A DNA stretch of 64,000 nucleotides. Origin: Vibrio tapetis subsp. tapetis. GTDB taxonomy: Bacteria > Pseudomonadota > Gammaproteobacteria > Enterobacterales > Vibrionaceae. Position numbers and translations under genes: made by a program. The notes beneath the pieces were generated by a model. The model had not been told where the DNA came from, ran no database searches, and worked only from the letters and a program-made list of their open reading frames with translations. The first letter of the stretch is position 1. Every line of letters starts with the position of its first letter. The stretch is from assembly GCF_900233005.1 (NCBI RefSeq), contig NZ_LT960611.1, positions 62,001-126,000 of the forward strand, read 5' to 3'. Below are positions 1 through 64,000 of the stretch, piece by piece.

Positions 1-210
1 AGGCCGTTCGAACGTTGGCGCAAGGCGGAAGCTGCGAAAATGATAACGTCAATGCAAGGCTTCAAGGATTTGTTTGCAGGGGATCATCCGGCTAAGAAAT
101 TGCTTCGTGGTGTTGGGATGTCTGTTGCTGACAAATTACCGGGTGCAAAAAACCTCATTATGGAGAGAGCGCTTGGCTTGAAAGGTCAATTACCGGATAT
201 TGCTAAGTAG
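1..210 (+). CDS. ubiI: UbiI (VisC) ubiquinone hydroxylase, C-terminal fragment
   Basis: Only the last 69 codons lie in the window; the gene enters from the left edge and stops with TAG. The tail (F-A-G-D-H-P-A-K-K-L-L-R, then A-D-K-L-P-G-A-K) matches my memory of the C-terminus of UbiI/VisC, the FAD-dependent C5 hydroxylase of ubiquinone biosynthesis, better than its paralogues UbiH and UbiF. The FAD-binding and NAD(P)H motifs lie upstream of the window and cannot be checked. A GC-rich hairpin follows 18 bases after the stop. The family is fairly sure; the exact paralogue is inference. Confidence 0.75.
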   Translation, partial: RPFERWRKAEAAKMITSMQGFKDLFAGDHPAKKLLRGVGMSVADKLPGAKNLIMERALGLKGQLPDIAK

Positions 211-228
211 CCAGTAGGTTAAAATAAA

Positions 229-256
229 ACAGGGCTGATGCATGCATCAACCCTGT
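229..256 (+). terminator. Palindromic hairpin after ubiI
   Basis: Fourteen-base arms starting ACAGGG pair almost perfectly, with one G-U, around the centre at 242/243. Only a weak T-rich stretch follows, so termination is likely but the usual U-run is missing. It could serve both ubiI and the convergent ytfK-like gene. Confidence 0.55.
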
Positions 257-308
257 ATAAATTCTTATATTATTACTAAAGCCTTAATTTAGTGTAAATA
301 CTCAATTT

Positions 309-515
309 TTATGCATACGCACATTTCAATCGAGATATCTCTTGATTAACTTCGTTCACGGTTTGAAAATGACGTTTTTCAGCCTTTGCTGGTAAAATCA
401 GTTTACCGTTATCGAATTCGAATTTCCCTATTCCGTAGATATAAAGTCTGCCTTTAAAAAGCCGACTTATGTGTTTCGCTATCATGCCAGGCGTGTAGCG
501 TTTAAACAGTCTCAT
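309..515 (-). CDS. ytfK: YtfK-like DUF1107 protein
   Basis: A 68-residue basic protein. Its pattern F-K-R-Y-T-P, G-R-L-Y-I, then F-E-F-D-N-G-K and a C-terminal S-R-L-K matches E. coli YtfK (DUF1107) in length and spacing. In E. coli YtfK is reported to promote ppGpp build-up by acting on SpoT during phosphate or fatty-acid limitation; that role here is transferred from family knowledge. The gene stands alone, convergent to ubiI. No signal peptide or membrane segment is present, so it should be cytoplasmic. relA, the other ppGpp enzyme gene, lies 18 kb away and is not part of this unit. Confidence 0.8.
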   Translation of the reverse strand: MRLFKRYTPGMIAKHISRLFKGRLYIYGIGKFEFDNGKLILPAKAEKRHFQTVNEVNQEISRLKCAYA

Positions 516-1051
516 ACCTTTATCCTTATTTTTCTAGCGCGACAGATTATAAAAAATATACCGCGACAATTTTGTGATTGGACTGGGGTAAAATGCAGTA
601 ATTTCAATTTCAATTGGCGAATTGTGCTGGGATTATCATTTACTCAAGACAAATCCCTGCTTTGTGTGACTAGTTCCTCATTTAACACGGACGAAAGATT
701 AAAAAGCAATCAGTGGAAGATGCGCATGTATTCGCACAGATTATAAGAGTAGACCAAGTTAGAAAGGAATTAGTTTCATTGTAACAAAAATAAAAAAAAG
801 CCCGCATTGAGAATGTCGGGCAAATAGTCACAGATGTATTACACAAAAAGTGGATTCACTTTTACCGCCTAGCAGATCGAACGCCCGCATTAAAAGGACT
901 GAATCAGCATTGGCGGCAAGAAACACATTACATGAAAAATATAAAAATGACTAATTATTCATTAATATCGTATAAATATATATTACCTTTGGTTGTTATA
1001 TGAGGTCGTTGTCTAGTTATTAATGCAAGAATTATCTTGTTACATCTAAAA
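516..1051. other. Non-coding AT-rich gap between ytfK and the YbaK-like gene
   Basis: This 536-base stretch should hold the ytfK promoter on the minus strand at its left end and the terminator for the YbaK-like gene near 791-821. A 91-codon plus-strand reading frame (471-746) overlaps ytfK antisense and has no family resemblance or ribosome-binding site. I see no RNA gene or other feature. Confidence 0.5.
791..821 (-). terminator. Rho-independent terminator reading leftwards
   Basis: A GCCCG...CGGGC hairpin (800-821) with a run of A on its plus-strand left side gives a U-run on the minus strand. It would end the ygfZ/YbaK-like transcript about 230 bases beyond the stop codon. Confidence 0.6.
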
Positions 1052-1525
1052 CTATAGATCTCGAACGATATTCGAGATGAGGGGGGAGCAAAGACCCAAG
1101 AGGTCTTCTAGCGTGAGCGCTAATCCTGCCATGTTCGAGCCACTGCTAATGGTGACTTCGTTTTGTTTTAACAGCTCAGAGTCAAACACAATAGGCATTT
1201 TTGTAGACAGTCCGATCGGAGCCACACAACCCACTTCGTAACCGGTGACTTCTAGTAGCTCATTAGAACTGACACAAGTCATTCGCCTGCAATTCAGCTC
1301 CGCTCTAACTTTTTTGGGATCAACTTGCCTATTGCCTGGCACGCAGGCTAAAGCATATTGATTACCCATATCTCTAAGTAAGATGGATTTCACCATTTGC
1401 TCTGGGCGGCATTGCCTTTGCGAAGCGGCGTCTTCAATGCTGGTGGCTGGCGTTTTGTGGGGGAGCAGGCGATAATTCACCTGCTTTTTCTCAAGATATT
1501 GAGTTATCGAGGTGCTATTACTCAT
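1052..1525 (-). CDS. YbaK/ProX-superfamily aminoacyl-tRNA deacylase
   Basis: A 157-residue single-domain protein of the YbaK/ProRS-INS superfamily, which hydrolyses mischarged tRNAs in trans. The fold signature is visible: the lysine in M-V-K-S-I-L-L is residue 46, where the catalytic lysine of YbaK sits; there is a central V-P-G-N-R-Q-V-D segment and a late G-S-N-M-A-G-L glycine loop. A longer frame starts at 1555, but the ATG at 1525 overlaps the ygfZ stop by eight bases (ATGAGTAA) and fits family length, so I use it. Translational coupling to ygfZ is likely. Whether it is Cys-, Pro- or Ala-specific cannot be read here. Confidence 0.8.
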   Translation of the reverse strand: MSNSTSITQYLEKKQVNYRLLPHKTPATSIEDAASQRQCRPEQMVKSILLRDMGNQYALACVPGNRQVDPKKVRAELNCRRMTCVSSNELLEVTGYEVGCVAPIGLSTKMPIVFDSELLKQNEVTISSGSNMAGLALTLEDLLGLCSPLISNIVRDL

Positions 1526-2486
1526 CTTCTTCCAACGAATAAGGCAGCGCTTCAATTTGCCAGCGAGTTTCTGGTTGGTCAGTTAAGCGTAGTGCCGTAT
1601 CGAACTCGATGTCTTTTGGTAAGACGATGAGGCCACAGGCTTTATTGTCGTCAAACTGGTACTGAACAATAAGAGAGCCAGCATTACGCCAGTTTTCACC
1701 AACTGCGCGCTCTAGAGTGGCATCTGCCGGTAACTCTGCTGATAGCTCACCCGTTACCTTAAATAATGCTCGTTTGTTCATACCTCGGTATTTTGCTCTA
1801 GCGACGGTTTCTTGTCCTGTATAGCAGCCTTTAGTAAAACTGATCCCGCCTAAAGCTTGTAAGTTGAGAGCCTGAGGAATGTGTTGATTTTGTTGAGATG
1901 CCGAGATACTTGGCAAGCCAGATTCAACTTCAGCCCAGTCCCAGATGCTATCGTTCGTCAATTCAACTGGGCTGTTAGCAATAACAGCGTCTGCATGATC
2001 CGGTTGAATAGACAGCAACCATCGCTTATCGTCGAGTTTGACTGCGGTCCCACCTTCAAATGCCGTCACACTTTCTTCAGTGTTGACAAAGCTACTGAGC
2101 CAATGCTTGGCATCATCACCCATCACACCTAGTAAAATGTCGTCACTTTTTTTGATTTCAACTTTGGAAAAAACCGCGTATTTTTTTATTTCATTCAGTG
2201 CGGTTTCAAAAGCGCTGGCACGAGTAATTAAGGCGTAGCCATCAAGGTGATGGAATAGGCGGAAGATGCTCCACATTTTTCCTTTTGCATCACAATGAGC
2301 CCCTAATGTGGACTGATTCGCTTCTAGAGAGACAACATCACAAGTGATCTGGCCTTGCAGGTAGGATTTTTTGTCATCTCCAACCATCGAAATGGCCGAC
2401 CAAGAAGTGAGTGGGCATACAACCAGTGGTGGTAATGCTTGGGTTGAAGTGTGAGCTTGTTGCGTGAGCGATTGTTGCCAATTCAT
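1518..2486 (-). CDS. ygfZ: tRNA-modifying protein YgfZ (folate-dependent Fe-S maintenance)
   Basis: A 322-residue member of the YgfZ/GcvT-like family. The diagnostic motif K-G-C-Y-T-G-Q-E lies at residues 219-226 with the functional cysteine at 221. In E. coli YgfZ binds folate, supports repair or assembly of some Fe-S enzymes such as MiaB, and affects tRNA thiomethylation. The N-terminal half carries the aminomethyltransferase-like fold. It is divergent from sdhE with a 237-base intergenic region, the same arrangement as in enterobacteria, and is followed by a coupled YbaK-like gene. The ATG at 2486 gives the expected length. Confidence 0.93.
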   Translation of the reverse strand: MNWQQSLTQQAHTSTQALPPLVVCPLTSWSAISMVGDDKKSYLQGQITCDVVSLEANQSTLGAHCDAKGKMWSIFRLFHHLDGYALITRASAFETALNEIKKYAVFSKVEIKKSDDILLGVMGDDAKHWLSSFVNTEESVTAFEGGTAVKLDDKRWLLSIQPDHADAVIANSPVELTNDSIWDWAEVESGLPSISASQQNQHIPQALNLQALGGISFTKGCYTGQETVARAKYRGMNKRALFKVTGELSAELPADATLERAVGENWRNAGSLIVQYQFDDNKACGLIVLPKDIEFDTALRLTDQPETRWQIEALPYSLEEDE

Positions 2487-2723
2487 ATTGAAGCTACCTA
2501 GGTTCTTTATCTATGCAGTTATGGTAAACGGTCTGTTACGGTTTGTCAGTGTTTGTGCTTTTTCTCATCAATAAAAGTTATTCGGCTCTGGAGTCTGTGA
2601 CTTGCTTAGTGGTTGTAAGCTTTGGCTCTTGCTAAACTGCTTTCACAATGACATAACGCCACTAGTTACGATGCCTACAAGGTATTTTTTGGTGAATTTA
2701 TTGATTCTTATTGAGGAGTATCC

Positions 2724-2984
2724 ATGTACACGCCAGAAGCAAAAGCACGCGTTAAATGGGGCTGTCGCCGCGGAATGCTAGAATTAGATGTAGTTATGAT
2801 GCCGTTCTTTGATGAATGTTTTGAAGCATTGACTGAGCAAGAGAAGAACGACTTTGTTTCTTTATTAGAATGCGATGATCCTGATCTATTTACGTGGGTC
2901 ATGGGGCATGGGCGCAGTGAAAATTTAGGGCATGCCTCTATGGTTGATAAAATTGTTGCTCACAACCTCAGCAAGGTCCGTTAG
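2724..2984 (+). CDS. sdhE: SdhE, FAD assembly factor for succinate dehydrogenase
   Basis: An 86-residue acidic protein with the family motif R-R-G-M-L-E-L-D at residues 15-22; the R-G pair is essential in characterised homologues. It promotes covalent attachment of FAD to SdhA and FrdA. A Shine-Dalgarno GAGGAG (2713-2718) lies five bases before the ATG. The start of ygfX lies inside this gene, so the two are probably translationally coupled, as in E. coli. Length and motif are normal. Confidence 0.93.
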   Translation: MYTPEAKARVKWGCRRGMLELDVVMMPFFDECFEALTEQEKNDFVSLLECDDPDLFTWVMGHGRSENLGHASMVDKIVAHNLSKVR

Positions 2985-3357
2985 TTTTCAGTTAGCGACG
3001 TCCTATCATGCCTGCATAATTCGTAGTGTGACCGCTGCGATTATTGTGTGGGCGTTATGCTCTTCTTGGTTGCCCACCGCAGCCACGCTGTACCTGTGTT
3101 TCGTTATTTTTATTCCACGCAATTGGGTTCAGCTCTATCCTCCACAAACTTTGGGTCTATTTACGTGCTCATTGGATGGAGGCATGGTGATAAATAGCAC
3201 CGACTATCAAGTTGCGCGAAGTTGGCGATTATTCTTTGCAGTTGTTGTTGTCATTCAGACTCGCGAAAGTGGTCGGATAGTTATTTGGCGCGATCAATGT
3301 GAAGAGCAGCACTACCGGAGATTGTTATACCTATTGCAACAATTAGAGAATAGCTAA
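2932..3357 (+). CDS. ygfX: YgfX (CptA)-like inner-membrane protein
   Basis: A small membrane protein of 141 residues if started at the ATG at 2932. Two adjacent hydrophobic segments (about residues 31-46 and 48-65) are followed by a soluble C-terminal part, as in E. coli YgfX. E. coli YgfX was described as a membrane toxin partner of SdhE, a role others doubt. The true start is unclear: homologues begin near residue 17 here, where the codon is GTT. In-frame starts are ATG 2932 or TTG at 2944, 2953 and 2956, all inside sdhE. Similarity is weak but position and topology are convincing. Confidence 0.75.
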   Translation: MPLWLIKLLLTTSARSVSFQLATSYHACIIRSVTAAIIVWALCSSWLPTAATLYLCFVIFIPRNWVQLYPPQTLGLFTCSLDGGMVINSTDYQVARSWRLFFAVVVVIQTRESGRIVIWRDQCEEQHYRRLLYLLQQLENS

Positions 3358-3374
3358 GTTTAAAATGGTCGAAA

Positions 3375-3397
3375 AAAAGAGCGCTCAGCGCTCTTTT
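3375..3397. terminator. Bidirectional terminator between ygfX and nadB
   Basis: Arms AAAAGAGCGC and GCGCTCTTTT flank a three-base loop. A run of A precedes and T follows, so it can stop both the sdhE-ygfX and the nadB transcripts. Confidence 0.85.
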
Positions 3398-3441
3398 AAG
3401 TCATAAGAAGAATGACATTACTTCTTGTTAACTCTCTGTTC

Positions 3442-5052
3442 CTATTTCTTATTTGGAACGAGAATTGTAGGCTGGCTGTTTTCAGCGAGCTCTGGGTAAT
3501 CTAAGGTGTAATGTAGCCCTCGGCTTTCCTTGCGTTGCATCGCACACTTCACCATTAACTCAGCAACTTGCAATAAGTTACGAAGTTCAAGTAAGTTATT
3601 AGACACTCTGAACGTGCTGTAATACTCGTTAGTTTCTTGCTGCAACAATTGGATGCGACGTAATGCGCGTTCTAGACGTTTGTCAGTACGAACAATGCCC
3701 ATATAGTCCCACATGAACAAGCGTAACTCATGCCAGTTATGTTGAATGACGACTTCTTCATCTGAACAGCTAACCTGACTTTCATCCCAATGGGGTAGGC
3801 TAGGTGGAAGTTCGGCATCCTTGATGTGTTTAACGATATCTTTAGCGGCCGACCAAGCATACACCACACATTCCAGTAGGGAATTCGACGCCATGCGGTT
3901 AGCGCCATGAAGCCCGGTATAGCTCACTTCGCCAATTGCGTAGAGTTGGCTTAAGTCGGTTTTACCCTGTTGATTCACCATCACACCGCCGCAGGTGTAG
4001 TGCGCGGCAGGAACAATTGGTATTGGCTCTTTGGTCATATCAATGCCCAAGTCTTGCAAGCGCATATGAATCGTAGGGAAGTGCTTAGTAATGAACTCTG
4101 CTGGTTTATGGCTGATGTCGAGATACATGCAATCTGCACCCAGTCGTTTCATTTCAAAATCAATCGCACGAGCAACGACATCTCTTGGTGCCAGTTCTTC
4201 TCGTTCATCAAAATCGGGCATAAAGCGAGAGCCATCAGGGCGACGAAGGTAAGCACCTTCACCGCGTAAGGCTTCCGTTAGCAGGAAGTTTCGAGCTTCT
4301 GGATGAAACAGGCAGGTCGGGTGGAATTGATTGAATTCCAAATTGGCAACGCGACAACCCGCGCGCCAAGCCATCGCGATACCATCACCAGACGAAACGT
4401 CAGGGTTCGACGTGTACTGATAAACTTTCGAGGCTCCGCCTGTAGCAAGCACGACAAACTTAGCACGTACAGTTTCAACGTGCTCTCTGTCCCGATTCCA
4501 AATATAAGCACCGACTACTTTGTTCGCATCGCCGCCGACTTTGTCTTCGGTGATCAAATCTAACGCGTTGTGGCGTTCAAAAATATCGATGTTTGGATGA
4601 TTGTGGACGTTGTCTTGTAGCGACGTTTGCATGGCCATGCCTGTGGCATCTGCCGCGTGTAGAATACGACGATGACTGTGTCCGCCTTCACGTGTTAAGT
4701 GATAGCGTGGGCTGTCATCGGAGTCGTCATCTTCGCGGTCAAATGGTACTCCGCCGTCAATGAGCCACTGAACGCATTTCTTTGCGTTTTGGGCAATGAA
4801 GGTCACAGTGTCTTCTTCGCACAAGCCGCCGCCAGCAATTTGAGTATCTTCTACGTGAGATTCGATACTGTCAGATTCGTCGAATACAGCGGCGATACCA
4901 CCTTGTGCGTAAAAGGTGGCCCCTTCGCTGCGAGGTCCCTTGCTAAGTACAATAACTTTACCATGTGGTGCAACACGTAACGCGAGCGATAAACCCGCGG
5001 CACCACTACCAACCACTAACACATCACATTGATGTTCACGGTGTATGTTCAT
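3442..5052 (-). CDS. nadB: L-aspartate oxidase NadB
   Basis: A 536-residue FAD flavoprotein that oxidises L-aspartate to iminoaspartate, the first step of de novo NAD synthesis. The FAD Rossmann motif G-S-G-A-A-G is at residues 15-20, followed by Y-A-Q-G-G-I-A-A typical of the succinate dehydrogenase/aspartate oxidase family. The C-terminal helical domain (about residues 430-536) is present, so the gene is full length. It faces away from rpoE, sharing a 320-base regulatory region, the arrangement found in E. coli. No nadA or nadC is nearby. Confidence 0.97.
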
Positions 5053-5245
5053 ATAACTTTCAAAATCCCAGAATATCCTAGAGCCAACTAACGGACTCTA
5101 TTTACGTCATTAGCAAACTGCTAATCCCTTTATCCACTCAATGGTGATGACGTTTTTTTATTTGTTTTCTACGCCCGACTGAGTCGCTACACTGCAGGAT
5201 ACATCACATTGCGACAGAAAATTGGTAAAAAAAACACAAAGCATT

Positions 5246-5272
5246 GAACTTTTTTTCTACCAATGAGTCACA
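5246..5272 (+). promoter_or_regulatory. Putative sigma-E promoter of rpoE
   Basis: GAACTT (5246-5251), a 16-base spacer and TCACA (5268-5272) match the sigma-E pattern GAACTT-N16-TCTGA well at -35 and partly at -10. The predicted start near 5278 leaves a leader of about 95 bases before rpoE. This fits the known autoregulation of rpoE. It lies in the nadB-rpoE intergenic region (5053-5372), which must also hold the nadB promoter, not clearly recognised. Confidence 0.65.
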
Positions 5273-5372
5273 ATAGTGCTCATGTAAGCGGTGGTGTCAA
5301 TACTACAATTGGCAGATTTTTAGCTCATCCCTATAAAGGTGAGGGCTAATAACTATAGGAGTACACGCTCGA

Positions 5373-5951
5373 ATGAGCGAGCAGCTAACTGATCAAGTAT
5401 TGATAGAGCGAGTTCAGCGAGGAGATAAGCAGGCGTTTAACCTTTTGGTGATTAAATATCAAAACAAAGTTTGCAATCTAATTTCTCGCTATGTGAGCAA
5501 CTCCGGAGACGTACAAGATGTAGCACAAGAGGCGTTTATTAAAGCGTATCGTGCCATTCCTAACTTTAGGGGTGAAAGTGCTTTTTACACTTGGCTCTAT
5601 CGGATCGCCGTCAATACGGCTAAAAATTATATCGTTGCCCAAAGTCGTAGACCGCCAGCAACGGACTTAGATGCTGAAGAAGCAGAATATTACGAATCAG
5701 GCAGTGCGTTAAAAGAAATATCGAACCCTGAGAACTTAACGTTGTCCAAAGAATTGCAGAACGTTGTGTTTGATGCGATTGAAGCACTACCTGAAGACCT
5801 AAAAACGGCAATGACGTTGCGCGAGCTGGACGGCCTTAGCTATGAAGAAATAGCTGAAGTAATGGATTGTCCAGTAGGCACAGTACGTTCCCGAATATTC
5901 CGTGCTCGAGAAGCGGTTGAGAAAAAAATCAAACCGCTTATTGCGCACTAA
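5373..5951 (+). CDS. rpoE: RNA polymerase sigma-E factor
   Basis: A 192-residue ECF sigma factor. Region 2 (about residues 22-90) has D-V-A-Q-E-A-F-I-K-A-Y and the promoter-melting segment F-R-G-E-S-A-F-Y-T-W-L. Region 4 (about 130-185) has L-R-E-L-D-G-L-S-Y-E-E-I-A and P-V-G-T-V-R-S-R-I-F-R-A-R-E. It directs the envelope-stress regulon and is held by RseA at the inner membrane. An AGGAG lies upstream of the ATG. It heads rpoE-rseA-rseB-rseC, and the sigma-E-type promoter upstream suggests autoregulation. Confidence 0.98.
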   Translation: MSEQLTDQVLIERVQRGDKQAFNLLVIKYQNKVCNLISRYVSNSGDVQDVAQEAFIKAYRAIPNFRGESAFYTWLYRIAVNTAKNYIVAQSRRPPATDLDAEEAEYYESGSALKEISNPENLTLSKELQNVVFDAIEALPEDLKTAMTLRELDGLSYEEIAEVMDCPVGTVRSRIFRAREAVEKKIKPLIAH

Positions 5952-5975
5952 CCAGTGAATGAAATGGTGAAAATA

Positions 5976-6572
5976 ATGGCTGACAAAGAAAAACTTTCAG
6001 CACTCATGGATGGAGAAAGTGTCGATCAAGCTCTGCTTGCAGAATTGGCGCACGATGCAGAAGGTCAGAAGTCTTGGCAGAACTATCACTTAATTGGTGA
6101 TGTTATGCGGGGTGAGAACCCTGTAAGTGCCGAATGGGACATTGCTGGTAAAGTCGCTTTAGCTCTAGAAGATGAGCCTGCACACCATATTAATCCAACC
6201 CCTGCGGTTGAAGCTCAACCCACCCCAAGGGAAGCTCGTTGGACGATGCCGAGTTGGTTATCGCAATTTGGACAAGTTGCAATGGCGGCGTGTGTTTCCC
6301 TTGCGGTCATACTTGGTGTTCAACAGTATGGTGGTGTAGAGGGTAATCCGGCTCAAGCTGAATTGCCGGTGTTACAAACTATCCCATTTTCGGGCAGTGC
6401 GGAGCCGGTAAGCTTAACGGCAAACAGCGCTCACTCTTCATCATCTGAAGCACAGTTAATGGAGCAGCGCCGTCGCGTGAATGCTTTATTACAAGATTAC
6501 AACCTTCAGTTGCGTCTAAATAGTAAAGCTATTGATGACCAAGCAAACAATCTGGAACCGGTAGTAGAATGA
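5976..6572 (+). CDS. rseA: Anti-sigma-E factor RseA
   Basis: About 198 residues. The N-terminal sigma-binding domain begins M-A-D-K-E-K-L-S-A-L-M-D-G-E, matching the family start, so I choose the ATG at 5976 over GTG 5955 and ATG 5964 in the same frame. One membrane span lies around residues 94-112 (alanine/valine-rich, after the S-Q-F-G-Q segment), followed by a periplasmic domain with predicted coil near Q-R-R-R-V-N-A-L-L. It sequesters sigma-E and is cleaved by DegS and RseP under envelope stress. Its stop overlaps the rseB start (ATGA). Confidence 0.95.
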   Translation: MADKEKLSALMDGESVDQALLAELAHDAEGQKSWQNYHLIGDVMRGENPVSAEWDIAGKVALALEDEPAHHINPTPAVEAQPTPREARWTMPSWLSQFGQVAMAACVSLAVILGVQQYGGVEGNPAQAELPVLQTIPFSGSAEPVSLTANSAHSSSSEAQLMEQRRRVNALLQDYNLQLRLNSKAIDDQANNLEPVVE

Positions 6573-7573
6573 AAAAAACTCTGATCAGTGCACTAGCACT
6601 GTTCAGTTTGGTCAGTTACTCAGCCTCGGCAGAAGAAGCATCTGCCGAGGCTTTGTTGCATCAAATGAACGAAGCTAGTCAGCAATTAAACTATGAACTC
6701 TCGTATATTCTGATCAAAAAGAACAGCATTGAGCCTTTGTTGTATCGTCACGCCAAAAGAGATGACCTTCATTTAGCGCATTTGGTTTATTTGAGTGGAC
6801 CCAATCGAGAAGTGATCCGTCGCGGTGATGAAGTCAGCTATATTGAGCCCGGTGTTGATCCGTTTTCCATCGAATCAGGCGAGATGGTTGCCCCAATCAT
6901 CCCTATGCTCAAAACTGACGTGACAAAGCTGAGCGATTATTACGATTTTGTTAAGTTAGGGCGTGCTCGTGAAGCGGGCTCTCCAAGTCAAGTGATCCGT
7001 ATTGTACCTAAAGACGGAGAACGTTATTCCTATGTATTGTGGGTGGATGAGCGCAGTTATTTACCATTGCGTGCCGATCTGGTTGATCGTGATGGTGAAG
7101 TTCTAGAGCAATATCGAACCATTTCTTACGCGGTGAACGAAAAAATCTTCGATCACATGTCGGGTCTGAATGACATCCAGTTACCTGAAATTCTTACACT
7201 ACCTGAAGCGGCGAAAACCGATTCATTTTGGCAGGTTACTTGGGTGCCTGACGGGTTTAAAGCCAACAACATGAACCGCTATCGTATGGCAATAACGGAT
7301 AAAGTCGTTGAGAGCCAAATGTTTACCGATGGGCTGTTCAGTTTTTCAGTGTATGTTGCTGAAAAAGATGCGATGTCATTAAAAGGGCAACTGGTTCGCC
7401 AAGGCAGGCGCACTTTGCACTCTTTTGTTGTTAATGATAAAGAAGTTTCCGTGGTTGGGGATATTCCGCCATCAACAGTAAAACGCATTGCGCTCTCGGT
7501 TAAAATGGATCCTGTAGTCAATGTGACCAAACCGGGTGTGAGTGCTGATAGTAAAGCGGTATCCACACCATGA
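6569..7573 (+). CDS. rseB: Sigma-E regulatory protein RseB
   Basis: A 334-residue MucB/RseB-family periplasmic protein. A Sec signal peptide (M-K-K-T-L, hydrophobic core, A-S-A near residue 21) is clear. The mature part has the large lipid-binding N-domain and a smaller C-domain typical of RseB. It binds the periplasmic part of RseA and protects it from DegS until displaced by lipopolysaccharide. Four-base overlaps with both rseA and rseC indicate one translationally coupled operon. Confidence 0.96.
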   Translation: MKKTLISALALFSLVSYSASAEEASAEALLHQMNEASQQLNYELSYILIKKNSIEPLLYRHAKRDDLHLAHLVYLSGPNREVIRRGDEVSYIEPGVDPFSIESGEMVAPIIPMLKTDVTKLSDYYDFVKLGRAREAGSPSQVIRIVPKDGERYSYVLWVDERSYLPLRADLVDRDGEVLEQYRTISYAVNEKIFDHMSGLNDIQLPEILTLPEAAKTDSFWQVTWVPDGFKANNMNRYRMAITDKVVESQMFTDGLFSFSVYVAEKDAMSLKGQLVRQGRRTLHSFVVNDKEVSVVGDIPPSTVKRIALSVKMDPVVNVTKPGVSADSKAVSTP

Positions 7574-8073
7574 TGACTGCATTGGCTACCGTTGCTTCGG
7601 TTGAATCGACGGAACATGGCTTTCGGGCTGAGCTAAGCTGTGAGCAGCAAACGAGTTGTTCACATTGCTCATCGCAAAAAAGTTGCGGTACAGGCATAGT
7701 GTCTAAAGCGGTTGGCAATAAAAGTCATACATGGTGGCTTGAGACTTCCGACAAGGTTGAATCAGGTCAAGTTGTCGAAATCGGCCTACCTGAGAAACAA
7801 TTGCTGCAATCTGCTGCTGTTGTATATTTATTCCCGCTGTTTTTTCTTATGCTCGGTGCAGCCGTCGGCCAGTTTTGGCTTGCGCCAATGTTAGGAGGCG
7901 GTGAGGGCAGTATCATTTTGTTATCCTTTGCCTTTGCAGTGCTTGGCTTCATGCTTGCTCGTTATTGGACTCAGAGAAATGAGCACCAATCGGTTGAAAA
8001 AGTCACTTTAATCCGGATTATGGGGCAACCTTTGAAAGGAATTGCTACATTTGATGATAGCGGCAACGCCTGA
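7570..8073 (+). CDS. rseC: RseC family inner-membrane protein
   Basis: A 167-residue protein with an N-terminal cysteine cluster (C-E-Q-Q-T-S-C-S-H-C, then K-S-C-G-T-G) and two membrane helices (about residues 77-97 and 104-125), the RseC/MucC family layout. The cysteines could bind a metal or Fe-S cluster. RseC has minor reported roles in sigma-E control and in reduction of SoxR. It is the last gene of the operon, overlapping rseB by four bases. lepA follows after about 90 bases. Confidence 0.93.
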   Translation: MMTALATVASVESTEHGFRAELSCEQQTSCSHCSSQKSCGTGIVSKAVGNKSHTWWLETSDKVESGQVVEIGLPEKQLLQSAAVVYLFPLFFLMLGAAVGQFWLAPMLGGGEGSIILLSFAFAVLGFMLARYWTQRNEHQSVEKVTLIRIMGQPLKGIATFDDSGNA

Positions 8074-8164
8074 AATTCGGTAGAATCGCCCAACTTGATC
8101 GAAATGCCAGCAAATTTTGGCGTTTCTCCTATCCATTTTGCAAGAGTTAAGTCACCCCATACCT

Positions 8165-9958
8165 ATGAAAAACATTCGTAATTTTTCGATTATTGCCCAC
8201 ATCGACCACGGTAAGTCGACCCTTTCTGACCGTTTAATCCAAGTTTGTGGTGGATTGAGTGAGCGTGAAATGGACGTACAGGTCCTTGACTCTATGGATA
8301 TCGAGCGTGAGCGCGGTATTACCATTAAAGCACAAAGTGTAACCCTAGATTACAAAGCGAAAGATGGTGAAACCTACCAGCTTAACTTTATCGATACTCC
8401 AGGACACGTAGACTTCTCGTACGAAGTTTCTCGCTCTCTAGCAGCGTGTGAAGGTGCATTACTCGTTGTTGATGCCGGTCAGGGCGTAGAAGCTCAGACA
8501 CTGGCCAACTGTTATACTGCGATCGAAATGGATCTTGAGGTTGTACCAATCTTAAACAAGATCGATTTACCTGCCGCTGATCCTGAGCGTGTGTCAGAAG
8601 AGATCGAAGAAATTGTTGGCATTGATGCAATGGAAGCAACGCGTTGTTCGGCTAAAACAGGTCTTGGCGTTGACGAGGTTCTAGAAAACATCGTATCAGC
8701 AATTCCTGCACCTGAAGGTGACCCTGAAGCTCCGTTGCAAGCGTTGATCATCGACTCATGGTTTGATAACTATTTAGGTGTTGTTTCTTTGGTTCGAGTT
8801 AAGAATGGCTCACTAAAGAAAAACGCTAAAATAAAAATGATGAGTACTGGTCAGGTATGGGGCGTTGATCGTCTTGGTATCTTCACGCCAAAACAAATTG
8901 ATACAACGGAATTAAACACTGGCGAAGTTGGCTGGGTTGTTTGTGGTATTAAAGACATCCTAGGTGCACCAGTAGGTGACACCATTACACTTGCAAAAGA
9001 TGGCTGTGAAACTCCGCTACCAGGTTTCCAAAAAGTGAAACCACAGGTTTACGCGGGACTGTTCCCTGTTTCATCTGACGATTACGAAAACTTCCGTGAT
9101 GCATTGGGTAAGCTTAGCCTGAATGATGCTTCGTTGTTTTACGAGCCAGAAAGTTCAGCGGCGTTGGGTTTTGGTTTCCGTTGTGGTTTCTTGGGCATGC
9201 TCCACATGGAGATCATCCAAGAGCGTCTAGAGCGTGAATACGATCTAGACCTAATCACGACAGCGCCAACCGTAGTATACGAAGTGGTGAAAACAGACGG
9301 TGAAATCCTGTATGTTGATAGCCCAGCGAAACTACCAGCGGTTAATGATTTAGAAGAAATTCGTGAACCGATTGCACGTTGTAATATCTTAGTGCCGTCG
9401 GACTACCTAGGTAGCGTTATTACCTTATGTGTAGAAAAACGTGGCGTGCAAGTAGACATGGTTTACCACGGTAACCAAGTTGCGATCACTTACGACTTGC
9501 CAATGGCAGAAGTTGTATTGGACTTTTTCGACCGCTTGAAGTCAACGTCTCGTGGTTATGCGTCATTGGATTACAACTTCCACCATTACCAAGAATCAAG
9601 CATGGTTCGTGTTGACGTTCTACTGAACGGCGACAAGGTAGATGCGCTGGCGATCATCACTCACAAAGACATCGCACAATCACGTGGTCGTCTATTGGTC
9701 GAGAAGATGAAAGAGTTCATTCCTCGTCAAATGTTTGATATTGCGATTCAAGCTGCAATTGGTAACCACATCATTGCGCGCTCGACCGTGAAGCAATTGC
9801 GTAAAAACGTAATCGCAAAATGTTACGGCGGCGATATCAGTCGTAAGAAGAAACTGCTTAAGAAGCAGAAAGAAGGTAAGAAACGTATGAAGCAGATCGG
9901 TAACGTAGAACTGCCTCAAGAAGCCTTCTTGGCAATTTTGCACGTAGGTAAAGATTAA
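8165..9958 (+). CDS. lepA: Elongation factor 4 (LepA)
   Basis: A translational GTPase of 597 residues. It starts [20 protein letters not shown]: the G1 loop A-H-I-D-H-G-K-S is present, as are D-T-P-G-H (G3) and N-K-I-D (G4). The ATG at 8165 is the family start; the longer TTG frame from 8117 adds unrelated residues. Domains II, III, V and the LepA-specific C-terminal domain with its basic K-K-K-L-L-K-K-Q-K segment are complete. It acts on ribosomes during initiation or back-translocation. lepB follows, as in E. coli. Confidence 0.98.
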
Positions 9959-10000
9959 TAGAACTTAATCTTGGCTGAAGGCTCCAATAAATAACCAATC

Positions 10001-10035
10001 AAGGAAAGGGTACTTAGTTGCCCTTTCTTGTTTTA
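10001..10035 (+). terminator. Weak terminator-like hairpin between lepA and lepB
   Basis: GAAAGGG (10004-10010) pairs with CCCTTTC (10021-10027) around a ten-base loop and is followed by a T-rich stretch. It may partly terminate lepA transcripts while lepB stays in the same operon. Confidence 0.45.
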
Positions 10036-10072
10036 TTGATTCAACCTAAATTTCAACCGCAAAGGGATTTTA

Positions 10073-10972
10073 ATGGCTAATACATTTTCACTCATCCTAG
10101 TGATCGTAACCTTGGTTACTGGCATTGTTTGGGCGCTAGAGAAGTGGGTATGGGCAAAGAAACGCCAACAAACGCTAGGGCAAGTTGAAGCACAAACCGC
10201 AAACGGTCTTGATGCGGCAACTCAAGCTAAAGTGGTTGCGCAACCTTGGTGGATTGAAAATAGCGTTTCAATATTTCCTGTGATTGCGTTTGTATTGGTG
10301 CTTCGTTCATTTGTGTACGAACCATTTCAAATCCCATCAGGTTCAATGATGCCAACGCTTTTGGTTGGTGATTTTATCTTGGTAGAGAAATACGCCTACG
10401 GCCTAAAAGACCCGGTATGGCGTACCCAGTTGGTTGAAACAGGCAAGCCAGAGCGTGGCGACACGGTGGTGTTTAAGTACCCACCACAACCTAATATTGA
10501 TTACATCAAGCGTGTTGTTGGTATGCCAGGCGATACGGTGAAATATAATGCTCGTAAAGAGCTATGTATTCAGTCTGCAGGCGAGAAAACCTGTCAACCT
10601 GTTCCAATGAACAATGTAAAAGAAAGTCAGTTTGTTCAAAATGGTATTCCGTTGATTCAAATGAATGAGCTGCTTGGTGAACAAGAACATCAAATTTTGG
10701 TGCATCCATTAGCACGAGATCAGGTTGAGCGTTATCAGCCTCGTCCAGGCGTTGCAGAATGGGTGGTACCTAAAGGTCAGTACTTTGTTATGGGTGATAA
10801 CCGTGACAACAGTGCAGACAGCCGTTACTGGGGATTTGTCCCTGAAGGCAATTTAGTCGGCAAAGCGGTCGGTATTTGGATCAGCTTTGAATTTGAACGA
10901 GACCCAAGCAGCGTATTACCGTCTTGGATCCCTACTGATGTGCGTTTCAACCGCATCGGTGGCATTAATTAA
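10073..10972 (+). CDS. lepB: Signal peptidase I (LepB)
   Basis: A 299-residue inner-membrane protease that removes Sec and Tat signal peptides. Two membrane segments (about residues 4-22 and 63-79) precede the periplasmic catalytic domain. The nucleophile is Ser91 in I-P-S-G-S-M-M-P-T and the general base Lys146 in Y-I-K-R-V-V-G, the same numbers as in E. coli. The box [15 protein letters not shown] is intact. It sits between lepA and rnc in the conserved order. The stop is ten bases before the rnc start. Confidence 0.98.
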
Positions 10973-10982
10973 TCGAGAGAGT

Positions 10983-11660
10983 ATGACTACTCCAATAGCG
11001 AAACTACAAAGAAGGATCGACTATCAGTTCAATGATATCGATCACCTAGACTTGGCACTGACACACCGCAGTGCCAACAGTAAACACAATGAGCGTCTTG
11101 AATTTCTGGGCGATTCAATTTTAAGTTTTGTCATTGCAGATGACCTCTATCACCGTTTCCCTAAAGTGAACGAGGGTGATATGAGCCGCATGCGCGCAAC
11201 ACTTGTGCGTGGAAAAACACTGGCTGAGTTAGGCCGTGAATTTCAACTTGGAGACGACTTAAAATTAGGTCCAGGCGAACTGAAAAGTGGCGGATTCCGT
11301 CGTGATTCAATTTTAGCGGATGCCGTCGAAGCCATCATTGGTGCTATATACTTAGACAGTGACAGTGAGACAATTCGTCAAGTCATCCTAGCGTGGTACA
11401 AGACTCGTTTAGATGCCATTGAGCCGGGTATTTCACAAAAAGATCCAAAAACTCGCCTACAAGAGTTTTTACAAGGTCGAAGAAAGCCGCTTCCTGTCTA
11501 CGAAGTGACTAAGATTAAAGGTGAAGCACATAACCAAGAGTTTACGGTTGCGTGTGAAGTGGCAGGTTCAGATGAGCCTGTAATAGGTAAAGGCAGCAGT
11601 CGTCGCAAGGCAGAACAGTCGGCCGCTGAATTGGCATTAGGATTATTGACAGATGTCTGA
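10983..11660 (+). CDS. rnc: Ribonuclease III
   Basis: A 225-residue double-strand-specific endoribonuclease. The signature [13 protein letters not shown] near residues 36-48 carries the metal-binding acidic residues; the second acidic patch is at D-A-V-E-A-I-I-G. The dsRNA-binding domain occupies about residues 154-224. The ATG at 10983 gives the family start [10 protein letters not shown]; a longer frame runs back into lepB. It matures rRNA and many mRNAs. The stop overlaps the era start by eight bases. Confidence 0.97.
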
Positions 11661-12621
11661 TAATAACGAATTCGATTTGGATGCGTACTTTGCGTCTGGT
11701 GAAGGAAAAAGCACTGATCCAGAAAATCAGCATTGTGGTTTTGTTGCAATCGTTGGTCGCCCTAATGTGGGTAAATCAACCTTGCTAAACCAATTGCTTG
11801 GTCAGAAGATTTCGATTACTTCACGTAAGCCGCAAACCACTCGTCACCGTATTATGGGTGTTGAGACAGAAGGTGACTATCAAGCAATTTTTGTTGATAC
11901 CCCGGGTCTGCATATAGAAGAAAAACGTGCAATTAACCGTTTGATGAACCGCGCTGCAAACAGCTCACTAAGTGATGTGAACTTAGTGTTGTTCTTGGTT
12001 GATGGTACGCATTGGACTGCTGACGATGAAATGGTGTTTAACAAGCTAAACAAAGCCAATTTCCCAGTTGTGTTGTGCATGAATAAAGTCGATAACGTTA
12101 AAGACCGTAACGACGTAATGATGCATATGCAAGCACTGACTGAAAAAATGGACTTCGTTGATGTTGTGCCAATTTCAGCAAAACACGATACCAACATCGA
12201 CGTTTTACGTAAGCATGTTCGTGCGCACTTGCCAAAAGCCGCGCACCACTTCCCTGAAGAATATGTGACTGACCGTTCTCAGCGTTTTATGGCGTCTGAA
12301 ATTGTCCGTGAAAAGCTGATGCGATTTACCGGTGAAGAACTGCCATACTCAGTAACGGTTGAGGTTGAGCGTTTTGACTACAATCCAGAAACTGATGGTT
12401 TTCATATCAATGCGCTTATCTTAGTTGAGCGTCTTGGTCAGAAGAAAATGGTGATCGGTAAAGGTGGTGAGAAAATAAAAATCATCGGCCGTGAAGCTCG
12501 TCTGGATATGGAAGAACTATTCGAACGCAAAGTGTACCTAGAAACTTGGGTGAAAGTGAAATCAGGTTGGGCAGATGACGAACGAGCACTGCGTAGCTTA
12601 GGTTACATTGACGATTTATAA
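11653..12621 (+). CDS. era: GTPase Era
   Basis: A 322-residue GTPase with an N-terminal G domain and C-terminal KH RNA-binding domain. G1 is G-R-P-N-V-G-K-S, G3 D-T-P-G-L, G4 N-K-V-D; the KH motif is [10 protein letters not shown] near residue 270. It binds the 3' end of 16S rRNA and helps 30S assembly. The first 25 residues extend a little beyond the E. coli start and are acidic; the ATG at 11653 overlaps rnc, supporting coupling. Confidence 0.97.
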
Positions 12622-12640
12622 TCGCCACCATCAATAATTT

Positions 12641-12664
12641 CAAAGGGAGTTTCGACTCCCTTTG
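12641..12664 (+). terminator. Perfect ten-base-pair hairpin between era and recO
   Basis: Arms CAAAGGGAGT and ACTCCCTTTG enclose a TTCG tetraloop, an exceptionally stable loop. The T-run after it is short, so it may be a partial terminator or an mRNA end-protecting structure rather than a full stop before recO, whose ATG is 18 bases further on. Confidence 0.55.
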
Positions 12665-12681
12665 TTGTATTTGGAAAACAC

Positions 12682-13401
12682 ATGTCAGACGGACTACAGC
12701 GTTGCTTTGTTTTACATCGCCGCCCATACAGTGAAACCAGCCTAATACTTGATGTCTTCAGCGAAGAGTACGGTCGCGTGTCTGTCATGGCGAAAGGAGC
12801 GCGAGGTAAACGCTCGAATTTGAAAGGTGCCCTACAGCCATTCACCCCATTGTTGATGAAATGGTCAGGCAAGGGCTCTATGCGGACGCTCAGGCAGGCA
12901 GAGCCTATTAGTTTAGGTTTGCCTATCTCGGGCATTAACCTCTATTCCGCCATGTATGTAAACGAGCTAATTGGCCGTGTGATTGAAAACGAAACCCCTT
13001 ATCCAGCCCTGTTTCACGACTACCTGCAAGCACTCACTGAACTCGCTCAAAATGATAATCCTGAGCCGGGTTTACGTCGATTTGAGCTAGCGCTATTGTC
13101 AGCATTAGGCTACGGCGTCGATTTTTTACATTGCGCAGGAACGGGCGAAGCTATTGATCCGACTATGACTTATCGTTATCGTGAGCAGAAGGGGTTTATT
13201 GCGAGCGTTAGAAACGATAATCTCACCTTTCTAGGCGATGAACTGATTGCTATCAGTGAACGCCGCTTTTTGACTCAACAGCAGCTTAAAGCGGCAAAGC
13301 GCTTTACCAGAATTGCATTAAAGCCGTTTTTAGGCGGTAAACCATTAAAAAGTCGAGAACTGTTTATCCCAGTTCTACGAGCACGGAGTATTGGAAAATG
13401 A
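12682..13401 (+). CDS. recO: DNA repair protein RecO
   Basis: A 239-residue protein with the RecO N-terminal OB fold ([15 protein letters not shown] near the start) and helical C-terminal domain. RecO works with RecR to load RecA on SSB-coated gaps. The zinc cysteines of some RecO proteins are not present as a full set, as usual in gammaproteobacteria. Its last four bases overlap pdxJ (ATGA). Length is family-normal. Confidence 0.95.
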
Positions 13402-14129
13402 GCTCAATCCTTTTAGGCGTCAATATTGATCACGTAGCCACATTGCGAAATGCACGCGGCACTAAATACCCAGATCCTGTCCATGCAGCGGAAGTTGCAG
13501 AACGTGCAGGCGCGGACGGCATTACCATTCATTTACGTGAAGACCGTCGTCATATTACTGATCGCGATGTGCGCATTCTAAAAGAAACCATACAGACCCG
13601 TATGAACTTAGAAATGGCCGTTACCGATGAAATGGTCGAGATTGCTCTTAAAACCCAGCCTGAGTTTGTTTGTTTGGTGCCTGAAAAGCGTGAAGAGCTA
13701 ACAACAGAAGGTGGCTTAGATGTCGTCGGTCAACTCGACAAGATCAAAGCCGCGACAGAAAAACTGACGGCTGCTGGCATCAATGTGTCCTTGTTTATTG
13801 ATGCAGACCGCGCGCAAATTGATGCGTCAAAAGCGTGTGGTGCTCCTTATATTGAACTTCATACCGGCCAGTATGCGGATGCTGAAAATGAAGTCGACCA
13901 AAATGATGAACTGAAAAAAATTGCGGCTGGCGCAAGCTATGCAGATAGCTTGGGTATCAAAGTGAATGCTGGCCATGGTTTGACTTATCATAACGCGGCG
14001 CCGATTGCTGCTTTACCTGAAATCTTTGAACTTAACATTGGCCACTCAATTATTGTCCGTTCAATGTTTGATGGATTAGGAAAAGCCGTAGCAGATATGA
14101 AAGCGGTTCTGGAACAAGCTCGTCGCTAA
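13398..14129 (+). CDS. pdxJ: Pyridoxine 5'-phosphate synthase PdxJ
   Basis: A 243-residue TIM-barrel enzyme that condenses 1-deoxy-D-xylulose 5-phosphate with 3-amino-2-oxopropyl phosphate to make pyridoxine 5'-phosphate. The start [15 protein letters not shown] and H-L-R-E-D-R-R-H-I are hallmark sequences. The phosphate-binding end N-I-G-H-S-I-I is intact. It overlaps recO by four bases and acpS by one (TAATG). Confidence 0.98.
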
Positions 14130-14509
14130 TGGCAATTTTGGGGCTAGGTACTGACATCGCTGAAATTGAACGGGTCGAGAAGGCATTAGCAAGAAGCGGC
14201 GACGCATTTGCGAAACGTATTTTAACCGATTCGGAATATGAACAGTTCAGTCAACTTAAGCAACAAGGGCGATTTTTAGCGAAACGATTTGCCGCTAAAG
14301 AAGCCGCCTCTAAGGCTTTGGGGACTGGCATTGCTAGCGGTGTGACATTTCATGACTTTGTCGTTTCAAATGATGATAAAGGCAAGCCTTGTTTGGTCTT
14401 ACAGAACAAGGCTCAAGAATTGGCACTAGCGATGGGGGCTAAGGGCTATCATCTTTCCATTTCTGATGAGCGTCATTACTCTGTTGCGACTGTGATCATT
14501 GAAAGCTAG
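14129..14509 (+). CDS. acpS: Holo-[acyl-carrier-protein] synthase AcpS
   Basis: A 126-residue phosphopantetheinyl transferase that attaches 4'-phosphopantetheine to acyl carrier protein. Magnesium and CoA ligands are visible: the aspartate in G-L-G-T-D-I (residue 9) and the glutamate in [14 protein letters not shown]. It is the last gene of the run from lepA and is followed within 30 bases by a strong terminator. Length matches the E. coli enzyme. Confidence 0.97.
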
Positions 14510-14535
14510 TGAATAAGTAGTTAAAGCCAAACGTT

Positions 14536-14570
14536 AAAAAGCCCGTTGATATTAATATCAGCGGGCTTTT
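14536..14570. terminator. Strong terminator after acpS
   Basis: An AT-rich apical stem over GCCCG/CGGGC, with A-run before and T-run after, works in both directions and sits between acpS and the convergent barA. Confidence 0.85.
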
Positions 14571-14639
14571 CTTTTTAGGGGTTTAGTTGTTACTTATTGG
14601 GGCTTTCGTTACCGAGCTAAAATTCATCAATTAATTGGG

Positions 14640-17414
14640 TTATTCTAGGTATGGCTTGGCACTTGCCATGACCTTTTCCATCTCGTCTTGAAGTTCGAAC
14701 AGTTCAGGTTCTACATTCTCTATTGAATCGCCAGAACGAAGTGATTTTTCAATAACCGCACATAATTGCTTTAATCTAGGGACGCCGCTGTAGGAGCAGC
14801 TACCATGTAGCTTGTGAATATGGTGGATCAATTGATCGTTATCGCTTTGCTCTGTGTTTAAGACTTGTTCAACAAATACTTCGACCTCTTGAATATACTC
14901 GACCAGCATCTGCAGCATTTCTTTCGCGAGATCTTCTTTGTTGGCTGCTTGCTTTAAAGCTTGCTGCCAGTCGATGATCACATCGGTAGGAGCTTCTAGT
15001 GTAACGGGAACATCCGTCACCGTTGATAGGTCAACTCGGTCCACTTGATGCTCGATAATTTGTGGGCTCCAGTGCACCAAAACTTGCTGTAAAATGTGTT
15101 CTTCAATTGGCTTAGTCAGGTAATCATCCATGCCAGCTTTGAGTAATCGGTCACGCTCTCCAACCATAGCGTGAGCGGTGACTGCTATGATGGGAGTGTG
15201 CGAATTCAACGCTATTTTTTTAATTTCTTGGCAGGCTGTGACCCCATCCATTTTCGGCATTTGAATGTCCATCAAGATCATATCAAAGCTTTGTTCCAAT
15301 GCCGCTTGAACGGCTTCTTCACCATTGGAGCATGTAACGACCTCTTCAACACGCTCGGACAGCAGCGCCGAAATTAACTTTAGGTTAGCTCGGTTGTCAT
15401 CAACCGCCATGATTTTAAGTGGCAGTCGAGTCGATGTTGGCTCGATAGCCGGTTCATACATAATGGCATCGGGTTGATCTTTCGCTAAGCTATTGAGTAA
15501 TTTACGGCGAGAAATTGGCTTAGTGATGCACTGAACGCTGTTGTTGGCGACTAAATGTTCAGCAAGCGCCAGTTCGTTACTTGGTAAGCCCACCACGACT
15601 TGTGGCGCGATGCTTTGAGCCTGTTTTAACCACTTATCAATGGTATTACTATCGTATTTTTGATTGGGTGATAGGTTAAGCAAAGCATAGTCATGAGCTT
15701 CAATGTTCTCTGGCATACTTGAACGATAGTTAACGATAAAGCCTTGCTGGCTCAATTGTTGTTGAATGACAGATGCGGCCTGCATGTTTGGTTCAACCAG
15801 CAGTAAACGTTTTTGTTGGAACTGGCTTAGATCGATATCGTGTGTCATCGGTAGGTCGCTAGCTGCCAAGCGAAGCGTAAACCAGAACGTAGAACCTTGA
15901 TGCAATCGGCTGGTTAAGCTGATTTCGCCCCCCATTTGCCCGACCAGTTTCTGAGTAATGACAAGACCAAGGCCTGTACCACCATAGCGGCGGGAAATAC
16001 TGGCATCGGCTTGGCTAAAGGCTTGGAAAAGCTGAGACTGCTGGCGTTCAGAGATACCAATGCCGGTATCTCTAACCATAAACTGTAATTCAATGATGTC
16101 GTCTTTCTGCGAACGAAGTTCAACACTAATGTCGATGTTGCCGCGTTCAGTAAACTTGATGGAGTTGCCAACTAAGTTGGTTAGAATCTGTTGAATACGT
16201 AGGGGATCGCCGACTACGCCAGCCGGTACTTTAGGGTCGACCTTTAAAGTCAGCTCTAAGCCTTTTTCATGTGCGCCTGTCGCTTGCAATGCGGCCACTT
16301 CTTCCAGGCACTCTTGGAACTCAAATGGAATGTTTTCAAGTGCTAGCTTACCTGCTTCAAGCTTGGAGAAGTCTAAGATGTCGTTGATGATGCTGAGCAA
16401 GTTATTGGCTGAGCGCTCGATGGTAACCAAGTAATCCTCTTGGCTAGGAGAGAGGCGAGTTTTGAGCATCTGACGTGTAAAGCCAATGACACCATTTAGT
16501 GGGGTTCGCAGTTCATGGGACATGTTGGCTAAGAACTCAGATTTCACTCGTGCCGCTTCTTGAGCTCGTTTCTTCGCAATATCCAATTCAACGTTTTGTA
16601 TTTCTAGTTGTTCTAGGGTTTCACGTAAATCGGATGTGGCTTGGTCGATACTGTGTTGCATTTCAACATGGTATTCAGACAATGACATGGCCATTGCGTT
16701 GATGCCATTTTTTAACGCATCGAGTTCTCCATGCATTTTGCCTTCAATACGTACATCCAAATGACCACGGCGAATTCGATCCACCATGTTTTTCATGTGT
16801 GTGATTGGCAGTGTGACATCTTGCATCAGCCGATAGGCGAATAAACCGGACAAACCAAGGCCTAAAATCAATACCAGCAGCGCAGCAAAGATTTCTTGGT
16901 ACTGTTGAAGGCGTAAGGCGGAGAGATCCAGCTCGATAGCAATATACCCTAACGCCTGATTGAGCTCTGTTTTACCTCTTTGTGGTGAGGAAAACTGACC
17001 TTCTGCTAGAATGGGGGTTCGAATGATTAAATCGGTGTCGATCAACTCTATCGTACTGAGCAGCGGAATAGGCCGTGTTTTATCGAAGGTCAATGACGCA
17101 AAATTAGGATGGAAGTTAGAGGTGACAAATAGCTCGTGATTGGTGTCAAACACAGCAATGCTACGTACGATCTGAGAATTCTTACGGTGAGCATAACTAA
17201 TTAGGCGGCGGACAGCCTCTCTACTTTGTTGAGTCATGCCATATTCACTAGCAATAGCTAAAGGCTCTATAATGCTTTGGCCGGTTGAAATCAGCTGATT
17301 TTCTAGGTCGTTATAGCGATTTGAAGTGAAGAAGGCACTCAGCAGCAGACCAATAATTAGGGTCGGCGCTAAAGTTAAAGTGATCACGCGCGCTCTTAAG
17401 CCGTATCGGGTCAT
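14640..17414 (-). CDS. barA: Hybrid sensor histidine kinase BarA
   Basis: About 924 residues. Order: N-terminal membrane helix, periplasmic sensor region, second helix near residues 178-200, HAMP, coiled coil, HisKA with F-L-A-N-M-S-H-E-L-R-T-P-L-N-G (phospho-His about 300), HATPase, a degenerate receiver, a true receiver (aspartate in L-M-D-I-Q-M-P), and an Hpt domain with H-K-L-H-G-S. The start at 17414 gives the BarA N-terminus M-T-R-Y-G-L-R-A-R; a longer frame from 17468 is ignored. With UvrY/VarA it controls CsrB-type RNAs that antagonise CsrA, encoded at 45.3 kb. Confidence 0.95.
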   Translation of the reverse strand: MTRYGLRARVITLTLAPTLIIGLLLSAFFTSNRYNDLENQLISTGQSIIEPLAIASEYGMTQQSREAVRRLISYAHRKNSQIVRSIAVFDTNHELFVTSNFHPNFASLTFDKTRPIPLLSTIELIDTDLIIRTPILAEGQFSSPQRGKTELNQALGYIAIELDLSALRLQQYQEIFAALLVLILGLGLSGLFAYRLMQDVTLPITHMKNMVDRIRRGHLDVRIEGKMHGELDALKNGINAMAMSLSEYHVEMQHSIDQATSDLRETLEQLEIQNVELDIAKKRAQEAARVKSEFLANMSHELRTPLNGVIGFTRQMLKTRLSPSQEDYLVTIERSANNLLSIINDILDFSKLEAGKLALENIPFEFQECLEEVAALQATGAHEKGLELTLKVDPKVPAGVVGDPLRIQQILTNLVGNSIKFTERGNIDISVELRSQKDDIIELQFMVRDTGIGISERQQSQLFQAFSQADASISRRYGGTGLGLVITQKLVGQMGGEISLTSRLHQGSTFWFTLRLAASDLPMTHDIDLSQFQQKRLLLVEPNMQAASVIQQQLSQQGFIVNYRSSMPENIEAHDYALLNLSPNQKYDSNTIDKWLKQAQSIAPQVVVGLPSNELALAEHLVANNSVQCITKPISRRKLLNSLAKDQPDAIMYEPAIEPTSTRLPLKIMAVDDNRANLKLISALLSERVEEVVTCSNGEEAVQAALEQSFDMILMDIQMPKMDGVTACQEIKKIALNSHTPIIAVTAHAMVGERDRLLKAGMDDYLTKPIEEHILQQVLVHWSPQIIEHQVDRVDLSTVTDVPVTLEAPTDVIIDWQQALKQAANKEDLAKEMLQMLVEYIQEVEVFVEQVLNTEQSDNDQLIHHIHKLHGSCSYSGVPRLKQLCAVIEKSLRSGDSIENVEPELFELQDEMEKVMASAKPYLE

Positions 17415-17604
17415 GTTCTCATTACTGTCTGGATATGGGAAAATACTCGTACAGACAAGTATAATCATAGAAATAAGCAGCTAGCTTAATAAAGTCTGTA
17501 TTATTCGACAATCTCTCTGGTGTCAAATAGTGACTCTATCGGAGAAAACACCGATACCATAGACAAATACACTGAAAAGCACTTGAGCAAATAGGCAAAT
17601 AACT

Positions 17605-18921
17605 ATGGCCCGCTTCTATAAGCCGACTAAAAATACAAAAATTGATACAAAACACCAACAGGTTACAGTAACAAAGCTGGATCATCACGGCGCAGGGATG
17701 GCTTTTGTTAATAAAAAACCGGTATTTATCGAAGGTGTTTTGCCTGGTGAAGAGGTGGTTGTTCAATTTACTGAGCAAAAAAGTAAATACGCTAAAGCCA
17801 AGCTCATTAAAATGAAAACAGCCAGCGCACAGCGCGTTGAGGCTCCTTGTCGTTATTACAACGAATGCGGTGGCTGTAACATGCAACACCTTGCTCACGA
17901 GGCGCAGGTGGAAAACAAACAGCAAGCGCTCACTCAGTTGATGGGTAAGTTTGCAGGAGAGTCGATTACCTTAACGGATTCGATTATTTCTCAAGCGCAA
18001 GGCTACCGTCGTCGCGCTCGTATCAGTATGCAGCGAGATAAGAAAACCCATCAATTTAAGTTTGGCTTTAGGCAAAAAATGAGCAAGCAGATTGTGACGG
18101 TAACCGATTGCATGGTGCTAGCTCCAGAGTTAAACGTGTTGCTTCCTAAGCTAGAAAAGTTATTAAGTGGCTTTAAGCCGATCGATAAGCTTGGTCACCT
18201 TGAGTTGGTGTTGGCAGATAACGGTGTGGTGCTTGTATTACGACATTTAGCTGAGTTGAAAGCGCAAGAGCATCAATCTTTAGTCGATTTCGCCGAGCAG
18301 CACGCATTAACATTGTATTTGATGCCAGAGGCGGGGCAGTTGGATCGTATTTGTGGTGAAGAACCGTATTATCAAGAAGTCGGGTTACCCTTGTCCTTTG
18401 CGCCTAATAACTTCGTACAAGTTAATCAAGTGGTGAACCAATCCATGGTTGAGCAAGCGCTTAATTGGTTAGATGCGAAAGAAAATGAACGTGTGTTGGA
18501 TCTGTTTTGTGGTATTGGCAACTTTAGCTTACCTTTGGCAAAACAAAGCAAAGAAGTGGTCGGTGTTGAAGGGATTGATGAAATGGTGCAACGTGCCACT
18601 CACAATGCCCAGTTAAATCAGATTGAAAATGCACATTTTTATCAAGCGGATTTAGAGCAAGACATGACTCAATCTGTATGGGCTCAAAGTCAATTCGATA
18701 AAGTCTTGCTTGATCCTGCCAGAGGTGGAGCTGCAGGTATTGTTGAACAGATTTCATCACTGGGCGCCAAAGCCGTGGTGTATGTCTCGTGCAATCCTGC
18801 TACCCTTGCTCGCGACAGTCATAGCCTTTTACAACAAGGCTATACGCTAAAAAAACTCGCGATGTTGGATATGTTTCCTCATACCAGTCATTTAGAGAGC
18901 ATGGCACTGTTTGAAAAATAA
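17605..18921 (+). CDS. rlmD: 23S rRNA (uracil-1939-C5) methyltransferase RlmD
   Basis: A 438-residue SAM-dependent methyltransferase. The TRAM domain is followed by [4Fe-4S] cysteines at 82, 88 and 91 ([10 protein letters not shown]), the SAM motif [10 protein letters not shown] and the catalytic S-C-N-P-A-T-L. It methylates U1939 of 23S rRNA. The gene is divergent from barA and precedes relA by 75 bases, the same order as in E. coli (barA, rlmD, relA). Confidence 0.96.
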
Positions 18922-18996
18922 AAAATCCCGTAAAATAAGGGAACCATAAGGCCCGGAGTGGTCTATTAGTCTGTTGCTAGAAACTAGGAAAGAAAC

Positions 18997-21219
18997 ATGG
19001 TCGCAGTACGCAGCGCGCACTTAACTACAGATACAGAGTTTGAGTTAGAAAACTGGGTTGTCAGCTTAAATCAAGACAGCAAAACCAGCCGTAAATTAGT
19101 GGATGTCTACCAGCAGTGTGAATTGCTGCTAGAGGGGCATGAAGATGCTGAGCTGCTATTGTGGCGTGGTCGAGAAATGATCGAGATTCTCACTACGTTA
19201 TCCATGGATAAGCCGACACTGATCGCTGCGCAGTTATTTCCTTTAGTTATTGCCAAGGTTTACGACCGAGAACTGCTCGCTGAGAAGCATGGCAGTGAAA
19301 TCGTTAAAATGATTGATGGTGTCGAGGAAATGGCGGCGATCGGCCAACTCAACGCAACACTAGACGGCTCGGGAGCCTCTTCTCAAGTCGATAATGTGCG
19401 TCGCATGTTGTTGGCGATGGTTGATGACTTCCGCTGTGTCGTTATTAAACTGGCTGAGCGTATTTGTAACCTGCGTGAAGTGAAAGATGAAAGTGATGAA
19501 GTGCGCCAAGCGGCGGCAAAAGAATGCGCTAACATTTACGCGCCTTTGGCTAATCGTTTAGGCATAGGCCAACTTAAGTGGGAGATTGAAGATTACGCCT
19601 TTCGCTATCAACAATCTTCGACTTATAAGCAAATAGCCAAACAGCTGTCAGAGCGCCGTATTGTTCGCGAGCAGTACATTGAAGACTTCGTCACCGACCT
19701 CTCTTCAGAAATGGACACCTTCAGTATCAATGCTGAAGTGAGCGGCAGGCCTAAGCACATTTACAGCATCTGGCGAAAAATGCAGAAGAAGAGCCTCGCA
19801 TTCGATGAGCTTTTTGATGTTCGAGCTGTACGTATTATTGCCGACCAATTGCAAGACTGTTATGCCGCTTTAGGTGTGGTACATACTAAGTACAAGCATT
19901 TACCAAGCGAATTTGATGACTATGTAGCGAACCCAAAACCGAACGGCTATCAGTCGATACATACGGTGATCCTTGGGCCGGAAGGAAAAACCATAGAGAT
20001 CCAAATTCGTACCAAGCAGATGCATGAAGAGTCTGAACTTGGAGTTGCTGCGCACTGGAAGTATAAAGAAGGTGCCTCAACGGCTCGTTCTGGCTACGAT
20101 GAAAAAATTACCTGGCTACGTAAGTTACTTGATTGGCAAGAAGAAATGTCAGACTCAGGCGAAATGCTTGATGAGCTGCGCAGCCAAGTATTTGATGACC
20201 GTGTGTATGCCTTTACCCCGCGTGGCGATGTCGTTGATTTACCGATGGGCGCAACGCCGCTCGATTTTGCCTACCATATTCATTCAATGGTTGGCCACCG
20301 TTGTATTGGTACCAAAGTCGCAGGAAGAATCGTTCCGTTTACCCATAAATTGGCCATGGGCGATCAAGTTGAAATTATCACCCAAAAAGAGCCTAACCCT
20401 TCTCGTGATTGGTTAAATCCATCACTTGGGTTTGTTCATTCCGGCCGCGCACGCGCAAAAATTAACGCATGGTTTAGAGCGCAAAGCCGAGAGAAAAACC
20501 TCGAGGCAGGGCGAGATATTCTAGAAGTAGAATTAGCGAAGATTGGGGCGACGTTTAAAGATGCTGAGCAGTATGCTCTCAAGCGATTTAACGTTAATAC
20601 GCCCGATGAGCTGTTCGCAGGCATTGGCAGTGGTGATTTAAGAATTAACCAAGTGGTTAACCATATTAACGCCTTAGTTAATAAACCAACTGCCGAAGAA
20701 GAAGATAAGCAAGCGCTAGAGAAGCTGCAAGAATCACAAGACAAACCTGCCGTACAAAGTCGACCTCGTAAAGATGCGGTTGTGGTAGAAGGGGTTGATA
20801 ATCTGATGACGCACCTTGCTCGTTGTTGCCAGCCGATCCCCGGCGACCCAATCAAGGGCTATATCACTCAAGGTCGTGGTATTTCAGTCCACCGTAGTGA
20901 CTGTGAGCAGCTTAGCGAACTGAATTTGCACGCGCCAGAACGTATCATTGATACCGTTTGGGGCAGTGGTTTTGTTGGTTCTTATATTTTGACACTCAGA
21001 GTTGAAGCATTAGAACGTAATGGCTTACTTAAAGACATTACCGCCTTGTTCACCAGTGAAAAAGTGAAAGTATCGAGCATGAATAGTCGCATTGATTACA
21101 AGCGTCAGATGTCGGTGATGGATTTCAACTTAGAAGTGACCAATGTTGAGGTGCTCTCTAGATTGATTACACGACTTGAACAAGTTAAGGACGTTATGTC
21201 AGTCAATCGATTGGGATAA
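18997..21219 (+). CDS. relA: GTP pyrophosphokinase RelA
   Basis: A 740-residue ribosome-associated (p)ppGpp synthetase. The order is a degenerate HD hydrolase region (about 55-180), the synthetase domain (about 235-345), TGS (about 400-465), helical and zinc-finger regions with C-C-Q-P near 610, and ACT/RRM at the end (from about 665). The start M-V-A-V-R-S-A-H matches E. coli RelA. It responds to uncharged tRNA at the A site. mazG follows after a hairpin. Confidence 0.97.
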   Translation: MVAVRSAHLTTDTEFELENWVVSLNQDSKTSRKLVDVYQQCELLLEGHEDAELLLWRGREMIEILTTLSMDKPTLIAAQLFPLVIAKVYDRELLAEKHGSEIVKMIDGVEEMAAIGQLNATLDGSGASSQVDNVRRMLLAMVDDFRCVVIKLAERICNLREVKDESDEVRQAAAKECANIYAPLANRLGIGQLKWEIEDYAFRYQQSSTYKQIAKQLSERRIVREQYIEDFVTDLSSEMDTFSINAEVSGRPKHIYSIWRKMQKKSLAFDELFDVRAVRIIADQLQDCYAALGVVHTKYKHLPSEFDDYVANPKPNGYQSIHTVILGPEGKTIEIQIRTKQMHEESELGVAAHWKYKEGASTARSGYDEKITWLRKLLDWQEEMSDSGEMLDELRSQVFDDRVYAFTPRGDVVDLPMGATPLDFAYHIHSMVGHRCIGTKVAGRIVPFTHKLAMGDQVEIITQKEPNPSRDWLNPSLGFVHSGRARAKINAWFRAQSREKNLEAGRDILEVELAKIGATFKDAEQYALKRFNVNTPDELFAGIGSGDLRINQVVNHINALVNKPTAEEEDKQALEKLQESQDKPAVQSRPRKDAVVVEGVDNLMTHLARCCQPIPGDPIKGYITQGRGISVHRSDCEQLSELNLHAPERIIDTVWGSGFVGSYILTLRVEALERNGLLKDITALFTSEKVKVSSMNSRIDYKRQMSVMDFNLEVTNVEVLSRLITRLEQVKDVMSVNRLG

Positions 21220-21268
21220 CCAGCCTAGCGTAAGCCGTTAATCCGCATCCGTGATGATTATTTAATAT

Positions 21269-21292
21269 CGCCGCCTCAATGGCGGCGTTTTG
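21269..21292 (+). terminator. Hairpin between relA and mazG
   Basis: CGCCGCC pairs with GGCGGCG around TCAAT and is followed by TTTTG. The mazG start is only 12 bases downstream, so it may attenuate relA read-through or limit access to the mazG ribosome-binding site. Confidence 0.65.
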
Positions 21293-21304
21293 TTAGAGAG
21301 TATT

Positions 21305-22108
21305 ATGAAAAACAATATCGAAACGCTTCTTTCTATAATGGCCACCCTACGTGACGATGAAAAAGGGTGCCCGTGGGATAAACAACAAACGTTCGACAGC
21401 ATCGTTCCGCACACGATTGAAGAAACGTATGAAGTGGTCGATGCAATTCACAATCGTGATTGGCCTAATCTACAAGAAGAGCTAGGAGATTTACTCTTTC
21501 AAGTGATCTTCTACAGTCAAATGGCGAAAGAGCAGGGGCTATTTACCTTTGATGATGTGGTTTCTGGGCTCAATGAAAAGCTGACACGTCGTCATCCGCA
21601 TGTTTTTTCTGATATCAAATTTGAGAATGATGAAGAAATTAATGCCAACTGGGAAAAAGAAAAAATTAATGAAAAAAAACGGCAAGGAAAAACGGATAAA
21701 AGTGTTCTAGACTCAATTCCAAGCTCGCTGCCTGCACTCAGCAAAGCCAACAAGATCCAGAAAAAAGTCGCAAAATATGGCTTTGATTGGGCGGCCTTGG
21801 GACCTGTAGTGGATAAAGTAAAAGAAGAAATCGATGAAGTGGTCGAAGAAGCACTTCAAGTCACACCCAATGAAGAGAATATTGAAGCGGAGTTGGGTGA
21901 TTTACTTTTTGCCACGGTGAATTTAGCCAGACATTTGGGTAAAAACCCTGAGTCAGCCTTAAATAAAGCGAATATTAAATTTACGCGAAGGTTTAATGGC
22001 ATCGAAGATCAGGTCAGATTGCAAAGTAAGCAGTTAACAGACTTTGATCTTAATGAGCTAGACGAAATGTGGAATGAAGTTAAGCGGCAAGAACGAGCTA
22101 AAAATTAA
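21305..22108 (+). CDS. mazG: Nucleoside triphosphate pyrophosphohydrolase MazG
   Basis: A 267-residue protein with two MazG repeats, each carrying the metal-binding pattern: E-E-T-Y-E-V-V-D with E-E-L-G-D-L-L-F in the first half, E-I-D-E-V-V-E-E with A-E-L-G-D-L-L-F in the second. It hydrolyses NTPs and dNTPs to monophosphates; in E. coli it is linked to ppGpp levels and starvation survival. The ATG at 21305 is the family start, the longer frame from 21290 being spurious. The mazEF toxin genes between relA and mazG in E. coli are absent here. Confidence 0.96.
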
Positions 22109-22217
22109 ACTATCAACAACTTAGGATTGAAACGAGTTAATAGTGACTCAATTCATTTTCAATTAGAATGATTTGAGTCGCTAGATTTGATTTGAAGCAA
22201 AAAATAAAAGATCACAG

Positions 22218-22233
22218 TGTGATAGATTTCACG
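22218..22233 (+). promoter_or_regulatory. CRP-like half-site pair upstream of pyrG
   Basis: TGTGA-N6-TCACG matches the CRP consensus TGTGA-N6-TCACA in nine of ten positions, 85 bases before the pyrG start. It overlaps a second small dyad ATCACA-G-TGTGAT (22211-22223). Chance matches are common, so this is a candidate only. Confidence 0.4.
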
Positions 22234-22245
22234 TTGTGGCGATAA

Positions 22246-23955
<1,710 letters not shown>

Positions 23956-24012
23956 GTAAAAGGATATGGGCGCTGTTCAAGGTAGAGCAGCCCCTTTAGT
24001 TTTGACATTTAA

Positions 24013-25335
<1,323 letters not shown>

Positions 25336-25370
25336 TTCTTAATTGAATTAGACTTAGCATAAAGCTTTGA

Positions 25371-25398
25371 ATGCCCCGCCTAGTGCGGGGCATTTTTT
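25371..25398 (+). terminator. Terminator after eno
   Basis: ATGCCCCGC pairs with GCGGGGCAT around a short loop, followed by seven T residues. A textbook intrinsic terminator for the pyrG-eno transcript. Confidence 0.92.
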
Positions 25399-25496
25399 TA
25401 CCTGTACTTTAGTGAGCCCTGCGAATGCTTTCTTTTCGCCCTAACCGTCTGAATATGGTATATATGCGGTTATTATTTTTTTCTTGGTGAGCATAC

Positions 25497-25784
25497 ATGC
25501 GAGTTTTTGCTTTTGGACTTTTAACGCTGGTGGCAATACTGCAATACAATGTGTGGTTTGGTAAAAACGGCGAGGCTGATTTAGCCAAGGTTCAAGGGGA
25601 TATCGTGATCCAAGAAGGCGTAAACGCGAAACTTAAGCAGCGTAACGATGAAATGTACGCAGAGATTGACGACTTACGTCAAGGACTCGATGCTATTGAA
25701 GAGAGAGCCCGTCACCAGCTTGGTATGGTGAAAGAGGATGAAACCTTTTACCGTATAATCGGCGACGATGCGCCGTCCAAATAA
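25497..25784 (+). CDS. ftsB: Cell division protein FtsB
   Basis: A 95-residue bitopic protein. It begins with one membrane helix (about residues 3-20) after a very short cytoplasmic end, then a periplasmic coiled coil (about 28-70) rich in L, K, R and E heptads. FtsB forms the FtsQ-FtsB-FtsL complex that activates septal peptidoglycan synthesis. Position immediately before ispD-ispF-truD is the standard gammaproteobacterial order. Sequence similarity is modest but length, topology and context agree. Confidence 0.93.
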
Positions 25785-25807
25785 CCTCCGAATAGTGCCC
25801 AATATCC

Positions 25808-26530
25808 ATGTTAGATAACACCATAAATCAAGAAAGAATCGCTGTGATTGTGCCTGCCGCTGGCGTGGGTAGCCGGATGCAAGCGTCTGTGCCGAAGCAG
25901 TATTTGACCCTTCATGGCGTTACCATTTTAGAACACACCATCGCGTGTTTATTGCAGCACCCGCGTATGGACAAAATTGTTATCGCAGTCGGTGATGATG
26001 ACCCGTATTTTGCCGAACTACCGATGGCCAGTGATGCAAGGGTCGTAAGAGTAGCAGGCGGCAGTGAGCGAGCGGATTCCGTTCTTTCTGGCTTAAATTA
26101 TCTTGATACCTACCACTCGGAGTATCAATGGGTAATGGTGCATGATGCTGCGAGGCCATGCCTTGCAGTAGATGACATCGATAAGCTGATTTCAAGCTGC
26201 TTGACTCACGAAGTGGGTGGCATTTTGGCGTCTCCGGTACGAGATACCATGAAGCGTGGCAATGGGAACAAACAAATAGGTGAAACGGTGGAACGTGCCG
26301 ACTTATGGCATGCACTTACCCCTCAAATGTTCCGCCGAGCTGCACTGAAACAGGCGCTAAGTTCCGCGTTGGAGCAAGGTGTTACCATTACGGACGAAGC
26401 ATCAGCAATGGAGTGGATTGGATTATCCCCATTGTTGGTTAGCGGAAGAGCCGACAATATTAAAGTAACTCAGCCTGAAGATTTGGCCTTAGCTGAGTTC
26501 TATTTACAGAAAAATCTTAATAAGGAATGA
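25808..26530 (+). CDS. ispD: 2-C-methyl-D-erythritol 4-phosphate cytidylyltransferase IspD
   Basis: A 240-residue nucleotidyltransferase of the MEP isoprenoid pathway, joining CTP to methylerythritol phosphate. The CTP-binding start [10 protein letters not shown] and P-K-Q-Y lie in the first 30 residues, and V-H-D-A-A-R-P near 110-116. Its stop overlaps the next gene region, so ispD and ispF are probably coupled. Length is slightly above E. coli (236). Confidence 0.97.
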
Positions 26531-26532
26531 CC

Positions 26533-27009
26533 ATGATTCGTATTGGACACGGCTTTGATGTACACAAATTTGGTGGCGAAGGACCGGTTATTATTGGTGG
26601 TGTCGCTATTCCTTATGAGCAAGGTTTAATTGCTCACTCTGATGGTGATGTCGCATTGCACGCACTATCTGATGCACTGCTAGGCGCAATAGCCGAAGGC
26701 GATATTGGCCGCCATTTCCCAGATACTGACGATAAATGGAAGGGCGCAGATAGCCGTGCTCTCTTAAGAGAGGTTTATCGCTTTGTGAAAGAAAAAGGTT
26801 ATATCATTGGTAACGCAGATGTCACCATAATGGCGCAAGCACCAAAGATGGCACCACATATCGAAGCGATGTGTCAGTGTATTGCACAAGATTTAGAAAC
26901 CGATCTTGGCAACGTCAATGTCAAAGCAACAACCACTGAAAAACTGGGCTTTACTGGCCGTAAAGAAGGCATCGCTTGTGAAGCGGTTGTACTCATAACT
27001 AAGAAGTAA
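26533..27009 (+). CDS. ispF: 2-C-methyl-D-erythritol 2,4-cyclodiphosphate synthase IspF
   Basis: A 158-residue trimeric enzyme of the MEP pathway. The zinc ligands D and H are in G-H-G-F-D-V-H near residues 6-12, and H-S-D-G-D-V near 37-42. Two ATGs are possible: the one at 26527 sits directly on the AAGGA (26522-26526), whereas 26533 leaves six bases and yields the family start M-I-R-I-G-H-G-F-D, so I choose 26533. It follows ispD and precedes truD. Confidence 0.96.
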
Positions 27010-27013
27010 CACC

Positions 27014-28063
27014 ATGACTGATATTTTAGCTCCATTTGCTTATCAATTGGGTAAGCCGACCGCACGTGCAAAACTGAAAGCAAAACCTGAACATTTTGTG
27101 GTTAAAGAAGATTTAGGTTTTGAGTTTACAGGCAGTGGTGAGCATTTAATGGTGCGCATCCAAAAGACCGGTGAAAATACCAGTTTTGTAGCAAATGAGC
27201 TGGCGAAAGCGTGTGATGTGAAATCAAAAGACGTAAGTTGGGCTGGTTTAAAAGATCGCCATGCTGTGACTGAACAATGGTTGAGTGTGCACTTGCCAAA
27301 AGGCGAGATGCCAGACTTCACTGCGTTTTTACAGCAATATCCATCAATTAAGATTCTGGCAACAGATCGTCACAATAAGAAACTTCGTCCAGGGGATCTT
27401 ATTGGTAATGAGTTCGAAGTGACGTTATCAGAAGTGACGGACATTGACAGTGTGCTTGCACGACTTGAACAGATCAAATTGCAAGGTGTACCCAACTACT
27501 TCGGTGCGCAACGATTTGGTAACGAGGGCAACAACGTGTCGGAAGCACGGCGTTGGGGGCGTGAAAATGTCCGCACGCGTAACCAAAACAAACGCAGCTT
27601 GTATCTTTCGGCCGCTCGTTCTTGGATTTTTAACCATATCTTGTCTGCTCGTATTGAAGCAAAAGCATTCGATCAATTACTTCCTGGTGACTTAGTAAAA
27701 GAAAACGGTCAACTGACGGCAATTGATGAATCTAACCTTGATGCAATCCAATCTCTAATCACTAACGGTGAAGGTCAGCTAACGGCCGCACTGGCTGGAG
27801 ATAACGCCTTACCAACGCAGTTGGCAGCATTGGCGATAGAGCAAGCCGTTGTGGATAGCGAGCCTGATCTAATGGCGTTGATTCGTGGTAATCGTATGCG
27901 TCATGAGCGCCGAGACATCAGTTTAAAACCTCAAGACTTCAACTGGACGGCTAATGGCGATGAAGTCACGTTAACATTTTCGTTGTCATCAGGTTGTTTT
28001 GCTACCGCGATTGTTCGCGAGCTAGTTGAAGAGATTGAAGTTGAGCGTCACTACGATAATTAA
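27014..28063 (+). CDS. truD: tRNA pseudouridine(13) synthase TruD
   Basis: A 349-residue pseudouridine synthase that modifies U13 of tRNA-Glu and others. The catalytic aspartate lies in the signature A-G-L-K-D-R-H-A-V-T-E-Q-W near residue 81, and the F-G-x-Q-R-F-G motif follows near 160. The TRUD insertion domain fills the middle. It starts four bases after ispF and ends just before surE, consistent with one operon from ftsB to surE-pcm. Confidence 0.96.
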   Translation: MTDILAPFAYQLGKPTARAKLKAKPEHFVVKEDLGFEFTGSGEHLMVRIQKTGENTSFVANELAKACDVKSKDVSWAGLKDRHAVTEQWLSVHLPKGEMPDFTAFLQQYPSIKILATDRHNKKLRPGDLIGNEFEVTLSEVTDIDSVLARLEQIKLQGVPNYFGAQRFGNEGNNVSEARRWGRENVRTRNQNKRSLYLSAARSWIFNHILSARIEAKAFDQLLPGDLVKENGQLTAIDESNLDAIQSLITNGEGQLTAALAGDNALPTQLAALAIEQAVVDSEPDLMALIRGNRMRHERRDISLKPQDFNWTANGDEVTLTFSLSSGCFATAIVRELVEEIEVERHYDN

Positions 28064-28075
28064 GGAATCATGAGC

Positions 28076-28822
28076 ATGAAGATTTTATTGAGTAATGATG
28101 ATGGGGTGCATGCGCTTGGTATTAAGACGTTGGCCAAACATCTATCGGATATCGCTGAGATCATCATCGTCGCGCCTGATCGAAACCGTTCAGGTGCATC
28201 AAATTCATTATCGCTGGATAATCCGTTACGTATTATTGAACTTGAAGATAACATTTTTTCAGTTCAAGGAACCCCGACAGATTGCGTTCACTACGCGCTT
28301 AATGAATTACTTAAAGGCCAAGCTCCTGACCTTGTTGTTTCTGGAATAAACCATGGTGCCAACTTAGGTGACGATGTTTTGTATTCCGGTACAGTAGCTG
28401 CCGCGATGGAAGGGCACTTTTTAGGTGTCCCATCCATTGCGGTGTCATTAGTTGGACAAACGAATTTTGATACCGCTGCGGTTGTCGTTCGTAATTTGAT
28501 CGAAAAGCATCGTCAATCTCCCATTCCAACCAATCGCCTGATTAACGTGAATGTTCCAGATGTGCCGTATGAAGCATTAAAAGGTACATCGGTTACTCGA
28601 TTAGGAGCCCGTCATCACGCAACCGATATGATCAAGCATCAAGACCCTCGTGGTCATGATATATATTGGTTAGGGCCTCCAGGGCCTCGTCAAGATGCAG
28701 GGCAAGGGACTGATTTTCATGCGATAGAAGCCGGTCATGTCTCGATTACCCCTATTTTGGTAGACTTAACGGCTCATGAATCGTTGCCTGTTATGAAGAA
28801 ATGGATTGAAGGTGAGCTGTGA
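28076..28822 (+). CDS. surE: 5'/3'-nucleotidase SurE
   Basis: A 248-residue metal-dependent nucleotidase and exopolyphosphatase. The metal site is in [10 protein letters not shown] at the start and [10 protein letters not shown] near 92-101. ATGs at 28070 and 28076 are both in frame; AAGGA at 28062-28066 is better spaced for 28076, which also gives the family start [10 protein letters not shown]. It overlaps pcm by four bases (GTGA). The surE-pcm-nlpD-rpoS order is the conserved stationary-phase cluster. Confidence 0.96.
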
Positions 28823-29448
28823 TACATAACCCACAAGCTGAAAAGTTGATTAACTTTCTAGTTGAAAGTGGCATTCGTGATCAGAATGTACTTGAGGCGA
28901 TTCGTCAATTGCCTCGAGAACGGTTTCTTTCTGAAGCAATGATGCATCAGGCATACGACAATAACGCGTTGCCAATTGGTGCGGGACAGACGATTTCTCA
29001 GCCTTATATTGTCGGTAAAATGACTGAATTGCTTGATCTGACCGTTCAAAGTAAAGTTTTAGAAGTTGGAACTGGGTCGGGCTACCAGACGGCTGTGCTC
29101 GCTCAGTTGGTGGAACATGTATATTCTATTGAGCGTATTAAGTCGTTGCAATGGGACGCTAAACGTCGCTTAAAGCAACTTGATATTTATAACGTATCCA
29201 CTAAACACGGTGATGGATGGCAGGGTTGGGAAGCGAAGGCTCCGTTTGATGCCATTATTGTAACAGCGGCTGCGGCGTCAATACCGGATGCTCTCCTTAA
29301 TCAATTGAGTGATGGTGGGCGACTTGTTATTCCTGTTGGTGAAGATCAACAGGCACTGATGAAGATTCAAAGGGTCGGAGATCATTTTGAATCGAGTGTC
29401 ATCGAGATGGTACGTTTTGTTCCATTGGTTGCGGGTGATCTTGCGTAA
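28819..29448 (+). CDS. pcm: Protein-L-isoaspartate O-methyltransferase Pcm
   Basis: A 209-residue repair enzyme that methylates isoaspartyl residues in aged proteins using SAM. The SAM motif [13 protein letters not shown] lies near residues 79-91, and the substrate loop G-A-G-Q-T-I-S-Q-P near 53-61. It starts with GTG inside the surE stop. nlpD follows after about ten bases. Length equals the enterobacterial protein. Confidence 0.97.
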
Positions 29449-29458
29449 AGGATTGGTT

Positions 29459-30469
29459 GTGTCACTTAAGCTAAAAACTGTTTTTGTTCAATGTGCTGCC
29501 ATTGTGGTGCTGTCTGGGTGTGCAGCGCATACCCCTGCGCCTGTGACAAACTTGAATAAGAAAGGATACGATACTGTTGATAAAGGCAGTTATCACGGCA
29601 GTTTTTATGAAGTTGAAAAAGGTGACACCCTTTACTTTATTGCCTACATGACCGGCAAAGATGTAAAAAAAATCATTTCTTATAATCGCCTAAAAGCGCC
29701 GTACACAATTCACCCTGGTCAGAAGCTTCGCTTGTGGACACCATCTTACGTGGCACCAAGTTACGGTGATTCTGGAAGCTCCCCAGCTCCAGTTTCTACC
29801 ATTTCGGCGACTAAAACAAAAGCTGCGGCTACTAAAGCGAAAACGACCTCATCTGCGACCACAGCGTCTGCAACTGCAACGGCTAGCGCATCCTCCACTT
29901 CAACAAAAAGTTTAGATTCGAGTAAAAATTCTAAACCTTCGTCAGCCCAGAAAGCATCAGGGGTTGCTAATGCAACTCAAAAAACGGCCAAAAAAGAATC
30001 GACAAAAGCGGTTGATCAATCGAAATCAAAGGAGTATGTTGAAGTTAAAGGTAAACAGAATGTTGCAAAATCTGAACCAAAGACAATAACAAAAAATACT
30101 AAAGTTTCTAAATGGTTATGGCCAACTAAAGGTCGAATCATTAAAGGGTTCTCAGCAGGAGATCAGGGCAATAAAGGGATCGACATTGCAGGTCAGCGTG
30201 GCCAATCAATCGTATCTACTGCTAACGGAACAGTCGTTTATTCAGGCAATGCTCTTAGAGGTTATGGGAACCTAGTTATCGTAAAACATAACGACAGTTA
30301 CTTAAGCGCATATGCACATAATGAACGATTGCTAGTAAAAGAAGGACAGAGTGTTAAAGCTGGGCAAAAAATTGCGACCATGGGAAGTTCTGGTGCAAAT
30401 GGAGTCCGTTTACATTTCGAAATCCGATACCAAGGAAAGTCGGTGAATCCAAATCGCTACTTACCTTAA
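29459..30469 (+). CDS. nlpD: Murein hydrolase activator NlpD (LysM and degenerate M23)
   Basis: A lipoprotein of about 336 residues. The signal peptide ends at L-S-G-C (Cys 21). A LysM domain (Y-E-V-E-K-G-D-T-L to L-R-L, about 50-95) binds peptidoglycan, a long Ala/Thr/Ser/Lys-rich linker follows, and the C-terminal LytM domain starts near W-P-T-K-G-R-I. NlpD activates AmiC for daughter-cell separation. GTG at 29459 has AAAGGA six bases upstream, so it is preferred to the ATG at 29387 inside pcm. The rpoS promoter normally lies inside this gene. Confidence 0.93.
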   Translation: MSLKLKTVFVQCAAIVVLSGCAAHTPAPVTNLNKKGYDTVDKGSYHGSFYEVEKGDTLYFIAYMTGKDVKKIISYNRLKAPYTIHPGQKLRLWTPSYVAPSYGDSGSSPAPVSTISATKTKAAATKAKTTSSATTASATATASASSTSTKSLDSSKNSKPSSAQKASGVANATQKTAKKESTKAVDQSKSKEYVEVKGKQNVAKSEPKTITKNTKVSKWLWPTKGRIIKGFSAGDQGNKGIDIAGQRGQSIVSTANGTVVYSGNALRGYGNLVIVKHNDSYLSAYAHNERLLVKEGQSVKAGQKIATMGSSGANGVRLHFEIRYQGKSVNPNRYLP

Positions 30470-30542
30470 TAATCAAAGAAAGCGACATTGATAGCGACAT
30501 ATTAAGTAGTAATGTCTTGCTAACTCGCCAGGGGGAGGCACT

Positions 30543-31523
30543 ATGAGTATCAGCAATGCAGTAAAAGCCGAAGAATCGTTTGATATTAATGCAGTTGAGA
30601 AGGAACAATCACCTGTAAAAGCAGCTTCGAAGCCAAAAAGCACACCTAAGCAAAAAGAAGAATTTGAAGTAACAGCAAAAAGCTTAGATGCCACTCAACT
30701 ATATCTTGGAGAAATTGGTTTTTCACCGCTCCTAACCGCCGAAGAAGAAGTTCTATATGCTCGTCGTGCCCTGCGTGGTGACGAAGCAGCTCGCAAACGT
30801 ATGATCGAAAGTAATTTACGTTTGGTTGTTAAAATATCTCGCCGTTACGGCAATCGTGGTTTGGCGCTCTTGGATCTGATTGAAGAAGGTAACCTCGGGT
30901 TGATCCGTGCGGTTGAAAAGTTCGATCCTGAACGTGGTTTCCGTTTCTCTACTTACGCAACTTGGTGGATTCGCCAAACGATTGAACGTGCGTTGATGAA
31001 CCAAACTCGCACCATTCGTTTACCTATTCATGTTGTGAAAGAACTAAACATCTACTTACGAACAGCACGTGAGCTCTCTCAGAAACTTGATCATGAGCCA
31101 ACAGCAGAAGAAATCGCGCACAAACTGGATAAACCTGTAGAAGATGTCAGTAAAATGCTTCGTCTCAATGAGCGTGTGAGTTCTGTCGATACACCGATTG
31201 GTGGTGAAAGCGAAAAAGCACTACTGGATATCATCCCTGATATACACAATTCTGATCCGGAAGTGTGCACCCAAGATGACGACATCAAGTCTTCACTCAT
31301 TGATTGGCTAGACGAGCTAAATCCAAAGCAAAAAGAAGTGCTCGCACGCCGATTTGGTTTGCTGGGTTATGAGCCTTCAACATTGGAAGAGGTGGGACGA
31401 GAAATTAACCTGACGCGTGAACGCGTTCGTCAAATTCAAGTAGAAGGCTTACGTCGCCTAAGAGAGATCCTGATTAAGCAAGGCCTTAATATGGAATCAC
31501 TTTTTAATGTAGAAAATGATTAG
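30543..31523 (+). CDS. rpoS: RNA polymerase sigma factor RpoS
   Basis: A 326-residue sigma-70-type factor for stationary phase and general stress. Regions 1.2-2.4 run from [11 protein letters not shown] to the [14 protein letters not shown] segment, and region 4 ends [11 protein letters not shown]. The Lys/Glu-rich N-terminal stretch of about 50 residues is typical of vibrios. GGGGGAGG lies just before the ATG. The gene ends in a strong terminator shared with mutS. No truncation is present. Confidence 0.98.
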
Positions 31524-31544
31524 ATAAGATCGCTTAAGATCAAC

Positions 31545-31578
31545 AAAGGCGCTGTAAGAAATTACAGCGCCTTTTTTT
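31545..31578. terminator. Bidirectional terminator between rpoS and mutS
   Basis: AAAGGCGCTGTAA and its complement enclose a four-base loop, followed by a run of T. It stops rpoS and could also serve the convergent mutS. Confidence 0.92.
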
Positions 31579-31599
31579 GTGCTTAATTGTCGTCGCTGA

Positions 31600-34158
31600 T
31601 TACAAGAGTTTCTTCAGTCTATACAAAGCTTCTAGCGCTTGGCGTGGACTAAGATCGTCTGGATTAATGCTGCCTAATGCCAATTCCACTTCACTGGGCT
31701 CTGGGATCAAGCTCAATTGATTAGCAATATCAACTTCACTAGGAATTGAACTATCACTGACGCTTAATTGCTCTAGCTGGGTTAGCTTGCCTCGAGCATT
31801 TTTAATGACGGTTTTGGGTACACCAGCAAGGCTTGCAACGGCCAGGCCGTAAGATTTACTTGCCGCACCTTCTTGAACCGCGTGCATGAATGCAATGGTA
31901 TCACCGTGTTCTACCGCATCGAGATGAACATTGGCTAAGCCTGCTATTTGGTTAGGCAGCTCGGTTAACTCAAAATAGTGCGTAGCAAACAAAGTCATGG
32001 CACTAATTTGGTTCGCTAGCCATTCTGCACTTGCCCAAGCCAAAGAAAGGCCATCATAAGTGCTGGTGCCTCGTCCAATCTCATCCATTAAGACTAAGCT
32101 TTTCGCTGTGGCGTTATGGAGAATATTGGCTGTTTCCGTCATTTCAACCATGAAAGTTGAGCGGCCAGAGGCGAGATCATCAGAAGCGCCAATACGCGTA
32201 AATATGCGATCTATCGAGCCAATGGTGGCTGACTCTGCAGGCACATAACAACCAATGTGAGCCATCAGTGCAATAAGAGCAGTTTGACGCATGTAAGTCG
32301 ATTTACCACCCATGTTAGGGCCCGTAACAATCAACATTTTACGCTTTGGATGCAATTCAATCGGGTTTGCGATAAATGGTTCATCCATTACCTTTTCGAC
32401 CACTGGGTGGCGACCGGCTTGAATGTGTATGCCCGGTTCTTCTGTTAGCGTTGGACGACAGTAGTCTAGACTTTCAGCCCTTTCTGCCAAGTTTTGTAAT
32501 ACATCAATTTGTGAAACCGCAGAGGCGAGATTTTGTAGCTGCTCTAGGTGTGGTAGCAACAGATCGAACAGTTCTTCCCACAGTTGTTTTTCAATAGCCA
32601 ACGCTTTGGATTTTGAACTGAGCACTTTGTCTTCGTGTTCTTTGAGCTCTGGAATGATGTAGCGTTCAGCATTTTTTAGGGTTTGTCTGCGCACATAATG
32701 AGGCGGTACAAGGTGGCTTTGGCCGCGACTGACTTGGATAAAGAAGCCATGCACGTTGTTGTAACCTACTTTTAGTGTATCTATGCCATGGCGTTCGCGT
32801 TCTTCTTGTTCAAGCTTAGTTAAAAACTCGGTAGCGCCCTCGGCCAGTGCTCGCCATTCATCAAGTTCTGCGTTGTACCCTTCGGCAAGTACGCCACCAT
32901 CCCGAATAACGACCGGAGGATTCTCTTTTATCGCTCGTTCTAATAAATGGCAAACCTCGTCTGATGGTGCGATGAATTGACGAAGCTTTTTCAAATACGG
33001 CTGAGTGGCAGATTCGAGGTCTTGATGCAACTCAGGTAATTGCTGCATAGCGTGGCGTAAACGCGCAAGATCTCGTGGCCTTGCAGAACGAAGCGCAAGG
33101 CGAGCTAAGATCCGCTCAATATCGCCAATTTGCTTCAAGGTCGGTTGCAGTGTGTCGAATAAAGCGGACTCTTTTAGTTCGGTGATCACATCCAGACGTT
33201 GATCTAAGGTATCTAAAGTACGCATTGGTTGATGTAACCAACGCTTGAGCATGCGGCTACCCATTGCGGTTGCTGTGTGATCGAGTACCTCAGCCAGAGT
33301 ATTATCGTATCCGCCCGCCAAGTTTTGCGTTAATTCTAGGTTACGTCGAGTGGCGGCATCTAAGATCACTGAGTGATCTTGGCGATCAATCGTTAATGAG
33401 CGAATATGGGGCAGAGCGGTACGCTGAGTATCTTTAACGTATTGAATCAAACAGCCAGCAGCACATAAACCAAGCTTGGCATTTTCAACGCCAAAACCAA
33501 CCAGATCTTTGGTTCCGAATTGTTGGTTTAGTTGTTGTTTAGCGGTATCTAGTTCGAATTCCCAAACTGGGCGACGACGATTACCATTTCGGTTCGCCAT
33601 CAAATGAACAGGCTCAAAATCTTCAGAGAAAAGTAGTTCTCTTGGCGCTGTACGTTGAAGCTCCGCGGCCATCGATTCTTCTGTTTCTGGTTCGGTCAGC
33701 TGGAAACGGCCCGAGGTAATATCTAACGTTGCGTAGCCAAACTTATCGTTGTGGTGATAAATAGCGGCAATGAGGTTGTCAACACGCTCTGATAGCAAAG
33801 CTTCATCCGTAACCGTCCCCGGTGTTACGATGCGTACCACTTGGCGTTCTACTGGGCCTTTACTGGTCGCAGGGTCGCCAATTTGCTCACAAATCGCAAT
33901 GGACTCTCCGAGCTGAACAAGCTTAGCCAGATAGCCTTCAACGGCATGAAAAGGCACGCCTGCCATTGGTATCGGTTCACCTGCTGAAGAGCCGCGTTTA
34001 GTTAACGAAATCTCAAGTAATTGAGAGGCACGTTTGGCATCATCATAAAATAGCTCGTAAAAGTCACCCATACGATAAAAAAGCAGAATATCGGGGTTTT
34101 CTGCTTTGAGTCTATGGTATTGCTGCATCATGGGTGTGTGTTTTTGATCTGCTTTCAC
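31600..34158 (-). CDS. mutS: DNA mismatch repair protein MutS
   Basis: An 852-residue mismatch-recognition ATPase. The mismatch-binding motif F-Y-E-L-F lies near residues 31-35, after T-P-M-M-Q-Q-Y. The Walker A motif is [13 protein letters not shown] near 613-625, followed by D-E-I-G-R-G-T-S-T. The C-terminal helix-turn-helix and tail are complete. A GTG start at 34158 gives the family N-terminus. It is convergent to rpoS and divergent from pncC with 93 bases between. Confidence 0.97.
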
Positions 34159-34251
34159 TTTGATGACCTTAGTAACTGCTTTCGTTTATTGTCTATGGCG
34201 CTTAGGATACGTGAATCACCTGCTCGCGCAAAGTTGAAAAGAGGATTTTCC

Positions 34252-34761
34252 ATGATTGAAATAAGAAATGAATTGAGCCTTGAATTGGGACAATACTTGC
34301 AAGCAAGCAAACAAGTTATGACCACCGCTGAATCCTGTACCGGTGGTGGGCTATCTATGGCGATAACGGACATCGCGGGCAGTTCGGCTTGGTTTGACCG
34401 AGCATTTGTTACCTATAGTAACGAAGCAAAAATGGAGATGCTTGGTGTCAATGAAAGTACGCTAATGACTCACGGTGCAGTCAGTGAGGCAGTCGTCGAA
34501 GAAATGGCAGCAGGTGCCCTGACTCATTCAAATGCAACCATTGCTGTATCAATCAGTGGTATCGCAGGCCCTGGCGGGGGCAGTAAAGAAAAGCCTGTCG
34601 GTACTGTGTGTTTTGGTTTTTCAGATCAATCAGGCTGGTGCAAAATTTCTACGCAGTTATTTAGTGGCAATAGGTCAGAAGTGCGAGAAAAAGCAATCGT
34701 GTATTCGTTGCGTGTTTTGATTGAGTATTTGCAGTCAGGCTCTAAGTTTTCAACTCTGTAG
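34252..34761 (+). CDS. pncC: Nicotinamide-nucleotide amidase PncC (CinA C-terminal type)
   Basis: A 169-residue stand-alone CinA C-terminal-domain protein that deamidates NMN to nicotinate mononucleotide. The active-site segment T-A-E-S-C-T-G-G-G lies near residues 24-32, and G-I-A-G-P-G-G-G-S near 103-111. The ATG at 34252 has GAGGA upstream; the longer frame from 34114 would run antisense into mutS. Placement between mutS and recA is the standard order in this group. Confidence 0.93.
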   Translation: MIEIRNELSLELGQYLQASKQVMTTAESCTGGGLSMAITDIAGSSAWFDRAFVTYSNEAKMEMLGVNESTLMTHGAVSEAVVEEMAAGALTHSNATIAVSISGIAGPGGGSKEKPVGTVCFGFSDQSGWCKISTQLFSGNRSEVREKAIVYSLRVLIEYLQSGSKFSTL

Positions 34762-34831
34762 GTTGCGCGCTTTATTGCAAGCGCTAGTTTAGCGAGTCGA
34801 ACAAACAAATTTATTTTCATACAGGTATAGA

Positions 34832-34851
34832 CACTGTATGAATCAACAGTA
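34832..34851 (+). promoter_or_regulatory. LexA (SOS) box upstream of recA
   Basis: CTGT-N8-ACAG at 34834-34849 is a perfect match to the core LexA operator, with TA at the right flank. It lies 45-60 bases before the recA start, where the recA promoter is expected. Confidence 0.9.
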
Positions 34852-34893
34852 TAATAAGCAGCATATCAAAAAACACGTTGTGTGGAGAAAGTG

Positions 34894-35934
34894 ATGGATG
34901 ACAACAAGAAAAAGGCACTAGCCGCGGCGCTTGGCCAAATTGAAAAACAATTCGGCAAAGGCTCTATTATGCGTCTTGGTGATAACCGTACAATGGATGT
35001 TGAAACCATTTCTACCGGTTCACTTTCATTAGACATCGCTTTGGGTGCTGGTGGTTTACCTATGGGGCGTATCGTTGAAGTATACGGGCCTGAAAGTTCT
35101 GGTAAAACAACCCTGACTCTAGAGCTTATTGCAGCCGCGCAGCGTGTAGGTAAAACATGTGCATTTATCGATGCAGAGCATGCCCTTGACCCGATTTATG
35201 CTAAAAAGCTTGGTGTTGATATCGATGCCCTTTTGGTCTCTCAACCGGATACTGGTGAGCAAGCACTAGAAATTTGTGATGCATTAGCACGCTCTGGCGC
35301 AATCGACGTAATGGTTATTGACTCCGTAGCAGCGTTAACGCCAAAAGCTGAAATTGAAGGCGAAATGGGCGACAGCCACATGGGTCTTCAAGCTCGTATG
35401 CTTTCTCAAGCCATGCGTAAGCTTACGGGTAACCTAAAGCAGTCTAACTGTATGTGTATCTTCATCAACCAAATCCGTATGAAGATTGGTGTGATGTTTG
35501 GTAACCCAGAAACCACAACAGGTGGTAACGCGCTTAAGTTTTACGCTTCTGTTCGTCTTGATATCCGTCGTACGGGTTCGATTAAAGATGGCGACGAAAT
35601 CGTGGGTAACGAAACTCGCATTAAAGTGGTTAAAAACAAAATTGCCGCACCATTTAAGCAAGCTGAAACTCAAATTCTTTATGGCCAAGGCTTTAACCGT
35701 AATGGTGAGCTAATTGACCTAGGTGTTAAGCACAAGTTGGTTGATAAAGCCGGTGCTTGGTATAGCTACAATGGTGACAAGATTGGTCAAGGTAAAGCGA
35801 ACGCAGGTAAATATCTAGCAGAGCACACCAATATTGCCCTAGAGATTGATAGCAAGTTACGTGAAATGCTTTTGACGCCAGTTGAGCTGGATGAGTCAGA
35901 AGGTGAGAAAGAAGCACCACAAGAAGAATTATAA
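34894..35934 (+). CDS. recA: Recombinase RecA
   Basis: A 346-residue recombinase and LexA co-protease. The Walker A motif G-P-E-S-S-G-K-T is at residues 65-72, and the whole core and the acidic C-terminal tail are present. ATG at 34894 gives M-D-D-N-K-K-K-A-L; the GTG at 34882 in the same frame would use the Shine-Dalgarno GGAG as coding sequence, so it is rejected. The gene ends in its own terminator. recX, usually the next gene in vibrios, is not found before alaS. Confidence 0.99.
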
Positions 35935-35973
35935 CCAAAACCTGTTTTATTATTGTTTTGGTTAATAAATATA

Positions 35974-35997
35974 AAAGCCTCGCATTGCGAGGCTTTT
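35974..35997 (+). terminator. Terminator after recA
   Basis: AAAGCCTCGC pairs with GCGAGGCTTT around a short loop, followed by T residues. It isolates recA from the downstream yjf-type operon. Confidence 0.92.
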
Positions 35998-36238
35998 TGC
36001 TATTTAAAGAGTAACAATATGTTAGCGAACGTAAATGGCAAATAGTGAACTTTAATATAGATACTATATCTAACTAAATAAATGTGAATTAGTTGTTCGG
36101 TGGAGAGAGGGTATTAAATTGAATTCAATTTCTAATATGAATTATGTCTAATATTATTCGTTGTTTAAGTTAATAGTTGAAAACACCTCTCCAAGGTGAG
36201 ATTGTAATGGTGTCATTTTCTAATTTGGAATACTTATT
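35998..36238 (+). other. AT-rich leader before the yjf-type operon
   Basis: About 240 bases without a gene, very AT-rich. It should hold the operon promoter, but I see no convincing sigma-70 or sigma-54 (GG-N10-GC) element. It contains a perfect 16-base palindrome (36116-36131), listed separately, and a small hairpin CACCT...AGGTG near 36184-36198. No recX remnant is readable. Confidence 0.5.
36116..36131. promoter_or_regulatory. Perfect 16-base palindrome, candidate operator
   Basis: AAATTGAATTCAATTT is its own reverse complement and lies 108 bases before the first gene of the yjf-type operon. A dimeric regulator could bind here. No known regulator is recognised, and AT-rich palindromes can arise by chance. 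Confidence 0.35.
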
Positions 36239-36643
36239 ATGGCTTGGACTTTATCAGAACTCACTTCAATTCTTGGCAAACATGAAGGTTGGAGTGTCGA
36301 TTCATCTACGTGTGAAGAATCACTGGTGTTAAAAAATGAAGACGGTATTGACGCTTATGTCGCCGTAGCTGGGGAGCAAATTATTGCCGAGGTAATTCTA
36401 TTTCCTACGTTATCAGTATCTGATGTGCATGCATTGAATAATGTAATTTTGAGAACGCATAAGATGTTCCCACTCTCGACCATTGGTATTAATACCATTG
36501 CGGGCGAGGACTACTACGTTGCATTCGGTTCATTGTCTTCTCAATCAAAAGAAGAAAGTGTGGTTATTGAAGTCGCTACTTTGTATCGCAATGTGGAAGC
36601 ATTTATCGATTTGTATGATGAATATTTAGGAGTGTCAGCATGA
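36239..36643 (+). CDS. DUF2170 family protein (YjfI-like)
   Basis: A 134-residue acidic soluble protein that I recognise as the DUF2170/YjfI family by its opening W-T-L-S-E-L, the N-E-D-G-I-D-A-Y-V-A-V segment and position directly before a PspA-type gene. The molecular function of the family is not established to my knowledge. No signal peptide or membrane segment is visible. Its stop overlaps the next start by four bases, so it is translationally coupled. In E. coli yjfI is likewise followed by yjfJ. Confidence 0.8.
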   Translation: MAWTLSELTSILGKHEGWSVDSSTCEESLVLKNEDGIDAYVAVAGEQIIAEVILFPTLSVSDVHALNNVILRTHKMFPLSTIGINTIAGEDYYVAFGSLSSQSKEESVVIEVATLYRNVEAFIDLYDEYLGVSA

Positions 36644-37326
36644 GTGTTTGGAAAAAACTATTTACCGCGATTAAAGGTGGCGTAAATGAAGCCGCTGAAG
36701 GTGCTGCCGATAATCAAGCGTTACGAATTCTGGATCAAGAGATCAGAGAAGCTAAAGAAGAATTAAGAAAGTCAGATCAAGCTCTTGTGTCTATTGTGGC
36801 CAAAAGAAAATTAGCTGAAAACAAAGCGTCAGGGTTTTCTGCCAGTATTTCAGAATACGAAGCGCATGCTCGCTCTGCAATGGAGAAAGGAGAGCAGGCG
36901 TTGGCATTGGAGTGTGCAGGTAAGGTTGCTGAATTTACTAGCCAACAAAGTGTTGAGCAAAAGTATGCAGAACAATTTGGCGTGTCAGAGCAAAAATTGA
37001 AAGAAAATATTGCTCAGGCGAAAGATAAGTTACGTCAACTTGAACAACAAGTAGACGTAGTGAAAGCCAACGAAGCGGTTCAAAAAGCCCAAACAGCAGT
37101 CTCGTCAACCAATGTTGGTGCGAATAGTAAAATGACAACCGCTGTCGAATCGCTAGAGCGAATTAAAAATCGCCAAGCAGAGAAACAAGCGCAATTAGAA
37201 GCCGCGGAAGAAATGCATCAAGAACAAACTGGTAGCAGCCTAGATAAAAAATTAGCGCAGGCGGGCATTACTTCTGGTGGACAATCTTCTGCAGAAGATG
37301 AGCTTGCACGAATTCTAGGGAAATAA
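36640..37326 (+). CDS. PspA/IM30 family protein (YjfJ-like)
   Basis: A 228-residue protein almost wholly alpha-helical and charged, with long coiled-coil stretches rich in E, K, Q and A (about residues 25-190), typical of PspA/IM30/ESCRT-III-like proteins. The family forms oligomeric rods or scaffolds on stressed inner membranes. It is more similar in context to YjfJ than to the PspA of the pspABC operon; no pspF, pspB or pspC is nearby. It lies second in the operon, 15 bases before an ion-channel gene, suggesting membrane-integrity or ion-leak function. Confidence 0.85.
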   Translation: MSVWKKLFTAIKGGVNEAAEGAADNQALRILDQEIREAKEELRKSDQALVSIVAKRKLAENKASGFSASISEYEAHARSAMEKGEQALALECAGKVAEFTSQQSVEQKYAEQFGVSEQKLKENIAQAKDKLRQLEQQVDVVKANEAVQKAQTAVSSTNVGANSKMTTAVESLERIKNRQAEKQAQLEAAEEMHQEQTGSSLDKKLAQAGITSGGQSSAEDELARILGK

Positions 37327-37341
37327 GACAGAGAATTTAGC

Positions 37342-38364
37342 ATGCCAATCTGGATGATTGTGAAAAGGTGGGCTTATACCCACCTTAGTGATCTAAGTAG
37401 TCGAAATTTGCTGGTCATATTTGCCGCTTACGTTGTTATATCGTGGCTATTATTAACCGGAGTGGGTGAAAGCGCCCTGACGGCGAATTTTACCGATTTC
37501 ATTTACTACTTAATAGTAACGTCGTCTACCGTTGGCTATGGCGACATGTCGCCAACAACTGTGATGGGCAAATGGATTGTGGGCCTGTTTGTTATTCCTG
37601 GTGGTCTGGGATTATTTGCGGTTTCATTGAGCCGTATTGCAACCGTGTTAATCAGTTCGTGGCGAGCAGGCTTACAAGGAAAACGGAGAGTAAAAGTGGA
37701 GAATCATATTCTTTTGTTGGGTTGGAACGAGCAAAGGACGCTTCATTTAGTTCGAATGCTTCAACATGAGGAGTCAGGGCGCAGACCTATTGTACTGTGC
37801 GCTCGGGCAGAGATAGAAAATCCAATGCCCTCTGAAATTGAATTTGTTCATGTTGGCAGTTTTACCGACAGCATGAGCATGAACAAAACCAATATAGAGC
37901 AAGCCAGCTGTATTATTGTCGACAACCCTGAAGACGATGTGACGTTATCTGCCGCATTGTATTGCGCTAATTTAAACCCTTCAGCCCATATTCTTGCGTA
38001 TTTTAAAGATGAAGCGTTGAGTCATCTGCTTAAAACTCATTGCCCAAATGTGGAATGTATCCCTTCGGTTGCTATTGAGCTATTAGCAAAAGCGGCCGTC
38101 GATCCTGGCTCCAGTGCTTTGCATCAAGAATTATTGAGTTCAACTCAGGGCATGACTCAGTATTCAGTTATTTACTCCGGGCAAGCAACCACAGTGTCGG
38201 TGTTATTTGAACAATTTAAAAAGCAATATCATGCGACGCTCATTGGCTTAGATAATGGTGATGGCATTAAGCTAAACCCTGAGTTAGACGTTAACGTCCT
38301 CCCTGATACCAAACTATTTTATATTGCAGACGAACGTGTCGAGCATTTTGATTGGAACGAGTAA
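37342..38364 (+). CDS. Two-helix potassium channel with RCK/TrkA-N-like domain
   Basis: A 340-residue membrane protein. Helix 1 (about residues 22-40), a pore loop with the K+ filter T-V-G-Y-G-D (63-68) and helix 2 (about 76-98) are followed by a cytoplasmic Rossmann-like domain starting N-H-I-L-L-L-G-W-N and a second C-terminal lobe. This is the MthK/Kch-like layout. The usual GxGxxG nucleotide loop is altered to L-L-G-W-N, so ligand binding is uncertain. From memory E. coli yjfIJKLMC has no channel at this point. Its stop overlaps the next start by one base (TAATG), so it belongs to the operon. Confidence 0.9.
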   Translation: MPIWMIVKRWAYTHLSDLSSRNLLVIFAAYVVISWLLLTGVGESALTANFTDFIYYLIVTSSTVGYGDMSPTTVMGKWIVGLFVIPGGLGLFAVSLSRIATVLISSWRAGLQGKRRVKVENHILLLGWNEQRTLHLVRMLQHEESGRRPIVLCARAEIENPMPSEIEFVHVGSFTDSMSMNKTNIEQASCIIVDNPEDDVTLSAALYCANLNPSAHILAYFKDEALSHLLKTHCPNVECIPSVAIELLAKAAVDPGSSALHQELLSSTQGMTQYSVIYSGQATTVSVLFEQFKKQYHATLIGLDNGDGIKLNPELDVNVLPDTKLFYIADERVEHFDWNE

Positions 38365-39005
38365 TGTTCAATTGGTTAAAGAAAAAAGCAAGTAAGCCCG
38401 AAGAAGTGCAACCTCAAGCACCTGAAGTTTTAGGATTAAGGCTAGGGGGGGCATTTGAACTAGACGATTTGAAGTTTAGAATGCTTGAGCCGGATCTGGT
38501 TATTGAGGGCGCCTCACGCACTCAGATTATTCAAGCCGTCGGTGAAGTAATACTCGATGATAATACGCGTTTGCTGCGCTTCTATACGGATGATGATGGC
38601 TATTTACAAGTATTGCAGCACGGCTTAGATGATAGCGGCGTGGCGGAAGTTAAGCTGTTTTATTTTTACGATACTAAACCCATTGATGTGCAGTCTGTAT
38701 GGGATTCATGGCTTGATACTGACTTGGTTAAGCCTAGTGTCTCTCTCGAAGAAAAAACGTTTTACAAAGTATGGGAAAACGGTCGTCCTATCGCAATGAC
38801 AGAAAAGACGTTTGATCGGGAAGGTCGGATCACTGAAACTGATCAATTTGTCATGCTCTACGAGCGTGAAGTCAATGAACACTATGCCGAATCACTGCTC
38901 ATCGCGTGTGAAGAGACGGCTAAAACACCTCATCAACTGGAGCGTTGTGTTACCTACATTACAGGTATTAATGTTTCAGCAACAGATTTTACTGTTATCG
39001 GATAA
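38364..39005 (+). CDS. DUF2491 family protein (YjfK-like)
   Basis: A 213-residue soluble acidic protein from the ATG at 38364, which overlaps the channel stop; an upstream GTG-type start at 38352 lies inside the channel gene. The family is recognised from the opening F-N-W-L-K-K-K, the A-F-E-L-D-D-L-K-F-R segment, Y-T-D-D-D-G-Y-L-Q and its place in a yjf-type operon. Function is unknown. No transmembrane helix or signal is present. Neighbours suggest a membrane-associated complex with the PspA-like protein. Confidence 0.78.
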   Translation: MFNWLKKKASKPEEVQPQAPEVLGLRLGGAFELDDLKFRMLEPDLVIEGASRTQIIQAVGEVILDDNTRLLRFYTDDDGYLQVLQHGLDDSGVAEVKLFYFYDTKPIDVQSVWDSWLDTDLVKPSVSLEEKTFYKVWENGRPIAMTEKTFDREGRITETDQFVMLYEREVNEHYAESLLIACEETAKTPHQLERCVTYITGINVSATDFTVIG

Positions 39006-39020
39006 CTACAGGATTTCAAT

Positions 39021-39434
39021 ATGGATTTTATTACACAGTCGCTTGGTGGGCTTGCTGATTTTGCCATTTATTTTGCTACATCGATTGGCTTTTTATTGTT
39101 GTTTAAGTTTATTTACACCCGTTTCACTCCGTACGATGAATGGAGCCTAGTTAAAGAAAATAACATGGCCGCTGCGGTTGCATTATCCGGGTCTTTTGTT
39201 GGATATAGCATCTCTATTTCTGGTGCGGCCGCGAACTCCGTTAATATTATCGATTTTGTGCTTTGGGGTCTTATCGCATTTATTGCTCAACTGATCGCCT
39301 TTGCTTTGGTTCGGTTTCTATTCTTACCAAAGATTGTACAACGAATTGAAAACAACGAAGTGTCTGCTGGTATCGTATTAGCGTCTGTATCGGTTTCGGT
39401 CGGTATGTTGAATGCTGCGTGTATGACCTATTAA
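39021..39434 (+). CDS. DUF350 family membrane protein (YjfL-like)
   Basis: A 137-residue integral membrane protein with four predicted helices (about residues 12-33, 48-68, 74-98 and 115-134) separated by short loops, matching DUF350/YjfL. Conserved small-residue stretches such as A-A-A-V-A-L-S-G-S-F-V-G-Y are visible. Function is unknown; the family is repeatedly found beside ATP-grasp ligase and PspA-type genes. It is 15 bases after the DUF2491 gene and 13 before the DUF1190 gene. Confidence 0.82.
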   Translation: MDFITQSLGGLADFAIYFATSIGFLLLFKFIYTRFTPYDEWSLVKENNMAAAVALSGSFVGYSISISGAAANSVNIIDFVLWGLIAFIAQLIAFALVRFLFLPKIVQRIENNEVSAGIVLASVSVSVGMLNAACMTY

Positions 39435-39447
39435 AAGGGGCTCAATG

Positions 39448-40059
39448 ATGAAACGAAGTCAACGAGTCATACTGCCGTCTATGCGTAAAGATTGGAGTAA
39501 AATTAACATTACTCCTTTTGCTGTAGCGGTGAGTGCTGTTGTAATTGCGGGTTGTTCAGACTCCGATCCCGACAATGATGCTCGGATTTATGCCGATGTC
39601 GAAGATTGCTCTCTTGATAATCCTGGCTATACCGAACAGTGCCAAGCAGCCTATGAAAATGCAGTGAACGAAGCGATGCGTACAGCGCCACGCTATGCGT
39701 CAGAAAATGATTGTAGGGTGGAGTTTCCTGGGGAAGAGTGCTTTCAGCCAAGAAATTCGTCTTGGTTTATCCCTGCGATGGGGGGCTATCTCTTTAGTAA
39801 AATGATCAATAATTCTCGTGGTTATTATAGTGAGCCTGTCTATCGTTATGGTGGTTCTTGGTATTCGACGAATGGTCGTTCGTATGGCTCTTATAATAGT
39901 GGCTACAATAAAGTCAAGATTAAGACCTCTGAGATGAAAAAAAAGCCAGCCGCAACACGAACCATGTCTCGCGGTGGTTTTGGTTCAACCGTTTCTGCGA
40001 AATCCAGTTGGAGTAAAAGTAGCTCGAGTAAGTCCAGTAAATCAAGCTGGGGTGGGTAA
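39448..40059 (+). CDS. DUF1190 lipoprotein (YjfM/YgiB-like) with Gly-Gly tail
   Basis: About 203 residues. A tat-like or long basic N-end precedes a hydrophobic stretch ending in V-I-A-G-C, a lipobox with the cysteine near residue 36. The D-C, C-x-A-A-Y and T-A-P-R-Y pattern identifies DUF1190. The tail has T-M-S-R-G-G-F-G-S, a Ser/Lys-rich low-complexity part, and ends in S-S-W-G-G. E. coli YgiB, as I recall, also ends in Gly-Gly. ATG 39448 suits the AAGGGG better than 39445. The next gene encodes an ATP-grasp ligase, as ygiC follows ygiB. Confidence 0.82.
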   Translation: MKRSQRVILPSMRKDWSKINITPFAVAVSAVVIAGCSDSDPDNDARIYADVEDCSLDNPGYTEQCQAAYENAVNEAMRTAPRYASENDCRVEFPGEECFQPRNSSWFIPAMGGYLFSKMINNSRGYYSEPVYRYGGSWYSTNGRSYGSYNSGYNKVKIKTSEMKKKPAATRTMSRGGFGSTVSAKSSWSKSSSSKSSKSSWGG

Positions 40060-40065
40060 AGCCTC

Positions 40066-41229
40066 ATGCTTCGTTTAGACACGAAAGAGCGGCCAAATTG
40101 GCGTGACTTGGCTAAGAAGTTTGGTTTTGGCTACCACAGCATGTACGACGAACCTTATTGGGATGAGCGAGCTTATTATCAATTTAGCTTAGAGCAAGTT
40201 GAAAGAGATATTGAAGCTCCGACCGAAGAAATCCATCAAATGTGTTTGCAAGTGGTGGACAAGGTCGTCGCTGATGAGAATTTGCTGCGTCGCTTTCAAA
40301 TACCCCAATCAATGTGGGATAGCGTTGCTGCGTCTTGGAAGCGCAATGAGCCGTCGCTTTATTCACGAGTGGATTTTGCATATTCAGGAAAAGGAGATGC
40401 AAAACTTCTGGAAAATAACGCAGATACTCCAACAAGTTTATACGAAACGGGTTTTTGGCAGTGGGTTTGGTTGGAAGATAAGGTTAATGCGGGCCAGTTA
40501 AGTCGTAATGCAGACCAATTTAATATTCTGCAGGACTACTTAATTGAGCGGTTTCATCAGTTATCTAAGCAACAACCTGGGCAAACTTTGCATTTCTCTT
40601 GCTGTAAAGAGACGGAAGAAGACCGAGGAACGGTGCAATATTTAGAAGATTGCGCAAAAGAGGCCGGTTTAGAAACGGCCTTCGTACACATCGAGGATAT
40701 TGGCATCAATTGCCTTGATGAATTTGTCGATATGAAATCAAAGCCCATTCGGTGGATGTTTAAATTGTATCCATGGGAGTTTATGTTCGACGAAGAATAT
40801 AGTCGACACCTACCGACCAGTAATATCAATTGGCTCGAGCCGATGTGGAAGTCAATTTTATCCAATAAAGCTTTGCTGCCTCTTCTGTGGCAAATGTTTC
40901 CTAACCATCCCAACCTGTTACCTGCTTACTTTATGGATGATGCTAAAGCCTCACAGTTAAAAGACTACGTCGTGAAACCGATTTTTTCACGTGAAGGCGC
41001 CAATATCTCTATTTTTAAAGGAGGGAAGCAGATTGCAAAAGCGGATGGGCCGTATGGTCAAGAAGGGATGATAGTACAGGCTTATCATCCGCTACCTGTC
41101 TTTAATGGAAGTAATACATTGATTGGTAGTTGGTTAGTCAACGACCGAGCGGCAGGTATGTCGATCCGTGAAGATGACAGCTTAATTACCCAAGATTACG
41201 CACGTTACATGCCTCATATTATTTTATAA
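40066..41229 (+). CDS. Glutathionylspermidine-synthase-type ATP-grasp ligase (YjfC/YgiC-like)
   Basis: A 387-residue protein of the GSP_synth family. It begins R-P-N-W-R-D-L-A-K-K-F-G-F and has N-N-A-D-T-P-T-S-L, W-L-E-P-M-W-K, and the ATP-grasp segment K-P-I-F-S-R-E-G-A-N-I. The amidase domain of E. coli Gsp is absent, so this is a synthetase-only form like YjfC and YgiC. Such enzymes form an amide bond at the expense of ATP; the substrate here is unknown and need not be glutathione or spermidine. It is the last gene of the operon, six bases after the Gly-Gly-ending lipoprotein. Confidence 0.85.
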   Translation: MLRLDTKERPNWRDLAKKFGFGYHSMYDEPYWDERAYYQFSLEQVERDIEAPTEEIHQMCLQVVDKVVADENLLRRFQIPQSMWDSVAASWKRNEPSLYSRVDFAYSGKGDAKLLENNADTPTSLYETGFWQWVWLEDKVNAGQLSRNADQFNILQDYLIERFHQLSKQQPGQTLHFSCCKETEEDRGTVQYLEDCAKEAGLETAFVHIEDIGINCLDEFVDMKSKPIRWMFKLYPWEFMFDEEYSRHLPTSNINWLEPMWKSILSNKALLPLLWQMFPNHPNLLPAYFMDDAKASQLKDYVVKPIFSREGANISIFKGGKQIAKADGPYGQEGMIVQAYHPLPVFNGSNTLIGSWLVNDRAAGMSIREDDSLITQDYARYMPHIIL

Positions 41230-41261
41230 ATACCTTGTCAGTTTTTTCATCTGAGTATATT

Positions 41262-41299
41262 GGCTCTATTTTGTCTGTTTATGGCATACAAAATAGGCC
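41262..41299 (+). terminator. Hairpin after the yjf-type operon
   Basis: GGC-T-CTATTTTGT pairs with ACAAAATAGGCC (one bulged T) around a 13-base loop. There is no U-run, so it is a possible terminator or mRNA-end structure before the alaS promoter region. Confidence 0.45.
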
Positions 41300-41404
41300 A
41301 ACAACTACTTAGAGCTCAAATGGTCACAGAATCCCCTAGTCGAATTTCTATCCATGATCTACAATGTTGCAAAATTCTAACTTGAATATTTCAGGAAGAG
41401 CTGC

Positions 41405-43987
41405 ATGTACATGAGCACCGATGAGGTACGCCTTGCGTTCCTTAAGTTCTTTGAAAGCAAAGGACACCAAATTGTAGATAGTTCATCATTAGTACCCGCT
41501 AATGATCCTACCCTGCTATTCACCAACGCAGGTATGAACCAGTTTAAAGACTGCTTCTTAGGTTTAGAAAAACGTAATTATACTCGTGCGACGACAGCTC
41601 AACGCTGTGTGCGTGCTGGTGGCAAACACAATGACCTAGAAAACGTAGGCTTTACAGCCCGTCACCATACATTCTTTGAGATGTTAGGTAACTTCAGCTT
41701 CGGCGATTATTTCAAGCGAGATGCGATCCAATTTGCATGGCAGTTTCTAACGGAAACTCTGCAATTACCGGCTGATCGCCTGCTTGTTACTGTTTATGAA
41801 ACAGACGATGAAGCGTTTGAAATCTGGAATAAAGAAATTGGTGTTCCTGCTGATCGTATCGTCCGCATTGGCGATAAGAAAGGCGGTAAGGCATACGAAT
41901 CTGATAACTTCTGGCAGATGGGTGATACTGGTCCTTGTGGTCCTTGTTCTGAGATTTTCTACGATCACGGCGAACATATCTGGGGTGGCCGTCCTGGCAC
42001 GCCTGAAGAAGATGGCGATCGCTTCATCGAGATCTGGAATAACGTATTCATGCAGTTTAACCGTCAAGCCGACGGAACAATGGAACCGCTACCTAAGCCT
42101 TCTGTTGATACTGGTATGGGTATTGAACGTATCTCCGCAATTATGCAAGGTGTGCATTCAAACTACGAAATCGATGTATTCCAAACTTTGATTAAAGCGG
42201 CGTCTGAAATCATCGGTCACGAAGATTTATCGAACCAATCATTGCGTGTAGTTGCGGATCACATTCGTTCATGTGCATTCTTGATCGTTGATGGTGTGAT
42301 GCCATCAAATGAAGGTCGTGGTTACGTATTGCGTCGTATTATTCGCCGTGCGGTTCGCCATGGTAATAAGATCGGAGCTAAAGGCGTCTTCTTCCACAAG
42401 CTAGTAAGCACCTTGATTGAAGTGATGGGTACTGCTGGTGAAGAACTTAAAAAGCAGCAAGCAATTGTTGAAAAAGTACTTCGCATCGAAGAAGAGAACT
42501 TTGGCCGTACACTTGAGCGTGGCATGGCGATTCTAAATGAAGCGCTGGATGAGCTAGATGGCAAAGAGCTAGATGGCGAGACCGTATTCAAGCTTTACGA
42601 TACTTACGGCTTCCCTGCTGATTTGACTAATGATGTAGCGCGTGAGCGTGAATTCACTATCGATGAAGCTGGCTTCGAAAAAGCGATGGAAGCTCAACGT
42701 AAGCGCGCTCGTGAAGCAGGCCAATTCGGGACTGACTACAACGACGTGATTAAAGTTGATACCAACACAGAGTTCTGCGGCTATTCGGCCACTGAAGGTC
42801 AAAGCATTATTGCTTCCATGTTTGTTGAAGGCAACGAAGTTCAGTCGTTGTCTGCGGGTGATAAGGCGATCATCGTCTTAAGCCAAACGCCATTTTACGC
42901 TGAGTCTGGCGGTCAATGTGGTGACGCAGGCTTGCTTAAAACTGACACGGGTGTGTTCAAAGTAGAAGATACTCAAAAGCTTGGTAATGCGTTTGCCCAC
43001 CATGGTGAGCTTGTTGAAGGCGTGTTAGCAACTCAAGATACCGTAATGGCTGAAGTTGACGCGACTCGTCGTGCTGCGATTATCTTGAATCACTCAGCGA
43101 CTCACTTATTGCATTCGGCTCTACGTTTGGTTCTTGGTGAGCACGTTACGCAAAAAGGTTCTTTGGTTAAAGCGGAAGGTCTTCGCTTCGACTTTTCAAA
43201 CCTCGAAGCGGTAACACCGGCAGAACTTCGTGAAGTAGAGCGCCTGGTGAATAACCATGTGCGTCGCAATCACAGTATTGAAACGAACCTAATGGATATC
43301 GAGTCTGCGAAAGCAAAAGGTGCGATGGCTCTATTTGGTGAAAAGTACGACGAAGAAGTTCGTGTCCTATCGATGGGTGACTTCTCTACCGAGCTGTGTG
43401 GTGGTATTCACGCGAACAGCACGGGTGACATCGGTCTATTTAAGATCACCTCTGAAGGCGGTATTGCTGCCGGAATTCGTCGTATTGAAGCGGTAACCGG
43501 TGAAGCCGCGTTAGACGCTATCGAAACTCAACAAACGGCTTATGAAGCTAAGTTGGCTGAATCGGCTAAGAAAGCAAAATCTCTAGAAAAAGAGATTCAG
43601 CTGCTTAAAGAAAAAATGGCGGTTGCTGAAAGCGCAAACATCATGGGCCAAGTAAAAGATATCGGCGGAACGAAAGTGCTCGTAGCAGCGCTTGAAGGCG
43701 CTGATAACAAGAATTTACGTACTATGGTCGATAACGCTAAAAACCAAGTGGGTAGCGGTATCATCTTAATTGCAAATATTGCGGATGGTAAAGTTGGCCT
43801 GATTGCAGGTGTAACAAAAGACCTGGTTGGCAAAGTGAAAGCTGGCGAACTGGTTAACATGGTTGCTCAGCAAGTGGGTGGCAAAGGTGGCGGTCGTCCA
43901 GACATGGCACAAGCGGGTGGTACTAACCCAGAAGCACTACCAGCAGCTCTTGCATCGGTAGAAGCGTGGATAGAAGAGCGCCTGTAA
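41405..43987 (+). CDS. alaS: Alanine-tRNA ligase
   Basis: An 860-residue class II synthetase. The N-terminal catalytic domain has motif 1-3 regions including [10 protein letters not shown] and [14 protein letters not shown]. The editing domain has H-S-A-T-H-L-L-H near 561-568 and the zinc C-G-G near 665. A coiled coil (about 715-755) precedes the C-Ala domain. M-Y-M-S-T-D-E is the usual vibrio start. The order alaS-lysC-csrA-tRNA is conserved. Nothing is missing. Confidence 0.98.
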
Positions 43988-44042
43988 GGGCGCTTTACTC
44001 GAATCAATCACGGGGATAAAAGCCCCAGGAAGGTGAAGTCAA

Positions 44043-45239
44043 GTGACACGTACTACGCGTGACTCGTTAATTGTTCAAAAATTTGGCGGCACTTCAGTGG
44101 GTTCAATTGAACGCATTGAAGCGGTTGCACAACGAGTCATCAAAGCCAAATCTGAAGGCAACCAATTGGTTGTTGTTGTATCTGCTATGTCTGGTGAGAC
44201 AAACCGTCTTATGGACTTAGCTCTGCAAGTTGATGCTGTACCTACAGCGCGAGAGCTTGATGTTTTGTTGTCTGCTGGAGAGCAGGTAACAATGGCGCTT
44301 CTGGCCATGACACTCAATAAAATGGGCACGCCTGCGGTGTCGATGACTGGCTTTCAAGCCGGAATTCAAACCAACGACCAACACAATAATGCGTCTATTA
44401 AGCATATTGATACCCAACTTATAGAGTCGTATTTGGAACAGGAACAAGTGGTTATCGTTGCTGGTTTTCAAGGTATTACTGATGACGGTAATATCAGCAC
44501 GTTAGGGCGTGGAGGTTCGGATACCACTGCAGTTGCTCTGGCTGGAGCACTAAGAGCGTCAGAATGTCAGATATTTACAGATGTCGATGGGGTTTACACT
44601 TGCGATCCAAGAGTGGTACCGTCTGCGACAAAATTGGCGACCATAGACTTCCCTAGTATGGAAGAAATGGCGCGTAAAGGTGCGAAAGTTCTCCACCTTC
44701 CGTCAGTGCAGCATGCTTGGAAACAACGCGTGCCACTACGAGTTTTATCATCGTTTTCACATGATACCGGAACATTGGTTTGTGGAGAAAAGGGTGACAA
44801 TCAGATTTGCGGCTTAGCAATGCAGCAGGATCTTATTTTGGTCCAAGTGGTGCCTGCTGAGCTGCATAGTTTGATTAATCAATGCCAACTTCTTGGTATT
44901 GAAGTTTGGGATGTGTTGAAGACGGAAAACTATCAAGGTGTGATTATCAAACAAAATCAGTTTGCTAAGCTCGCTTTAGTTCTGTCCGATAAAATTTGCG
45001 CAAGTAAGAATGTCAGTGCGTTAACCTGCGTTGGTGATGCAGCTCCAGAGCGTTTAAATGCTATTCATTCATTATTGAAAAAACATAATGTGGATGTATT
45101 TTGGTCAATGAAAACAAAAAACTCTGTGATGTTGCTGATTTGTCCCGAGCAACTTGAGGTTGCAGCGAATCTTGTTCACAATTCCTTTGTTGTTACAAAT
45201 ATAGAGCTTGATGGACACCAAGTGCTTATGGTTTCATGA
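44043..45239 (+). CDS. lysC: Aspartate kinase (monofunctional)
   Basis: A 398-residue enzyme phosphorylating aspartate, the first step toward lysine, methionine and threonine. The catalytic start Q-K-F-G-G-T-S-V-G is at residues 12-20 and G-R-G-G-S-D-T-T-A near 157-165. Two ACT domains follow, but no homoserine dehydrogenase domain. It starts with GTG after an AGGAAGGTG-rich leader. Which amino acid inhibits it cannot be told from sequence alone; the symbol lysC is by convention for this locus. It lies between alaS and csrA as in other vibrios. Confidence 0.93.
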   Translation: MTRTTRDSLIVQKFGGTSVGSIERIEAVAQRVIKAKSEGNQLVVVVSAMSGETNRLMDLALQVDAVPTARELDVLLSAGEQVTMALLAMTLNKMGTPAVSMTGFQAGIQTNDQHNNASIKHIDTQLIESYLEQEQVVIVAGFQGITDDGNISTLGRGGSDTTAVALAGALRASECQIFTDVDGVYTCDPRVVPSATKLATIDFPSMEEMARKGAKVLHLPSVQHAWKQRVPLRVLSSFSHDTGTLVCGEKGDNQICGLAMQQDLILVQVVPAELHSLINQCQLLGIEVWDVLKTENYQGVIIKQNQFAKLALVLSDKICASKNVSALTCVGDAAPERLNAIHSLLKKHNVDVFWSMKTKNSVMLLICPEQLEVAANLVHNSFVVTNIELDGHQVLMVS

Positions 45240-45316
45240 CAGTGTACATGGAATCATTTCGCCAATAGTGGTGTATAGTAGAAAAATATTTCAGAGATTA
45301 CTCAAGGAGCACAAGA

Positions 45317-45514
45317 ATGCTAATTTTGACTCGCCGTGTAGGTGAAACTCTTATGATCGGTGATGAAGTAACCGTGACTGTATTGGGTGTTAAAGGCAAC
45401 CAAGTTCGCATCGGTGTTAATGCACCTAAAGAAGTATCTGTTCACCGTGAAGAGATCTACATGCGAATTCAAGCGGAAAAAGGAAATAGCACCCCAACAA
45501 CGGGTACTTTCTAA
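45317..45514 (+). CDS. csrA: Carbon storage regulator CsrA
   Basis: A 65-residue dimeric RNA-binding protein, beginning [11 protein letters not shown] and containing [10 protein letters not shown], the RNA-contact segment with Arg44-equivalent. It binds GGA motifs in mRNA leaders to control carbon flow, motility and quorum sensing. AAGGAG lies eight bases before the ATG. BarA (14.6 kb) feeds the pathway that makes its antagonist RNAs. The gene ends in its own terminator before the tRNA array. Confidence 0.99.
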
Positions 45515-45525
45515 CTTCCGAAATG

Positions 45526-45552
45526 AGGCCAGCTAATGCTGGTCTTTTTTTT
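45526..45552 (+). terminator. Terminator after csrA
   Basis: GGCCAGC pairs with GCTGGTC (one G-U) around TAAT and is followed by eight T residues. Confidence 0.9.
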
Positions 45553-45648
45553 AATAAGATTATGAGTAAAATGGTTCTAAGGCTCAGATAAGTTTAAAAT
45601 TACAGCTCTTTGGTTAAATACCCAACGGTTAAGTGATTTTTTGCAATT

Positions 45649-45683
45649 TTTACCAAAAAAATGTTTGACATATTTTTGGTAAA
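45649..45683. repeat. Eleven-base inverted repeat across the tRNA promoter
   Basis: TTTACCAAAAA (45649-45659) and TTTTTGGTAAA (45673-45683) are perfect inverted copies 13 bases apart. They surround the -35 element TTGACA. They could be an operator, or just AT-rich upstream DNA that stimulates a stable-RNA promoter. Confidence 0.7.
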
Positions 45684-45692
45684 TCGTAATAT
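45665..45692 (+). promoter_or_regulatory. Sigma-70 promoter of the tRNA array
   Basis: TTGACA (45665-45670), 16 bases, TAATAT (45687-45692), then a GC-containing discriminator GTGCCTCCGC. The first tRNA begins at 45708. The GC-rich discriminator is the type linked to stringent (ppGpp) control of stable RNA promoters. Confidence 0.8.
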
Positions 45693-45707
45693 GTGCCTCC
45701 GCAAGAC

Positions 45708-45800
45708 GGTGAGGTGGCCGAGAGGCTGAAGGCGCTCCCCTGCTAAGGGAGTATGTGGTTTATAGCCGCATCGAGGGTTCGAATCCCTCCCTCACCGCCA
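45708..45800 (+). tRNA. tRNA-Ser(GCU), copy 1
   Basis: A 93-base class II tRNA with a long variable arm. Acceptor GGTGAGG pairs with CCTCACC, the anticodon loop is CTGCTAA (GCT), the T loop is GTTCGAATC, and CCA is encoded. It reads AGC and AGU codons. Identical to copy 2 at 45965. Confidence 0.97.
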
Positions 45801-45852
45801 TTCTTGCACTGCTTATTTTGAGTGAAGCAGCTCAAGTGTTTAAGCAAATGTT

Positions 45853-45929
45853 GCGCCCTTAGCTCAGCTGGATAGAGTACCTGGCTACGAACCAGGCGGT
45901 CGGAGGTTCGAATCCTCCAGGGCGCACCA
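45853..45929 (+). tRNA. tRNA-Arg(ACG), copy 1
   Basis: A 77-base tRNA. Acceptor GCGCCCT pairs with AGGGCGC, the anticodon loop is CTACGAA (ACG, read as ICG after deamination), and CCA is encoded. It reads CGU, CGC and CGA. Identical to the four copies downstream. Confidence 0.97.
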
Positions 45930-45964
45930 CTTCCTTTTGCAACGGAAGATTAGCAATACAAGAC

Positions 45965-46057
45965 GGTGAGGTGGCCGAGAGGCTGAAGGCGCTCCCCTGC
46001 TAAGGGAGTATGTGGTTTATAGCCGCATCGAGGGTTCGAATCCCTCCCTCACCGCCA
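45965..46057 (+). tRNA. tRNA-Ser(GCU), copy 2
   Basis: Identical over all 93 bases to copy 1. The few bases upstream (CAAGAC) are also shared, pointing to duplication of the Ser-Arg pair. Confidence 0.97.
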
Positions 46058-46100
46058 TTATTGACCTTAGGTCAATTTTTTTGTTCCCAAGGAATGAAAG

Positions 46101-46116
46101 TGTGATATAGTTCACG
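46101..46116 (+). promoter_or_regulatory. CRP-like or promoter element before tRNA-Arg copy 2
   Basis: TGTGA-N6-TCACG resembles a CRP site, but the same bases contain GATATA, which with TTGTTC (46081-46086) at 17 bases spacing and the GC-rich CACGTCCCG after it could be an internal sigma-70 promoter. Either reading is tentative. Confidence 0.3.
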
Positions 46117-46122
46117 TCCCGT

Positions 46123-46199
46123 GCGCCCTTAGCTCAGCTGGATAGAGTACCTGGCTACGAACCAGGCGGTCGGAGGTTCGAATCCTCCAGGGCGCACCA
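46123..46199 (+). tRNA. tRNA-Arg(ACG), copy 2
   Basis: Identical to copy 1; first member of a set of four spaced exactly 140 bases apart. CCA is encoded and the anticodon loop is CTACGAA. Confidence 0.97.
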
Positions 46200-46262
46200 C
46201 TATTTAAGGTCATTGACCTTGATATGGTTTTCTTTAATTAGAATATCAATATCTAAACCTGT

Positions 46263-46339
46263 GCGCCCTTAGCTCAGCTGGATAGAGTACCTGGCTACGA
46301 ACCAGGCGGTCGGAGGTTCGAATCCTCCAGGGCGCACCA
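46263..46339 (+). tRNA. tRNA-Arg(ACG), copy 3
   Basis: Identical to copies 1 and 2, in the second 140-base unit; encoded CCA, anticodon ACG. Confidence 0.97.
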
Positions 46340-46402
46340 CAATTTAAGGTCATTGACCTTGATATGGTTTTTTTTAATTAGAATATCAATATCTAAACCT
46401 GT

Positions 46403-46479
46403 GCGCCCTTAGCTCAGCTGGATAGAGTACCTGGCTACGAACCAGGCGGTCGGAGGTTCGAATCCTCCAGGGCGCACCA
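46403..46479 (+). tRNA. tRNA-Arg(ACG), copy 4
   Basis: Identical to the other copies, in the third 140-base unit; encoded CCA, anticodon ACG. Confidence 0.97.
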
Positions 46480-46542
46480 CAATTTAAGGTCATTGACCTT
46501 GATATTGTCTTCTTTAATTAGAGTATCAATATCTAAACCTGT

Positions 46543-46619
46543 GCGCCCTTAGCTCAGCTGGATAGAGTACCTGGCTACGAACCAGGCGGTCGGAGGTTCG
46601 AATCCTCCAGGGCGCACCA
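46543..46619 (+). tRNA. tRNA-Arg(ACG), copy 5
   Basis: Identical to the other copies and the last of the array; the operon terminator begins seven bases after it. Confidence 0.97.
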
Positions 46620-46625
46620 CCTTAT

Positions 46626-46656
46626 AAAAAGGCTCCGTATTTACGGAGCCTTTTTT
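46626..46656 (+). terminator. Terminator of the tRNA array and intron insertion point
   Basis: AAAAAGGCTCCGTA pairs with TACGGAGCCTTTTT around two bases. The group II intron appears to begin directly after the T-run. Confidence 0.92.
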
Positions 46657-48746
46657 GTTTGCCCAGCGAAGCTGGCAAACCCATTAGGCTGAAAGAAGCC
46701 TAAATCACCCTGATTGAGGGGAAGATAATCCGAATCGCAAGGGCGTTGCTGGCCAACGGCAGGGTTTGAAGGAAGCGATAGGAAGTTAACAGTACACAAC
46801 GAAAGTGAACCTGATTCGGCAATTTAGGTGGGTAAGCGTGCAAAATAGCGTGAAGCCCGATACTCAATCAGACCTAGATTGTGCTTGAGGGTGGCATTGT
46901 TAACAGGGAGCCAGTGCAGTAACTGGGGAAGCCTGACATCACATCCGAGCAAACGTCGGAAGCATAAACTCAAGGCGAGAGCCAAGATCTATGTTGGTGC
47001 GAGGTGGCAGATGAATCCGTAGTAGTGAGTAAAGCTCGGCCGGTGAAGCCCAGTAATGGTGTGGAGGATAAAACTGAGCTGACCATCAGTAACACGTCTG
47101 ATGGGACAACATTTTGCCAAAAGCAATCTGGTGTTGCGAAGGGATGAAGTACATTTTAAGTCTGTGATGAGCAGATGTTTTTTTTCAGTGGTATACAAGT
47201 TGATTAGCTATCGAGGTCCTCTGTCGCGGTCTTTGTGAAAGCAAAGCACTGAAGCGAGAAACCGTACAAGGGAGTAACTCTGACTCACTCTAGTAAATTG
47301 CCATTGAGCTAGAAGGCTAGAGAGTGGAGTGAAATACACCAACACTGTGAGAGAGCATTTGTCCCCACACGGCACACAATCTAAAGGAAAAAGTTGAGAG
47401 TTTACTACAGTTTATATGGTCACTTGCTCCACAAAGAGCGACTCTATAAAGGATTTAAAAAAGTGTGGAAAGCGAAAGGCGCGGCCGGAATAGATAGGCA
47501 GAGCCTAAGCGACTACGCCCAAAATCTGAGTGATAACCTAGATCAACTTCTTCTGGAACTCAAAACCAAGCGATACACCCCTCAACCCGTCAGACGGGTA
47601 GAAATACCGAAAGATGATGGTGGGGTGCGATTACTTGGGATCCCAACAGTACGGGATAGAGTTGTCCAACAAGCTCTAAATGATCTATTAACCCCAATCT
47701 TCGAAGAGCAGTTTCACCCATCCAGCTTTGGGTATAGACCGAATCGAAGTTGTCACGATGCTATAAACAAAGCGACGATGTTCATCCGTCGATACGGAAT
47801 GCAACACGTCGTAGATATGGACTTATCGAAGTGCTTCGATAAGCTCGATCATGAGCTTATTCTAAAAAGCATTAAGAAACGAGTCACAGACAGTAGCGTA
47901 CTGGAGCTCATCAAACAGTTCCTGAAAAGTGGCGTAATGGTTGATGGAGAGTGGCAGCATACCGAGATAGGTAGTCCGCAAGGTGGAGTAATAAGCCCAC
48001 TGATAGCGAACATCTATCTGGATGCGTTTGATCAAGAGATGCGAAAGCGAGGACATCGAATAGTCCGTTATGCCGACGACATACTGATCTTCTGTCGCAG
48101 CCGTAAAGGTGCAGAAAATGCGCAAGTACAGGCAACGAAGGTCCTGGAAAAACAGCTCAAGTTAACGGTGAACGAAACCAAATCACACATAGCGCACAGC
48201 GGCGAAGGTGTGAAATTCCTTGGAATAGAAATCGGTAGCCATTATAGCCGTATTCAGCCAAAGAAAATGTCGACGTTCAAAGGAAAGTTGAAGCGAGTGA
48301 CAAGACGCAATGGCGGTAAGCCATTGTTAGAAGTCATTAAACAACTGAATCCACTTCTGAGAGGGTTCAGCCAGTACTTTCGAATAGCGAATGCCAACAG
48401 GGAGTTTAAGAAACTGGCCGCGTGGTTAAGGCGAAGACTTCGCAGCGTCCAATTACGATTATGGAAAAAACCGACCCGACTCCACCGCAGGCTAAGACAG
48501 CTAGGTTACGAAGGGTCATTCAGGTATATCTGTATGGATAGTTGGAGAAATGCTGCGAGTCCATTAGCCAGTTACTCGATGCCAAATCAATGGTTTAACG
48601 ACCTTGGATTAGTGAATCTTGAACACGTTAGGACAGGATATGTGTTCAGCCATTATGCTGAATGGAAATGTGCATGAGCCGTATACGAGGTCCGTACGTA
48701 CGGTTCTGTGAGAGGGATGAGGCGGAGACGCCTCACCCTACTCGAT
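46657..48746 (+). mobile_element. Group II intron with reverse transcriptase
   Basis: About 2.1 kb. A structured non-coding 5' part (46657-47393) precedes the reverse-transcriptase gene. Domain V is readable at 48676-48706: GAGCCGTA pairs with TACGGTTC, with the AGC triad and a two-base CG bulge. Domain VI is a GAGGCG-GAGA-CGCCTC stem near 48718-48734, and the element ends near CTCGAT (48746). The 5' end is inferred at 46657, where GTTTG departs from the usual GTGYG, so that boundary is uncertain. Insertion right after an intrinsic terminator is the habit of group IIC introns, but the AGC triad is less typical of that class. Confidence 0.85.
47394..48677 (+). CDS. Group II intron reverse transcriptase/maturase
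   Basis: A 427-residue intron-encoded protein. It contains reverse-transcriptase blocks with R-L-L-G-I-P-T-V-R-D-R, F-G-Y-R-P-N-R-S, S-P-Q-G-G-V-I-S-P and the catalytic Y-A-D-D near residue 225, then a thumb and maturase X domain. There is no HNH endonuclease domain at the C-terminus, so mobility would rely on single-stranded or stem-loop targets. The frame starts at TTG 47394 with AAAGGA five bases upstream. The gene is intact. It supports splicing and retrohoming of the surrounding intron. Confidence 0.93.
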   Translation: MRVYYSLYGHLLHKERLYKGFKKVWKAKGAAGIDRQSLSDYAQNLSDNLDQLLLELKTKRYTPQPVRRVEIPKDDGGVRLLGIPTVRDRVVQQALNDLLTPIFEEQFHPSSFGYRPNRSCHDAINKATMFIRRYGMQHVVDMDLSKCFDKLDHELILKSIKKRVTDSSVLELIKQFLKSGVMVDGEWQHTEIGSPQGGVISPLIANIYLDAFDQEMRKRGHRIVRYADDILIFCRSRKGAENAQVQATKVLEKQLKLTVNETKSHIAHSGEGVKFLGIEIGSHYSRIQPKKMSTFKGKLKRVTRRNGGKPLLEVIKQLNPLLRGFSQYFRIANANREFKKLAAWLRRRLRSVQLRLWKKPTRLHRRLRQLGYEGSFRYICMDSWRNAASPLASYSMPNQWFNDLGLVNLEHVRTGYVFSHYAEWKCA

Positions 48747-48988
48747 GTTTTCATTTCTGCAACATTAGTACAACAAGAAATTTACACTTCAAATTTTATC
48801 TCTTTGTTTTTAAACGCCAAAAATTCCTTTTTTTAACTGTATCTCAGTATTAGCATCTTATTTCTTATATCGTGAAAATAGTTCTAGTGACTTACGCTAA
48901 GAAAGCTTAAACATAAAGTAGATTATAGATTTATTGGCCAGTATATGCCCGATTTTGTGGCGTATGCTAGAAGGTTCCTTAAACAAAA
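48747..48988 (+). other. Gap between intron and oadG promoter
   Basis: AT-rich sequence immediately 3' of the intron with no gene, RNA or clear hairpin. It is probably the original spacer between the tRNA array and oadGAB. Confidence 0.5.
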
Positions 48989-49016
48989 TTGACAAACTTT
49001 TACCAATCGAGATAAT
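48989..49016 (+). promoter_or_regulatory. Sigma-70 promoter of oadGAB
   Basis: TTGACA (48989-48994), 16 bases, GATAAT (49011-49016). The predicted start near 49023 leaves about 72 bases of leader before oadG. Confidence 0.75.
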
Positions 49017-49094
49017 CCTTAGATAGTGTGGTAGTCGTAAATTGAAGAATTTGCAACTAACAACGTTGTCAGGATGACATAGAAAGGAAGCTAC

Positions 49095-49352
49095 ATGACA
49101 AATATTGGAAGTCTGCTAGGAGATGCAGCGGTACTCATGGTTACAGGTATGGGTGTCGTATTTATCTTCTTAACTATTCTCGTTTACCTTGTTCGATTGA
49201 TGTCCTCTTTGGTTCCCGAAGACGCACCTCAATCGCATACAGCCCCAGTTCGTAAACAAAAAATTTCATCAGACCCTTCTGCTGTTAAGCCACAAGTAGT
49301 GGCTGCAATTTCTGCAGCGGTGCATCAGTACCGTACAGCAGCAGCTAAGTAG
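49095..49352 (+). CDS. oadG: Oxaloacetate decarboxylase gamma chain OadG
   Basis: An 85-residue subunit with one N-terminal membrane helix (about residues 11-33, M-V-T-G-M-G-V-V-F-I-F) and a soluble tail. OadG anchors the alpha chain to the beta chain and binds zinc in some species. It heads oadG-oadA-oadB, the sodium-pumping oxaloacetate decarboxylase operon. A GGAAG lies before the ATG. Context and topology are decisive, as the sequence is short. Confidence 0.94.
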   Translation: MTNIGSLLGDAAVLMVTGMGVVFIFLTILVYLVRLMSSLVPEDAPQSHTAPVRKQKISSDPSAVKPQVVAAISAAVHQYRTAAAK

Positions 49353-49384
49353 ATTTGGTTCAAAATTAAAAGGAGTTAATGAGC

Positions 49385-51169
49385 ATGTCTAAACCACTTG
49401 CTATTACGGACGTTGTATTACGTGACGCCCATCAATCGCTATTTGCTACTCGCATGCGTATTGAAGATATGTTGCCTATTGCAGCGGAATTAGACAAGGT
49501 AGGCTACTGGTCTCTTGAAACTTGGGGCGGTGCAACGTTCGATTCATGCATTCGCTTTTTAGGCGAAGATCCATGGGTTCGCTTGCGCGAGCTTAAAAAA
49601 GCAATGCCAAATACACCCATGCAAATGTTGCTGCGTGGCCAGAACTTACTGGGCTACCGCCATTACGCAGATGATGTGGTGACTAAGTTTGTAGAGCGAG
49701 CTCATACAAACGGTATGGACGTATTCCGTATCTTTGATGCGATGAATGACGTGCGTAATTTCCAAACCGCGGTAAAAGCAGCGGTTGATGTTGGCGCTCA
49801 CGCTCAAGGCACACTGTCATACACAACCAGCCCGGTACATAATCTAGAAGCATGGGTCGACCTTGCTAAGCGTTTGGAAGATCTTGGCTGCAACTCTTTG
49901 TGCATTAAAGACATGGCAGGCTTGCTTCGACCTTACGAAGCGGAAGAGCTCATTACTCGCATTAAAGCTTCTTGTGATGTCCCTCTGGCGCTGCATTGCC
50001 ATGCGACGACGGGTTTGTCGACGGCAACAGCGATAAAGGCCGTTGAAGCCGGCATCGATATCTTAGATACCTCTATTTCATCAATGAGCCAAACATACGG
50101 TCATACGCCAACAGAAACCGTTGTCGCTATGCTGGAAGGCACTGAACGTGATACCAACCTTAAGTTAGAGCAAATAGAACCGATTGCTGCATATTTCCGT
50201 GAAGTACGTAAAAAGTACGCTAAGTGGGAAGGTGCAATGAAAGGCATCGACTCACGTATTCTCATTGCTCAGGTTCCTGGCGGCATGTTAACTAACATGG
50301 AAGGGCAGCTAAAAGAGCAAGGCGCTGCAGATCGCATTGATGAAGTGCTAGAAGAGATCCCTCGTGTACGTAAAGACTTGGGCTACATTCCACTGGTAAC
50401 GCCAACGTCTCAAATTGTCGGTACTCAGGCCGTAATCAATGTGCTTACCGGTGAGCGTTATAAAAGCATTACCAAAGAGACTACTGGCCTACTGAAAGGC
50501 GAATACGGTTCAGCTCCAGCTGAGTTAAATAAAGAGCTTCAAGCAAAAGTACTGGAAGGCAAAGACCCGATCACATGCCGTCCTGCAGACTTGCTCGAAA
50601 ATGAACTGGAAGTGTTATCTGCTGAGTTGTTTGAAAAAGCACAAGCCGATGGCATTAAATTGGCTGAAGAACGAGTAGATGACGTATTAACGTATGCGCT
50701 CTTCCCACAAGTTGGTTTGAAATTCCTGAAAAATCGTAATAACCCTGACGCATTTGAACCGGCTCCAACACTTGAAAGTGCCGCGCCTGCAGCACCCGTT
50801 GCCGCGTCCTCACAAGGTGGTATCGAAGCATACAGCGTTAAAGTTGATGGCCAAGTTTACGATGTAGAAGTCGGCCCGCAAGGTCAACTGACATCGGTGA
50901 CTCCTGTTGCTAATACTGCGGCTGCACCTGTTGCATCGTCTGCGCCTGCAGCTGAGGCTGAGGCCATTAACGCTCAGCTTGCTGGTAACATTTTTAAAGT
51001 GAATGTTGAAGCCGGGCATCTCGTTGAAGAGGGCGATGTACTGCTGATCCTAGAAGCGATGAAAATGGAAACACCAGTTACAGCACCAAGTTCAGGTGTT
51101 GTGCAAGGTATTCACGTGAAAGAAGGTGACTCAGTCACGGTTGGCGCACCTTTAGTTAGTATCGCGTAA
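49385..51169 (+). CDS. oadA: Oxaloacetate decarboxylase alpha chain OadA
   Basis: A 594-residue biotin-dependent carboxyltransferase. The N-terminal TIM barrel has [11 protein letters not shown] and the zinc/lysine site C-I-K-D-M-A-G. An Ala/Pro-rich linker (about 460-525) leads to the biotinyl domain with E-A-M-K-M-E, the biotinylated lysine about residue 560. It transfers CO2 from oxaloacetate to biotin. ATG 49385 has nine bases to AAGGAG and gives the family start [12 protein letters not shown] 49379 is too close. Confidence 0.97.
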
Positions 51170-51178
51170 GGGAGAAAC

Positions 51179-52309
51179 ATGGACGGTTTATTGATCTTAT
51201 GGTCGGAAACAGGGATTGCCAATTTTCAGTTTGGTCAGTTATGCATGATCTTTGTTGGATCAATGTTGTTGTTTTTGGCCATTCGCAAGGGTTTTGAGCC
51301 TTTGCTGCTGTTACCTATTGGTTTTGGTGCAATCTTAGCGAATATTCCAAACGCTGGTTTTACTGATCCCGGCGGTTTACTTTACTACGTTTATTATATT
51401 GGCATAGAAACTGGGGTCTTCCCGCTGCTGATATTTATGGGTGTTGGCGCCATGACCGATTTTGGTGCCTTGATTGCTAACCCTAAAACCTTATGGTTAG
51501 GGGCGGCAGCTCAGTTTGGTATTTTTGCTACGCTATTCGGTGCTATTTTGCTGAACTACGTTCCTGGAATGGAATTTAGCATGGCCGATGCGTCTTCAAT
51601 CGCGATTATCGGTGGAGCCGATGGCCCTACAGCCATTTTCTTAGCAAGCCGTTTGTCTCCTGATTTACTTGGAGCAATTGCGGTTGCCGCGTATAGCTAC
51701 ATGGCATTGGTGCCGATCATTCAGCCACCGATAATGAAAGCATTGACGACACCGGAAGAACGCCAAATCAAAATGGCTCAGCTGCGTCACGTTAACAAAG
51801 GAGAAAAAATTCTTTTCCCGTTAGCGGTATTGCTAATGACTATTTTGTTTTTGCCTTCAGCAACGCCACTTGTCGGCATGTTCTGTTTAGGTAACTTAAT
51901 GCGTGAAGCGGGTGTGGTTGATCGTCTTTCTAATACAGCGCAAAACGAACTCATTAACATAGTAACGATCTTCTTGGGCTTAGGGGTTGGTTCTAAACTT
52001 CAGGCAGACGAATTTCTGAATGTTGAAACCCTTGGTATCTTAGCGCTTGGTGCGGTGGCCTTTAGTATTGGCACTGGTGCGGGTGTTTTGATGGCTAAGC
52101 TGCTGAACAAATACTCGAAAGAAGACATAAACCCATTGATTGGCGCAGCCGGTGTTTCTGCTGTACCAATGGCAGCACGAGTTGTGAATAAGGTTGGCCT
52201 TGAAGCGAACCCACAAAACTTCTTGTTGATGCATGCGATGGGGCCAAACGTTGCTGGTGTATTAGGTTCAGCCGTTGCTGCGGGTATCTTGCTTGCTTTA
52301 GCGGGTTAA
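51179..52309 (+). CDS. oadB: Oxaloacetate decarboxylase beta chain OadB (Na+ pump)
   Basis: A 376-residue integral membrane protein with about nine or more helices. It decarboxylates carboxybiotin and exports sodium. The conserved aspartate segment [10 protein letters not shown] lies near residues 145-154, and [10 protein letters not shown] near 322-331. It starts nine bases after oadA with GGGAGA as ribosome-binding site. Na+ export fits the sodium-based energetics of vibrios. A terminator follows. Confidence 0.97.
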
Positions 52310-52367
52310 ATAATCTGCTAAATTGCGACCTGATGGTTAACGTAGTTTAATAAAATGGTATATATTC

Positions 52368-52400
52368 AAAGGGATGCTTTTGCATCCCTTTATTATTTTT
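52368..52400 (+). terminator. Terminator after oadB
   Basis: AAAGGGATGC pairs with GCATCCCTTT around TTTT, followed by ATTATTTTT. Confidence 0.88.
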
Positions 52401-52420
52401 AGCGCAAAGGGCCCCAGAGT

Positions 52421-53374
52421 ATGACGGACAACAAAAGAGTCGTAATAACGAAATTCGGTGATGCCGATACGTTAGCTATTCAAACTGCTGCGATACCGAC
52501 ACCAAAAGAGGGTGAAGTAGTAGTTCAAGTCTGCTTTGCTGGCGTGAACCCGATTGATGTTAAAACGCGAGCTGGTCTGGGTTGGGCTGCGGCGCAAAAC
52601 AAAGATAAACTGCCGTGGACACCGGGCTATGACATTTCAGGAAAAATTGTCGGCTTAGGTGAAGGGGTGACGCAATTTGAACTTGGCGACTCGGTCGCGG
52701 GCTTTATTGGCTTTCCATTGCAAGGTGGTGGCTACAGCCAGTACTTAAGTCTGGATGAAAAAGTGCTGAGCCGAGTGCCTGATGCCGTTACTTTGGAAGC
52801 GGCCGCTGTGCTTCCTTTAGCGGGACAAACCGCAGCTCAGGCACTGACAAAAGGAGAAGTCGGAGCGAACGATCGTGTTCTCATACTTGCGGGAGCGGGT
52901 GGCGTAGGGCATTTAGCGGTGCAAATTGCAGTTGCCGCTCAAGCAGAGGTATACACAACCTGTAGCGAAGCCAATCTTGACTATCTTGCCACACTGGGCG
53001 CTCATGCGATTAACTATCAATTTGCCCCTGTTTCTGAGCGGGTTGAAGACGTCGATGTTTTGATCGATTTAGTGGGTGGAGACGCCGCGTTAGATGCATT
53101 GAAGTGCTTAAAAGATAACGCACGAGTGATCACTGTACCGACGTTAAGTGCAGAGCTGATTTGCGAAAAAGCTCAGATACTTGGCTTTAAAGCCTCTGGT
53201 ATGCTCGTTGAGGCCGATCCTGAGCAGCTTGATACTATGTTATACATGGTTAGCGTAGGGATATTAAAAACTGAGATCCAGAAAATATACCCTTTCTCTT
53301 CGGTTTCTGATGCTCATCGTCAAGTCGAAACTGGGCGTACTCGAGGCAAGGCGTTACTTGATATGCAGTGCTAG
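52421..53374 (+). CDS. Zinc-type alcohol dehydrogenase/quinone oxidoreductase family protein
   Basis: A 317-residue medium-chain dehydrogenase of the NADPH:quinone oxidoreductase branch. The GroES-like N-domain has F-A-G-V-N-P-I-D-V-K-T-R and P-G-Y-D-I-S-G; the Rossmann domain has L-I-L-A-G-A-G-G-V-G-H near 145-156. Catalytic zinc ligands are lacking, as expected for quinone reductases. Substrate unknown; NADPH-dependent reduction of quinones or enals is likely. Its end overlaps the yqaA start, suggesting coupling. Confidence 0.88.
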   Translation: MTDNKRVVITKFGDADTLAIQTAAIPTPKEGEVVVQVCFAGVNPIDVKTRAGLGWAAAQNKDKLPWTPGYDISGKIVGLGEGVTQFELGDSVAGFIGFPLQGGGYSQYLSLDEKVLSRVPDAVTLEAAAVLPLAGQTAAQALTKGEVGANDRVLILAGAGGVGHLAVQIAVAAQAEVYTTCSEANLDYLATLGAHAINYQFAPVSERVEDVDVLIDLVGGDAALDALKCLKDNARVITVPTLSAELICEKAQILGFKASGMLVEADPEQLDTMLYMVSVGILKTEIQKIYPFSSVSDAHRQVETGRTRGKALLDMQC

Positions 53375-53808
53375 CTACCTTCGTTGAATGGTTAAGTGAA
53401 TCGGCATTATGGGTACTTTTTTCAACTGGATTCCTTAGTGCGACCTTACTCCCCGGAGGTTCAGAAGCCGCTCTCATCGCAATACTTAAACTTGGCCACT
53501 ATGATGTGGCCGAGATTATTTTGGTCGCTACACTGGGTAACACACTGGGTGGCCTGACTAATTATTGGATAGGTATTCTTCTTCCAAATCGAACCCAATC
53601 CGAAAAACATGGTCATAAAGCTTTGAGATGGTTAGAGCGCTATGGCTATTGGACTCTATTACTCAGTTGGCTGCCAGTAATTGGTGACCCGTTATGTTTA
53701 GCCGCTGGTTGGCTAAGAATGAAATTTATCCCCTGCGTTATATTGATTGCGATTGGCAAGGCACTTCGTTATGCCGTGTTGACTGCTGCATTTTATGGCG
53801 TTTTTTAA
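53368..53808 (+). CDS. yqaA: YqaA family inner-membrane protein
   Basis: A 146-residue membrane protein of the SNARE-associated/DedA-like YqaA family. The signatures F-L-S-A-T-L-L-P-G-G-S-E-A, A-T-L-G-N-T-L-G-G-L-T-N-Y and the D-P-L-C-L-A-A-G-W-L-R block match E. coli YqaA closely. Four hydrophobic stretches are visible. The start is GTG at 53368, overlapping the preceding stop. DedA-like proteins take part in lipid-carrier transport and membrane homeostasis; the exact role of YqaA is unknown. Confidence 0.9.
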   Translation: MLATFVEWLSESALWVLFSTGFLSATLLPGGSEAALIAILKLGHYDVAEIILVATLGNTLGGLTNYWIGILLPNRTQSEKHGHKALRWLERYGYWTLLLSWLPVIGDPLCLAAGWLRMKFIPCVILIAIGKALRYAVLTAAFYGVF

Positions 53809-53817
53809 GGAGTTTTT

Positions 53818-56664
53818 ATGAGACAACTTTGGTTAGGCAGTTCGTTAGCCCTATTCCTTGCTGGTTGTTCCAGTGTATCCCCAGTCTCTTTTTTTTCGTC
53901 TGTACCTGATGGGTTTACCTTAATAGAAGAAGCCACGTCTGAGCCGGGTAAGGCGATAATCCCTTACTCTAAATATCAGCTAGACAATGGCCTTACGGTG
54001 ATCTTAGCGCCTGATGAGTCCGATCCTTTAGTTCACGTTGATGTTACTTATCATGTTGGTTCTGCAAGAGAAGAGATTGGAAAGTCTGGTTTTGCTCATT
54101 TTTTCGAGCACATGATGTTTCAAGGCTCTGAACATGTTGGTGATCAAGAGCATTTTCGCATTATCACTGAAGCGGGTGGTACGTTAAATGGCACCACAAA
54201 TAGAGACAGAACCAACTACTTTGAAACGGTACCTGCAAACCAGTTAGAAAAAATGCTGTGGTTAGAATCGGATCGCATGGGCTTTTTATTAGATGCTGTT
54301 TCTCAAAAGAAATTTGAAATTCAGCGAGATACGGTTAAAAACGAGCGTGCTCAGAACTATGATAACCGACCATATGGATTGATGTGGGAGCGCATCGGTG
54401 AAGCGATGTACCCTGAAGGCCGCCCGTATTCTTGGCAAACCATTGGTTATGTAGAAGATCTAGATCGTGTTGATGTGAATGATCTTAAAGCGTTCTTTTT
54501 GCGTTGGTATGGCCCGAATAACGCCACGATCACTATTGGTGGTGATATCGACAAACAACAAACACTAGAATGGATAGCGCAATACTTTGGCGAGATCCCG
54601 AAAGGGCCAGAAGTCGACTTCGCTCCTAAAGTCCCTGCTAAGTTAGAACAACAGAAATTTATAACGCATCAAGACCGAGTGCAGCAACCTATGTTGGTTA
54701 TGAGTTGGCCGACCACCTATATGGGAGGAGATGATCAGGCTTCATTAGACGTACTTTCAACCGTACTGGGTGATGGTAAAAATAGCTTACTGTACAAAGA
54801 GTTTGTTGAATCAGGAAAAGCCGTTAGTGCGGGTGCATTCCAAGATTGCGCTGAATTAGCCTGTACCTTTAATGTTTACCTAATGGGTAACGCGAATGCA
54901 TCATTAGCTCCGCTTTATAGTCAGTTGTCTGAGACGCTCGGTTCTTTTGGTCTTGACGATATATCGCAAGATCAACTGGATGCCTTACTGGGCCGAGCTG
55001 AAGCCAGCACGGTCTTTGGTTTAGAAAGTGTACGAGGTAAAGTGTCACAACTGGCTGAAAATGAAACCTTCTATGGACAGCCAAATAGAATGGAAACCGA
55101 GTTAGCCCAACTTAGGGCGGTAACACCGAATTCCATCAACGACGTGTATCAACAATATATTCACTCCAAACCTTTTGTTGCACTTAGCGTCGTACCAAAA
55201 GGTAAGTCTGAACTTGTCGCGAAACCGGAAACCTTCGTCACTCCGGCGAGAACATTACCTAAGTATCAGAAAACTCAAGAAAGTGATTTGGCGTTTAGAC
55301 CAACCCCTAAAAGCTTTGACCGAAATATAATGCCAGATGTATCCGGCAGCGTGAAAGGCACGATGCCGGAGCTGTACAAACTGTATTTAGACAACGGCAT
55401 AGAAGTACTTGGAACCGTGACGGATGAAACGCCTACGGTTCAGTTACAAATTGAACTTCCTGCAGGTAAGCGATATGTGCCCGTTGGCAAAGAAGGGGTT
55501 GCTGGTTTAACGGCAGCCATGATGCACGAAGGCACAATAAAAAGAGATTATGCTCAAATTGAAACCGAGCTTGATAAGCTTGGTAGTAGCATCAGCTTCA
55601 ACGATGGGGGTTACACCAGTACGATTTACGTCTCGAGTTTGGAGAAGAATCTAACCGCTACGCTAACTGTATTGCAAGAAATGCTATTCGAGCCTGCGTT
55701 TGAGCAAGCAGATTTTGACCGAGTTAAGCAACAAAGCCTACAGGGCTTAGTCTATGAACATCAGAAGCCAGGATGGCTTGCAGCACAGGCGACACGAATG
55801 GTTCTGTTTGGTAACAGCATCTTTAGCCGTGCAAGTGATGGCACTCAAGCGTCGCTAGAAAGTTTAACGCTTGATGATGTAAAGGCGTTTTACCAGCAAC
55901 ATTACACTCCACAAGGTGCACAGATTGTTGTTGTAGGCGATATTGATAAACGACATCTTGAACATGAACTGTCGTTTTTGAATCAATGGCAAGGCCCTAC
56001 AGCTCCCTTGTTTACTCCGCAAGTTATTCCAGCCGTTAAAGATCAAGCAGTTTACTTAGTCGATAAACCCAACTCGCCACAAAGTGTGGTACGTCTTGTG
56101 AGGCAAGGCATGCCGTTTGATGCGACCGGAGAGTTGTACCTGACTCAGTTAGCGAACTTTAACTTAGCGGGTAACTTTAACAGCAGAATTAACCAGAACT
56201 TGCGTGAAGACAAGGGCTATACCTACGGCGCCAATGGCTATTTATATGGTCAAAGAGAAACAGGGGCGGTGATTTTTAGTGCTCAAGTTCGTGCTGATTC
56301 AACAGTTCCAGCGATTCAAGAGTTCATTAATGAAATGAACGAATTCTCCATCGATGGGGTAACACCAAAAGAACTGGACTTCATGAAGCTGTCTATTGGC
56401 CAACGTGATGCTTTGATCTATGAAACGCCATCGAAGAAGGCGCAGCTACTGAGCGGGATTTTAACTTATTCGTTGGATGAAGATTACCTAGAGCAGCGGG
56501 ATAGCATTTTGCAGCAGGTTGATAAAGCCACGATTGATAAGGCTGCAAGCAAATGGTTTGATCCTAGCGAGTATCAAATCATCGTTGTCGGAGATGCGAA
56601 GCAACTAAAGCCCGAATTAAAGAATTTGGGATTACCGATTCGAATGCTTGAAATTGCGCCATAG
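53818..56664 (+). CDS. M16 family (pitrilysin-like) zinc protease lipoprotein
   Basis: A 948-residue double M16 protease. The lipobox L-A-G-C places the lipidated cysteine at 17. The inverted zinc motif H-F-F-E-H is at residues 94-98 in G-F-A-H-F-F-E-H-M-M-F. A second, catalytically inactive M16 half follows from about 500 (with L-P-A-G-K-R and R-E-D-K-G-Y-T-Y near the end), typical of two-half pitrilysins. It should act at the outer membrane or in the periplasm on small peptides. AAGGAG precedes the ATG. In vibrios it sits before gshA. Confidence 0.93.
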   Translation: MRQLWLGSSLALFLAGCSSVSPVSFFSSVPDGFTLIEEATSEPGKAIIPYSKYQLDNGLTVILAPDESDPLVHVDVTYHVGSAREEIGKSGFAHFFEHMMFQGSEHVGDQEHFRIITEAGGTLNGTTNRDRTNYFETVPANQLEKMLWLESDRMGFLLDAVSQKKFEIQRDTVKNERAQNYDNRPYGLMWERIGEAMYPEGRPYSWQTIGYVEDLDRVDVNDLKAFFLRWYGPNNATITIGGDIDKQQTLEWIAQYFGEIPKGPEVDFAPKVPAKLEQQKFITHQDRVQQPMLVMSWPTTYMGGDDQASLDVLSTVLGDGKNSLLYKEFVESGKAVSAGAFQDCAELACTFNVYLMGNANASLAPLYSQLSETLGSFGLDDISQDQLDALLGRAEASTVFGLESVRGKVSQLAENETFYGQPNRMETELAQLRAVTPNSINDVYQQYIHSKPFVALSVVPKGKSELVAKPETFVTPARTLPKYQKTQESDLAFRPTPKSFDRNIMPDVSGSVKGTMPELYKLYLDNGIEVLGTVTDETPTVQLQIELPAGKRYVPVGKEGVAGLTAAMMHEGTIKRDYAQIETELDKLGSSISFNDGGYTSTIYVSSLEKNLTATLTVLQEMLFEPAFEQADFDRVKQQSLQGLVYEHQKPGWLAAQATRMVLFGNSIFSRASDGTQASLESLTLDDVKAFYQQHYTPQGAQIVVVGDIDKRHLEHELSFLNQWQGPTAPLFTPQVIPAVKDQAVYLVDKPNSPQSVVRLVRQGMPFDATGELYLTQLANFNLAGNFNSRINQNLREDKGYTYGANGYLYGQRETGAVIFSAQVRADSTVPAIQEFINEMNEFSIDGVTPKELDFMKLSIGQRDALIYETPSKKAQLLSGILTYSLDEDYLEQRDSILQQVDKATIDKAASKWFDPSEYQIIVVGDAKQLKPELKNLGLPIRMLEIAP

Positions 56665-56839
56665 AGGCCGCATAAAGTAATAGTATTCTAGTTTGCTGTT
56701 AACCTGTGATTGATGAAACATGCAGTCATAGGTTAGCAGCAGGGCTCACCTGATATTGATTTAGCTATTCATTTTAGTTGCTATTCATTAGTGACAATGA
56801 TTATTCTAACCAGATCCTAACTTGAGAAGTGACGCAGTT

Positions 56840-58408
56840 TTGACTGATTTTGCTAAGCGACTAAATAAAGTGGCTACCAACCCATCTATTTTCCTTCAAT
56901 ACGGACGAGGCGTAGAGCGTGAGACATTACGTTATTACGGTGATGGCCAGTTAGCGTTGACGCCGCACCCATCAGGTTTAGGTTCGGCCTTGACCAATAA
57001 GTGGGTGACGACGGATTATTCAGAATCATTGCTCGAATTTATTACCCCGGTATCTCACTCCGTAACTGAGCTAATGGGGCAACTTGCTGATATACACCAT
57101 TTCACTCAAAAACAGATGGGTAATGAAAAGTTGTGGCCGCTGTCTATGCCCTGTTTTGTGGCAGACCAAGATACTATCCCTCTAGCCCAGTATGGCAGTT
57201 CAAACAACGGCCGTATGAAGACGTTATACCGTCAAGGCTTAAAGCAGCGCTATGGCAGCTTGATGCAGGTTATATCCGGGGTCCACTTTAACTTTTCGTT
57301 CCCCGATTCGTTTTGGGACACCCTTTTAGGTGAGCAAGCGGAAGTTGATCGCCAAAACAGCAAGTCAGAGGCGTATTTTGGCCTGATCAGAAATTATTAT
57401 CGTTTTGGTTGGATGATCCCATTCTTCTTTGGAGCGTCCCCTGCGCTGTGCTCTTCATTTGTGAAAGACCGCGACAGTAAGTTGCCATTCGAGAATTTAA
57501 ATGGGTCACTGTATCTCCCTAATGCTACAGCGTTACGTTTGAGCGACTTAGGCTATACGAACAGTGCTCAAAGTGAGTTAAAAATCGGTTTTAATAGCAT
57601 TGACGAATACCTTACTGGGTTGAATGCCGCCATTAGAACCCCTTCGGATGACTTTGCTCAGTTAGGCGTAAAAGAAAACGGTGAATACCGCCAGCTTAAT
57701 AGTAATGTGCTGCAAATCGAAAATGAGCTCTATGCACCGATCAGACCAAAGCGCGTTGCTCGTTCAAACGAAAAACCATCACAAGCTTTACAACGAGCCG
57801 GAGTTGAATACATTGAAGTGCGTTCATTAGATGTGAACCCATTTAGTTCGGTTGGCGTGACTCAAGAGCAAGTTCGATTTTTAGATCTATTCTTAACGTG
57901 GAGCATTCTGTCAGACTCAGATCCTATGGACAGCTGTGAGCAGAAGTGCTGGCATGACAATTGGGAAAAAGTGATTCTGGAAGGGCGAAAGCCCGGCTTA
58001 GAGCTTCAGATAGGATGCAGTGGTGAAAGATTGTCACTGCAAGATTGGGCACACCGCGTGTTTGATGATTTAGAAGACATCGCTCGAGTTATGGATGCTG
58101 CACACGGCAGTACAGAGTATATTGACGTATGTCATCAGCTTCGTTCATGGATTGATGAACCAGAGAAAACAATTTCTGGCCAGCTTCTTGATTACATAAA
58201 GAAAAACAAAGGAATGAAAGCGACGGGTGATAAACTGGGTTCCCTGTATAAAGAGTTGCATCTGAATCACCAATACAGCGCGTATTCAGAGCAGTTAATG
58301 CAAGACGAAGCAAAGCGCTCAACTGCAGAACAAAAACAAATTGAAGATGACGAAACGGTTGAGTTTGAACCATTTTTAACCGAGTATTTTTCTTATTTAA
58401 ATGAGTAA
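56840..58408 (+). CDS. gshA: Glutamate-cysteine ligase GshA
   Basis: About 522 residues, ATP-dependent first enzyme of glutathione synthesis. The hallmark [10 protein letters not shown] and [13 protein letters not shown] lie in the first 80 residues. I start at TTG 56840 (M-T-D-F-A-K-R-L), which matches the vibrio family N-terminus and has GAGAAG upstream; a TTG at 56822 is also in frame. It precedes the lysozyme-like gene and luxS as in other vibrios. A complete gene. Confidence 0.96.
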
Positions 58409-58420
58409 TGTAAGGTGTTC

Positions 58421-59032
58421 ATGACAAGGACTGCAGGACGAACTCTTATTGCCGTGGTATTAGCGGTATTAGTCGCAGGGTGTGCAACTGCGCCTCCCAA
58501 GAAGCAAAGTAACCTTTGCGATATATTTCGTGAAAAGCCAAGCTGGTATGATGATGCTCTTGCAATGGAGAAGGAATGGGGAACCCCTGTCCACGTTGCT
58601 ATGGCATTTGTGAAACAAGAAAGTAGCTTCATCCATGATGCTCGTCCGCCGAAATATTATTTACTCGGCTTTATTCCTTGGGGGCGAGTGAGTAGTGCTT
58701 ATGGTTATGCTCAGGCTCAAGACCCAGCTTGGAGTGATTTTCAAAAAGCCACCAGTCATGGCGGATCACGCACTAATTTTGATGATTCGATGATGTTTAT
58801 CGGCTGGTACACCAGCGAAACGCAGCGGCAATTGAAAGTATCAAAGTGGGATGCCTACAATCAGTATTTGGCGTATCACGAAGGCCGAGGCGGCTACAAG
58901 CGTAAAAGTTACACTAAGAAACCGTCGCTCATTAAGGTCGCTCGTAAAGTCGAGCAGCAAGCAAAAACATACGGCTGGCAGTTGAAACAATGCCGAGAAG
59001 AATTGGATGACAATCGCAGTTGGTTTTTTTAA
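58421..59032 (+). CDS. Lysozyme/transglycosylase-fold lipoprotein
   Basis: A 203-residue lipoprotein with lipobox V-A-G-C (Cys 21). The following domain has a lysozyme-like feature: A-F-V-K-Q-E-S-S-F near 62-70, with Glu67 as candidate catalytic residue, then S-S-A-Y-G-Y-A-Q-A and N-Q-Y-L-A-Y-H-E-G, the usual SLT layout. It likely cleaves or binds peptidoglycan from the outer-membrane face. ATG 58421 is six bases after AAGG; a GTG at 58415 is less likely. It is a standard neighbour of gshA-luxS in vibrios. Confidence 0.85.
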   Translation: MTRTAGRTLIAVVLAVLVAGCATAPPKKQSNLCDIFREKPSWYDDALAMEKEWGTPVHVAMAFVKQESSFIHDARPPKYYLLGFIPWGRVSSAYGYAQAQDPAWSDFQKATSHGGSRTNFDDSMMFIGWYTSETQRQLKVSKWDAYNQYLAYHEGRGGYKRKSYTKKPSLIKVARKVEQQAKTYGWQLKQCREELDDNRSWFF

Positions 59033-59104
59033 CTTAACCGAATAGAATCGATGGTTACTAACAAGTCCAAGTAGAATTAAAATAGAGTTAGGAGAAGGAA
59101 TACC

Positions 59105-59620
59105 ATGCCACTATTAGATAGCTTTACCGTAGACCACACTCGAATGCATGCTCCTGCAGTACGTGTAGCAAAAACAATGCAAACTCCGAAAGGTGATACG
59201 ATTACCGTATTTGACTTACGTTTTTGTGTACCAAACAAAGAGATTTTGTCTGAAAACGGCATTCACACACTCGAGCATCTTTATGCTGGGTTCATGCGAG
59301 CGCACCTAAATGGCAGTAACGTTGAAATCATCGATATTTCACCTATGGGATGTCGTACCGGATTTTATATGAGCCTGATCGGAACCCCTTCAGAACAGCA
59401 AGTTGCTGATTCTTGGTTAGCGGCAATGGAAGATGTGCTTAAAGTTGAAAGCCAAAATAAAATTCCTGAGCTGAACGAATACCAATGTGGTACAGCAGGT
59501 ATGCACTCGCTCGATGAAGCGAAAGAAATCGCACAAGCCATCATTGCGGCAGGCATTGCTGTAAACAAAAATGATGAACTAGCGCTTCCTGAATCTATGC
59601 TGAAAGAGCTTAAGGTTTAA
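59105..59620 (+). CDS. luxS: S-ribosylhomocysteine lyase LuxS (AI-2 synthase)
   Basis: A 171-residue metalloenzyme that splits S-ribosylhomocysteine into homocysteine and DPD, precursor of autoinducer-2. The iron/zinc site H-T-L-E-H is at residues 54-58 and the third ligand cysteine at 128 in Y-Q-C-G-T-A-G-M-H. Glu57 is the catalytic base. AGGAGAAGG lies before the ATG. It ends inside a repeat: the stop codon is the first part of the degenerate 14-base array. Length is normal. Confidence 0.99.
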
Positions 59621-59688
59621 GTGCTGAGAGTGAAGTGCTAAAAGCGAAGTACGAAAAGCGAAGTGCTAAAAGCTAAGTATGAAAAAAG
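59619..59688 (+). repeat. Five degenerate 14-base units after luxS
   Basis: Units of the type AAGTGCTAAAAGCG start at 59619, 59633, 59647, 59661 and 59675, drifting in sequence but keeping exact 14-base phase. The first unit begins on the luxS stop codon. The word AAGTGCTAA is the reverse complement of the 7-base repeat on the other side of the terminator. Confidence 0.9.
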
Positions 59689-59720
59689 AGCCAAAGTGAT
59701 TGCACTTTGGCTCTTTTTTT
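59682..59720. terminator. Bidirectional terminator between luxS and uspA
   Basis: AGAGCCAAAGTG pairs with CACTTTGGCTCT around ATTG, with A-run before and T-run after. It serves luxS and the convergent uspA-like gene. Confidence 0.92.
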
Positions 59721-59727
59721 CGATAAT

Positions 59728-59809
59728 CACTTAGCACTTAGCACTTAGCACTTAGCACTTAGCACTTAGCACTTAGCACTTAGCACTTAGCACTTAGCAC
59801 TTAGCACTT
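59728..59809 (+). repeat. Tandem 7-base repeat CACTTAG, 11.7 copies
   Basis: Eleven perfect copies plus five bases occupy 82 bases between the luxS terminator and the UspA-family gene stop. Copies are identical, so the array is young or slippage-prone. It has no spacers and is not CRISPR. Confidence 0.97.
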
Positions 59810-59811
59810 CG

Positions 59812-60249
59812 TTAGCCTTGTGGCTTAACCACCAACACGTTCACTTTCGATTTATTGACCACTTTACTGGCGACCGAACCGAGCATCACCTTGTCGATCT
59901 TAGAACGCTTATGACTTGGCATAATGATCAGGTCTGCGTTGATTTTCTCTGAGTACTCTAAAATGGTAGCGCAGGGTTTCCCTTCTGCCACATAGGTTTG
60001 ATGGTGCAAGCTTGAATCCACATGCTGTTGGGCAAAAGAATCGAGTTGAGCACGCACGTCATCTTTCATTTTCTTAGCGGCGTCTTTTGGGAAGTAAGTC
60101 GCCACCATCGACATATGGATGCCCGGTAGTACATTAAGTAAGTGTACGGTCGCATTGGATTGCTTGGCATGCCATACCGCAAGTTCTACCGCTTTATCTG
60201 AGAAGCCTTTGTCGTTTAGATCCACTGGAACGAGAATATTTTGGTACAT
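59812..60249 (-). CDS. Universal stress protein (UspA family)
   Basis: A 145-residue UspA-domain protein beginning I-L-V-P-V-D-L-N-D-K-G-F and ending in the ATP-binding-like G-S-V-A-S-K-V-V-N-K-S-K-V-N-V-L-V-V. The G-2x-G-9x-G(S/T) pattern is partly kept, so nucleotide binding is possible. It lies 74 bases downstream of a TAXI-type TRAP permease in the same direction; UspA proteins such as TeaD are known partners of TRAP transporters. A control role on the transporter is likely but inferred. Confidence 0.88.
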   Translation of the reverse strand: MYQNILVPVDLNDKGFSDKAVELAVWHAKQSNATVHLLNVLPGIHMSMVATYFPKDAAKKMKDDVRAQLDSFAQQHVDSSLHHQTYVAEGKPCATILEYSEKINADLIIMPSHKRSKIDKVMLGSVASKVVNKSKVNVLVVKPQG

Positions 60250-60295
60250 AATGTGACTCTTTATTATTGTTAAAATCCATACGGCTTAACGATTT

Positions 60296-60315
60296 GGTGC
60301 CAGCGCACTGGCACC
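60296..60315 (-). terminator. Hairpin between TRAP permease and uspA
   Basis: GGTGCCAG pairs with CTGGCACC around CGCA. No U-run follows on the minus strand, so it may protect or attenuate rather than terminate. Confidence 0.5.
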
Positions 60316-60323
60316 GACACGAG

Positions 60324-62903
60324 TTAAGCTGGAAGTGCTTCTTTTTTAATGCGTCTTCTCTGGTTTGCGGCAAGCAGTAATACCAAGAATATCGCTGGTA
60401 CGAACACCCACTCTTTCATTGGTCTATCTGCCTCTAAAACCACAGAACGAATCGTCCAATCAAAATCGATGCCAGCAGCTTCCGCCGGGCTACCAAATTC
60501 GACCATATCGACAACCATTTCGCCTTCAACCATATTGAGCATCAAGCCCATGGAGCTAACGCGTTCTTCACCGGTCACCGCTGAATCATCAAACGGCAGA
60601 CGAACGGTTTTTTCTACATAGTCGCCTTCTAGGTTTTCACCACCAACTCGTAGCTCTAGCGCATCGCCAATCGGCATGTCTCGAGCAATATCAACAATTT
60701 CTGGTCCTGAGTAAATGTCTTTGGCTGGGTAAATCATATCCCACCAATAACCCGGCCTAAAGAAGCTGAATGTCAGTACTAACAGTAGCACCGTCTCCCA
60801 CCACTTATTGCGGGTAAGCCACCATCCTTGGGTTGCTGCTGAGAAAAGTAACATTGCAGTAATCGACGAGAATATGGTTAAAGTTAAGTGCCACCAAGAA
60901 TCAATCCCCATTAACAATAGCTGGGTATTAAAGATGAACATGAATGGCAATATCGCGGTTCGAATATCGTAGGTGAAACCTTGAATACCTGTTCTTATTG
61001 GATCCGATTTAGCGATGGCTGCTGCTGCGAAGGCCGCTAAACCTACCGGTGGTGTGTCATCGGCCAGAATACCGAAATAGAACACAAACAAGTGCACCGC
61101 GATAAGTGGAATGATAAGGCCATGAGCGGCGCCTAACGTAACAATTACCGGCGCCATCAAGGTGGATACCACAATGTAGTTTGCCGTTGTTGGCAAGCCC
61201 ATACCTAAGATCAAGCTGATGACTGCAGTGAAGAGCAGCATTAGGATGATGTTACCGCCGGAGATGAATTCGACAAAGTCAGTCATCACCAGGCCGATAC
61301 CTGTAAGAGTGACTACCCCAACAACCGTACCTGCAGCAGCGGTTGCAACACCGATACCGATCATATTGCGAGCGCCAGAAACTAAGGCTTCCAAAAAGTC
61401 ATTAAAACCGACTTTAAATTGCGCTTTGATGTCTCCCTCTTGACCAAATAACACAAACAAAGGGCGTTGTGTTAGCAAGATGAAAATCATAAATACCGTC
61501 GCCCAGAATGCGGATAAACCAGGAGAGAAACGTTCAACCGTTAAACACCAAACTAATACAACAATAGGCAATAAGAAGTGTAATCCCGATTTAATGGTTG
61601 GCCCTGGTTCAGGGACTTCCGTTAATTCTTCATCAATATTCAGGTTTGCCGCATCTTGGTAGCGAGATGAAATACGAATAAGGCCAAGGTAAGACACGAG
61701 CAAAGCGACGGTAACGATTGGGGTCGCTGCGTCTCCAAACACATCTTTAGTCCAACCAATTCCGTAGTAGACGGCAGCACTTATCACGCAAAGGCCTAAA
61801 ATGGTGCCGGTGAATGAAAGTAAGCTCTGTACTAAGGTTGGTGTATGGCGACGCGGTAAGCCCGTCATACCAGCTTTACACGCTTCCAAGTGTACGATGT
61901 ACAGTAAAGCAATGTAGGAAATCAGAGCGGGTAGTAGCGCTGCTTTGATGACTTCTACATAAGAAATACCGACATATTCGACCATTAAGAATGCTGCGGC
62001 ACCCATAATTGGTGGCGTTAATTGTCCGTTAGTAGATGCCGCTACTTCGACGGCTCCGGCTTTGGTACCAGGGAAGCCAACACGCTTCATCAGAGGAATC
62101 GTAAACGTACCAGTCGTCACGACATTTGCGATTGATGAGCCTGAAACCAGTCCAGATAGGCCAGATGCGACAACGGCAGCTTTTGCTGGACCACCGCGCA
62201 TATGACCAAGTAAAGAGAAGGCGACCTTAATGAAATAAGCACCTGCACCAGCTCGCTCTAACATGGCACCAAATAGTACAAATAGGAATACAAACGAGGT
62301 AGAAACACCTAGAGCAACGCCAAATACGCCTTCTGTAGTTAGCCATAAGTGCGACATAGCCTTGTTGAGGCTAGCCCCTTTATGCGCAATGACGTCGGGC
62401 ATGTGCGGGCCACCAAAGGTGTATAGCAAAAATACTGCAGCAACGACCATGAGAGGGGGACCAAGTGCACGTCGAGTGGCTTCTAACAAGAACACCATTC
62501 CTGTTACTGCGGCGACAATATCAAAAGTCGTCGGTGCGCCAGAGCGATCGGCGAGTTGCGCATAAAATATGTAGATATAAGCGGCGGAAAAACTACCAAG
62601 TAGAGCCATGATCCAATCTACGATCGGTACATGATCTCTTGGTGAGCTCTTTCTCGCAGGGTAAGCAGTAAACGCGAGGAAAATGGCGAAAGTAAGGTGG
62701 ATCGCACGCGCTTCGGTATCATTTAAAATCAGAAAGTTGAAAATAAAAGGCAATGGTGAAGCGTACCAAAGCTGAAAAAGGGACCAGCAAAGCGGAACGA
62801 ACCATAAGATTCGGCCTGGAAAACCCTGCGGATTACGTGCACCAGTGTCGGACTGAGCCACCATTTCTTGCACATCTTGAGACGGAGTTGTTGCCTGCGT
62901 CAT
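60324..62903 (-). CDS. TRAP transporter fused permease, TAXI type (DctQM-like)
   Basis: About 859 residues with many membrane helices: an N-terminal DctQ-like part (about 35-165) fused to a DctM-like part (about 170-700). The M-subunit glycine motifs F-G-A-M-L-E-R-A-G-A-G and G-M-G-L-P-T-T-A-N-Y are visible. After the last helices a soluble tail (about 715-825) with V-E-F-G-S-P-A-E-A-A-G-I resembles a PDZ fold, then a final helix. It imports an unknown organic acid with Na+ or H+. ATG 62903 has AAGGA upstream; the longer frame from 62930 is less likely. Confidence 0.93.
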   Translation of the reverse strand: MTQATTPSQDVQEMVAQSDTGARNPQGFPGRILWFVPLCWSLFQLWYASPLPFIFNFLILNDTEARAIHLTFAIFLAFTAYPARKSSPRDHVPIVDWIMALLGSFSAAYIYIFYAQLADRSGAPTTFDIVAAVTGMVFLLEATRRALGPPLMVVAAVFLLYTFGGPHMPDVIAHKGASLNKAMSHLWLTTEGVFGVALGVSTSFVFLFVLFGAMLERAGAGAYFIKVAFSLLGHMRGGPAKAAVVASGLSGLVSGSSIANVVTTGTFTIPLMKRVGFPGTKAGAVEVAASTNGQLTPPIMGAAAFLMVEYVGISYVEVIKAALLPALISYIALLYIVHLEACKAGMTGLPRRHTPTLVQSLLSFTGTILGLCVISAAVYYGIGWTKDVFGDAATPIVTVALLVSYLGLIRISSRYQDAANLNIDEELTEVPEPGPTIKSGLHFLLPIVVLVWCLTVERFSPGLSAFWATVFMIFILLTQRPLFVLFGQEGDIKAQFKVGFNDFLEALVSGARNMIGIGVATAAAGTVVGVVTLTGIGLVMTDFVEFISGGNIILMLLFTAVISLILGMGLPTTANYIVVSTLMAPVIVTLGAAHGLIIPLIAVHLFVFYFGILADDTPPVGLAAFAAAAIAKSDPIRTGIQGFTYDIRTAILPFMFIFNTQLLLMGIDSWWHLTLTIFSSITAMLLFSAATQGWWLTRNKWWETVLLLVLTFSFFRPGYWWDMIYPAKDIYSGPEIVDIARDMPIGDALELRVGGENLEGDYVEKTVRLPFDDSAVTGEERVSSMGLMLNMVEGEMVVDMVEFGSPAEAAGIDFDWTIRSVVLEADRPMKEWVFVPAIFLVLLLAANQRRRIKKEALPA

Positions 62904-63080
62904 GGACGTTATCCTTATTATTGATGACAAACAGCAAATTTCTTCTTGCTGTGTTTTTAAGCTATCTCCAGAGTGTAGCTTTTAAATTCGAGAGTCGTGT
63001 TTTGTAAATGCTGTGTCTTAAATGAGAGACACAAAAGAAGATGCACGATGGGCATCAATTTAACTTGGAGTTATAAACGG

Positions 63081-63112
63081 AATAAAGGAGGCAGAAGCTG
63101 CCTCCTTTATTA
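63081..63112 (-). terminator. Hairpin between TAXI binding-protein and permease genes
   Basis: AATAAAGGAGGCAG pairs with CTGCCTCCTTTATT around three bases. With no U-run it probably stabilises or attenuates, allowing more binding protein than permease. Confidence 0.65.
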
Positions 63113-63128
63113 ATGGGTGAAATAGTGA

Positions 63129-64000
63129 CTATTTCAAAAGACCCACTTCTTTGTAGTATTTTGCAGCGCCTGGGTGAAGAGGGATTGAAAGGCCAGCTTT
63201 CACCATGTCTTCTTTTTTCAGGTTAGCAAATGCAGGGTGCAGACGTTTGAATGTGTTGAAGTTTTCGAACACTGCTTTTGCAACATTGTAAGCGACTTCA
63301 TCAGAAACATCCGTAGTCGTTACCATTGTTGCCGCTACACCAAAGCTATTTACATCAGAGTCTGTACCACGGTACATACCAGCAGGTACTGAGCTAAATG
63401 CGTAGTATGGGTTTTCTGTTACGATTTTATCGATTTCAGGGCCCGTAGCAGAAACGAGTTTAGCGTCACATGATGTCGTTGCTTCTTTGATTGAACCATT
63501 CGGGTGTCCAACCATGTAGATAAATGCATCAATCTTGTTATCACAAAGTGCTTGAGAACGCTCAGAACCTTTTAGTTCAGAAGCCAACTTAAAGCTATCA
63601 TTTGTCCAACCAAGAGCGTCCATCACAACACCCATTGTTGCACGGTCACCAGAACCTGGGTTACCAATGTTTACGCGTTTGCCTTCTAGATCTTTAACGT
63701 TGTTAATTCCAGAGTCTGCGCGAGCAATGATGTTGAATGGTTCTGTGTGCAAAGAGAACATCGCACGTAGTTTTTTATAAGGACCTTGCTCAGAGAATTT
63801 GCTTGTACCATTGTATCCATGGTACTGCCAATCAGACTGTACAACACCAAAATCCAACTCACCTGCGCGAATCGTGTTTACGTTGTAGATGGAACCACCA
63901 GTCGACTCGACAGAACAACGAATGTTGTGCTCTTTACGGCCTTTGTTCACCAACTTACAGATGGCACCACCTGTTGGATAGTAAACACCGGTTACTGAAC
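63129..64000 (-). CDS. TAXI family TRAP solute-binding protein, N-terminus cut by window end
   Basis: An open frame continues through base 64000, so the N-terminus and signal peptide are outside the window; 290 codons are visible. The segment T-G-V-Y-Y-P-T-G-G-A-I-C-K and V-E-S-T-G-G-S-I-Y-N are TAXI hallmarks, followed by Q-S-D-W-Q-Y and G-N-P-G-S-G-D-R-A-T. It is the periplasmic receptor that delivers a ligand to the fused permease 225 bases downstream. Ligand unknown; TAXI systems include glutamate and other carboxylate receptors. The apparent internal start at 63953 is not real. Confidence 0.93.
   Translation of the reverse strand, partial: SVTGVYYPTGGAICKLVNKGRKEHNIRCSVESTGGSIYNVNTIRAGELDFGVVQSDWQYHGYNGTSKFSEQGPYKKLRAMFSLHTEPFNIIARADSGINNVKDLEGKRVNIGNPGSGDRATMGVVMDALGWTNDSFKLASELKGSERSQALCDNKIDAFIYMVGHPNGSIKEATTSCDAKLVSATGPEIDKIVTENPYYAFSSVPAGMYRGTDSDVNSFGVAATMVTTTDVSDEVAYNVAKAVFENFNTFKRLHPAFANLKKEDMVKAGLSIPLHPGAAKYYKEVGLLK

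Follow-up and report, generated by a model that had tools for sequence, protein, structure and literature searches.

What might a run of seven closely packed genes do for Vibrio tapetis, when it combines a PspA-like protein, a potassium channel, a putative lipoprotein and an ATP-grasp ligase, and does the channel belong to it at all? The genes lie within a 64,000-nucleotide stretch of contig NZ_LT960611.1 of Vibrio tapetis subsp. tapetis (assembly GCF_900233005.1), which we refer to as the window. Open reading frames and Pfam matches bore out what a first-pass annotation of the bare sequence had listed, namely seven consecutive plus-strand genes at 36239-41229, with the same order and families and with gaps of at most 15 bases (Table 1). 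In operon order, the inter-gene spacings are -4, +15, -1, +15, +10 and +6 bases. The start of the DUF2491 gene was taken to be the ATG at 38364; the mechanical list of open reading frames begins this gene at a TTG at 38352.

Table 1. Features of the seven-gene operon, with positions in the window.
Feature	Position	Strand	Support
DUF2170 protein, YjfI/BacA type, 134 aa	36239..36643	+	Pfam PF09938, 1.7e-36
PspA/IM30, YjfJ type, 228 aa	36640..37326	+	Pfam PF04012, 3.9e-43
MthK-like K+ channel (predicted), pore and cytosolic RCK domain, 340 aa	37342..38364	+	Ion_trans_2 3.5e-13, TrkA_N 4e-06
Selectivity filter TVGYGD, channel residues 63-68	37528..37545	+	Invariant in 54/54 channels
DUF2491, YjfK type, beta-rich, 213 aa	38364..39005	+	Pfam PF10679, 1.4e-68
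DUF350, YjfL type, membrane protein, 137 aa	39021..39434	+	Pfam PF03994, 6.8e-40
DUF1190 lipoprotein (predicted), YjfM/YgiB type, 204 aa	39445..40059	+	Pfam PF06693, 5.7e-43
Lipobox VIAGC, ending at Cys37 of DUF1190	39541..39555	+	Sequence; C37 invariant in alignments
RGGFGS tail motif, DUF1190 residues 176-181	39970..39987	+	RGG[FY]G in 60/60 named DUF1190 proteins
C-terminal Gly-Gly of DUF1190, proposed polyamine attachment site	40051..40056	+	59/60 named homologues end GG
ATP-grasp peptide-polyamine ligase (putative), GSP_synth, YgiC/YjfC type, 387 aa	40066..41229	+	Pfam PF03738, 2.3e-159

In Vibrio tapetis the operon is flanked by recA and alaS, both named from protein reading. A tblastn search with both flank proteins detected the same flanks in Vibrio tapetis subsp. 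quintayensis (L004), whose operon proteins are 98-100% identical to those of the window, and in Vibrio genomosp. F10 (L005), and did not find them at the other named loci within the stretches covered. A genome search revealed one further PspA family gene in Vibrio tapetis (two matches in all) and no second match to GSP_synth or DUF1190. The AlphaFold2 model of the DUF2491 protein has a mean pLDDT of 91.9, and comparison of this model with known folds, including the triphosphate tunnel fold, gave no clear match.

The operon had been put forward as an undescribed system. This is not the case, because the same gene set, channel included, has already been reported by Ravi et al. 2024 (PMC11237479), in the available part of that paper, as a third group of CesT/Tir-PspA operons (AMJ95269.1 to AMJ95273.1). 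As far as that part goes, there is no difference in gene content, and the operon of the window corresponds to this third-group PspA operon with its DUF2170-PspA dyad, GSP-synthetase-like ATP-grasp protein, K+ channel, DUF350, DUF1190 and DUF2491. The same part describes DUF350 as a membrane protein and DUF1190 as a metal-chelating lipoprotein, and suggests a role of PspA systems in monitoring polyamine or aminopropylation; it mentions neither the lipoprotein tail nor the lipoprotein as a ligase substrate. A CesT/Tir chaperone-like fold for DUF2170 is described in the available parts of PMC11237479 and PMC10948618. Our literature search found no functional work on an operon with all seven genes.

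Related systems share portions of this gene set. The yjfI-J-K-L-M-C genes of Escherichia coli K-12 represent six of the seven in the same order and, as the first-pass annotation had correctly stated, lack the channel; their identity to the operon of the window is low (27% for DUF2491 and 49% for the ligase). The available part of PMC12492005 reports upregulation of yjfIJKL in heat-evolved E. coli strains. The tolC-ygiB-ygiC genes of E. coli likewise pair a tail-bearing lipoprotein with a ligase, but no PspA, channel, DUF2491 or DUF350 is annotated beside them. The bac operon of Pseudomonas aeruginosa shares the first two genes, DUF2170 (BacA, for which there is a crystal structure) and PspA (BacB), and according to the available part of PMC10948618 nothing in or around it resembles a spermidine synthase. 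The operon would not seem to be a PspF/sigma54-controlled psp operon, judged by its promoter region: the sequence most like a sigma54 promoter in the upstream 400 bases has 6 mismatches in 11 positions, and matches with at most two mismatches occurred in 1 of 60 upstream regions (the window and 59 named loci), as compared to 16 of 1200 shuffled sequences.

All seven genes, in the same order and on one strand, were present at 47 of 60 named DUF2491 loci, a set that leans towards relatives of the window since it was retrieved with the window's own DUF2491 protein. At this frequency, the arrangement is not a product of chance. As for the other 13 loci, the channel is missing at the site in seven, the ligase is displaced in five, and one (L034) is cut by a contig end. 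In L008 and L055 the displaced ligase gene immediately precedes the operon, and in L009, L010 and L011 it lies at another position or is unlinked. Very tight packing is not general among the full loci: all gaps are 15 bases or less in only 2 of the 47, and 150 bases or less in 36.

The channel had been regarded as an addition to a yjf-type operon. It is instead the usual state, and its distribution indicates that it was lost from, or never became part of, the operon of E. coli. The operon is also without it in Oceanimonas and a small number of others. Its gene is located directly upstream of the DUF2491 gene at 53 of the 60 named loci, with pspA on its other side in 52 of these and a contig end there in L034. 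The seven loci without an adjacent channel belong to two Enterovibrio, four Oceanimonas and Glaciecola sp. XM2. Both Enterovibrio and XM2 encode the channel subfamily elsewhere in the genome (E about 1e-156 or better), and a whole-genome search of the four Oceanimonas revealed no channel of this subfamily at an E cut-off of 1e-20. The lone XM2 channel adjoins queA-tgt-yajC-like genes, and another genome (G348) carries the whole operon in that very context (names from protein reading). In a sample of 369 genomes of the class, chosen independently of the window protein and searched for the channel with an E cut-off of 1e-30, DUF2491 and the channel subfamily were each found in 8 genomes, side by side in 6. 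The two genomes with the channel only are G257, whose contig stops immediately past the channel gene, and G060, where the context is different; G303 and G365 have DUF2491 without this channel. A channel placed rarely and at random beside these families, which the first-pass annotation had named as the finding that would speak against its interpretation, is thus not what was observed.

One could argue that the channel is a mere passenger, functionally unconnected to the other genes, given that the operons of E. coli, G303 and G365 lack it at this position and that the four Oceanimonas lack it altogether. We consider this very unlikely, because the three relocated copies have been kept and because the channel tree agrees with the tree of the core proteins PspA, DUF2491 and DUF350 (r 0.96, n=57; the best of 999 permutations gave 0.39), which is the pattern that joint inheritance would produce. 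Together with the adjacency at 53 loci, this indicates that the channel belongs to the system, a point on which the first-pass annotation was correct. The joint inheritance and the position between recA and alaS also speak against an anti-phage defence system. Some defence settings do include channels and PspA-like proteins, but PADLOC gave no relevant match for the seven proteins apart from a weak PspA-PbeC match (E 0.0013), and a role in defence is to our mind highly improbable.

The channel itself is predicted to be a K+ channel of the MthK type on the basis of its TVGYGD filter and RCK domain, its profile matching MthK over nearly the whole length (residues 6-335, E 1.1e-24). At the positions of the MthK Ca2+ ligands, which we take to be D184, E210 and E212, it mostly differs: the aligned residues are D194 (53/54 channels), Y220 (52/54) and position 222, which is Glu in 3/54 and mostly Asn or Lys. 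Two of the three ligands are therefore absent, and we do not call this channel Ca2+-gated. In its cytosolic part C153, H233 and C234 are invariant in 54/54 channels, and C239 is found in 53/54.

We then considered the ligase and its possible substrate. GSP_synth is the sole Pfam domain of the ligase (531 bits over residues 12-386 of 387), and its matches in the PDB include YgiC (7uk8, E 1.4e-159 over residues 3-386) and YjfC (7uk6, E 1.8e-126), the structures of which have been solved (7uk6-7uka); the protein is nearer to YgiC (58%) than to YjfC (49%). It is thus predicted to be a full-length, single-domain GSP_synth protein that, like YgiC and YjfC, has no amidase domain. No signal sequence was apparent by eye, and the protein was taken to be cytosolic. 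The first-pass statement that none of these genes has an established function runs counter to RefSeq, where the product of both YjfC and YgiC in E. coli is named peptide--spermidine ligase, and to the title of Pederick et al. 2023, which uses this name for the two proteins. The literature searched names no physiological substrate for YgiC or YjfC. GspSA, a distant relative of the ligase of the window, attaches spermidine to the C-terminal glycine of glutathione. Its residues R316, D318, E330, N332 and R598 are presumably ligands of ATP, metal and substrate (Mg/ATP binding and carboxylate activation), and the residues aligned with them (R101, D103, E116, N118 and R368) are invariant in 59/59 ligases.

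The DUF1190 protein is predicted to be a lipoprotein, having a signal peptide with a lipobox cysteine. This view is supported by the invariance of Cys37 in 28/28 aligned proteins and by a lipobox-like pattern in 58/60 named DUF1190 proteins. The match of this protein to the NCBIfam model PRK11653 falls below that model's cut-off. Four further invariant cysteines could form two disulfides, which would fit a periplasmic domain, and the n-region of the signal peptide is long and conserved (KRSxxINLxxMRK). The tail of the protein consists of RGGFGSxxxAKSSW, a linker of variable length and, usually, W-GG or F-GG at the C-terminus, and the predicted model has a pLDDT under 50 at residues 169-195, which points to disorder there. 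The single named DUF1190 protein without a GG terminus (L051) ends in WGS, and the net charge over the last 40 residues of the tails is +5 to +10. The E. coli proteins YjfM and YgiB end in HWGG and SMGG, respectively. Since GspSA targets a terminal glycine and its ligand residues are invariant in these ligases, the C-terminal Gly-Gly of DUF1190 would be the obvious acceptor. The literature search returned nothing that ties the DUF1190/YgiB tail to the ligase, and the conserved glycine-glycine tail as a possible ligase target looks new; Pederick et al. 2023 and Iyer et al. 2009, the latter reportedly a survey of amidoligases, were beyond the reach of this search.

The genes, their families and linkage, the conserved tail and the catalytic-type residues, all read from sequence, are consistent with a yjf-type operon for envelope stress whose ligase attaches a polyamine to the C-terminus of the DUF1190 lipoprotein, a reading to which we would give an even chance of being correct. 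The cytosolic ATP-grasp ligase and the adjacent DUF1190 lipoprotein would form the core enzyme-substrate pair, in which the C-terminal glycine of the latter would receive a polyamine from the former, either spermidine or, in vibrios, norspermidine. The long conserved n-region may keep the lipoprotein in the cytosol long enough for ligation, after which it would be exported and lipidated, and its polycationic tail could clamp anionic lipid or LPS. PspA and the DUF2170 chaperone might support the damaged inner membrane, and the RCK-gated channel might adjust K+ or the membrane potential, since K+ and polyamines can replace each other as counter-ions; DUF350 and DUF2491 would assist in ways that we leave unspecified. 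A cytosolic ligase with an exported substrate leaves the timing of the modification unexplained, and this counts against the proposal. Altogether, the first-pass interpretation was partly supported: its likely envelope role is retained, and its guess that the ligase modifies an envelope substrate has gained support together with a candidate, the adjacent DUF1190 protein.

Beyond this operon, too, tail and ligase tend to occur together. Of the 369 genomes in the class sample, 12 have DUF1190, and every one of these is among the 22 with the ligase family. We examined 93 standalone ligases from class and phylum samples for an open reading frame of at least 80 aa ending within 150 bases upstream (overlaps of up to 60 were allowed), with 519 other open reading frames of 250 aa or more serving as the control. 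The just-upstream open reading frame showed a GG end for 59 of the 93 ligases, the motif for 67, both for 53, either for 73 and neither for 20, as compared to 5 GG ends, 6 motifs and 2 cases of both upstream of the 519 controls; because members of the same genus or family do not provide independent observations, Fisher values on these counts overstate the significance. Excluded from the 93 were the window's own ligase, G071, G201, the weak fragments G010, G164, G586 and G463:C2, G288 (no BLAST hit), and phylum matches below 270 bits (G617:C1:271964, G719:C22:38998, G463:C1, G629:C1:766840, G517:C1:696022, G649:C1:3802886 and G465); L120 was kept as a miss although a contig end cuts it. Seven long GspSA-like ligases (L130, L131, L217-L221) and two shorter, low-scoring ones (L215, L216) were set apart, and for these nine the GG end was found in none and the motif in one; L216 has a tail-like open reading frame elsewhere in its stretch. 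The 34 ligases without a GG-ending open reading frame just upstream include L165, L172 and L179, whose upstream gene is pspA by Pfam and which are among the 20 with neither sign; L178, L180 and L183, also with neither sign, have a PspA match within the stretch. A scan of these six 6 kb stretches detected no motif-bearing open reading frame with a Gly-rich end. Among 66 motif partners of ligases, eleven have Ser as the last residue and three others have Ala, Thr or Glu (one each), which shows that conservation of the terminal Gly is not strict.

This survey bears on two further explanations. The RGGFG...GG tail could be an unmodified docking or assembly signal, recognised by DUF350 or an outer-membrane partner, or could belong to a lipoprotein that chelates metal, while the ligase uses another peptide. 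Such a role would suit the metal-chelating description of DUF1190 in the available part of PMC11237479, the wider conservation of the internal motif than of the terminal GG, and the presence of DUF350 in at least 54 of the 93 ligase stretches, a lower bound because these stretches span 3.9-14 kb. Yet the divergent ligases of L121, L122 and L123 (38%, 27% and 30% identical) are preceded by lipobox-bearing proteins that are not DUF1190 by Pfam and nevertheless end in GG, and DUF1190 never occurred without the ligase in the class sample, which makes this explanation an unlikely one. In two Photobacterium (L009 and L011), the ligase is unlinked yet still in the genome, and the tail keeps WGG. The other explanation is that the ligase makes a glutathionyl- or peptidyl-polyamine that gates K+ efflux through the RCK domain of the channel, the tail being kept for another reason. 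KefC is gated by glutathione adducts, the conserved cysteines and histidine of the RCK-containing channel would suit a thiol or redox ligand, and ligase and channel do co-occur. However, the channel was found in at least 12 of the 93 ligase stretches (likewise a lower bound), as compared to a GG end or motif just upstream in 73, and E. coli has both ligases with the channel in neither operon. We regard this small-molecule role as improbable, to much the same degree as the docking signal.

Modification of the tail by the ligase is therefore the reading that we prefer, and it may have a wider form. DUF350, the tail protein and the ligase seem to make up the core module, to which PspA, DUF2170, DUF2491 and the channel would have been added in some lineages. 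We tentatively suggest, with somewhat less assurance than for the tail modification in this operon, that dedicated ATP-grasp ligases are widespread which put a polyamine on the C-terminal glycine of exported lipoproteins with RGGFG...GG tails, thereby providing a covalent envelope polycation under stress. The tail, rather than the DUF1190 domain, would then define the substrates, which would include YgiB and YjfM of E. coli as well as non-DUF1190 lipoproteins across the Pseudomonadota, and the tie to a K+ channel would be a matter of marine lineages.

The operon is a real and widely conserved membrane-stress type that has already been described, and its presence in Vibrio tapetis is therefore ordinary. 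The part worth testing is the pairing of tail and ligase. If true, it would provide a specific protein substrate for YgiC and YjfC, for which structures have been solved and, as far as the available sources go, activity in vitro has been reported, and several DUF families would become parts of a single pathway open to experiment in E. coli K-12. It would also explain why polyamine enzymes recur beside PspA.

In Glaciecola sp. XM2, the operon-type K+ channel was found on its own, next to queA-tgt-yajC-like genes (products named by reading of the proteins), and the remaining six operon genes are located at another site of the genome (locus L048). The full operon occupies the queA-tgt-yajC-like site of the solitary channel in G348, a genome of our samples.

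At three ligase loci (L165, L172 and L179), the gene directly 5' of the ligase encodes PspA, and no tail-type ORF was detected by scanning each 6 kb stretch. Three other loci carry an ORF with a tail of this type close to a ligase, though not immediately 5' of it (Table).

Features with their coordinates
Feature	Location	Remarks
tRNA array	window 45708-46619	7 genes: 2x Ser(GCT) + 5x Arg(ACG)
Group II intron	window 46746-48746	Rfam: D1-D4 and Intron_gpII matches
Reverse-transcriptase-like ORF	window 47394-48677	inside the intron; by reading of the protein
K+ channel	window 37342-38361	
DUF2491	window 38364-39002	
Solitary channel	L224 5518-6570	Glaciecola sp. XM2
ORF with Gly-rich RGGFG- or RGGFT-type tail	L194 3402-4634	close to ligase, not immediately 5'
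ORF with Gly-rich RGGFG- or RGGFT-type tail	L196 1660-2370	close to ligase, not immediately 5'
ORF with Gly-rich RGGFG- or RGGFT-type tail	L201 1450-2172	close to ligase, not immediately 5'

Elsewhere in the window, the tRNA array, whose last four Arg(ACG) copies are consecutive, lies immediately upstream of the Group II intron.

DUF2491, in which many acidic residues are invariant, was confidently predicted to adopt a beta-rich fold that only weakly resembles triphosphate-tunnel and PR-10-like barrels. In the cytosolic part of the channel, Cys/His residues at positions 153, 233, 234 and 239 (HCPNVEC) are invariant or near-invariant, and this set possibly represents a redox or metal site.
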